36,810 nucleotides of DNA from Nitrospirota bacterium (GTDB taxonomy: Bacteria > Nitrospirota > Nitrospiria > SBBL01 > JAADHI01): assembly GCA_029261215.1 (NCBI GenBank), contig JAJDBT010000124.1, positions 1 through 36,810 of the forward strand, in the 5' to 3' direction. Positions 1 to 36,810 of this stretch are shown piece by piece (the stretch's first letter is position 1; every line of letters begins with the position of its first letter). The position numbers and the translations under genes are program-made. The notes beneath the pieces are model-generated. The model did not search any database and had not been told where the DNA came from. It saw only the letters and a program-made list of their open reading frames with translations.

Positions 1-2
1 AA

Positions 3-110
3 ATGATTAAAGTACGAAGTCGAGGCTTCAGGAACAAAGAGCGATTCTCAAATGCCATTTACTTTCATCTGGGGGGACTTGATCTCTACCCCAAGGAGGT
101 ACTCCGATGA
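3..110 (+). pseudogene. C-terminal fragment of a transposase (ISL3-like), cut by the window edge
   Basis: An open frame enters from the left edge and ends in TGA at 108-110. The last 35 codons contain RGFRNKERF followed by GGLDLYP, a tail I associate with DDE transposases of the ISL3 group. The 5' part lies outside the window, so whether the full gene is intact is unknown. The IS terminus 29 bases further on supports the assignment. The family name is from memory of the motif only; another DDE family is possible. Confidence 0.55.
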
Positions 111-139
111 TGTTTACCCACTCGATCAGGGGAAGAGCC
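111..139 (+). mobile_element. Right end of the ISL3-like insertion sequence
   Basis: Read inward on the minus strand from 139, the sequence begins GGCTCTTCCCC, which resembles the GG(C/G)TCTTC/T ends of ISL3-family elements. It lies just behind the transposase stop codon, as expected for a right inverted repeat. If this is correct, the 8 bases after it (140-147, TCTTTGGT) would be one copy of the target duplication. The left end is outside the window, so neither the repeat match nor the duplication can be checked here. Confidence 0.45.
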
Positions 140-402
140 TCTTTGGTAAAGCAGGTGATGCGTTTTATTCCCGAATAGACTGCTGGTTTTTTGTAAGACA
201 TGAGGGTAGTAATCTTTTGTGTTCTTTAGTAAATTCGTTTTTTATTGGGTGTTTATTCTGTAATTCATTAAAAATCCTTGATCTAAATCAGGAACTTTCC
301 TAATCTAAAATTGTAAGAATATTAATAAGTTCTATATGGAAAATGTTTCATGAGATCACATCTTTATTTATATTTAACCTTGATAAAGAAAAGGAGAACA
401 GA
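140..402. other. Non-coding stretch between the IS end and the CHRD gene
   Basis: No convincing gene is seen. A short open frame at 52-303 crosses the IS end and looks accidental. The right half is AT-rich and holds the FNR-like box and a possible -10 element described separately. The region may be the remains of whatever the IS interrupted, but no recognisable fragment is left. Confidence 0.5.
278..291 (+). promoter_or_regulatory. FNR/CRP-family-like box upstream of the CHRD gene
   Basis: TTGATCTAAATCAG matches the FNR/Dnr consensus TTGAT-N4-ATCAA at nine of ten fixed positions. A weak -10 (AAGAAT, 315-320) lies so that the box centre would be about 42 bases upstream of the expected start of transcription. 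That is the class II activation geometry known for FNR. The match and spacing are seen in the sequence; regulation by an FNR-like protein is inferred, and no such regulator gene lies in the window. Confidence 0.45.
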
Positions 403-975
403 ATGAAACTTTTAATACCCGTCGGATTATTTGTAGGTGCATTTATTTTTTTGTTGCAGACGGCACCGGCTTATTCCACAGAACCGGGTGAACCCAGGAT
501 GACAATGCTTAAAGCAAAAGGGTCTGGGTTCAGGGAAGTCCCGTCCGTTTCCTCTACGGGGAGTGCACGTTTTAGGGGTACTATTAATCCCGAACGAACG
601 GAAGTAGCCTATCGTCTTTCCTATGAGGCAGCAGAAGGCAATGTGTTTATGGCGCACATCCATATTGGCCAGTTTTTTGCCAATGGCGGGATCAGTGTAT
701 GGTTTTGTGGTGATCCTGGAAGCCCTATTTTCCCTCCGCCCGGCTCTATTTCTGTTCCAATTTGCGATCCGACGGCCGGGACGCTTGAAGGCGTTTTTAC
801 AGCAGCAGATGTGCTGGGACCGGCAGGGCAAGGCATCGCAGCAGGCGAGTTTGAAGAGTTTCTACGTGCCCTGGAAGCAGGGGTGACTTATGTCAATATC
901 CATTCGGACAAACATATTCCGGGGGAAATCCGTGCCCAAATCAGGGCGATGAGAAAACATAAGAAGGACGACTAA
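403..975 (+). CDS. Secreted CHRD-domain protein
   Basis: This 190-residue protein starts with a signal peptide (MKLLIPVGLFVGAFIFLL, cleavage near APAYS). The rest looks like one CHRD (chordin) domain: a strand-rich start, AHIHIG near residue 86, and a final NIHSDKHIPGEIRAQI motif typical of bacterial CHRD proteins. I chose the ATG at 403 rather than the in-frame ATG at 343 because an AAAGGAG ribosome site sits just before it and the signal peptide begins there. CHRD proteins are exported, and their biochemical role is not established. The gene stands alone behind an FNR-like box, so it may be induced at low oxygen. Cys pairs in the middle (FCGDP, PICDP) could form a disulphide. Confidence 0.85.
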   Translation: MKLLIPVGLFVGAFIFLLQTAPAYSTEPGEPRMTMLKAKGSGFREVPSVSSTGSARFRGTINPERTEVAYRLSYEAAEGNVFMAHIHIGQFFANGGISVWFCGDPGSPIFPPPGSISVPICDPTAGTLEGVFTAADVLGPAGQGIAAGEFEEFLRALEAGVTYVNIHSDKHIPGEIRAQIRAMRKHKKDD

Positions 976-998
976 GCAGCAAGCGTAAGTGATTCATC

Positions 999-1042
999 TT
1001 TTTTTGGAGCGAGCGATAACCAAAGCGCTCGCTCCAAAAAAA
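999..1042. other. Perfect 17-bp inverted repeat (strong hairpin)
   Basis: T7-GGAGCGAGCG (999-1015) is repeated inverted as CGCTCGCTCC-A7 (1026-1042) around a 10-base loop. The GC core is 10 bp with no mismatch, and the flanking T and A runs extend the pairing. It lies 24 bases after the CHRD stop. The T run precedes the stem instead of following it on either strand, so it is not a textbook intrinsic terminator. It could act as an mRNA 3'-end stabiliser or processing site. Confidence 0.6.
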
Positions 1043-1079
1043 ATCACTCTTAACAGGTATTTATTTCAGCCACTTACTA

Positions 1080-1088
1080 TGGTATAAG
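1080..1088 (+). promoter_or_regulatory. Possible extended -10 promoter for the di-heme lipoprotein gene
   Basis: TGGTATAAG contains TG-N-TATAAG, an extended -10 element with five of six bases of the hexamer. No good -35 is seen, which extended -10 promoters tolerate. Transcription would start near 1095, giving a leader of roughly 105 bases before the ATG at 1201. Confidence 0.4.
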
Positions 1089-1200
1089 GTAATCTGTTTT
1101 ATCAATGAACTCTGGCGATAGACTTATGAACAACAGGCCAGCAAGCCGTCTTACTTTTCGTTTTTCCCTGTAGAAATCAATTTTGAAACTGGAGTGACAC

Positions 1201-2955
1201 ATGAAACGAAGTCTCTTATTCTGTTCTCTTGCGATGGTGATATTGCTCAACGGGTGTTCCTATTTTATGAATAATGGTGGTTCCGGGAATAACCCGCCAT
1301 CCGCGCCAGAAGACCGAGGCGCAATCACCTTACAGAATGATTGGTATGGTGATCGTGCCGATCAGATTGTTTACCTTGATCAAAACTGGAGCGCTTATGA
1401 CAGTTTGTGGTTTTATTATACCTCTCAGGGTTCCGAACTGCTTTCATATGATTATTTTATAAACTTAGAGCAGCTCGACGGAGTGTCCTTATTGAGTGAT
1501 CCTCGCAACATGGCGCGGTTTCGATTTATTCCACAGAGACCAACCCAAAACAACCCAGACGGTTTGCCTCTTGGCATCGTTCGTAATAAAAATTATGTCG
1601 GTTTTACCTGTGCGGCCTGTCATACCAATCAGCTGAATTATAAAGGTACAGGGATTCGGATAGATGGTGGTCCGACCCTGGCCAACTTGCTCGAATTTTT
1701 AACTGTGCTTGAAAAAACGATTGAAGGGACACTTCAAGATCGTGCGAAATTTGACCGTTTTGCACACAGGGTTCTGGGGGAATTTTATAGTGAGGACGGC
1801 AAAAGTGCATTGAAGGCGGATCTGACTGAAACATTGACGGAAATGAGTATTTATAACCGTCGTAATTTTTCTGAAACACAAGATGGATTTGCGCGAATTG
1901 ATGCCATCGGTCGTATTTTTAATCAGGCGATCAAAGTGACCAGCGGCGATGATGTGAGTCTGTCCCCCAATGCCCCGGCCAGTTACCCTTTTATTTGGGA
2001 TACCCCTCAGCATGATTGGGTGCAATGGATCGGTCTTATCCCGAATGCCGCTGCCGGATCCCTGGCGCGAAATGCGGGTGAGGTGATTGGGGTTTTTGGC
2101 AAGGTGAAGGTTGAAAAGCAGGATTCCATTGTCAAAAAATTGCATGGCTATGACTCGTCGGTTGAGGCTAAAAACCTCGTTGAACTTGAGGAATGGGTTC
2201 GTCGGCTTGAATCGCCGCAATGGCCAGAAAATATTCTGCCGGAGATTGATGATTCCAAGGCGCGGCAAGGGGAAGTCCTTTATCAGAAAAAATGTATTTC
2301 GTGCCATCATTTGATTAACCGTTCAGACCCCAAACGGCTTATTCGTGCACAAATGTACGGCGTTGATCTTGTGGGCACTGACAAGACCGCTGCCCATAAT
2401 GCGGTCACGGCTGTGGCCCCGACCGGTATTTTGGAGGGCGGATTGTTGCCCCTTAAAAAAGATGAATTCTTTGGTCCGAAAGCGCCGGTCGCACTGATTA
2501 CACGGGACCTTTCCCTCGGAGTCGTGACCCGGAATAAAGAAGCTGCATTAGCGTCCGTCATTCTGGCCAAAAAAAACGGGAACGGTCTTAAGCCACTTCC
2601 GAAACAGGGAAAACATCCTGAAGATACGGAGCAAAATCCATTCGCCTCATTGATGTCCTATAAAGCCAGACCTCTTAACGGTATTTGGGCGACAGCGCCT
2701 TTTTTACATAACGGTTCTGTGCCGACCTTGTATGACCTGCTTTTGCCGGTGAACGAGCGTCCAAAAACATTTGGAGTGGGACTGCGTGAGTTTGACCCCG
2801 TTAAGGTTGGCTATTTAAATGACGTGAAGAATCCAAACATGCCTTTTATTTTCGATACCACTAAGCCGGGGAACAGTAATAGCGGGCACCTGTATGGTGT
2901 GGATCTGACTGAGGCAGAACGCTGGGTTTTGCTTGAGTACCTGAAATCTTTGTGA
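1201..2955 (+). CDS. RoxA-like di-heme cytochrome c lipoprotein (peroxidase superfamily)
   Basis: The 584-residue protein starts with a lipoprotein signal peptide whose lipobox LLNGC places the anchored Cys at residue 19. Two covalent haem sites are visible: CAACH at 137-141 and CISCH at 365-369. The C-terminal part carries GIWATAPFLHNGSVPTLYDL (from about residue 495), a signature shared by di-heme cytochrome c peroxidase-like proteins and the rubber oxygenase RoxA. Family members act in the periplasm on peroxides or, for RoxA/RoxB, cleave polyisoprene with oxygen. RoxA proper is somewhat longer and is not lipid-anchored as far as I know. The substrate is therefore open. A GGAG ribosome site precedes the ATG. 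The next gene is a thiol peroxidase, which fits a peroxide or oxygen stress theme but is not proof. Confidence 0.82.
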   Translation: MKRSLLFCSLAMVILLNGCSYFMNNGGSGNNPPSAPEDRGAITLQNDWYGDRADQIVYLDQNWSAYDSLWFYYTSQGSELLSYDYFINLEQLDGVSLLSDPRNMARFRFIPQRPTQNNPDGLPLGIVRNKNYVGFTCAACHTNQLNYKGTGIRIDGGPTLANLLEFLTVLEKTIEGTLQDRAKFDRFAHRVLGEFYSEDGKSALKADLTETLTEMSIYNRRNFSETQDGFARIDAIGRIFNQAIKVTSGDDVSLSPNAPASYPFIWDTPQHDWVQWIGLIPNAAAGSLARNAGEVIGVFGKVKVEKQDSIVKKLHGYDSSVEAKNLVELEEWVRRLESPQWPENILPEIDDSKARQGEVLYQKKCISCHHLINRSDPKRLIRAQMYGVDLVGTDKTAAHNAVTAVAPTGILEGGLLPLKKDEFFGPKAPVALITRDLSLGVVTRNKEAALASVILAKKNGNGLKPLPKQGKHPEDTEQNPFASLMSYKARPLNGIWATAPFLHNGSVPTLYDLLLPVNERPKTFGVGLREFDPVKVGYLNDVKNPNMPFIFDTTKPGNSNSGHLYGVDLTEAERWVLLEYLKSL

Positions 2956-3127
2956 GGCAAAACTTGCAGGGATCATTGGTCTTGCTGTATTTATTGCACA
3001 AAGAAAATTTGAGGGAAAATAGAGGGGTTTATGTTCGCCGCGTTTGATGAATACAAGTTTTGCTGTATTTGAGCAAAGGATAGGATCTTTTCAACTGAGT
3101 GTATGTTTTTTATAAAAAGGAGAAAAA

Positions 3128-3628
3128 ATGGCTAAAATTACTTTAAAAGGAAATCCTATCGAAACAGCCGGTAACTTGCCCGGTGTGGGCACACAAGCAC
3201 CGGGTTTTACGCTTGTGAAAAACGATTTGTCTGAAGTCAGCCTTAAAGACTTTGCCGGTAAAACCGTCGTATTGAATATTTTTCCCAGTATTGATACAGC
3301 GGTTTGTGCGTCGTCTGTCAGACGATTTAATCAGGAAGCAAATAAGCTCTCAGACACCGTGGTGCTCTGCATTTCAGCCGATTTACCTTTCGCATTGGGA
3401 CGGTTTTGCGGTGCTGAAGGTTTGGATAAGGTGATCCCCCTCTCAACCTTTCGGACACCCGACTTTGGTAAGGCCTATGGCGCAACGATTACCACTGGCC
3501 CCCTTGCCGGACTCCTTTCCAGGGCCGTTGTGATTGTGGATAAATCGGGTAAAGTGTCCTATGTCGAACAGGTGCCTGAAATCACGCAAGATCCAAATTT
3601 TGCTGCGGCCTTATCGGCGCTTGCCTAG
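3128..3628 (+). CDS. tpx: Thiol peroxidase (2-Cys peroxiredoxin, Tpx type)
   Basis: This 166-residue protein has full Tpx length and architecture. The peroxidatic Cys is C60 in [15 protein letters not shown] and the resolving Cys is C94 in [12 protein letters not shown]. Both sit at the positions known for Tpx (C61 and C95 in E. coli). Tpx reduces hydrogen peroxide and alkyl hydroperoxides using thioredoxin; this one has no signal peptide and should be cytoplasmic. An AAAAGGAG ribosome site lies just upstream. It is 172 bases from the preceding cytochrome gene, so it may have its own promoter, and it is followed by a strong terminator. Confidence 0.95.
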
Positions 3629-3667
3629 AAGCGGGATGGTATAAAACGGTTTGTGGTTTGTGAATTT

Positions 3668-3703
3668 GCCGCGGGAGCTGAATGGCCTCCGCGGCATTTT
3701 TTT
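3668..3703 (+). terminator. Intrinsic terminator after tpx
   Basis: GCCGCGG (3668-3674) pairs with CCGCGGC (3689-3695) and is followed by a run of seven T (3697-3703). The structure lies 39 bases after the tpx stop and ends before the convergent VOC gene, so it closes the plus-strand unit. Confidence 0.85.
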
Positions 3704-3719
3704 ACCGTGTGACTCTTCG

Positions 3720-4145
3720 TTAATCTCCGACTTGAGTCGATTCTGTTTCGCCAAATATCGCGGACGCATAGCGATAGTGTTTGAATTCCAGAAGGTTTCC
3801 GGAAGGGTCTTCAAGAAAAAAAGTGTGATGTTCCAGCCGTGTGCCGGGAAATCGGCACCGGGGTTTTTGATAAAAAAGAAGCTCTTTTCTCTTTGCGCGC
3901 TCGGCGATATTTTTCCATGTTTTTTCAGATTTGAAGACCAAACCAAAATGCCGAGGGTAGACGCCTTGTTGTGATTTATCGGTTTCTTTTGTGAGATGGG
4001 CAATAATTTGATGCCCTTTAAAATTTAAGGTCATTGCGGCGGCAGAAGTCCGACCCGCTTTGCAGCCGAGACCGTCGACATAAAATGTTTTTGCACTTTC
4101 CAGGTTGTGTACGGGAAATGCGAGATGAAAGAGAATTTGGCCCAT
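3720..4145 (-). CDS. VOC-superfamily (glyoxalase/extradiol dioxygenase-like) protein
   Basis: A 141-residue single-domain protein with the paired beta-alpha-beta-beta-beta modules of the vicinal oxygen chelate fold. HLAFPVHNLESAKTFY begins near residue 7, HFGLVF lies in the middle, and DPSGNLLEFKHY near the end. These give His, His and Glu as plausible metal ligands, as in the small dioxygenase-like group with GHQIIAHL. I chose the ATG at 4145, which has an AGGA upstream, over the longer frame from 4220, whose first 25 residues look unrelated to the fold. The substrate cannot be told. It converges on tpx and is a single-gene unit. Confidence 0.8.
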   Translation of the reverse strand: MGQILFHLAFPVHNLESAKTFYVDGLGCKAGRTSAAAMTLNFKGHQIIAHLTKETDKSQQGVYPRHFGLVFKSEKTWKNIAERAKRKELLFYQKPRCRFPGTRLEHHTFFLEDPSGNLLEFKHYRYASAIFGETESTQVGD

Positions 4146-4302
4146 TTTGATATCCTGTTTTATTCTTATTTTCTCCACCATTCTAGCATCTTGGCTCGAC
4201 ACATAAAAGGGAGGAGGCAAATGTTGGGGAAAGGATCTGAATGAGGAGGCTATGCAATTTAAAACCCCGTTGCCTTTGAATATTTCCCTGAATCAGCACG
4301 CT

Positions 4303-4330
4303 TTGATTTAGCTTGAAACTACTGTAAAAT
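4303..4330 (+). promoter_or_regulatory. Probable sigma70 promoter of proS
   Basis: TTGATT (4303-4308) and TAAAAT (4325-4330) are separated by 16 bases, matching four and five of the six consensus positions. Transcription would begin near 4337, about 20 bases before the proS start. No terminator-like or T-box structure is seen in this short leader. Confidence 0.55.
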
Positions 4331-4358
4331 ACGTGATTTTAATGGAGAAAATTTGACA

Positions 4359-6062
4359 ATGCGTTATTCCAAGTTACTGATCCCGACCCTGCGAGACGAC
4401 CCTTCGGATGCTGAAACAATCAGCCACAAATTGATGCTGCGAGCAGGGCTTATTCGAAAAGTGGCTGCGGGAGTCTATTCTCTTCTTCCTTTGGGAGTCC
4501 GGGTTCTTTCCAGAATTGAAAAAATTATACGGGAAGAGATGACGAATGCTGGCGCTCAGGAAGTTTTGCTTCCGGCCTTGCAACCCTCCGAACTTTGGGA
4601 GGAAACGGGGCGCTGGCAAAAATATGGTAAAGAGTTGATGAGGCTCCAGGATCGTCATAATCGAGACTTTTGTCTTGGCCCGACGCATGAAGAAGTGGTC
4701 ACAGATTTAGTGCGGAATGAAGTTCGCTCATACAAACAATTACCGCTCAACCTTTTCCAGATTCAAACCAAGTTTCGCGACGAAATTCGTCCTCGTTTTG
4801 GTTTGATGCGGGGGAGGGAATTTATTATGAAAGATGCCTATAGCTTTGATGCCGATCTGAGTGCAGCCGAAACAACCTATCGTGCGATGTACTCTGCCTA
4901 TCATCATATTTTCCGGCGCGTGGGTTTACATTTTCGTGCCGTTGAAGCCGATTCCGGATTAATTGGGGGTTCATCATCCCATGAATTTATGGTGTTGGCT
5001 GAAACTGGAGAAGATGACATTGTGTCCTGTCAGCAATGCGAATATGCCGCTAATATGGAGCAAGCAGAGCTTGTCTCACCACAAACGAGATCTGAGCATT
5101 CTGATGAATCAATGCTTTCCGTTTCAACACCGAATCAAACATCGATTGAGGCGCTTAGCGCATTTTTAAACGTTTCAAAAGATAAGTTCTTGAAAACACT
5201 TTTTTTTATTGTTGATGAACGGCCAGTTGCGGTTCTGATTCGTGGGGACCACGAGGTTAATGAAATTAAACTCAAAAAAAACCTGAATGTTACGGAATTG
5301 GCCCTGGCTGATCGCGAAGCGGTCGAGCGAATAACGAAAGGTCCGGTGGGTTTTTCAGGACCTGTTGGATTAGAAGGGCTGGAAATTATTGCGGATCGCT
5401 CCGTTGTGACTGGCACTTCCTATATCATCGGGGCAAATGAGAAAGATCGTCATTACCGGCATGCCGTTGTGGGGCGAGATTTTGATATTGATCGTTTTTT
5501 TGATCTTAGAAATGTTGTGCCGGACGACCCTTGTCCGAGGTGTGGCGGGACGATCTCAATTGATCGGGGTATCGAAGTGGGTCATGTGTTTATGCTGGGG
5601 ACAAAGTATAGCGAAGCGATGGGGGCGACCTTTCTGGATCAACAAGGAAAGAGCCAGCATTTTGTAATGGGATGTTACGGTATTGGGGTTTCCAGGATTA
5701 TGGCGGCCGCCATTGAGCAAAATCATGATGAAAGCGGGATTTTTTGGCCACAGCAGATTGCGCCTTTTGATGTCGAAGTGATTCCGATGCAGGAGAAAAA
5801 AGAGGCCGTGATGAACGCAGCCTTAGAAATAACAGTAACGCTGGAAAAACAGGGGTTTGAGGTACTGCTCGAAGACCGGAAAGAACGCGCTGGCGTAAAG
5901 TTTAATGATGCCGATTTACTGGGAATTCCTTTTCAGGTCGTGATTGGAGAACGGGATCTTAACGAAGGAATGGTTGAATTGAAAAACCGTCAATCTGGAG
6001 AAAAGATCCGTGTGTCGATTGAAGATGTTGTTACAAGCTTGATCGGACTTCGACTTCAATGA
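4359..6062 (+). CDS. proS: Prolyl-tRNA synthetase (bacterial type with editing insertion)
   Basis: The 567-residue enzyme charges tRNA-Pro with proline using ATP. The order is class II catalytic core, editing insertion and C-terminal anticodon-binding domain. The start MRYSKLLIPTLR is typical. Motif 2 (FRDEIRPRFGLMRGREF, about 139-155) and motif 3 (GIGVSRIMAA) are intact. The region of about residues 222-405 between them is the INS/YbaK-like domain that hydrolyses Ala-tRNA-Pro. I chose the ATG at 4359. A TTG six bases upstream in the same frame (4353) lies nearer to the ideal distance from the GGAG at 4344-4347 and would add two residues. The gene is monocistronic in appearance. Confidence 0.97.
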   Translation: MRYSKLLIPTLRDDPSDAETISHKLMLRAGLIRKVAAGVYSLLPLGVRVLSRIEKIIREEMTNAGAQEVLLPALQPSELWEETGRWQKYGKELMRLQDRHNRDFCLGPTHEEVVTDLVRNEVRSYKQLPLNLFQIQTKFRDEIRPRFGLMRGREFIMKDAYSFDADLSAAETTYRAMYSAYHHIFRRVGLHFRAVEADSGLIGGSSSHEFMVLAETGEDDIVSCQQCEYAANMEQAELVSPQTRSEHSDESMLSVSTPNQTSIEALSAFLNVSKDKFLKTLFFIVDERPVAVLIRGDHEVNEIKLKKNLNVTELALADREAVERITKGPVGFSGPVGLEGLEIIADRSVVTGTSYIIGANEKDRHYRHAVVGRDFDIDRFFDLRNVVPDDPCPRCGGTISIDRGIEVGHVFMLGTKYSEAMGATFLDQQGKSQHFVMGCYGIGVSRIMAAAIEQNHDESGIFWPQQIAPFDVEVIPMQEKKEAVMNAALEITVTLEKQGFEVLLEDRKERAGVKFNDADLLGIPFQVVIGERDLNEGMVELKNRQSGEKIRVSIEDVVTSLIGLRLQ

Positions 6063-6552
6063 AACACTCAATATTTTTGTATCTCGTGTTTGGTTAACTG
6101 AAGTGCCATGTTTTTGTTGTGAATAAGGGTGGCTTTGTAAAGGTAAAATAATACTAGATATGGATGCCATTCTGTCAGGGAGCCTTGAGTTAAGCTGATC
6201 TATTCTATCGACTAAATTATTGAAAATATTGACTTATTGCAATGTTGCTCGTGCGCTCCGCTGGCCTGTCTTTTGTTGAAAATTGAGTTGTTAAATGCTT
6301 GCAGTTTGTGCTAGCATTTTCCCAGTCGATCACCTTGGGGTCTTTTTGTTTTTTTCTACAGGCATCATGTGTCAGTATGGTGTGTCTTCAGTCTTTATGA
6401 TGTATTCTCATTTGACTCTTCGGTGAGCTATTTTAGCAGTTAAGATGGTGTGTTTCCCTTGGTATTTCCTCAGTCATGAGGGGCTTGTTGGAAGTTGAAG
6501 CTTCTGCTTGGGAAACGGTAAAACTTGGAAGAATTAATATGAAGATAAGGCT
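6063..6552. other. 490-base intergenic region before the acyltransferase operon
   Basis: No gene is supported here. The stretch is T-rich on the plus strand. It has a small inverted repeat CCTCA-GTCA-TGAGG near 6468-6481 and the sequence ATGGTGTGT twice about 70 bases apart. No confident sigma70 or sigma54 promoter, riboswitch fold or terminator is visible. Its length suggests that regulation of the downstream four-gene run resides here. Confidence 0.5.
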
Positions 6553-7302
6553 GTGAATCTCACTGATTATTTTAGCCGCCATTTTGAAATTTTGTCTGCG
6601 AACACAGATGACCTGATTGAAGAAGTGCTTCGATTAAGATATCAGGTTTATTGTGTTGAGAAGACCATTTTGAAGGGGTCTCACCATACGGACTGTAAAG
6701 AGAGAGATCTCTACGATCCGCGTTCTGTCCATCACTTGATTCGGCATAAATTAACAGGGCTTTACGTTGCGACAGTCAGGTTGATTCTCCCTGATCTCAA
6801 CGACCCGGAAAGTCGATTTCCGATGGAAGAGTACTGTAGTCAATGTTTCTATAAAGACCTTAGCCTGTTACAAAATATTTCAAGGGATTCTTTGGCCGAG
6901 GTGTCTCGATTTCTTATTTCCAAATCACGTGAACGGCAAATTATGGAGGCCTCAAACTTGGACAAAAGAGGTCTTATTTCAGGATATCGCAGAAAAGATG
7001 GCCTGCTTTGTTATTTGCTTCTTTTTGGTTTGTTCAGTGCCGTTGTTCGAATGACCGCTCTTAATCGAATTTCATTTTGGTATGTAGGTGTCGAGCCTTC
7101 TTTTCACAGGTTGCTCACCCGCTTTGGTATTGACTTTACTCCGATTGGACCACTTTTTGAATATCACGGCCAGCGTCTTCCCTGTCTCGGATCAACAACC
7201 TCTATTTTAGCTGGTATTCAAAAGTACCGACCTGAAATTTGGAAGTTTCTAACCGAAGGGGGCAGGCTGGTACTTGCGGATTCGCGAGAAGGTCTATCTT
7301 AA
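6553..7302 (+). CDS. PEP-CTERM/exosortase-associated N-acyl amino acid synthase (GNAT fold)
   Basis: The 249-residue protein matches the family I know as 'putative PEP-CTERM/exosortase system-associated acyltransferase', related in fold to LuxI and to the FeeM/NasY long-chain N-acyl amino acid synthases. Recognisable parts are RYQVYCVEKTIL near residue 29, DPRSVHHLIRHK with VATVRLILP about 57-81, and AEVSRFLISK about 117-126. Members are proposed to join a fatty acyl group from acyl-ACP to an amino acid. The start is GTG at 6553; an in-frame stop at 6535 excludes longer forms. The ribosome site is poor (AAGG only two bases away), so a slightly later start is possible. It heads a four-gene run; no exosortase or PEP-CTERM substrate is seen in the window. 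Confidence 0.8.
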   Translation: MNLTDYFSRHFEILSANTDDLIEEVLRLRYQVYCVEKTILKGSHHTDCKERDLYDPRSVHHLIRHKLTGLYVATVRLILPDLNDPESRFPMEEYCSQCFYKDLSLLQNISRDSLAEVSRFLISKSRERQIMEASNLDKRGLISGYRRKDGLLCYLLLFGLFSAVVRMTALNRISFWYVGVEPSFHRLLTRFGIDFTPIGPLFEYHGQRLPCLGSTTSILAGIQKYRPEIWKFLTEGGRLVLADSREGLS

Positions 7303-7351
7303 ACTTAAATCACGTCGATATAAACACAACCTTGCGACGATTTTCAAAAAT

Positions 7352-7777
7352 ATGAAACGTCATTGTGTTACTATATTACTTGTTTTCCTCATGACCCTGA
7401 GTGCTGTATCGGGGGCTTGGGCTCAAGATGTCGTTGTGCATCCAGAGGTAGATAAGTCTGACATTTCCAGAAATGCACTTCGCGCAATTTTTGGAATGCG
7501 GCTTAGGAAATGGTCTAATGGTGAGCCGATTACGGTTTTTGTTTTAAGAGACGATTCTCCTGTTCATATCGAGTTTTCAAAAACAATCCTTCATATGTTT
7601 CCGTATCAGTTGAGAAGAGCTTGGGATCGCCAGGTTTTTTCTGGAACAGGGCAATCGCCATTTTTAGTGAATTCGTTGGAAGAGATGAGGACAAAAGTGG
7701 CCAGCACACCGGGTGCGATCGGCTACATACCCAGGGAAGGAGTTGATGAAAAGCTTAGTGTCCTCAAAGTTCGTTAG
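7352..7777 (+). CDS. Lone PstS-like periplasmic domain protein
   Basis: This 141-residue protein has a signal peptide ending near SGAWA-QD and then a single lobe of the PBP-like/PstS-like fold. Visible landmarks are VVVHPEVDKSDIS, ALRAIFGMRLRKW, a DDS...EFSKTIL segment, AWDRQVFSG and TPGAIGYIP. Full PstS proteins are about twice as long and have two lobes with the ligand between them, so phosphate binding should not be assumed. I chose the ATG at 7352, where the signal peptide begins; the frame is open back to a TTG at 7274 inside the previous gene. The gene overlaps the following porin gene by 32 bases, which argues for tight co-expression. A paralogous protein is encoded at 33819-34298. Confidence 0.82.
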   Translation: MKRHCVTILLVFLMTLSAVSGAWAQDVVVHPEVDKSDISRNALRAIFGMRLRKWSNGEPITVFVLRDDSPVHIEFSKTILHMFPYQLRRAWDRQVFSGTGQSPFLVNSLEEMRTKVASTPGAIGYIPREGVDEKLSVLKVR

Positions 7778-8960
7778 TCCTGTAGCCCTCCTTGAAGCGC
7801 TTGTCCTAGTCTTATGCTTGGGCAGTTTTGTCCCCTCTGTCTATGGAAATCTGCTTCCTGAGAACACGCAGATTCATGGCTTTGCGAGCCAGGGATTTAT
7901 TTTAACTTCTGAAAATCAATTTTTCGGAGATAGCCAGAATGGCAGCTTCAGGTTCTCAGAATTAGGGCTGAATACCTCTATCCAGTTTACGCCAGATTTC
8001 CAATTTGCAGCACAGGCTCTTTCCCGACAAGCAGGCCCAGGAGATAACGGCCAAATCCATTTGGATTTTGGTTTTCTGGATTATAAATGGATTTCGAATG
8101 AATCGGGTGCCTTGGGTATGCGTCTTGGGCGAGTCAAGAATCCACTCGGATTTTATAATGATACGCGGGATGTTGCCTTTACACGTCCCAGTATTTTTTT
8201 GCCGGAATCGATTTACTTTGACCGAACGCGTAACCTCGCGCTTTCTGCGGATGGTGCAAACTTGTATGCAGAATATCGAACCGATGCCGGAAGTTTTTTT
8301 TATGAGTTGGAGATTGGGTACCCGGATGTGGATGACCGTGAAACGGTCTTATCTTTTATCGGAGACTCGAATGGGGTACTTGATAATCAACTCTCGTATA
8401 TTACCCGTCTTCTTTTTGAAAAAGACGGTGGTCAACTGCGTTTTGGTTTGAGTGGTGCGCTCATAAATATTGAGTTTAAATCAGCTTCGTCACCCTCAGG
8501 CGACGGAATGATCCGCTTTAGACCCCTGATCTTGTCTTTTCAGTACAATTCGGAGCGCTGGAATCTGACTTCTGAATATGCCTTACGCTATTTTAAATAT
8601 CGTAATGTCGGTCAAATTGGAGATTTCACTAAAATGGGTGAAAGTATTTACCTGCAGGGCGCTTATCGGATTACCCCGCAAGTCGAAGGGTTTTTGCGTT
8701 ACGACCTTTTGTTCCAAGACAGAAATGATCGAAATGGGGCGGAGTTTGCGTTACACAATCCGGGCCGACCTGCCCACACACAATTTGCAAAAGATTGGAC
8801 GGCAGGTCTTCTCTGGGGCATGACCGACGCATGGATGACAAGGGTCGAATACCACTATGTTGATGGTACGGCCTGGCTCCCTTTGCTGGATAATCCTCTC
8901 CCATCAGAGACAAAACGATACTGGAATATGTTCTCCATTCTGCTTTCTTACCGCTTTTAA
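7746..8960 (+). CDS. Porin-like outer-membrane beta-barrel protein
   Basis: The 404-residue product has a signal peptide (cleavage near PSVYG), then alternating hydrophobic/polar strands throughout and a C-terminal FSILLSYRF ending in Phe, the recognition mark for outer-membrane assembly. Segments such as QIHGFASQGFI, RLGRVKNPLGFYND and FRFRPLILSFQYN-type strands resemble general porins of the phosphate-porin or DcaP-like type. I chose the ATG at 7746 because GGAAGGAG lies 3-10 bases upstream and it begins the signal sequence. It overlaps the PstS-like gene by 32 bases and is followed after 30 bases by the c-di-GMP gene. The solute is unknown; pairing with a periplasmic binding domain suggests uptake or sensing of a small ligand. 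Confidence 0.8.
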   Translation: MKSLVSSKFVSPVALLEALVLVLCLGSFVPSVYGNLLPENTQIHGFASQGFILTSENQFFGDSQNGSFRFSELGLNTSIQFTPDFQFAAQALSRQAGPGDNGQIHLDFGFLDYKWISNESGALGMRLGRVKNPLGFYNDTRDVAFTRPSIFLPESIYFDRTRNLALSADGANLYAEYRTDAGSFFYELEIGYPDVDDRETVLSFIGDSNGVLDNQLSYITRLLFEKDGGQLRFGLSGALINIEFKSASSPSGDGMIRFRPLILSFQYNSERWNLTSEYALRYFKYRNVGQIGDFTKMGESIYLQGAYRITPQVEGFLRYDLLFQDRNDRNGAEFALHNPGRPAHTQFAKDWTAGLLWGMTDAWMTRVEYHYVDGTAWLPLLDNPLPSETKRYWNMFSILLSYRF

Positions 8961-8990
8961 GCAGCACTCAAATAACAGTACAATAGAGCG

Positions 8991-11876
8991 ATGACCCCCA
9001 ACGCAAAAAATATTCAGAAATTTCTAAGCCTCAAATGGAAAACCCTGTTGTTTTTCAGTTTGGTGCTTTTACTGATCAACGCCTCCTTCCCGTATTTTGG
9101 CCACCAAAATCTGATGAAACATTTTGATAAAAGGCGGGAAGAGTCTCACGCACATTTTACAGAAGAATTTAACGGATTGATGGAACACACTGTGAAACGC
9201 TTGCAGCAGTTTGGGGGAGTGATCCCATCTCTTGAAGGGGTGAACACGGCATTAATCACAGGAAAAAATGAAGAGGTAATTAATGCCTTTGAAGATCATT
9301 GGCCCTTGCTCCAGTTGGATATGGGAATTGATCTGGTTCGGTTTTATTCCAAAACGGGAGATGAACTGGGTCGATGGGGAGATCCGGCTTTAATTACGGA
9401 GGAAGAGCGTCTCATTACGACATGGATAAAGGACGTGATCCAGAAGGAATACCCGGTGACGGCACTTTCCTGCCGAGTGATTTGTACTCAATATGTCATT
9501 GCCCCGATTTTGTACGAAGGTCAAAATATCGGTGCCATTTTGTTGGGCACTTCTTTGGCTGAGGTGATTGTCAACTTTCAGCAAATTTCAGGCCGCGATA
9601 TTGGGGTCATTATTGATCGGGATAAGGCGGAGTCTCCCGATCTGCCAAGGCCAAAAGATACCATACAAACAATTCTGCCATGGAACAAGAACATTGTCGC
9701 ATTGACCAATCTGCCATTGGCTCTTCCGTTGCTGCGTTCTGTCTCCGAGGAAACGACTTCATTTAACGACATTAAAAAAGGGCTCACCTTTTCTTTCAAC
9801 GAAAAACATTATGAATTGGGGTTCATCCCTCTTCGGAGTTTATCTGATCCGGAAGTAGGCGACCTGCTGATTATTGATGATATTTCAGATACCTTATTCG
9901 AGATTCGAAAAGCGACGCAGCAAAGCCTTATGGCAGGTATTCTTGGACTTATTTTGTCTGAAGGGCTGCTTTTGGCGATTTTGTGGAGACCGATGTCTCG
10001 TCTCCGCTTGATTACAAGAACCCTGCCTCTTTTGGCCAAAAGCGCTTTTCGGGAGGTCAGGACTACAGTGGGTAAGCGTAAACAGGGCTGGATTGATGAC
10101 GAAATTGATATTTTAGATGATACGGCGATTTCTCTCTCGTACCAGCTAGAAGAGCTTGAAACAGAAGTAAAAAAAAGAACAACGTCGCTTGCGGCGCGGA
10201 TGGAAGAACTCGCGAATGAAAAAGATTTTATTACAAGTCTGCTTGATACCGCACGGGTGATTATTTTGACCCAGGATGCAGAAGGAAAAGTCTTGATGCT
10301 CAACCCCTACACCACTCAGTTAACGGGCTATGGGGCTACAGAGCTCATCGGGCAAAATTTCTCAGCGTTTATTTCTGAAGAAAACCTCACGTCTGAAGTG
10401 ATCGGAAATCTCGTCGCTCTTCGTTTAGGACAAACAGAATATTTCTCTCACGAATCGGTCCTGGTTTGTCATAATCGTCCTTCTTGCCACATGATCTGGT
10501 TTCATTCTCGGTTGCTGCGAAAAGGAGAGAATGAACCCGTCGTTCTCTCTGTAGGCATGGATCTTACGGCTCGAAAACAGGCTGAGTTACAGCTTTCATG
10601 GCTGGCGGACCACGATCCGCTGACCGGGTTGTTTAATCGACGTCGTTTTCAAAATGAATTGGATCGTATTTTTTCTGAAGCGATTCGTTATGGGCGCTCC
10701 GGGGCACTGCTCTTTTTTGATCTGGATCAATTCAAGTATGTCAACGATACCCGTGGTCATCATGCGGGGGATGCTTTACTGAAGGTGGTGGCTAGTCAGC
10801 TTGCAAGGCTCGTGCGTTCCACGGACATTATCAGCCGGGTGGGTGGCGATGAATTTGCGATCGTCATCTCAGAGACCGATCAGCTTGGCGCGACTCAAGT
10901 GGCCAACAAAATTATCGAATACCTCAACGATGTCGAGGTTCCGGTACTTGAGCATTCCTATAAAGTGTCTGCGAGTATTGGTATTGCTCTTTTCCCTGAA
11001 CATGGTGAAACCGTTCAGGAATTGTTGTCCAATTCTGATCTGGCGATGTATCAGGCCAAAGAAAAAGGGCGGGGGAGGTGGCATCTCTTTACAGGTGAAG
11101 AAGCCATTAAAACCCGAATGAAAGAGCAGGTGTATTGGAAAGATAAAATAAAACAGGCTCTGGATCAGGATCGTTTTGTCATGCATTATCAGCCTGTTCA
11201 GGAGATCCAGTCCGGGCAGATTTTTTACTATGAAGCCCTGATCAGGATGCGTGACAAAGACCAGAGCCTCATCCCGCCGGGTTCATTTATTCCGGTTGCG
11301 GAACAGTGCGGCCTTATCTATGAAATTGACCATCTGGTGATTAAAAAAGTGATCTCCCGCCAGGCGGAATTAACCCTGCTGGGACACAAGGTGGTCTTCA
11401 CTTTAAATCTTTCGGGTTTCGCACTGAATGACCCTGCACTGCTCCCTCATCTGAAACAAACCTTGCACGAGACGGGGGCAGACCCGAAAAGCATCGTGAT
11501 TGAGATTACGGAAACAGCGGCGGTTTCAGACTTGGTCACGGCATGTAGTTTGATGAATGAGATTAAAGACCTGGGCTGCCGCTTTGCTCTGGATGATTTT
11601 GGTACGGGCTTCGCTTCTTTTAACTACCTCAAGCAGCTCCCCGTCGATATCGTCAAAATTGGAGATACCTTTATCAAGGAGATTTCCTCTCACCCGGATG
11701 ACCAGATTTTTGTGAAATCGCTTTGCGAGGTCACAAAAGGCCTTGGAAAAATGACGATTGCAGAGGGGGTAGAAGATGCGGTGACCCTTTCATTGTTGCG
11801 TGAATATTCTGTCGATTTTGCACAAGGTTGGCATGTGGGAAGGCCCGCGAGCACTATTCGTGGCGAAAAAGGCTAA
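8991..11876 (+). CDS. Membrane sensor with Cache, PAS, GGDEF and EAL domains (c-di-GMP turnover)
   Basis: The 961-residue protein has a TM helix at about 19-35, a periplasmic double-Cache-like sensor to about 310 and a second TM at about 311-331. Then come a linker, a PAS domain (about 410-530), GGDEF (about 540-700) and EAL (about 715-955). The cyclase motif GGDEF is intact at 618-622, and an RSTD inhibitory site sits five residues before it. The phosphodiesterase side is also intact: EAL at 748-750, NLSG, EITET, DDFGTGF and EGVED. Both synthesis and hydrolysis of c-di-GMP are possible; family knowledge suggests one dominates under a given signal. The periplasmic domain has a close Cys pair (C161, C165). 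It ends the acyltransferase-PBP-porin run, 12 bases from the convergent hutH. Confidence 0.93.
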   Translation: MTPNAKNIQKFLSLKWKTLLFFSLVLLLINASFPYFGHQNLMKHFDKRREESHAHFTEEFNGLMEHTVKRLQQFGGVIPSLEGVNTALITGKNEEVINAFEDHWPLLQLDMGIDLVRFYSKTGDELGRWGDPALITEEERLITTWIKDVIQKEYPVTALSCRVICTQYVIAPILYEGQNIGAILLGTSLAEVIVNFQQISGRDIGVIIDRDKAESPDLPRPKDTIQTILPWNKNIVALTNLPLALPLLRSVSEETTSFNDIKKGLTFSFNEKHYELGFIPLRSLSDPEVGDLLIIDDISDTLFEIRKATQQSLMAGILGLILSEGLLLAILWRPMSRLRLITRTLPLLAKSAFREVRTTVGKRKQGWIDDEIDILDDTAISLSYQLEELETEVKKRTTSLAARMEELANEKDFITSLLDTARVIILTQDAEGKVLMLNPYTTQLTGYGATELIGQNFSAFISEENLTSEVIGNLVALRLGQTEYFSHESVLVCHNRPSCHMIWFHSRLLRKGENEPVVLSVGMDLTARKQAELQLSWLADHDPLTGLFNRRRFQNELDRIFSEAIRYGRSGALLFFDLDQFKYVNDTRGHHAGDALLKVVASQLARLVRSTDIISRVGGDEFAIVISETDQLGATQVANKIIEYLNDVEVPVLEHSYKVSASIGIALFPEHGETVQELLSNSDLAMYQAKEKGRGRWHLFTGEEAIKTRMKEQVYWKDKIKQALDQDRFVMHYQPVQEIQSGQIFYYEALIRMRDKDQSLIPPGSFIPVAEQCGLIYEIDHLVIKKVISRQAELTLLGHKVVFTLNLSGFALNDPALLPHLKQTLHETGADPKSIVIEITETAAVSDLVTACSLMNEIKDLGCRFALDDFGTGFASFNYLKQLPVDIVKIGDTFIKEISSHPDDQIFVKSLCEVTKGLGKMTIAEGVEDAVTLSLLREYSVDFAQGWHVGRPASTIRGEKG

Positions 11877-11888
11877 AGAGGATGTTCT

Positions 11889-13421
11889 TTAATTGCTCCT
11901 GTCTGCTTTTGAAATAAAATGCTTTGACATAAAGACTCCCTCATCAATCATTTGGGCGATTTTTTCAAAATCAGCGTGAAGTGATCGGTCTTCATCCAAA
12001 GGCCGCACCTCAGACCGAAGTCTTGTGATGCCTTTGAACACGCCGCGTCCCGGTTTTAGGGGCGCGTGAAATGAGATGCCTTCTGCCGCCGCAAAAATTT
12101 CAATGGCAAGAATCCCTTTAATATTTTCTGTGATTTGCTGGAGTTTGAGGGCCGCCCCCATCGCCATACTGACATAATCTTCCTGATCAATCGAGGTTGG
12201 AATCGAATCAACCGAAGCGGGGTGTGCGAAAAGCTTGCATTCTGAGGCAAGTGCGGCGGCCGCCACTTGAGGCATCATCAATCCCGAATGAAGTCCTGGT
12301 CGGCGGGTTAAAAAAGGCGGCAGGTCGATGCAGTCCGGATCAATGAGTTGGGCAATCCGCCGTTCAGAAATAACGCCCAAATGCGTCAGTGCAATGGCCA
12401 AAAAATCGAGCGCAAGCGCGATGGGGTGACCATGGAAATTTCCGCCCGACAAGACCTCGTGCGTTTCTGGAAAAACAATCGGATTATCTGTGACGCTGTT
12501 CATTTCTGTGAGTAAAACCTGTTTAACTGTCTGGATGGCGTCCCGAACGGCCCCATGGACCTGGGGCATGCAGCGAATGGAATAGGGGTCTTGAACCCGG
12601 CTGCACGTGATGTGGGATACGCGGATTGCACTGCCTTTTAAGAGGTTTTGAATGTTTTTTGCCACTTGAACCTGCCCCGGATGAGGCCGTAATCGTTGCA
12701 ACTTTTCCTCAAAAGCCGTCGGGGTGCCCATCAAGGCTTCGAGTGTCATCGTCCCCGCTAAGTCGGCGGTGTCCGCAAGCCGTTCCGCAGTGTGCAGGGA
12801 CAATAAACCCAAAGACAGTGCGGCCTGAGTCCCGTTGACCAGAGAAAGTCCCTCCTTGGCTTCAAGTTGTACGGGCTCAATGCCAGCGCGTTTGAGTGCC
12901 TCGTTTCCGGGGAGTCGTGTCCCTTCAAAATAAGCTTCACCTTCGCCAATCAATAATAAAGCCAAATGGGCCAAGGGGATGAGGTCGCCGCAAGCCCCGA
13001 CGGAACCCCGGCTGGGGATGCGGGGATAGAGGGGTTGATTTAAGATCTGCAATAATTTCTCGACAATGACCGGCCGCACTCCCGAATGCCCCATTGCCAG
13101 CACATGTGCGCGCAAGAGCAAGATGCCCCGTACCGTATTTTCAGGGAGGGGCAATCCTGCCCCGCAGGCATGGCTTCGGATTAAATTCACCTGAAGCTGT
13201 TGGATATCGGCGTTCGATATGTGTTCATTGGCGAGTTTTCCAAAGCCGGTATTGACGCCGTAAATGACGCGGCCTTCGGACACAATGTCTTTCACGACCT
13301 TGTGGGCGCGGGTCATTTTTCCAATCCCTTTTTTAGTAAGTTGCACGGGTCGGCGGCGCAAAACGACATCAAAAAAATCAGAAAGTTTCAATTCTTGTCC
13401 GCTCAGATTCAGGGTTTTCAT
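11889..13421 (-). CDS. hutH: Histidine ammonia-lyase family protein with a Cys-type MIO motif
   Basis: The 510-residue protein covers the whole aromatic amino acid lyase family. VIYGVNTGFG supplies the catalytic Tyr (Y54), SHACGAG carries the His typical of histidine lyases (H84), and VQDPYSIRCMPQVHGA and DQEDYVSMA follow. The Glu in QED also favours histidine over phenylalanine or tyrosine. HutH makes urocanate and ammonia from histidine with the MIO group, which forms from Ala-Ser-Gly. Here that triad is A143-C144-G145 (codon TGC). A Ser-to-Cys change at this site in Pseudomonas HutH is known to leave activity, so the enzyme may work. Its start overlaps the upstream flavoprotein stop as ATGA. 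No hutU, hutI or hutG is near, so a role outside histidine breakdown is possible. Confidence 0.88.
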   Translation of the reverse strand: MKTLNLSGQELKLSDFFDVVLRRRPVQLTKKGIGKMTRAHKVVKDIVSEGRVIYGVNTGFGKLANEHISNADIQQLQVNLIRSHACGAGLPLPENTVRGILLLRAHVLAMGHSGVRPVIVEKLLQILNQPLYPRIPSRGSVGACGDLIPLAHLALLLIGEGEAYFEGTRLPGNEALKRAGIEPVQLEAKEGLSLVNGTQAALSLGLLSLHTAERLADTADLAGTMTLEALMGTPTAFEEKLQRLRPHPGQVQVAKNIQNLLKGSAIRVSHITCSRVQDPYSIRCMPQVHGAVRDAIQTVKQVLLTEMNSVTDNPIVFPETHEVLSGGNFHGHPIALALDFLAIALTHLGVISERRIAQLIDPDCIDLPPFLTRRPGLHSGLMMPQVAAAALASECKLFAHPASVDSIPTSIDQEDYVSMAMGAALKLQQITENIKGILAIEIFAAAEGISFHAPLKPGRGVFKGITRLRSEVRPLDEDRSLHADFEKIAQMIDEGVFMSKHFISKADRSN

Positions 13422-14659
13422 TTTTTTGTTCTCACAGTGGCGGTTTTTTTACCCAGACCCAGAGCACGCTTGATGACGAGAAATTGATAAACGGCGTAAA
13501 ATTGAACTGCGCTTTTAAAGGTGTAATAAAAAACCAGGTCTTTCAATGCATTCAGGGACAAACCTTTCAATGCCGAAAGCATCATCGTCATTTTGTCATC
13601 ATCTGGCTCACGATAAATTTTTTCGGTCAGGATTTCAGAGGTCGTCCATTTCATTCCGCAATAACGGCGCATCTCAGAAGGGTACTGATCCAACGATTGT
13701 CCCCTTTCTAAAAAGTTTCGTACATGCGCTGCGGCAATTTGTCCGCTTTTTAAGGCGTGTCGGATGCCTTCAAAGGTGAGGGGATTCACTGTCGAAACGG
13801 CATCGCCGATGGCTATTACGTTTTGATCCCGGTACTGATCCTGCTGATGACAGGTGTAGACGATGGTTTTCCCGTGTTTATCGAGAACATGAATGTCCTC
13901 TGTTTTGAGGCATTCCCGAATCAGTTGATCGAGATAATGTCCCATCGCTTTTTCGTGCGGGACGATTTGTTCATCTGGATAGTTTCGCCCCACACCGACT
14001 TTCAATCGTCGGTCTTGCATCGGGAAAATCCAGGCGTAACCTTGCGGCATCCACTTTGTGCCGATGTAAAATGAGAGACAGGAGGCATGACTTTGATAGA
14101 CTGTTTCTGGGACTTCTAGAAGGTATTCAATGCCGCGCCCGACGATCACTTTACGATTGCCGGGTTTGTTTTTTTGAGGACCCATCAAAACCCGCCGCTC
14201 CGATCCTGTGGCATCAATCAAGACTCGTGTTTCAATGGTTTCTATCTTTTCCGTTGTATTGTTTTTGAAATGAACGTGTGTCTGTTTGTCTTGTGTTTCG
14301 TGGCTGTGATAGGTGGTGCCTAAACGCACCGTGGAGCCATTTTTTGTGGTTTGCTCGGCCAAAAATGATCGGAGTTTTTTGAAATCAAGTACGACGGCAA
14401 TGTTTTCTTGCGCCTGCCAAAGGTGGTCATCATGGGAGGTGGCTATTTTAATTTGATGGCAAAAAGCCCCGACGACTTCAGACGGGAGCTTGAAATCGTT
14501 CAGAATTTCAAGCGGCGCGCCGCCGCTTGAAAAATCGTTCGCTGCGAAGGAGGATTCTTTTTCAAGCAAAAGGATGTGAAAGCCTGCCTTTGAAAGGCCG
14601 CGTGCCGCTTCGCCGCCTGCTGGCCCGGCTCCCACAATGACGACATCAAAATACTGCAT
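13418..14659 (-). CDS. FAD-dependent oxidoreductase, geranylgeranyl reductase/FixC-like
   Basis: The 413-residue protein opens with a Rossmann motif (VVIVGAGPAGGEAA, G10-x-G12-x-x-G15) and a Glu at about 33 for the adenosine ribose. A second FAD motif, AIGDAVSTVNPLTFEGIRHA, lies near residue 290. This is the layout of geranylgeranyl-reductase-family flavoproteins, which reduce isoprenoid double bonds or act as related monooxygenases and electron carriers. No signal peptide is present; a hydrophobic, aromatic-rich stretch near the C-terminus (FYYTFKSAVQFYAVYQFL) may touch the membrane. Its stop overlaps the hutH start by four bases, so the two are translated together. The true substrate is unknown. 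Confidence 0.82.
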   Translation of the reverse strand: MQYFDVVIVGAGPAGGEAARGLSKAGFHILLLEKESSFAANDFSSGGAPLEILNDFKLPSEVVGAFCHQIKIATSHDDHLWQAQENIAVVLDFKKLRSFLAEQTTKNGSTVRLGTTYHSHETQDKQTHVHFKNNTTEKIETIETRVLIDATGSERRVLMGPQKNKPGNRKVIVGRGIEYLLEVPETVYQSHASCLSFYIGTKWMPQGYAWIFPMQDRRLKVGVGRNYPDEQIVPHEKAMGHYLDQLIRECLKTEDIHVLDKHGKTIVYTCHQQDQYRDQNVIAIGDAVSTVNPLTFEGIRHALKSGQIAAAHVRNFLERGQSLDQYPSEMRRYCGMKWTTSEILTEKIYREPDDDKMTMMLSALKGLSLNALKDLVFYYTFKSAVQFYAVYQFLVIKRALGLGKKTATVRTKK

Positions 14660-14861
14660 CCGTCTCCTTTAAAAACCCAAGGTTAAACGAAGCCCAAAGC
14701 TAACATTTTATATTTTTTAAGACAAGAGAAGCAGGGGCTTGTTCTGTGATCATTCGTATTCCATCCTCTTGATATCTGAACACCCCAATTGGATTTCAGG
14801 TGATAAATCAGGTATTTTGAGGTTTAAATTTTATGAAATTAAAAAGTCAAAGGATGAATAT

Positions 14862-15659
14862 ATGAAAAACGCGGCTCCCATAGATCCGCCCAAAAACCCT
14901 AAAGGAGGAAAGACGCTCATTGTGGGGACGCAATCTGCTGATTATGCCTTACCTAGCGCCGCGCTTAAAGACGCGGGGGAAGACGATCTGGTGTATGTTA
15001 GTCCGGGAATTTATGAAGACAAGGTTTTTATTGCGGAGCGTCCGATTCAACTGGTGGGTGCGGGACGGGATCAGGTCGAAATTTTTTGCCGACGGGGCGG
15101 GCCGCTCAACTTGCAAAAAGTACCCGAAGGACGAGTCCACGGCATTTCATTCAGGTATGTGGGGAGTGACCCCTATTCCCCGATGAATCTGTTGGATAGT
15201 ACCTGTCACATTACCTCATGTCGGGCAACAGAGGGGATTCAATCGGGGATTTTGGTCTATGGCCCGGAATCTCATGTGTCTCTTGTGGGAAATGAAGTCT
15301 GTGGGAATCGGGAATCGGGGATTTTTGTTTTTGCGGGTGCTCGTCCCTATATTCGAGAGAACCTCTGTTTTGGCAACCATCATTTTGGCATTGCCGTACG
15401 AGATGCTGAAAGTCGGCCTGACCTGGTCAGGAATATTTGTCGGAACAATATGCTAAGCGGGATGCTCTTGTTTTATTTTGCAGAGGCGATGATGCTGGAG
15501 AATGATTGTCATGACAATCAGCAGTGGGGCCTTGTTCTTACGCCAGATTGTAAAGTGACGCCGTCTTTGGATGCGCTTGCCGCTTCCAATGCTTTCGATC
15601 AGAACCCCAGAGGCCCTTGGGTTGAGTTGGAGAACCCGCTGAAAGATATCGGGCGTTAG
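14862..15659 (+). CDS. Right-handed parallel beta-helix protein, probably cytoplasmic
   Basis: This 265-residue protein begins MKNAAPIDPPKNPKGG and has no signal peptide. From about residue 20 it shows the pectate-lyase-like entry DYALPSAALKDAGEDDLVYV, then successive turns of about 22 residues (GILVYGPESHVSLVGNEV, GIFVFAGARPYIRENLC, GIAVRDAESRPDLVRNIC, GMLLFYFAEAMMLENDC). These are PbH1/NosD-type coils, each with Asn and Cys or His at matching places. I chose the ATG at 14862, with AGGA upstream, over the longer frame from 14739. Such helices bind or cleave polysaccharides when exported; an intracellular one is unusual and may be a scaffold. It converges on gpmI with 53 bases between. Confidence 0.78.
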   Translation: MKNAAPIDPPKNPKGGKTLIVGTQSADYALPSAALKDAGEDDLVYVSPGIYEDKVFIAERPIQLVGAGRDQVEIFCRRGGPLNLQKVPEGRVHGISFRYVGSDPYSPMNLLDSTCHITSCRATEGIQSGILVYGPESHVSLVGNEVCGNRESGIFVFAGARPYIRENLCFGNHHFGIAVRDAESRPDLVRNICRNNMLSGMLLFYFAEAMMLENDCHDNQQWGLVLTPDCKVTPSLDALAASNAFDQNPRGPWVELENPLKDIGR

Positions 15660-15712
15660 TCGGTTTATCTGAAAAAGCAAGAACGAGTGACAATGTCTTA
15701 AGCGATTTTCTT

Positions 15713-17272
15713 TTACGAAACAATGAGTGAATCGTGATCCATTTGTGCGGGTTTTAAAATATGCATCAGCTCTAAAATGGTCGGAGCGATATCCGCGTGA
15801 ATGCCGGGCCGGAGTTTCTGCGTTGGGTTTGCAGACACCAGAATAAATGGGACGGGGAAGGTCGTATGGGCTGTGTGGGGTTGCCCTGTTTCGTAGTCGG
15901 TCATCTGTTCCAGATTGCCGTGATCCGCTGTAATGAGTACCACGCCTCCGGCTGAAAGTGTTGTATCGACAATGGATTTCAGTGCATGATCAATTGCATG
16001 GACCGCTTCAATCGCAGGATTCAGGCGTCCAGAATGCCCCACCATATCAGGGTTGGCAAAATTGACACAGATGAAATCATATTTATTTCGGGTAATTTGC
16101 TTGACGACGGCATCTGTTACTTCCGGCGCACTCATTTGTGGTTTTTGATCATAGGTTTTCACTTCCTTCGGGGAAGGGATTAAAATGCGGTCCTCTCCTT
16201 CAAAGGGTGTTTCCCGGCCGCCGTTAAAAAAATAGGTGACATGGGCATATTTTTCGGTTTCGGCGATGCGAAGTTGCTTGAGACCGAGACGGCTTAAGAC
16301 TTCACCGAGGATGGCTTCCAATTGAACCGGCTCAAATACCACGGGAAATTTGAAATCTGCACTGTAAGACGTCATGGACGCAAATGCAGCAAGGCGAATA
16401 AATCGGTTCCGCTTAAAGTCGGCGAATCCTTCTTCGGTAAAAGCGCGGGAGAGTTGTCGGGCACGATCCGCCCTGAAATTTAGATAAAATACGCTGTCCC
16501 CATCTTTCACCGTGCCGATGGTTTGACCTGCTTCGCAGATGACTGTTGGCAAGATAAACTCATCGGTCGTTCCCGCTTCATAATTTTTCTGGATGGCTTC
16601 TATTGCAGAAGCGGCTGTTTCTCCTTCTCCGGCTGTTATGGCGCGATAAGCCGCTTCTGTTCTGTCCCATCGTTTGTCTCGATCCATCGCGTAAAAACGA
16701 CCTGAAACAGTTCCAATTTTCCAGTCTGCCCCTGCAGGTGCAGTCCCCTGAAGCATTTTTTCCAGACGTTTGACATAGTCAAGGGCGCTTTGCGGCGGGA
16801 CATCCCGCCCATCTAAAAAGGGATGTACCCGGAGGTGTTGGATCTCTTGCTGACTGGCGAGCTCCAAAACGACAGCAAAGTGATCAATGTGACTGTGGAC
16901 ACCGCCATCAGAAATCAATCCCAGGAGATGAAGCGTTCCCTTGTGAGCCTTTGCGGCTTCAATTGTTGAAAGTAGTACCTGATTTTTAAAAAACGCTCCG
17001 TCTGAGATGGCTTGGCCGATTCGTGTCAGTTCCTGGTAGACGACCCGACCCGCGCCAATATTGAGATGTCCTACTTCTGAGTTTCCCATTTGCCCATCCG
17101 GAAGCCCGACGGCGTGGCCCGACGCTTCAAGCGTGGTATGTGGGTATTGTGCGAGTAAAGATTGATAAAATGAGGGGGCGGCCAGTTTTACGGCATTGGC
17201 ATCCGAGCGCGGATTGATCCCCCATCCATCCAGAATAACAAGCACAAGAGGCTTGGGGCGAGCCGGGATCAC
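15713..17272 (-). CDS. gpmI: 2,3-bisphosphoglycerate-independent phosphoglycerate mutase
   Basis: The 519-residue enzyme interconverts 3- and 2-phosphoglycerate in glycolysis and gluconeogenesis using two manganese ions. The first metal ligand is D15 in LVILDGWG. The phosphate-carrying Ser is S65 in QMGNSEVGH. HPFLDGRD, GRFYAMDRD, TADHGN and PHTAHTTFPVPFI complete the alkaline-phosphatase-type core. Length is normal for GpmI. Its start overlaps the stop of the LapA-LapB-like gene by four bases (ATGA), so it is the last gene of the rplU-obgE-proBA operon. Confidence 0.96.
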   Translation of the reverse strand: MIPARPKPLVLVILDGWGINPRSDANAVKLAAPSFYQSLLAQYPHTTLEASGHAVGLPDGQMGNSEVGHLNIGAGRVVYQELTRIGQAISDGAFFKNQVLLSTIEAAKAHKGTLHLLGLISDGGVHSHIDHFAVVLELASQQEIQHLRVHPFLDGRDVPPQSALDYVKRLEKMLQGTAPAGADWKIGTVSGRFYAMDRDKRWDRTEAAYRAITAGEGETAASAIEAIQKNYEAGTTDEFILPTVICEAGQTIGTVKDGDSVFYLNFRADRARQLSRAFTEEGFADFKRNRFIRLAAFASMTSYSADFKFPVVFEPVQLEAILGEVLSRLGLKQLRIAETEKYAHVTYFFNGGRETPFEGEDRILIPSPKEVKTYDQKPQMSAPEVTDAVVKQITRNKYDFICVNFANPDMVGHSGRLNPAIEAVHAIDHALKSIVDTTLSAGGVVLITADHGNLEQMTDYETGQPHTAHTTFPVPFILVSANPTQKLRPGIHADIAPTILELMHILKPAQMDHDSLIVS

Positions 17273-18639
17273 GGGGTGGTTTCCTCCATGACAGTGGTCA
17301 CATACGGAGATTCAATTAATGATTGACGGCTGCCTTTATCCACAAGAACAGGCGTCGCGCTATAGGTATTCCAGTCGCCACAACGCCCACAGCGGCCGGA
17401 CCATTCGACTGTATGAAAGTCGCACTTGGGGCAGTAAAAAGGAACCATAATCCGATTCTTGAGTTTTAATCCTTTTTTAAAGGCATCGACAGCAAAGGCG
17501 AGATCTCCACGCCGGACATGAATGTTCCCTATAATTTTATAGAGGTCGGGGAAGTTTTCGACTTGCGGCTCAAGTTCAACCAGGGTATCGAAGGCATCGT
17601 CGATCATTTCCAGTCGATAGTACAGTTTTCCCAGATAAAATTTGAGAACAATGCTGTGTCTGTTTTTGTCGATGGCTTCGTGGTAAATTTTCAGAATACG
17701 TTCCGGTTCACCTGTTTCAATAAAAAAATCTTCCAGGCGAAGTAATAAAATCAGATCACCCGTCATTTCGTAAGATTTTTCTAAAAGTGCGGCAGCGACT
17801 TTTGTTTTTCCTTCTGAAAAATGGGTGTCTCCCAAGCCAATATGGGCCGGAAGAAAGGTTTTATCCTGTTTAATTGCAGACTTAAACTGTCGTCTGGCCG
17901 CAGAGGCGTCTCCTTTTTTAAGAAGTTGTTTGCCACATTCGTACTTGATGCCCAGGAGCTTTAAGTGTTCCTTGTCCTTATCGGTATCGGAGAGATGCAA
18001 TTTGAGTATTTTTTCCTGAAGGCCATGCGCTTCCTCCCAGTGTTGAAGTTGCATGCTGATGTCCCGTAAACGCACCAAGGCCGTCAGATTGGTGCCATCT
18101 AGCTCTATCACCTCATTTAAAAATTGCATGGCTTCCTCGAAGCGTTCGGCGTCTTCGAGATCATGAGATAATGCCAGAAGCACTTCGATGTTTTGATCAT
18201 CATAGCTCCGCGCTTTTCGATGCAGGCGGATCGCCTCGTTAAAATTTCGTTCGATCCGGTGAATTTTGCCCAGTCGCAGGAGGCTGTTGTAGTGATTGGG
18301 ATCAATCGACAGAATTTTTTTAAATAAGGATGTGGCGTCACGGTAGCGTTTTGCGAGATAGGCATTCACGGCATCGGTATAATAGGCCTCCACCTGGGCA
18401 TTGCGTTTTTTTCGCCGTGTCTCTTTCCAGTTCGTGAAAAGATTTTTAATCTCTCGAATGCCAAAAGACGTAATCACCAAAACGCCGCCAAGTGCTGTCG
18501 AAAAAAGAATGAGTGCAGTGATTGACAATTCGAAAGAGGTGTCAGGGCTAACGTGAAAGACGACGCTTCCCGTATTTAAAGTTGAAAAGTAACCCGCGAC
18601 TGCCATTAAGGCAAAAAACAGGAGGATGAAGAGTGACAT
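17269..18639 (-). CDS. lapB: LapB-like TPR protein with a LapA-like membrane domain and zinc ribbon
   Basis: The 456-residue protein has two TM helices at about 2-20 and 38-60, a basic stretch (KETRRKKRN), then TPR-like helical repeats to about 395. It ends with a rubredoxin-like zinc site formed by C403, C406, C417 and C420 (CPKC...CGRC). The TPR plus metal-site order is that of LapB (YciM), which controls LpxC turnover and LPS assembly at the inner membrane. LapB normally has one TM. The first 75 residues here, with NTGSVVFHV between the helices, resemble LapA (DUF1049), the usual neighbour of lapB. I therefore read it as a LapA-LapB fusion. It lies four bases after rsfS and overlaps gpmI by four bases. 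Confidence 0.8.
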   Translation of the reverse strand: MSLFILLFFALMAVAGYFSTLNTGSVVFHVSPDTSFELSITALILFSTALGGVLVITSFGIREIKNLFTNWKETRRKKRNAQVEAYYTDAVNAYLAKRYRDATSLFKKILSIDPNHYNSLLRLGKIHRIERNFNEAIRLHRKARSYDDQNIEVLLALSHDLEDAERFEEAMQFLNEVIELDGTNLTALVRLRDISMQLQHWEEAHGLQEKILKLHLSDTDKDKEHLKLLGIKYECGKQLLKKGDASAARRQFKSAIKQDKTFLPAHIGLGDTHFSEGKTKVAAALLEKSYEMTGDLILLLRLEDFFIETGEPERILKIYHEAIDKNRHSIVLKFYLGKLYYRLEMIDDAFDTLVELEPQVENFPDLYKIIGNIHVRRGDLAFAVDAFKKGLKLKNRIMVPFYCPKCDFHTVEWSGRCGRCGDWNTYSATPVLVDKGSRQSLIESPYVTTVMEETTP

Positions 18640-18643
18640 CTGT

Positions 18644-19042
18644 TTACGAATGCCCCTTTTTAACGGTATCTAAATTGCGTGTGATTTCAGGGAGAGTGAC
18701 TTGAGGCGCATCGGCCCAAAGCCGATCCAGTCCATAAAATTCCCGAGACACCGGATTGAAAATATGCAGGATGACGTTCCCATAATCCATTAGAAGCCAA
18801 GTGGTGCTATCTCGTCCTTCAAGCCCGATGGGTTTCGTCCCTTCTTTTGAAAGTGCCTCATCCACGGCTTGCGAGATTGCCCGCATTTGGGGTTTGGAAT
18901 CTGCGGTACAGACGACAAAAAAATCGGCAAGAGAAGAAAGCGCGCTAACCTTGAAAATGACAATTTCTTCAGCGTGTCTTGATTGAGCCACTTCCCCAAT
19001 CAGGAATGCCCTTTTTTCCGCGCCCTCTGTGTTCTCAGGCAT
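18644..19042 (-). CDS. rsfS: Ribosomal silencing factor RsfS (Iojap/YbeB)
   Basis: The 132-residue protein has the RsfS core: EEIVIFKVSALSSLADFFVV, DSKPQMRAISQAVDEAL, GLEGRDSTTWLLMDYGNVILHIF and REFYGLDRLWADAP. RsfS binds ribosomal protein L14 and keeps the subunits apart during starvation. The ATG at 19042 is preferred because GCGAG lies about seven bases before it; a GTG two codons upstream (19048) is the alternative. It sits between nadD and the LapB-like gene, as in many genomes where nadD-rsfS are paired. Confidence 0.95.
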   Translation of the reverse strand: MPENTEGAEKRAFLIGEVAQSRHAEEIVIFKVSALSSLADFFVVCTADSKPQMRAISQAVDEALSKEGTKPIGLEGRDSTTWLLMDYGNVILHIFNPVSREFYGLDRLWADAPQVTLPEITRNLDTVKKGHS

Positions 19043-19062
19043 TTGCACGCTCGCTAAAATTT

Positions 19063-19746
19063 TTAGTAATTGTCATCTCCTCTATATAAGCTGTGATAAA
19101 TTATATAGGACTCTACGGAGTGAGGCAAGCGCTTTTTGGTCGTTTTTCCTGCCAGAATGTCCTTTCTGATGTCACTTGCAGAAACTTCAAAAGGGATAAT
19201 TTTTAAAAAATGGACCATTGTTTGAGGTGAGACCTTGAAGGCGTATTCTTCTCGTTGTCCTTTATCCAGCGCATCAAGGGCGTTTCGGTTAATGGCGGAG
19301 AGCGGCCCGAAGGCGGGAAGTGATGTGAAAGGAAGGGGGGGTCTGGAAATCACGACAAAATGACAACGTGTAAGTAAGCTTTCGGGAGATTTCCAGTTTT
19401 GAATTTGTGAAAAAGCATCAATGCCAATAATGAAAAACAGGATGTCCTCAGGGAATTTATTCCGTAATATGTCGATGGTGTCAATGGTGAAAGAAGGGCC
19501 AGCGCGCTTGATTTCAATGTCACAGGGAACAAATTGAGGTTTGTCTGAGAGAGCCAGCGTAATCATCTTCATCCGGTGTTCGGCGGGCAAAATGTCTTGC
19601 AGGTCCTTATGTGGTGGAAGCCCCGTGGGAATAAAGAGGATTAAATCCAAGTCGATACGGTTTAAGACCTGGGAGGCAATATGGAGATGCCCCTCGTGAA
19701 TTGGATTGAAGGTTCCCCCAAAAAGGCCGATCCGGCGCGGTTTCAT
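19063..19746 (-). CDS. nadD: Nicotinate-nucleotide adenylyltransferase
   Basis: This 227-residue enzyme makes deamido-NAD from nicotinate mononucleotide and ATP. The nucleotidyltransferase motif GGTFNPIHEGH is at about residues 10-20 and the C-terminal VSASDIRKDI corresponds to the ISSTxIR motif. I chose the ATG at 19746, which starts MKPRRIGLFGG as in the family, seven bases after the proA stop. A GTG at 19800 in the same frame would add 18 non-conserved residues inside proA. No strong ribosome site precedes the ATG, so it may depend on translation coming from proA. Confidence 0.94.
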   Translation of the reverse strand: MKPRRIGLFGGTFNPIHEGHLHIASQVLNRIDLDLILFIPTGLPPHKDLQDILPAEHRMKMITLALSDKPQFVPCDIEIKRAGPSFTIDTIDILRNKFPEDILFFIIGIDAFSQIQNWKSPESLLTRCHFVVISRPPLPFTSLPAFGPLSAINRNALDALDKGQREEYAFKVSPQTMVHFLKIIPFEVSASDIRKDILAGKTTKKRLPHSVESYIIYHSLYRGDDNY

Positions 19747-19753
19747 AAGCGTG

Positions 19754-21025
19754 TCATGATGTCCGGATTTGTCCGTCTCCGAGGATAATGAATTTTTCAC
19801 AGGTGAGTGCGGTCAGTCCCATGGGGCCGCGCGCATGGATTCTGCTTGTTGAAACGCCCATTTCAGCGCCCAAACCCAGTTCAAATCCATCATTCAAGCG
19901 GATTGAGCTATTCACAAAAACAGCGGAAGCATCGACTTCATTTAAAAAACGAGTCACGTGTGAATGATCATTTGTAATGATCGCTTCCGAGTGTGCTGAA
20001 CCATAGTGTGTGATATGGGCGATGGCGTCATCCATAGAAGAAACGATTTTAATGGCGAGTGTCAGGTCAAGGTACTCGGTTTGCCAGTCGGCTTCTTGTG
20101 CAGGCGCAAGCGCGTCGATGTTTCCCTGAAGGAGCGCCAGAGATTGCGGACAGGCCCGGATCGTGCCTCCCGCTTCTTGTAGTTTTTTTGCAAAGCGAGG
20201 TAAAAAATGTGGCGCGATATTTTTGTGTACGAGTAATGTTTCCATCGCATTACATGTGGCGGGTCGCTGGATTTTTGCATTCAGGCAAATGGATTCAGCC
20301 ATTTCGATGCTGGCTGTTTCATCGACGAAAGTGTGGCAGATGCCTTTATCGTGTTTCATGACAGGAATTTTAGAGTGCTCGACGACGGTGCGAATCAGTC
20401 CCTCGCCCCCACGAGGAATAATCAGGTCGATAGACTCCTCAAGGGTGAGCAGTTCAAAAATTGCTTTTCGGTCTGTGGTTTGGATCAGATTCACCGCGTA
20501 TGCAGGAAGGCCTTCGGCATCTCCCGCCGCCGCCAAAATTGCCGCGATGGCTGTATTAGAGTGAATGGCTTCTGATCCGCCCCGTAAAATAACGCCGTTA
20601 CCGGATTTAATGCAAAGCCCTGCGACATCGGCCGTGACATTGGGACGGGACTCATAAATAATGCCGATCACGCCGATGGGTGTTCTCATTTGTCCAACCT
20701 GAAGCCCGTTCGGTAAGCGTTTCATTCCCAGTATTTCACCCACGGGGTCGGGCAGCGCCGCGACCTGCCGCAAGCCATTGGCCATGGCCGTAATGCGCTT
20801 CGGGGTCAGGGTCAGGCGTTCGAGCATGGGCCCGGAAAGGCCTTTCTTTTTTCCGGCCTCCAAATCTTTTGTATTTTCATGTTCTAAAAAATCGGATCGA
20901 GCTTCTAGCTGATCCGCCATGACCAGGAGCGCGTTGTTTTTTATGCGAGTGGGGAGTTTGGCCAAGATGCGGGATGCCGCTTTAGTTGCCGCGGCCGCTT
21001 TTTGAATTTCGTCATGCAATGCCAT
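19754..21025 (-). CDS. proA: Gamma-glutamyl phosphate reductase
   Basis: The 423-residue enzyme carries out the second step of proline synthesis, reducing glutamyl-5-phosphate with NADPH. Family marks are IGVIGIIYESRPNVTADVAGL, SGNGVILRGGSEA, IPRGGEGLI and the catalytic Cys C258 in KIQRPATCNAMETLL. The length is as expected. Its ATG lies 14 bases inside the end of proB, so translation is coupled with the kinase that makes its labile substrate. Confidence 0.97.
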   Translation of the reverse strand: MALHDEIQKAAAATKAASRILAKLPTRIKNNALLVMADQLEARSDFLEHENTKDLEAGKKKGLSGPMLERLTLTPKRITAMANGLRQVAALPDPVGEILGMKRLPNGLQVGQMRTPIGVIGIIYESRPNVTADVAGLCIKSGNGVILRGGSEAIHSNTAIAAILAAAGDAEGLPAYAVNLIQTTDRKAIFELLTLEESIDLIIPRGGEGLIRTVVEHSKIPVMKHDKGICHTFVDETASIEMAESICLNAKIQRPATCNAMETLLVHKNIAPHFLPRFAKKLQEAGGTIRACPQSLALLQGNIDALAPAQEADWQTEYLDLTLAIKIVSSMDDAIAHITHYGSAHSEAIITNDHSHVTRFLNEVDASAVFVNSSIRLNDGFELGLGAEMGVSTSRIHARGPMGLTALTCEKFIILGDGQIRTS

Positions 21026-22151
21026 TGAGTATCACCAGATTATCACGATGAATCGCTTCATCTGCCCCTTTATATCCCAGGATTTCCTCGATCTGGGAAG
21101 ATTGAAGGCCCTTGATTTTCATCATCTCAGATGCATTGTAGTTCGTCAAGCCTCTGGCAATTTCTTTGCCTTCGGGAGATAGACAGCGAACGGTATCGCC
21201 AATTTCGAATTTTCCCTCGACGGAATGGATGCCAGAGGGGAGGAGAGAACGCCCTTTTTTTTTCAGGGCCTGGACGGCACCTTCATCCAGTATCAGAGCA
21301 CCTTTGATTTTAAGTGAATAGGCAATCCATTGTTTTTTTGAGGAAAGACGAACGGATTGCGGCAAGAACAGTGTCCCCACCGCTTTCCCTTCAAAAGCAT
21401 CTTTGAGCAGTCCGGGAACGGTGCCGTTTAAAATGAGTGTGGTGACGCCATAAGCCGCCACGTCGCGTGCCATTTTGACTTTGGAGGTCATGCCGCCGGT
21501 CCCACCGCTTGTTCCAGACTTGCTCGCCATGGCTTCAATTTCTTTGGTGACCGCTTCAATGCGCGAAATGAGTCTGGCATCCGGGTTTTTTCTGGGATCT
21601 TCTGTATACAGTCCATCCACGTCCGAAAAGGCAATCAGCAAGGAGGCATCCACCAAATGGGCGACTTGCGCGGCTAAATTGTCATTATCGCCCATCTTGA
21701 TTTCGTCCACGGTGACGGTGTCATTTTCGTTGATGATGGGCAAGACCTGATACTCGAGCAAAGTCATCAGGGTATTCCGGGCATTAATAAAGCGTTTTCG
21801 ATCGGTGATGCCGTCATGGGTCAGCAGGATTTGTGCGACTTTAATCCCGTGTGGCTCAAACAAGCGTTCATAGGCCCACATGAGTCGGCTTTGACCCACA
21901 GCGGCTGCCGCCTGTTTGATCGGGATGTTTCGAGGAGGGGTGTTCAGGCCCAGCTTTTCCATGCCACACAGCACGGCGCCTGAAGAAACGAGCAACACTT
22001 CGTGCCCCGCTTTTCTTAAGAGAGATACTTCTTCAGCGATTTTTGAAAGCCGGGTTTCGTTCAGGCCTTTGTCGCGCGAAGCGATCACTTTGCTCCCGAT
22101 TTTTAGAACGATGCGTTTGTATTGGTGAAGTGATGGGCGCTTGATGGACAC
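21012..22151 (-). CDS. proB: Glutamate 5-kinase with C-terminal PUA domain
   Basis: The 379-residue kinase phosphorylates glutamate at the first step of proline synthesis. It shows RIVLKIGSKVI, LLVSSGAVLCGM, INENDTVTVDEIKMGDND and GTSGGTGGMTSKVKMA, then a PUA domain from about residue 285 (KGALILDEGAVQAL, GDTVRCLSPEGKEIARGL). I chose GTG at 22151: AGAGGG lies about eight bases upstream and it follows the obgE stop by 16 bases. Longer in-frame starts would run into obgE. Feedback inhibition by proline is known for the family. Confidence 0.95.
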   Translation of the reverse strand: MSIKRPSLHQYKRIVLKIGSKVIASRDKGLNETRLSKIAEEVSLLRKAGHEVLLVSSGAVLCGMEKLGLNTPPRNIPIKQAAAAVGQSRLMWAYERLFEPHGIKVAQILLTHDGITDRKRFINARNTLMTLLEYQVLPIINENDTVTVDEIKMGDNDNLAAQVAHLVDASLLIAFSDVDGLYTEDPRKNPDARLISRIEAVTKEIEAMASKSGTSGGTGGMTSKVKMARDVAAYGVTTLILNGTVPGLLKDAFEGKAVGTLFLPQSVRLSSKKQWIAYSLKIKGALILDEGAVQALKKKGRSLLPSGIHSVEGKFEIGDTVRCLSPEGKEIARGLTNYNASEMMKIKGLQSSQIEEILGYKGADEAIHRDNLVILNGIA

Positions 22152-22167
22152 CGGATAATCCCTCTTG

Positions 22168-23232
22168 CTAGGGAATGGATTGGTCTCGAGAAACATAATC
22201 CAAAGATTGATGTGAATTATTTCGGTGCTGTTCAACGGTGATGCTCAGTGTGCGAATGAGGTCTGTTACGCCGTCTCCGGTTGCTGATGACACTTCAAAA
22301 AAAGGGATCTCTTTTTCAGCGCAGTGCCGTTGAATTTGTTCGATTTTTTCCCGGTTTCCCGCAATGTCTATTTTTGTTGCGGCGACAAAAAAAGGTTTAT
22401 CATGCATTTTGGGGTGATATCGATACATCTCTTCACGGATGACCTCAAAGTCATGAACCGGATCCCCCATCGCCATTTCTGAAGTATCAACCAAATGCAG
22501 TAAAGCCGTCGTGCGTTCCAAGTGTTTTAAAAACTGAATGCCGAGACCTTTTCCTTCGTGTGCTCCTTCAATCAAGCCGGGCACATCGGCAACGGTGACA
22601 TGTAGATCCCGGCCGTTTGATCCGCGCCATGTGGCCACGCCGAGATTGGGGTGGAGTGTTGTAAATGGGTAATCGCCTACTTTCGGATGTGCGCGGGTCA
22701 TTGCAGCCATCAAGGAAGATTTTCCGGCATTGGGAAAGCCCACAAGTCCGACATCGGCGAGCAGCTTGAGCTCCAGGGTGAGCCAGAAATCCTGCCCGAT
22801 GCCTCCGACTTCGGCTTCTAATGGGGCTTGTTGGGTCGATGACTTGAAATGCGTATTGCCCCGCCCCCCCTGGCCTCCTTTGGCCACAACGACACGTTGT
22901 CCTGCCATGACCAGGTCTCCCAGAATCTCTTCCGTTTCGAAATTTCGAATCAATGTGCCAACCGGAACAGGAATTATTCGGTCCGGGCTTGCTTTTCCGT
23001 AAGCCATGTGACCACTCCCGTGAACCCCGTGTTTGACCTTGTAATGCTGCTGGTATCGTAAGTCGATCAAAGTTGAAAGTTGAGGAGAGGCTTCAATCAC
23101 CACATCTCCGCCTTTTCCGCCGTCGCCACCATCGGGCCCGCCCTTGGGGACAAATTTTTCACGTCGGAAACTGACTGAGCCGTTACCTCCGTCGCCTGCT
23201 TTAACGTATATTTTTACTTGATCAATAAACAT
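22168..23232 (-). CDS. obgE: Obg GTPase (CgtA)
   Basis: The 354-residue protein has the glycine-rich Obg fold (FIDQVKIYVKAGDGGNGSVSF to about 158) and then the G domain. The P-loop GFPNAGKSS is at about 165-173, DVPGLIEGA at about 216-224 and ATKID near 285. It ends soon after the G domain, without the OCT extension found in some firmicutes. Obg acts in late 50S assembly and the stringent response. It follows rpmA after 85 bases holding a hairpin, and proB follows directly. Confidence 0.97.
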   Translation of the reverse strand: MFIDQVKIYVKAGDGGNGSVSFRREKFVPKGGPDGGDGGKGGDVVIEASPQLSTLIDLRYQQHYKVKHGVHGSGHMAYGKASPDRIIPVPVGTLIRNFETEEILGDLVMAGQRVVVAKGGQGGRGNTHFKSSTQQAPLEAEVGGIGQDFWLTLELKLLADVGLVGFPNAGKSSLMAAMTRAHPKVGDYPFTTLHPNLGVATWRGSNGRDLHVTVADVPGLIEGAHEGKGLGIQFLKHLERTTALLHLVDTSEMAMGDPVHDFEVIREEMYRYHPKMHDKPFFVAATKIDIAGNREKIEQIQRHCAEKEIPFFEVSSATGDGVTDLIRTLSITVEQHRNNSHQSLDYVSRDQSIP

Positions 23233-23242
23233 GGGAATTTAG

Positions 23243-23287
23243 AAAACCCTCTGACTGTGCCCGTACACATGAAAATCAGAGGGTTTA
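23243..23287 (-). terminator. Hairpin between rpmA and obgE (possible leaky terminator)
   Basis: AAACCCTCTGA and TCAGAGGGTTT form a perfect 11-bp stem around a 21-base loop. On the minus strand it is followed by TTTTCTAAATT, a weak T tail. It may reduce read-through from the highly expressed L21-L27 genes into obgE and the enzymes beyond, or mark an mRNA processing site. Confidence 0.55.
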
Positions 23288-23317
23288 AATAGCGTGTTTG
23301 AAGAAATATAGATATCT

Positions 23318-23578
23318 TTACGGATTGGCAGGGTAAATCGAAACCTGTTTTCTGTCTCGTCCGGCACGTTCAAACTGAACAACGCCTGTGATTTTGGCAA
23401 AAAGTGTATCGTCTTTTCCAATGCCGACGTTGGCGCCGGGATGAATTTTTGTTCCACGCTGTCGCACGAGGATGTTGCCTGCCAAAACATGTTCACCACC
23501 AAAGCGTTTTACGCCCAATCGTTGTGCATTACTGTCGCGGCCATTTCGAGAGGAACCGACCCCTTTTTTATGTGCCAT
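23318..23578 (-). CDS. rpmA: 50S ribosomal protein L27
   Basis: This 86-residue protein starts [17 protein letters not shown] and contains RLGVKRFGG and [13 protein letters not shown], the standard L27 sequence. The N-terminal arm reaches the peptidyl transferase centre. The start has no cleavable extension of the firmicute type. It follows rplU after three bases, the usual arrangement. Confidence 0.98.
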
Positions 23579-23581
23579 TTG

Positions 23582-23896
23582 TTACTCCTTCACAATTTCA
23601 GAGATTTTGAGCCGAGTAAACGCCTGACGATGTCCTCTGCTTTTTCGATAATTTTTCCGGCGCTTTTTCTTAAAGACAATGATTTTTTTAGAGCGCCCTT
23701 GTTCAAGGACTTCGCCGATTACCTTTGCGGTCTTCAGAATTTCCGGATCAACTGTGATTCCTTGCTCATCTTGTAGCATCAGGACGGAGTCAAACGTGAT
23801 CGACTGACCGACCGGAACATCATATTTTTCCAGATCAATAACATCTCCGGCGGTTACCCTGTGTTGGCGACCTCCTGCTTCCATGACTACACGCAT
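23582..23896 (-). CDS. rplU: 50S ribosomal protein L21
   Basis: The 104-residue protein matches L21 in length and in the tail KTAKVIGEVLEQGRSKKIIV then KKRRKNYRKSRGHRQAFT. The start MRVVMEAGGRQHRV is a diverged form of the usual MYAVIETGGKQYRV. AAGG sits before the ATG. It is the first gene of the minus-strand operon running to gpmI. Confidence 0.97.
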   Translation of the reverse strand: MRVVMEAGGRQHRVTAGDVIDLEKYDVPVGQSITFDSVLMLQDEQGITVDPEILKTAKVIGEVLEQGRSKKIIVFKKKRRKNYRKSRGHRQAFTRLKISEIVKE

Positions 23897-23944
23897 TGTG
23901 TTTACCCTTCCTAAAAATGAATAGATTTTGCTATAAAGAGAGTA

Positions 23945-23974
23945 TTTCTACCACAACTATTTAAATCCTGTCAA
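23945..23974 (-). promoter_or_regulatory. Promoter of the rplU-gpmI operon
   Basis: On the minus strand TTGACA (23974-23969) is followed after 18 bases by TAGAAA (23950-23945), preceded by TGG, which makes an extended -10. The -35 is perfect and the -10 matches at four of six bases. The leader to rplU would be about 40 bases. It lies in the 140-base gap behind the DUF1302-like gene. Confidence 0.7.
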
Positions 23975-24036
23975 TTAAAAGTGATTGCTTCATGGCCTTG
24001 TTTTCGCTTTGAAGTGTTGTGCCCTGCTTGATCTGG

Positions 24037-25416
24037 CTAAAAGTTGTAGCGAATTTCAGTATAGATTCGGTCATTTTTATCAAAAAACCCAATGAACCGA
24101 AAATCATCTTGTTGAATGTTGCCTTCTTTTCCTTCAAAAATATCTGCTCCGAAAGACTGTGTTAAAAAATCGGTCCATCGGTAGGTGATGCGGGGACGAA
24201 TTAGGGCTTCTTCGTCGTTGATTAAATAGATCACAAGAAGCTTGAGTAGGAGGCTTTCGTTCATGAGGTGTTTTCGGAAGGTCACACTGAGGCCGGAATC
24301 CAGCTCATCCGCAATAATGATCGGCTCATGGTCTTTGATCCATTGCTGGGAAAACTGGAGAAAGGTGTCGATCCCAAATGGCAGCCGGGTGTCCCATCCG
24401 AGGCCGTATTTAAACTGAGGCCGCTCGACCTCAGTTGGCACGGGCGTACTCGGTGTTCCGCTAGGGGCAAAAGTGCCAAAGGCACGGCCATTGACATATG
24501 AAAATTCGCCTTTAATCAGGTCTGCCCCGACACCTTTTGTAAATGTGAAGCCGAATGTTTTTATCCGGTGATAGCGTGTTGGTGTTGTTGAGGATTGCCC
24601 GGAAGACGTTCCCTGGCCCAGACCAAAAATGCTTTGAGAGGCAGTCGGGAAATCATCCCATCCGTCAAAAATGCTCAATGATAAATCGAATCCTTTTAGC
24701 CGGGTAGAGATGCGCAGTCCGATTTCAGTGTTTAAAAATGTGTTGGAGGGTTTTTCCAAGCCTGGCGGTTCTTGAAACTGCTCAAACTCGCTCCCCGCTG
24801 GGGCGGCCTGGTGAAAACGGAGTTCGGGAATCCAGATGAATTGCAAGTTCACGGTCTCTAAATAGGTGTCTATTTTCAACATCCATAATGGGATGTAGCG
24901 GTCTTCCAAGTCTCTGAGAATAAACTCGTTAAAATTGAGCGGGTTTAGTTCATCCGTAATTCGAAATCCTTCAATAACGCCCCATCGGGCAATCTGTTTT
25001 CCAATTCGTAAATCGACGCGGTCAAAAAAAAAGTCGCCATAGACTTCTTTAAACTGGGCATCAAGGGGATTCACCCTTGTAATATTTCGGGGCGTGGACT
25101 GTACGAAACGATTTTGAAAGGGATTGGTGCGGTTCAAATCCTGAAGATCATGAATGGCATCATAAGAAAAACGCCCAATCGCCGTGAAGTGAATATTTGT
25201 GTCGTAACGATAGCGGGCTTCAAGCTGATAAAAGTTGAGCAGTTTGGTAAAAGTCGGGGCACTTGCCACGCGGTAAGCGGTTTCGTGCTGGATAAACTGG
25301 TGCAGCGTCAAGCCTTCGGGCAAAAACACGCCAGCAGCGAAGGATGTGTTCAAAGGAATCAATAGGAGAAGGGTAGAGGCAATACTGCTTTGGGCGGCTT
25401 GGATAAATCGATTCAA
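24037..25416 (-). CDS. DUF1302-like outer-membrane beta-barrel protein
   Basis: The 459-residue protein has a signal peptide (cleavage near NTSFA-AG) and strand-rich sequence ending IYTEIRYNF with a terminal Phe. FKEVYGDFFFDRVDLRIGKQIARWG and the following DELNPLNFNEFILRDLEDRYIP resemble the DUF1302 family, in which a conserved 'GKQ..WG' strand precedes a D-x-NP segment. DUF1302 genes are often next to RND-type export genes, as here, where it is the last gene of the efflux operon. It may be a channel or surface receptor for the pump's substrate. Function is otherwise unknown. Confidence 0.72.
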   Translation of the reverse strand: MNRFIQAAQSSIASTLLLLIPLNTSFAAGVFLPEGLTLHQFIQHETAYRVASAPTFTKLLNFYQLEARYRYDTNIHFTAIGRFSYDAIHDLQDLNRTNPFQNRFVQSTPRNITRVNPLDAQFKEVYGDFFFDRVDLRIGKQIARWGVIEGFRITDELNPLNFNEFILRDLEDRYIPLWMLKIDTYLETVNLQFIWIPELRFHQAAPAGSEFEQFQEPPGLEKPSNTFLNTEIGLRISTRLKGFDLSLSIFDGWDDFPTASQSIFGLGQGTSSGQSSTTPTRYHRIKTFGFTFTKGVGADLIKGEFSYVNGRAFGTFAPSGTPSTPVPTEVERPQFKYGLGWDTRLPFGIDTFLQFSQQWIKDHEPIIIADELDSGLSVTFRKHLMNESLLLKLLVIYLINDEEALIRPRITYRWTDFLTQSFGADIFEGKEGNIQQDDFRFIGFFDKNDRIYTEIRYNF

Positions 25417-25425
25417 TAGTGGGCC

Positions 25426-26130
25426 TTATTTCGCGAAGGTGCTTTCTTTTATTTCGCTTAAAAGCGCTTCCCGTTCTTTCACTTTTTGATTGAATTGCTC
25501 AACGACCCCTTCTGTTTTTTCTAGGATTTCCTGCGGGGTGGTCAGCTGTTCAGTCCATTTCTCTCGAGAGACAGCGGGTGCTGCCTGATCAAAATTCAAG
25601 ACGGTTTTATTGAGCCAAGATAAATATAATAGATACACGCCGCTGAATAATACAACGACGATGGCGAGTTTCATCACAATTTGCGTCACAAAGCTTCCGA
25701 CAAATCGTTTCAAAATTTTGGAGAAGAGAACAAAGCAGATGAGTCCCCCCGCAAAATAGGCGATGAGTACTGTGCCTTGATCCTCGAAAAAAGTATTGAG
25801 AAGGGCGTGGCCTTTTTTCAGGGTTTCTTGTCCGGCCGCTTTTATTGTTTCTTGAGAGATGTTCCGGTTTAAATCAGAAGGTTTGGCTCGCTGGAGTGTT
25901 TCGAGCGCGGCCCTTGTGTTATTGGGCATGGGTCCATCGGGTAAATGAATGGTTTCGGCGGATGGACGTTTTTCTAGGGGCACCTCATCAAGCGTCTGCG
26001 TGATCACCATGGTCCCTTTTTCATCAAGATATTTGTAAAAAGTTGAGGCATTTACAAAAGATGTCGTCATCATCAACAACATGACGCCAATGAATACCTG
26101 GTTTTTGCTAGAGAAAAAGAAGTGGTTCAT
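25426..26130 (-). CDS. DUF4124-like membrane protein of the efflux operon
   Basis: This protein of 234 residues begins with a hydrophobic signal (FIGVMLLMMTTSFVNA), then TFYKYLDEKGTMVITQTLDEVP, the short DUF4124 motif common in periplasmic proteins. Two further TM helices follow (IAYFAGGLICFVLF and KLAIVVVLFSGVYLLYL) and the tail has a coiled-coil-like charged stretch (EGVVEQFNQKVKEREALLSEIKE, of which the centre is EQFNQKVKEREALL). The start at 26130 is chosen because the signal begins there; the frame is open to 26223 but without a ribosome site. It lies between the RND permease and the DUF1302-like barrel. Function is unknown. Confidence 0.65.
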   Translation of the reverse strand: MNHFFFSSKNQVFIGVMLLMMTTSFVNASTFYKYLDEKGTMVITQTLDEVPLEKRPSAETIHLPDGPMPNNTRAALETLQRAKPSDLNRNISQETIKAAGQETLKKGHALLNTFFEDQGTVLIAYFAGGLICFVLFSKILKRFVGSFVTQIVMKLAIVVVLFSGVYLLYLSWLNKTVLNFDQAAPAVSREKWTEQLTTPQEILEKTEGVVEQFNQKVKEREALLSEIKESTFAK

Positions 26131-26241
26131 TTGTAACGCCGGTACCTTGTACGTGGGCCAAATCCCTGTTAATACTGAAAAATTCGTGTTACTCAAATGT
26201 ATCATATTTATGCGGGCTGTCATAAAACCCGTCAGCTGTCA

Positions 26242-29200
26242 TTAAGAAGGGAGTGAATCCGAGGGCAGGGGCGTTTTTTCGGATCCCCATATTTTTCGGG
26301 TGAGGGCCCCGAAATCTTCTAAAATGAGGTAAAGGCAGGGGATCAGAATCAAGGTGATCGCCGTCGCAAAAAGAATGCCGTAACCCAGTGAGATGGCCAT
26401 TGGAATGATAAAGCGCGCCTGTCGAGACGTTTCAAAAATCATGGGGGCGAGTCCGCCAAAAGTTGTCAGTGTGGTGAGCAATATTGGTCGAAATCGGCGA
26501 ACCCCCGCCAAGCGGACGGCTTCTTTCGGCAAAACCCCTAGTGCGCGTTGTGCATTGGCAAACTCAATCATGACCAGAGCATCATTAACGACCACACCCG
26601 ATAACGCCACAATGCCCATCATGCTGATGACGCTCAGGTTGTATCCCATGATCAAATGCCCTATGACTGCCCCGACGATGCCAAAGGGGATGGCGGCCAT
26701 CACGATCGCCGGTTGAATATAGCTGCGAAATGGAATGGCGAGCAACATGAAAATCCCGAGCATTGCGGCGAGAAAACCCCGACCTAAACTTGTTAGGCTG
26801 TCGCGCATTTCTGCCTGACGGCCTTCAAAACTGTAGGTCAGTCCGGGATGATCCTGAACAATTCCGGGCAGAATCTCGGATTTGATGGTGCCCAAAATCT
26901 GGTTGGTTTCTCCAATCGGCACGACATTTCCCGTGACCGTTACCGTACGGCGGTTATTGTGGCGTGTGATTGTCGTATAGGCCCGCCCGCGTTTCACCTT
27001 TGCCACTTGCATCAAGGGCACATCCCGCCCTGAGGAGGTTCGAATCAGCAGCTGTTCGATATCGTATTCGCTGATGCGTTCGGATTCCGGAAGCCGAACC
27101 ATGACCTTTACCTCATTGCGGCCGCGCTGTTGCCTTAAAGCCTCTTCTCCAAAAAAAGCCCCCCGAACCTGATTCGCCACATCCCGCACGGTCAGTTGTA
27201 AGCTTTCGCCTTCAGGAAGAAGCTGAAAATCAAGCTGCTGTTTTCCTGCAGCCAAGCCGTCATCAATATCCTGAACATTGGGGAAATCGCCCAGGGCTTC
27301 GGCCAAACGCGCACTTGCCGAATCCAGGCGGCTGACATCGCGGTGGCTCAGTTCGATGGTCAAGCCGGGCCCCCGCCCCGGCCCCCCGCGATCGGATTCA
27401 AAACGAAGAGATTCCAAGCCGGGAATTTGCCCTGTCCGTTCCCGCCAAAGTCGGGTCATTTCTGCTGTGCCGATGGGGCGAATATCAGGGTCGCTTAAAT
27501 AGGCGGTCACTTCAATCACATTTTCGGTCACCTGTGCACGAATGCCTTCTGTTAACTCTGAACCACCGTGTTCTTGCGAAACGGCATTTGCCGTCGTTAC
27601 GAGACGGTCTCGAACAAGGTTCACCTTGGAGATTGAACTGCCGTAGGGCAAAGTGGCTGTTGCCACCGCCTGGTCCGCCTCAATTTTCGGGAAGAGAATA
27701 AACCCCATCCGCCCACTCATCACATACCCCAGGATCACCATCAAAGATGCGATACTTATCGCGAGGGTGATATATCGATACCGCAAACAGAGTGCTAAAA
27801 AAGGGCCAAAACGATGCTCTACCCATCTGGAAAACAAGACGCTGAAGCGTTGTTGTCGGGTGTGCAAAAAGTGGGCAATCGCCCCTTCTTTCGTTTTTTC
27901 GCTGTGGGCGACATGGGAGGGGAGGATAAAAAGGGCTTCAATCCACGAAATGATAAACACACTGCACACCACGAGCGGCAGGGTCCGGAAGATTTTTCCG
28001 ATCTGTCCGGGCACAAAAAAGAGTGGACTAAAAGCTACAATGTTGGTCAGGATGCTAAAAGACACTGGAATCGCAACATCTTTTGCGCCCTGAATCGCCG
28101 CATCAACAAAAGTCATGCCTTTTACCCGATACTCATAAATGTTTTCCCCCGCAATAATGGCATCATCCACAACGATGCCCAGCGCGATAATGAAGGCAAA
28201 CATTGAAACCATGTTGATCGAAATATCGACGGAGGGCAAAAACAAAAATGCACCGAGAAATGATGTGGGAATGCCCATGGTAACCCAAAAGGCCAATTTA
28301 AACTCCAGAAAAAGCCCCAAGAGCCCAAACACCAGCAGTAGGCCGAAAAACCCGTTTCTTAAAAGCAGCGCCATTCTCTGACGGTAAACCTCGGAGTCAT
28401 CCCGGTTGATTTCAAGGTGGATGCCGGGCGGCAGGTCCGCTTCGATCTCATCAATACTCTGCCGGACAGCCTCCGAGATGCTGATCGGGGTTTGGTCGCC
28501 CACACGAAAAACTTCCAGCGCCATAGCCGGTTTTCCATTAAAGGTTAAAAAATGATTGCTCTCTTCAAAGCTTTCACGCACTTTGGCAAGATCACGAAGA
28601 TACAGCACGCTTCCAGCGGGGCTTGTGACAATAGGAATCAGGGCAAACTCCCTGGCCCAGTCCCGCCGCCCCTTCATCCGGAGCAAAATTTCACCACTAT
28701 TGGTCTCAATGGCGCCGCCCGGTAATTCCAGCGCAGACGTCCTGATTTTTGCAGCAACCCCTGCGAGGGTTAAGCCATAGGCCCTTAAGGTTTCCATCGG
28801 GACTTCAATGCTGATTTCGCTATTTCGCACTCCGCCCAAATCAACCTGCGTCACGCCCGGATGTTGCAGGATACGGTCACGAACCTCTTCTGTCAGTTCG
28901 CGAAGGATGCGTTCGTTGGCATCGCCAAAAAGCACCACTGAGATGACGAGTCTTCGACGGGATGCTATCGAAACTTCCGGGGCTTCGGCCTCTTCCGGAA
29001 AAGTCCTGATTCGGTCAATTTCCTGCTGTATTTCCTGAAAGGTTTTTTGGGTGTTTCCCCCTTCCACTAATTCCACCACGATGGTGGCCACGCCCTCACT
29101 TGATGTGGCCGTGACCTCTTCGACGCCGTCGACATTGCTGATTGCCTCCTCAATGGACAAGACGATGCCTTGCTCTATTTCTTCAGGGCTGGCACCGGGA

Positions 29201-29391
29201 TAGGCGACTGTGATCAAAACCTGGTCCAAATCAAAATCAGGAAACACTTCTTTTTTTATTTTTGTCGATATAAAGAGGCCTCCCAGGAGCAAAACGATCA
29301 TGATCAGATTAGGTGTGACGCGGTTATGCACCATCCAGGCTATCGGGCCTTGCTGGGTTGGGCGTTCTTTTTTATGAGAGGCTTCGTTCAT
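26242..29391 (-). CDS. RND-family efflux permease (AcrB-like)
   Basis: The 1049-residue inner-membrane pump has the duplicated RND layout: TM1, a large periplasmic loop with FPDFDLDQVLITVAYPGASPEE, TM2-6 and then a second half. The proton-relay pair is present as GIVVDDAI in TM4. In TM10 the sequence SGVVVNDALVMIEF replaces the Lys-containing motif of AcrB, which I associate with a different branch of the superfamily. Such pumps expel hydrophobic compounds using proton flow. Its start overlaps the stop of the membrane-fusion gene by four bases, so the pair is translationally coupled. The substrate cannot be told. Confidence 0.95.
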   Translation of the reverse strand: MNEASHKKERPTQQGPIAWMVHNRVTPNLIMIVLLLGGLFISTKIKKEVFPDFDLDQVLITVAYPGASPEEIEQGIVLSIEEAISNVDGVEEVTATSSEGVATIVVELVEGGNTQKTFQEIQQEIDRIRTFPEEAEAPEVSIASRRRLVISVVLFGDANERILRELTEEVRDRILQHPGVTQVDLGGVRNSEISIEVPMETLRAYGLTLAGVAAKIRTSALELPGGAIETNSGEILLRMKGRRDWAREFALIPIVTSPAGSVLYLRDLAKVRESFEESNHFLTFNGKPAMALEVFRVGDQTPISISEAVRQSIDEIEADLPPGIHLEINRDDSEVYRQRMALLLRNGFFGLLLVFGLLGLFLEFKLAFWVTMGIPTSFLGAFLFLPSVDISINMVSMFAFIIALGIVVDDAIIAGENIYEYRVKGMTFVDAAIQGAKDVAIPVSFSILTNIVAFSPLFFVPGQIGKIFRTLPLVVCSVFIISWIEALFILPSHVAHSEKTKEGAIAHFLHTRQQRFSVLFSRWVEHRFGPFLALCLRYRYITLAISIASLMVILGYVMSGRMGFILFPKIEADQAVATATLPYGSSISKVNLVRDRLVTTANAVSQEHGGSELTEGIRAQVTENVIEVTAYLSDPDIRPIGTAEMTRLWRERTGQIPGLESLRFESDRGGPGRGPGLTIELSHRDVSRLDSASARLAEALGDFPNVQDIDDGLAAGKQQLDFQLLPEGESLQLTVRDVANQVRGAFFGEEALRQQRGRNEVKVMVRLPESERISEYDIEQLLIRTSSGRDVPLMQVAKVKRGRAYTTITRHNNRRTVTVTGNVVPIGETNQILGTIKSEILPGIVQDHPGLTYSFEGRQAEMRDSLTSLGRGFLAAMLGIFMLLAIPFRSYIQPAIVMAAIPFGIVGAVIGHLIMGYNLSVISMMGIVALSGVVVNDALVMIEFANAQRALGVLPKEAVRLAGVRRFRPILLTTLTTFGGLAPMIFETSRQARFIIPMAISLGYGILFATAITLILIPCLYLILEDFGALTRKIWGSEKTPLPSDSLPS

Positions 29392-30737
29392 TTCGTTTGT
29401 TTCTCGGCGGGAGCGGGCGGTGAGGCCTCTGGATTGAGAGGGAGGTCTTTTTCATTTTCTTGTAAGGTTTCTTCCTGAGAAGTGCGTAAAGACATGCCTT
29501 TGACCGGGGCCGCAAGATCGGTTAAGACCAAACGGTCTCCTGCTTCAAGTCCGCCGGAGACAAAAACCTGGTCTTGGCCCCGGTACGCGATTTCAATCGT
29601 TCGAATTTCCAGGGTGTTTTTTGCGTTTATCAGCCAAACGGTATCCCCGTTGCGCAGCCACGCGCGCTCAATTGCCACCACATGAGTTAATTCTTTTCCC
29701 GTCATTTCGACCCTGACAAAGGCGCCCATGAGCAGCATCGGAGGCTTGCCTTCAGGTGTTGTTGCCTTTTGGCCAAGCGGGTCAGATACGGAAACAAGGA
29801 GGCGCGCCATGCGGCCTTCCGTCTCGAGTTCTCCGTTGAGCTGAATGACTGTTCCTACTCTAAAGCGGTCTTTTCCCCAGGCGGCCGCGTCATAGATTTT
29901 AACCTCTGAGCCCGTTGTCGCGTTTACACCCGGAATGTCCAGCCATTGAAGTTGGTTCACCGGAATCAGGACTTCGACCCAATACGTATCCGTTCCAACG
30001 AGGGTTGCGAGTTTTGTTGCCGGCGTGACGGCCTCACCGAGATTGACTTCTCGGGTTTTGATGATGGCATTAAAGGGCGAGGTGATTTTGGTTCGCTCAA
30101 GGTCAAGCCGCGCCTTATCAAGAAGTGATTGCGCTCTTTCTCGTTCTGCCTGCAGATTTTCCAGCTGCGGTAAACGTAAGATGAGGTCTCTATCCTCTGC
30201 CTGGATGGATTCGCCGAGCAGCTCAAATTCCCGAAGTGCGACATTTTGCTGACCCTGTTCAATTTTTAAATTGCTGTTGGCCTGTTCGAGTCCGCTTGTC
30301 CGTTCCCGAATGAGCAGGGCGTAATCGGCCGGGTCAATCTGAAGTATTTTTTCATTTGTCGTAAAACGGCCTCCCGGCATGAATGAAGGATTTACCCACT
30401 GTATGGCCCCGCTCACACGAGGATAAAGATCGGTCTCCTGTGCCGGGAGAACCGTCCCCATGCCTTTGACAATGACCCGATGGTTTGAAAAATGAATCGG
30501 GGTGACTTCTACCAGTTTGGCGCGCCGGACGGCTGGCGCGCGTTTGGCCGTTGGCCCTGTTTTGAGCAAAGTGAAGGCAGTAAAGGCCCCCGCACCCAGG
30601 ATGATCAGAATGAGGAACAAACGGATGAGCAGGGTGCGCCCTTTTTGAGTCGGTGGCCCCTCCTTAGTGTGATCTCCTGGTTTTTGTGCCTGGATGTGTT
30701 CTGTATTTTGATTAAAGGGGTCTTCTTGAGAGGGCAT
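29388..30737 (-). CDS. RND efflux membrane-fusion (periplasmic adaptor) protein
   Basis: The 449-residue adaptor has a cytoplasmic N-terminus of about 35 residues, a TM anchor (LLIRLFLILIILGAGAFTAF) and the HlyD/AcrA-type domains. GMGTVLPAQETDLYPRVSGAIQ is the first half of the lipoyl motif, LEQANSNLKIEQ to LLDKARLDLERTKI forms the alpha-hairpin, and SPFNAIIKTREVNLGEAV the second lipoyl half. A Pro/Glu-rich tail ends the protein. It bridges the RND pump and the outer-membrane channel encoded nine bases upstream. Confidence 0.93.
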   Translation of the reverse strand: MPSQEDPFNQNTEHIQAQKPGDHTKEGPPTQKGRTLLIRLFLILIILGAGAFTAFTLLKTGPTAKRAPAVRRAKLVEVTPIHFSNHRVIVKGMGTVLPAQETDLYPRVSGAIQWVNPSFMPGGRFTTNEKILQIDPADYALLIRERTSGLEQANSNLKIEQGQQNVALREFELLGESIQAEDRDLILRLPQLENLQAERERAQSLLDKARLDLERTKITSPFNAIIKTREVNLGEAVTPATKLATLVGTDTYWVEVLIPVNQLQWLDIPGVNATTGSEVKIYDAAAWGKDRFRVGTVIQLNGELETEGRMARLLVSVSDPLGQKATTPEGKPPMLLMGAFVRVEMTGKELTHVVAIERAWLRNGDTVWLINAKNTLEIRTIEIAYRGQDQVFVSGGLEAGDRLVLTDLAAPVKGMSLRTSQEETLQENEKDLPLNPEASPPAPAEKQTK

Positions 30738-30746
30738 CGTTTCCTT

Positions 30747-32210
30747 TTAGTTCGCCATTTTGTGCGAGGTGAATTCAGCTTGAGGAGGATAGATGGGCGC
30801 GGGTGGCGTCATTTCCCATCCGCCCCCGATGGCCCGGTAAAGATTGACACGAAAAGAAAGGGCTTCCCGGCGGGCCTGTAAAAGGGCGCGTTCAAGGGCC
30901 TGCTGTGTTAAAAGCACATCCAAAATACGCAGGTAGTCCGCCGCACCCTGACGGTAGTTGTTTTGTGTTTGTTGAAGGACTTGCTGTGAAAGGGCGAGTT
31001 GTTTTTCAAGGCTGCTTATAAACAGGCGCTGTTGTTCTTCCTGAACCAGTGCCGATTCAACTTCAGCAAGCGCTTCAAGGATCGCTTGTCGGTAATTATT
31101 GAGTTGTTCGTTGACCACGGCTTCGCTTCGACTCACCTCCGCCCGGCGGTTTCCGCCGTCAATTAGCGGTCCGACAAGGTTGGCCGCGAGCGTTGTGAGC
31201 CAATTATCAAACAGATCCCGCACTGATTCGCCGGAGGTATTGATTTGTGCGGAAAGACTGATCCGGGGAAAACGATTTGAGACTGCGGTCGCCACATCCT
31301 GATCCGCAGCAAGTAGTTTGTAATAGGCGCTTCGGATATCGGGACGGTTTTGAATGATCTCGGCAGGAAAACCCGTGTCGGGCAAGGGCGGTATTTTTTT
31401 CATTGGGGTGTGCTGTTCTAAAGTCAGAAGCGTTGGCGGCTGGCCTAATAAAACAGCTAATTGATGCCTCAGGACTTTTTCCCGCGATTGGGCTGTGGCC
31501 AGTTCACCCTGTGTCGATTCGAGTAATTGCCGCTGCTGAAGCACATCGGTTGCGCCCACTTGCCCATGCCGAAAACGAAAGGTGACGAGTTCCAGCACCT
31601 GTTTGTTTGTCCTCTGTTGTTTCTCAAGAAGTTCAAGCTGTCCTTGCTGTTCCGTTAACTCAAACCAGGTGAATGCGACTTCGGCCGATAGTGTCATGGC
31701 GGCCGCTTGAAGTGTTTCCCTGCTCGCTTTTAAATCCAGTTTTGCCGCCTCTTGTATTGAAGAAATCCGTCCCCAAAGGTCGAGTTCGTAATTGGTGGTT
31801 AATCCCAGAAAATATCGTTTGAACGAGCGGCTTTGCTGGCCGGTCGTGAGGGTCCCTCCTGTGTTTCCGTGTGTCTCTGTTCGGGAGGCTCCACCTTGTA
31901 ATTCGAGTGTTGGGAAGCGGGCGGCGCGTTCTCTTTGTGCGATAGCCTCGTTTTGTGCCAGGCGATCCCAGGCGCTTCTTAGGCTGAAGTTGTTTGAAAG
32001 GGCCTGTTCAATGAGGCGGATCAAAGCCGGGTCGTCAAAGTGAGTCCACCACTGGCCGGGTAAAGGCGCTTCCCCGCTGGATGAAAAATGATCCGGAACC
32101 GTAAGCGGAACAGGATGCTGTAAAGGTTTTGAGGCACAGGAAACGGGAAGCCACAGGAAAAAAAGGAGGATCAGGATTTGTGTCTTATGTTTGATCAAAC
32201 AAAACGCCAT
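30747..32210 (-). CDS. NodT-type outer-membrane efflux lipoprotein (TolC-like)
   Basis: The 487-residue product starts with a lipoprotein signal (ILILLFFLWLPVSC) whose Cys should be acylated. WWTHFDDPALIRLIEQALSNNFSLRSAWDRL is the usual start of the NodT/OprM family, and two similar TolC-like halves follow with RYFLGLTTNYELDLWGRI and NRFPRISLSAQINTSGES. It forms the trimeric exit duct of the pump. I chose the ATG at 32210, where the signal begins, over 32312. It is the first gene of the minus-strand efflux operon. Confidence 0.92.
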   Translation of the reverse strand: MAFCLIKHKTQILILLFFLWLPVSCASKPLQHPVPLTVPDHFSSSGEAPLPGQWWTHFDDPALIRLIEQALSNNFSLRSAWDRLAQNEAIAQRERAARFPTLELQGGASRTETHGNTGGTLTTGQQSRSFKRYFLGLTTNYELDLWGRISSIQEAAKLDLKASRETLQAAAMTLSAEVAFTWFELTEQQGQLELLEKQQRTNKQVLELVTFRFRHGQVGATDVLQQRQLLESTQGELATAQSREKVLRHQLAVLLGQPPTLLTLEQHTPMKKIPPLPDTGFPAEIIQNRPDIRSAYYKLLAADQDVATAVSNRFPRISLSAQINTSGESVRDLFDNWLTTLAANLVGPLIDGGNRRAEVSRSEAVVNEQLNNYRQAILEALAEVESALVQEEQQRLFISSLEKQLALSQQVLQQTQNNYRQGAADYLRILDVLLTQQALERALLQARREALSFRVNLYRAIGGGWEMTPPAPIYPPQAEFTSHKMAN

Positions 32211-32634
32211 GAGATCGTTATTTCCAGTTTTAGCCATTTTCTTGGGGCAGGGACATGGCTTTTGATCATTGTAAACCCCTCCATCCGTAAAAACAGGTTT
32301 TATTGTAAGCATCCATCCTGGAGATTGAAAGTAAAATCCGCTTCTGAGCGTTCCGGGTTTTGCCGCATGATGTGCTTGACAGCCCTCAGTTGTTTGGTAG
32401 CCTTGAGGACAGGCTTTTTTTATGGTGGTCGGCTCATTGCTTCAGAATAATCAAAAACCTCCCTTTTTCATCCATCCCCTGAAACACAAGGCCGATTTTA
32501 TTTCCAGGAAAGGTGAGTAAAAGGTGAATAAAAGCAATGACGGTTCTTTTGAGATAAACAAGAGATCTCCTCTATCGCAAGGGCCGCTTAAGGTTCAAAG
32601 AGACACTCAATCATTTCCTTGAGAGGGTAAAACA
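32211..32634. other. 424-base divergent intergenic region
   Basis: The region separates the efflux operon (minus) from the second porin gene (plus). It holds an 11-base tandem repeat at 32510-32531 described separately. A TTGACA at 32376-32381 lacks a usable -10 at the right distance. No regulator gene is adjacent to the efflux operon, so its control is not evident from this stretch. Confidence 0.5.
32510..32531 (+). repeat. Tandem 11-base direct repeat upstream of the second porin
   Basis: AAGGTGAGTAA is followed immediately by AAGGTGAATAA, identical but for one base. The 11-base period equals one helical turn, the spacing at which OmpR/PhoB-family response regulators bind paired half-sites. 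The sequence is not a Pho box. It lies 104-125 bases before the porin start. Confidence 0.5.
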
Positions 32635-33807
32635 ATGCAGCAGAAATTAACAAAACGACGATTAGGTTTTTGGGTGGGGTTTTTCCTGTTGATCCCGCTG
32701 ATCATTTTTTCAGAAGTTTTCGCTGAGATGGATGGGCAAGATCGGCTTAGTCATCTCAGTGAAAAGTATCCAGAGACGCCTGAGCTTGCCCCCATGCCCA
32801 CCTTAAAAATAAGAGGCTTTGGCGATTTGAGTTTCTTTGCCAGCAAGCAGGATCATGAATATGAAAGCGCGTTTAATCTGGGAAATATCAATTTGCTGAT
32901 CACCTCAAAAATTAATGAAAAACTGAGTTTTTTGAGTGAACTCGCCCCATATCGAGATGTCTATTTTTTAGAAAACACCAATCCTGGGTTTGGAAATTCT
33001 TCTTATTTCGAATTTCAGAGATTTGCTCTGAAATATACGATTTCTGATGCGCTGAATATCAGGGTGGGACGATACCACACCGCCTTGGGTTACTGGAATC
33101 ACACCTACCATCACGGTACCTGGCTTCAACCCTCTATTTTAAGACCTGAGATCTACCGTTTCGAGTTTCAGGGCGGTATTTTGCCAGAGCATTCTGTCGG
33201 GCTGGAGATCTTTGGATTCAAGGAAGTTCGTTTTTTTGATCTAAGATATCACATTGGCATTTCGAATGGCCGGGGAGAAAAGTTGTGGGTTGTCCAGAAT
33301 TTTAATGATGAAAATCGTTCAAAGGCCCTGACTTTGTTTTGGTCGGCAGAACCGCATTTTATCGAGGGTCTTCGTTTTGGAACGACTTTTTATATGGATA
33401 CTGTGCCGGAAGATAAGAATGACCCCAGTCAAGCGAATGCGACGGATGAGAAAATTTTTGGAAGCCACCTTATTTACATCGGTGAACGAATCGAGTTTTT
33501 GAGTGAGTTTTTCAAGATCTATCACGCCGAAACAAACACGGGTCAAGACTACGTCACGGAGGGTGGCTATGTGCATGCCAATATGAAAATGAAGACCATA
33601 ATCGCCTATTACCGTTATGACTTTATTGATTTTGCAGAGAACAATCCTGTTTTTTGGGGTTTTCAGCGGGATGTCAAAAAACACACGGTGGGGGTAAGGT
33701 GGGACATTTTTCCCTGGAATGCCCTTAAATTTGAGATTGGCCGCGTGAGTAAAAAAGACCGCGCGCCTGAACACGTTTTTGGCGTGAATACCTCATTCAC
33801 TTTCTGA
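32635..33807 (+). CDS. Second porin-like outer-membrane beta-barrel protein
   Basis: The 390-residue protein has a signal peptide (LGFWVGFFLLIPLIIF, cleavage near SEVFA-EM), then strand-rich sequence and a final FGVNTSFTF ending in Phe. LKIRGFGDLSFFAS opens the barrel; NIRVGRYHTALGYWNHTYHHGTW and FEFQGGILPEHSVGLEIFG recall OprP/OprO-like or related porins. The HTYHHGTW segment is rich in His. GAGAGGG precedes the ATG. It is followed after 11 bases by a PstS-like gene, the same partnership as at 7352-8960 but in the reverse order. Confidence 0.78.
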   Translation: MQQKLTKRRLGFWVGFFLLIPLIIFSEVFAEMDGQDRLSHLSEKYPETPELAPMPTLKIRGFGDLSFFASKQDHEYESAFNLGNINLLITSKINEKLSFLSELAPYRDVYFLENTNPGFGNSSYFEFQRFALKYTISDALNIRVGRYHTALGYWNHTYHHGTWLQPSILRPEIYRFEFQGGILPEHSVGLEIFGFKEVRFFDLRYHIGISNGRGEKLWVVQNFNDENRSKALTLFWSAEPHFIEGLRFGTTFYMDTVPEDKNDPSQANATDEKIFGSHLIYIGERIEFLSEFFKIYHAETNTGQDYVTEGGYVHANMKMKTIIAYYRYDFIDFAENNPVFWGFQRDVKKHTVGVRWDIFPWNALKFEIGRVSKKDRAPEHVFGVNTSFTF

Positions 33808-33818
33808 AAGGTCCGCTG

Positions 33819-34298
33819 TTGATCGTGCTCAGACGCTTCGCCGTTATTCCGATAATACTTTTGTGCCTTCTTGTTCCGGTCGTGGCACATCCCATGGATC
33901 TTGCGCTGATTGTTCACCCGGATAATAAAACAAATGACCTCTCTTCCCGGGATCTGTCCCGTATTTTTAAACAAGAAAAAAAACATTGGCCAGATCATCA
34001 AAAAATATTATTGATTATGCAGGAGGACGGAACCTTTGAAAAAAACGTGTTTGTGAAGAAGGTGTATAAATTGAGTCCTAATGAATTGAAACGGTTCTGG
34101 CTCGCCAAAATTCTGGATGGGCAGATTCTTTCTTTCCCAAAAACACTCGGTTCAAGTGAAGTGATCAAACGTTTTGTCAGCCAAATCCCCTCAGCCATCG
34201 CGTATGTTGACGTTACAGTCGTCGATAGCAGTATCAAGGTTTTGTCGATTGACGGAAAACGCCCTGGTGATGCAGGTTATTATCTGAGCCATGAATAA
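33819..34298 (+). CDS. Second lone PstS-like periplasmic domain protein
   Basis: The 159-residue product has a signal peptide (IPIILLCLLVPVVAHP) and a single PBP lobe with LALIVHPDNKTNDLSSRDL, RIFKQEKKHW, a QEDG...FVKKV segment, LKRFWLAKILDGQ and IPSAIAYVD. These align in order with the protein encoded at 7352-7777. The start is TTG at 33819, with AAAGG six bases before it; a GTG at 33825 is the alternative. Like its paralogue it lacks the second lobe of true PstS. It appears to be the last gene of a two-gene unit with the porin. Confidence 0.8.
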   Translation: MIVLRRFAVIPIILLCLLVPVVAHPMDLALIVHPDNKTNDLSSRDLSRIFKQEKKHWPDHQKILLIMQEDGTFEKNVFVKKVYKLSPNELKRFWLAKILDGQILSFPKTLGSSEVIKRFVSQIPSAIAYVDVTVVDSSIKVLSIDGKRPGDAGYYLSHE

Positions 34299-34405
34299 AA
34301 GGTGTATTCAGGTCAGGTTTTCCCAAGCGCTTAAACATCAACATCAGTCACCTGAGAAAAAAACAGCATATAAAGTGAAATCAGAATGTCAAAGCAGTCT
34401 CATTC

Positions 34406-34434
34406 TTGACAATCTATCTATAAGTAGGTAGAAT
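34406..34434 (+). promoter_or_regulatory. tetR promoter with an operator inside the spacer
   Basis: TTGACA (34406-34411) and TAGAAT (34429-34434) lie exactly 17 bases apart, matching six and five of six consensus bases. The near-palindrome CTATCTATAAGTAGGTAG (34414-34431) fills the spacer and reaches into the -10, an ideal place for repression. Transcription should begin at about 34440-34441, that is at the ATG of tetR itself. Confidence 0.75.
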
Positions 34435-34440
34435 ATCGGC

Positions 34441-35010
34441 ATGAACAATATCTCGACAGCACTAAAAATTGTGGGTGTGGCCTCCGAGTTGATTCAAACA
34501 CATGGTTACCATGCCTTCAGCTATCGTGACCTTTCGGAACGGGTGGGGATTAAAACTTCAAGTATTCATTACCATTTTCCGACAAAAGCTGATTTGGCTA
34601 AGGCGGTCATTGAACATTGTTATCATGTTTTTTTGCAGAAGCTGGATGTGTTCGCGCTTGAGACTTCTGCGTCAAAAATGATGCAGGCTTATGCAAATTC
34701 TTTTGCAGAAACCTTTCGTCAAGGAGGGCGTATCTGCCCTTGCGCGAGCCTGGCCTCAGATTTGAACGGACTGCCGGATGAAGTTCGGGTCGAAATGAGT
34801 CGTTTTGTAGACGCACACGAAAAATGGCTGGTTTCCGTTTTACAGCAGGGCATAGATGAGGGCGAATTTAGAGAGATTGGGAATCTTGAGCAAGCCGCCC
34901 GGAATATTTTTTATACCCTGGAAGGCGCAATGCTGATCGCGAGAACGTCTTCAGTCGCACGGGTGAAAGATGCCGGACATTATATCCTGTCTGAATTAAT
35001 GGTCGATTGA
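34441..35010 (+). CDS. TetR/AcrR-family repressor, probably autoregulated and Cys-responsive
   Basis: The 189-residue protein has an N-terminal helix-turn-helix (FSYRDLSERVGIKTSSIHYHF, of which the recognition part is KTSSIHYHF) and a helical ligand domain. GGRICPCASLASD puts C99 and C101 where related TetR proteins such as NemR carry redox-active Cys, so it may sense electrophiles or oxidants; that is inference. No ribosome site precedes the ATG, and the promoter spacing predicts a leaderless mRNA. The 18-bp palindrome in its promoter recurs before the zinc-ribbon gene downstream, suggesting that both are its targets. Confidence 0.9.
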   Translation: MNNISTALKIVGVASELIQTHGYHAFSYRDLSERVGIKTSSIHYHFPTKADLAKAVIEHCYHVFLQKLDVFALETSASKMMQAYANSFAETFRQGGRICPCASLASDLNGLPDEVRVEMSRFVDAHEKWLVSVLQQGIDEGEFREIGNLEQAARNIFYTLEGAMLIARTSSVARVKDAGHYILSELMVD

Positions 35011-35030
35011 ATTTTTTTTAGGTTCCTGGC

Positions 35031-35048
35031 CTATCTATACATAGGCAG
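35031..35048 (+). promoter_or_regulatory. Second copy of the TetR operator-like palindrome
   Basis: CTATCTATACATAGGCAG matches the element in the tetR promoter at 15 of 18 bases. It lies 20 bases after the tetR stop and 44 bases before the zinc-ribbon start. A clear -35/-10 pair is not seen around it, although TATGAA at 35059-35064 preceded by TG could be a -10. Confidence 0.6.
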
Positions 35049-35092
35049 GCTGGGAGTGTATGAACGTTAACACATTAAGAAGGAGTTTTCAG

Positions 35093-35263
35093 ATGAAGTG
35101 TCCGAGATGCGAGGGCTTGATGGTTGTCGATTGGCTTCAGGATCTAAAGGATAGCACGGGGCATTTACATTTTTATGGTCTCAGGTGCTTGCTTTGTGGC
35201 GAAATCCTGGATGAGACGATACTGGAAAACCGAGAAAAACACCGAATGGCGCTCATGCATTAA
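35093..35263 (+). CDS. Small zinc-ribbon protein
   Basis: This 56-residue protein has two CxxC knuckles: C3-P-R-C6 at the start and C32-L-L-C35 followed by GEILDETILENR. This is the layout of very small zinc-ribbon proteins that I recall as common in Nitrospira-type genomes. I chose the ATG at 35093, which has AGGAG at 35081-35085 with seven bases spacing, over 35060. It presumably binds one zinc; no biochemical role is known. The operator-like element before it suggests control by the neighbouring TetR protein. Confidence 0.82.
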   Translation: MKCPRCEGLMVVDWLQDLKDSTGHLHFYGLRCLLCGEILDETILENREKHRMALMH

Positions 35264-35707
35264 TAGATTTTAAGTGTTTGCTGCAAAGCCCCGATCCTAA
35301 TTTAGCGGATGGGGGTGAATTCTATTCGTCTCAATGTTATTGATGAAAGGGCGTTGGATGATCAATACTTTCAACCCTCAATCAAGTGCCTCAGGTGACA
35401 GATCAAGTTCAAAAGCCCAAACTGATTTTTAACAGCACCCGTCCTTTGGGACGGGTGCTACAGTGTGGGAGAAATACACTTTGTTTTTAAGGTATTTGCG
35501 ACAGAACCAACAATACCCCCCATTTGAGGGGATTGTTTTCTTTTTTATGTTTCGTAATAATGATGGCGTTCAATATCCCATAAATAGATTCAATGCATTA
35601 CCAATGCTGATTCACAATCGCTTAAGAACGATAGACACTAAATTCAAACTGATGCAGCAAAATATCTCATCAGATTCTTTTTAAACGCTATTTCACAGGA
35701 GACTTCA
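35264..35707. other. 444-base intergenic region before the lipoprotein gene
   Basis: No gene is convincing; a 73-residue frame at 35463-35684 lacks a ribosome site and family features. The region holds an imperfect inverted repeat (CCCCGATCC at 35290-35298 with GGATGGGGG downstream) and the perfect hairpin described next. Confidence 0.45.
35434..35459. repeat. Perfect 11-bp hairpin with TTTG loop
   Basis: AGCACCCGTCC and GGACGGGTGCT pair perfectly around TTTG. Neither strand has a T run after the stem, so it is not a normal intrinsic terminator. It resembles palindromic intergenic elements of the REP or nanoRNA type, but only one copy lies in the window. Confidence 0.6.
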
Positions 35708-36673
35708 ATGAAACGATATAATTATTATATGGGGATGTTTCTCTCCCTTTTTACCATGACGATCCTCACTGCCTGCGGTGGAAGTGGAGGCGGAGGCTCC
35801 CCGGCACAGACAACCGAATCACCTGGTGTGGCCATTTCTAGTGTTAGCGCGGCCTTTTCCGCTTTTTCAAGCACCGATACCGGCACGGACTCAACCGCTA
35901 ACAAAGCGGGCTCAAATTCAGACGATACATCCATGAGCGATATTCAAAAAATGCGGGCCGGTATCAAAGGTTTTGTAGCACACCTCAAAAACCAGCAAAA
36001 TGTACAGGGAAAACCCGCTTTTGCGCCCAAAACCACACCCTGCTTGGGTGGCGGCACCCGTACGGAAGATTTTGATGAAGCCGGGAATGGATCGATCAAA
36101 GAGGTTGACTGTGAAAGCTTCGGTGAAACCACTAACTTAGATATGGTCATCCAGATATTAAGTACTCAGGACTGTAATGGTTTCCCCTTACCGAATGAAA
36201 TCAAGCTTACAATGAATGGGACGATCTCATCCGGTACAGAGCTCACTACATTTTCTAGTTTGGTGGCTAAGGCGAAGTTCTCTTGCTTCGATTTTACGAC
36301 CCTCGGGGGGGTTACCAGTGATATTACCCTGGAAAGCGGATCCTTTTCCTTTACGGATAGTGCATTTCCGGATGATAATGCCAGTGGTACTTTTTTTGGT
36401 TTAAGAATCGTGGATACCTTTACCGCGACTGAGAGTACATTGACCATAAACGGGACGATGTCGATTACCTTGGCCTGCTCAGGGCCCTTTACGCTAACGC
36501 TTACGACGACAGATCCTATCATCACCCCAGATGGTAGTGCGTGTCCGGTGAAGGGATCCATTGTTTCTTCAGGGGATGTCAGTACCACGGTGAGGTTTAA
36601 TGCAGATGGGTCTGTGGATGCCGGTGGTGAACATTTTGCCACCTGTGACGATCTGGATATTATCTGTAGCTAG
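35708..36673 (+). CDS. Ser/Thr/Gly-rich secreted lipoprotein of unknown function
   Basis: The 321-residue protein has a lipoprotein signal (FLSLFTMTILTAC), and the anchored Cys is followed by GGSGGGGSP, a flexible tether typical of surface-directed lipoproteins. A low-complexity Ser/Thr/Asp/Ala stretch runs to about residue 75. The rest is strand-rich, with scattered Cys (TTPCLGG, VDCESF, QDCNGF, FSCFDF, LACSGP, SACPVK, ATCDDLDIICS) that could make several disulphides. AGGAG lies before the ATG. No family is recognised. The stop codon is directly followed by the start of an IS630-like element, so the C-terminus could have been altered by that insertion. Confidence 0.78.
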   Translation: MKRYNYYMGMFLSLFTMTILTACGGSGGGGSPAQTTESPGVAISSVSAAFSAFSSTDTGTDSTANKAGSNSDDTSMSDIQKMRAGIKGFVAHLKNQQNVQGKPAFAPKTTPCLGGGTRTEDFDEAGNGSIKEVDCESFGETTNLDMVIQILSTQDCNGFPLPNEIKLTMNGTISSGTELTTFSSLVAKAKFSCFDFTTLGGVTSDITLESGSFSFTDSAFPDDNASGTFFGLRIVDTFTATESTLTINGTMSITLACSGPFTLTLTTTDPIITPDGSACPVKGSIVSSGDVSTTVRFNADGSVDAGGEHFATCDDLDIICS

Positions 36674-36810
36674 TGTAGTGTCCTAAACTGATAGACTATT
36701 ATGGTGGTTGATGTTATTATACCGAACAACTATTATAAATGAGAGAGTCGGGATGAAAGTCGCAGCCAAGATTTCATTGTCATTGGAAGAGCAACAACAG
36801 TTAAAGAAAA
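36674..36810 (+). mobile_element. Left part of an IS630-like insertion sequence, running off the window
   Basis: The transposase start at 36753 shows that an element begins between it and the lipoprotein stop at 36673. The exact end cannot be set; TGTAGTGTCCTAAACTGATA right after the stop is a plausible terminus. IS630 elements insert at TA, and the stop codon TAG contains one. Confidence 0.5.
36753..36810 (+). CDS. IS630-family transposase, N-terminal fragment (cut by window edge)
   Basis: Nineteen codons are visible, beginning MKVAAKISLSLEEQQQLKK. This matches the usual start of IS630-type transposases (KVAA-x-I-x-LS followed by a charged helix). GAGAG and CGGG lie before the ATG. The catalytic DDE domain is beyond the window, so integrity cannot be judged. 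Confidence 0.65.
   Translation, partial: MKVAAKISLSLEEQQQLKK

Follow-up and report, generated by a model that had tools for sequence, protein, structure and literature searches.

A conserved four-gene unit joins an acyltransferase of the N-acyl amino acid synthase type to a single-lobe PstS-like protein, an outer-membrane barrel and a membrane-bound c-di-GMP enzyme across two bacterial phyla

The locus and its gene products

The window analyzed here, by which we mean the whole stretch of 36,810 nucleotides, is one contig from a draft genome of 3.37 Mb; the relatives of this genome that carry names belong to Nitrospirota, Candidatus Manganitrophaceae among them. Four genes follow one another in it:

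6553..7302, plus strand: acyltransferase (AT); GTG start, 249 residues, TIGR03694/FeeM-like, AHL-synthase fold
7352..7777, plus strand: mini-PBP, a small periplasmic-binding-protein-like product; ATG start at 7352, 141 residues, signal-like N-terminus, one PstS-type lobe
7746..8960, plus strand: outer-membrane beta-barrel (OMP, porin-like); ATG start at 7746, 404 residues, C-terminal Phe
8991..11876, plus strand: membrane c-di-GMP enzyme (DGC); 961 residues, TM-dCache_3-TM-PAS-GGDEF-EAL

With ATG codons at 7352 and 7746 taken as starts, the coordinates agree with the layout in the initial annotation, with 49 bases between the AT and mini-PBP genes, a 32-base overlap of the mini-PBP and OMP genes, and 30 bases between the OMP and DGC genes. 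No terminator-like sites were found in the intergenic gaps of the unit, those inside the unit all lying within reading frames; a promoter scan returned fewer sites than in shuffled sequences, sigma-54-like sites were not above chance, and no Rfam RNA was found in the window. The unit encodes no exporter gene. Facing it on the opposite strand (11889-14659) are hutH (histidine ammonia-lyase) and a gene for a geranylgeranyl-reductase-like flavoprotein; hutH also adjoins the unit in genomes G002, G003, G005 and G007, and does not in G004. Elsewhere in the window (1201-2955) a gene for a RoxA-like cytochrome c-type protein (PF21419, 5.7e-19) lies beside thiol peroxidase and proS genes, a neighbourhood kept in G005.

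The AT matched PF13444 (Acetyltransf_5) and scored 206.5 bits against TIGR03694, well past the curated cut-off of 111.95, which was also passed by those unit ATs of other lineages that were scored. Its structure model (pLDDT 90.9) was closest to LasI, RpaI and FeeM, and the 14 best PDB matches of this model were AHL synthases or FeeM, all of which bears out the earlier assignment to the FeeM/NasY-type acyltransferases. No AHL-synthase family model was among the matches listed for the window AT, and relatives gave sub-threshold TraI matches only. Ten AT residues were invariant across 50 sequences, including R29, E50, D52, D55, R76, E116, S118 and R119; from its position in an E-x-S-R motif, E116 is the putative catalytic glutamate, equivalent to Glu95 of FeeM; the matching residue has a catalytic role in enzymes of the FeeM type (PMC4897644).

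The mini-PBP fell just short of the PBP_like_2 cut-off (26.4 bits against 27), matching one lobe only (profile positions 95-184 of 267); the match to PstS, which also rests on a fold search, is to the central lobe only (residues 79-187 of 252 in 4q8r). The phosphate-loop SGT is replaced by SPVH (RDDSPVH in the mini-PBP versus REDGSGT in 4q8r), and a distant relative in Pseudoalteromonas retains the SGT loop. The SGT at mini-PBP residues 97-99 was considered as a candidate for this loop and ruled out by the alignment to PstS. A structure model built from 9 sequences was of moderate confidence only (pLDDT 69.6). The protein had been described as a lone PstS-like domain; the homology to PstS stands, with the correction that what is present is a single lobe without the phosphate-loop motif. 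As a single lobe is unable to form the usual two-lobed ligand cleft, the mini-PBP may have a structural part to play instead of binding a ligand.

Homology to PstS raises the question of phosphate. In a unit that responds to phosphate limitation, the PstS-like protein and the barrel would signal the presence of phosphate or some other oxyanion, while the AT would supply a phosphorus-free aminolipid in place of phospholipid, just as OlsB supplies ornithine lipid. The AT does share PF13444, and its relatives give weak matches to OlsB models; however, these scores are far under the cut-off, the mini-PBP is a single lobe with its phosphate loop replaced, Pho-box-like sites are not above chance, and neither an OlsA-like gene nor a pst gene was seen adjoining the unit. 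We regard this explanation as improbable.

For the OMP, neither Pfam nor NCBIfam gave a family match that passed its cut-off. Its signal-like N-terminus and C-terminal Phe, together with weak barrel matches in relatives, suggest a barrel of the outer membrane, and "outer-membrane beta-barrel" is a safer name than the earlier "porin". The OMP is specific to this kind of unit. Elsewhere, related OMPs and mini-PBPs accompany other sensors, including chemoreceptors, and because of this varied pairing the two together look like a general input platform. At the order-level loci L085-L104, and at L106 and L114, mini-PBPs of this type have, in most cases, genes for an outer-membrane barrel and a sensor (GGDEF-EAL or MCP) as neighbours but no acyltransferase gene. 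The window itself holds a second OMP gene (32635-33807) and mini-PBP gene (33819-34298), and a TetR gene (34441-35010) comes after them without an intervening sensor gene. The sibling genome G005 (L086, 834-5973) has a GGDEF-EAL sensor, broken into two reading frames, between its PBP and TetR genes, from which it seems that the sensor gene was lost from the window's genome.

The DGC comprises a TM segment, a dCache_3 domain (residues 50-301), a second TM segment, a PAS domain, a GGDEF domain (residues 539-695) and an EAL domain (residues 719-952). Its motifs are intact, namely GGDEF, an RxxD five residues ahead of it, EAL, EITE and DDFGTG, in line with the initial description of a Cache-PAS-GGDEF-EAL protein with both output domains preserved. 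In one group of loci without an AT (L172, 5770-8598; L183, 5582-8395) the GGDEF motif is degenerate, reading TGSGEF, while the EAL part retains DDFGIGF and has ECLVR or ECLIR at the EAL position.

Conservation, arrangement and descent of the unit

The four-gene order is conserved in the Nitrospirota family of the window's genome: the AT is present in seven of the eight family genomes, in nine copies, and each copy immediately precedes the mini-PBP and OMP genes, with the DGC gene next. The one family genome without an AT also lacks the unit-type mini-PBP. The window's genome carries a second, diverged unit on contig C31, whose AT is ~41% identical. In G003 (L018, 5578-10937) the AT, PBP and OMP genes occur as a tandem duplicate before one DGC gene, along with an OMP fragment, and the unit of G002 (L019, 6430-8856) has two OMPs; the front part of the unit thus duplicates on its own.

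Roughly 31 genomes from two phyla contain the same four genes, a recurrence which makes the unit more than chance. On a megaplasmid of Halomonas sp. PA16-9 the order is mini-PBP, OMP, DGC and then AT. Our order-level sample comprised 392 Pseudomonadales genomes (the order of Marinobacter salexigens), 47 of which encode the OMP at E ≤ 1e-30; among the 40 loci read from these OMP-bearing genomes, 14 have the order mini-PBP, OMP, DGC, AT, and nearly all the remainder have mini-PBP, OMP and DGC without an AT. Among 20 loci read from Gammaproteobacteria sampled at class level, 10 have an AT no more than about 0.5 kb from the PBP gene or adjoining the DGC gene, in these positions:

L226, L227, L228, L231, L232: AT upstream, same strand
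L225, L236, L239, L241: AT divergent
L230: AT beside an inverted DGC

The four genes are therefore found together in at least four arrangements. The OMP, mini-PBP and sensor also occur without an adjoining AT in many genomes.

The initial annotation had proposed that the AT belongs with the other three genes as a system. Its adjacency to them extends well beyond this genome, to the family and to Gammaproteobacteria, in the latter with the same genes rearranged, and the proposal is strongly supported by the family conservation, the duplication within genomes, the presence in Gammaproteobacteria, the togetherness through rearrangements and the involvement of more than one AT lineage. Literature searches, which covered papers readable without subscription, found no existing account of the four-gene unit, and we consider it well supported that the unit is real, conserved and apparently undescribed.

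The name of TIGR03694 refers to the PEP-CTERM/exosortase system. That neither an exosortase nor a PEP-CTERM protein is near the unit, as first noted, holds for the window by motif scan, but not for the genome, which has two exosortases on other contigs. The same is true of the Manganitrophaceae, whose exosortases are on other contigs, yet every AT lies within a unit. In the Pseudomonadales sample the separation was complete: an exosortase was found in 0 of 14 unit genomes versus 31 of 31 genomes with a TIGR03694 gene elsewhere (Fisher p = 6e-12, a value that overstates independence as the genomes are related).

In the OMP tree the AT-bearing units of both phyla fall in one supported region, with the Nitrospirota units inside the gammaproteobacterial set (moderate support), and this nesting suggests transfer. 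An earlier version of this result, in which the AT-bearing OMPs formed one exclusive clade, was weakened once Gammaproteobacteria were added, as some AT-less loci fall inside. For the ATs themselves a single clade of unit sequences was rejected, both for Nitrospirota and Pseudomonadales (AU p = 6.1e-7) and with other Gammaproteobacteria added (AU p = 1.6e-5); exosortase-linked ATs fall between the unit AT lineages, with several tips long-branched and exact placements accordingly uncertain. For the N-terminal part of the DGC (p = 0.33) and the mini-PBP (p = 0.30) a single clade of AT-bearing units was neither shown nor rejected. Since the unit ATs are not one clade, the pairing of AT and sensor probably arose more than once, and the combination of one OMP region with ATs from outside any one clade points to different synthases having joined a related sensor set. 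To judge from these trees, either different synthases were recruited repeatedly or one replaced another, and both courses would imply selection for such a synthase alongside the sensor set.

It could be argued that the genes are merely neighbours, the AT acylating a protein or making an unrelated metabolite, with a proximity inherited by descent or transfer and no functional coupling. The nesting of the Nitrospirota units within the gammaproteobacterial OMP set does make transfer as a block likely; the at least four arrangements and the non-monophyletic ATs are, however, hard to explain in this way, as is the location of all nine family AT copies within units, and we find such passive linkage very improbable.

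A candidate signalling circuit

Our preferred reading, to which we give a probability of roughly 0.5, is that the four genes belong to a single signalling unit in which an acyl-amide product sensed in the periplasm would set the level of c-di-GMP. The functional idea of the initial annotation, a lipid-like product made, sensed and converted into c-di-GMP output, agrees with all of our results, and ScrABC of Vibrio parahaemolyticus offers a precedent for it. The AT would make the acyl-amide; this lipid would exit the cell, and then either re-enter or accumulate in the periplasm, possibly via the outer-membrane barrel of the unit itself. The mini-PBP with its ligand, alone or together with the Cache domain, would read the product and dock on the dCache domain of the DGC, and docking would shift the output of the GGDEF-EAL part between c-di-GMP synthesis and breakdown. 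The step that ties synthesis to sensing, that the AT product is the ligand of the sensor set, we hold to be an evenly balanced proposition. The products of related synthases are long-chain amphiphiles and need not be free signals, and the sensor set often occurs without an adjacent AT, so a synthase next door is not required.

The same facts can be turned into the main alternative, in which the AT stands on the output side and does not supply the ligand: the sensor set would read an outside cue (a surface, an anion or a lipid) and set c-di-GMP, and the AT would make a co-expressed surfactant or membrane aminolipid that belongs to the same lifestyle. The sensor set is widespread without an AT, the products of related synthases are surface-active (PMC4897644), and the divergent AT beside the set in four loci fits co-regulation as well as it fits shared function. 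The AT-bearing units are, however, concentrated in one part of the OMP tree and were joined there by different AT lineages, which argues for a match between product and sensor; we consider the output explanation unlikely, though a serious contender.

Returning to the signalling unit, a more specific form of it can be put forward tentatively, at a little under even odds: a self-made acyl-amide autoinducer, from an enzyme of the AHL-synthase/FeeM fold, would be read in the periplasm by a Cache domain and its single-lobe PstS partner and passed straight on to c-di-GMP. This would be a quorum-like circuit, shared by two phyla, that is independent of exosortase and of LuxR-type receptors. If true, such a circuit would mean that N-acyl amino acid synthases can serve in signalling; what long-chain N-acyl amino acids do in bacterial physiology has been described as still unclear (PMC4897644). 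These synthases have so far been discussed mainly with exosortase, and in the unit, across two phyla, they are tied to a membrane-bound c-di-GMP enzyme. In Halomonas-type bacteria the synthase-sensor unit occurs in genomes wholly without exosortase, and the role of these acyl amino acids thereby becomes a question open to genetics in culturable bacteria. In addition, the outer-membrane barrel, half-PstS and sensor make up a widespread, apparently undescribed sensor platform, with GGDEF-EAL enzymes and chemoreceptors among its outputs; a review from 2022 states that, within the periplasmic-binding-protein clan, studies of c-di-GMP networks cover SBP_bac_3 only (PMC8846402).

Comparison with known systems

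The mini-PBP is homologous to one lobe of PstS and differs from it in being half-size, without the second lobe, with the SGT loop replaced and with no transporter genes adjoining. The AT resembles the TIGR03694/NasY-type synthases and FeeM in passing the TIGR03694 cut-off, in its match to FeeM and AHL synthases and in the invariant E116. As far as Craig et al. 2011 is cited in PMC4897644, the described synthases are single genes or PEP-CTERM/exosortase-linked, whereas the partner of the unit AT is a c-di-GMP sensor set. A connection to c-di-GMP has been drawn for Nas343 and Nas354, N-acyltyrosine synthases fused to a PilZ domain, for which it was proposed that c-di-GMP regulates the synthase by binding (PMC4897644); unlike these, the unit has a partner that is predicted to make and break c-di-GMP and that carries a periplasmic sensor.

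In NspS-MbaA of Vibrio cholerae a lone periplasmic binding protein controls a bifunctional GGDEF-EAL enzyme, as we propose for the unit, but its ligands are polyamines and its description includes no acyltransferase and no outer-membrane barrel (PMC8967002). A close parallel in gene content is ScrABC of Vibrio parahaemolyticus, where a single operon encodes the enzyme that makes the signal, a periplasmic binding protein, and a membrane-bound GGDEF-EAL enzyme able to switch from making c-di-GMP to degrading it and back (PMC11315295; PMC10269520). The unit likewise encodes a synthase, a periplasmic binding protein and a GGDEF-EAL enzyme together. ScrA, however, is an aminotransferase whereas the unit AT is an Acetyltransf_5/TIGR03694 acyltransferase, and the ScrABC operon is without the outer-membrane barrel that the unit has. 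By this analogy the unit would work like ScrABC, yet its different synthase and added barrel place it outside the ScrABC systems.
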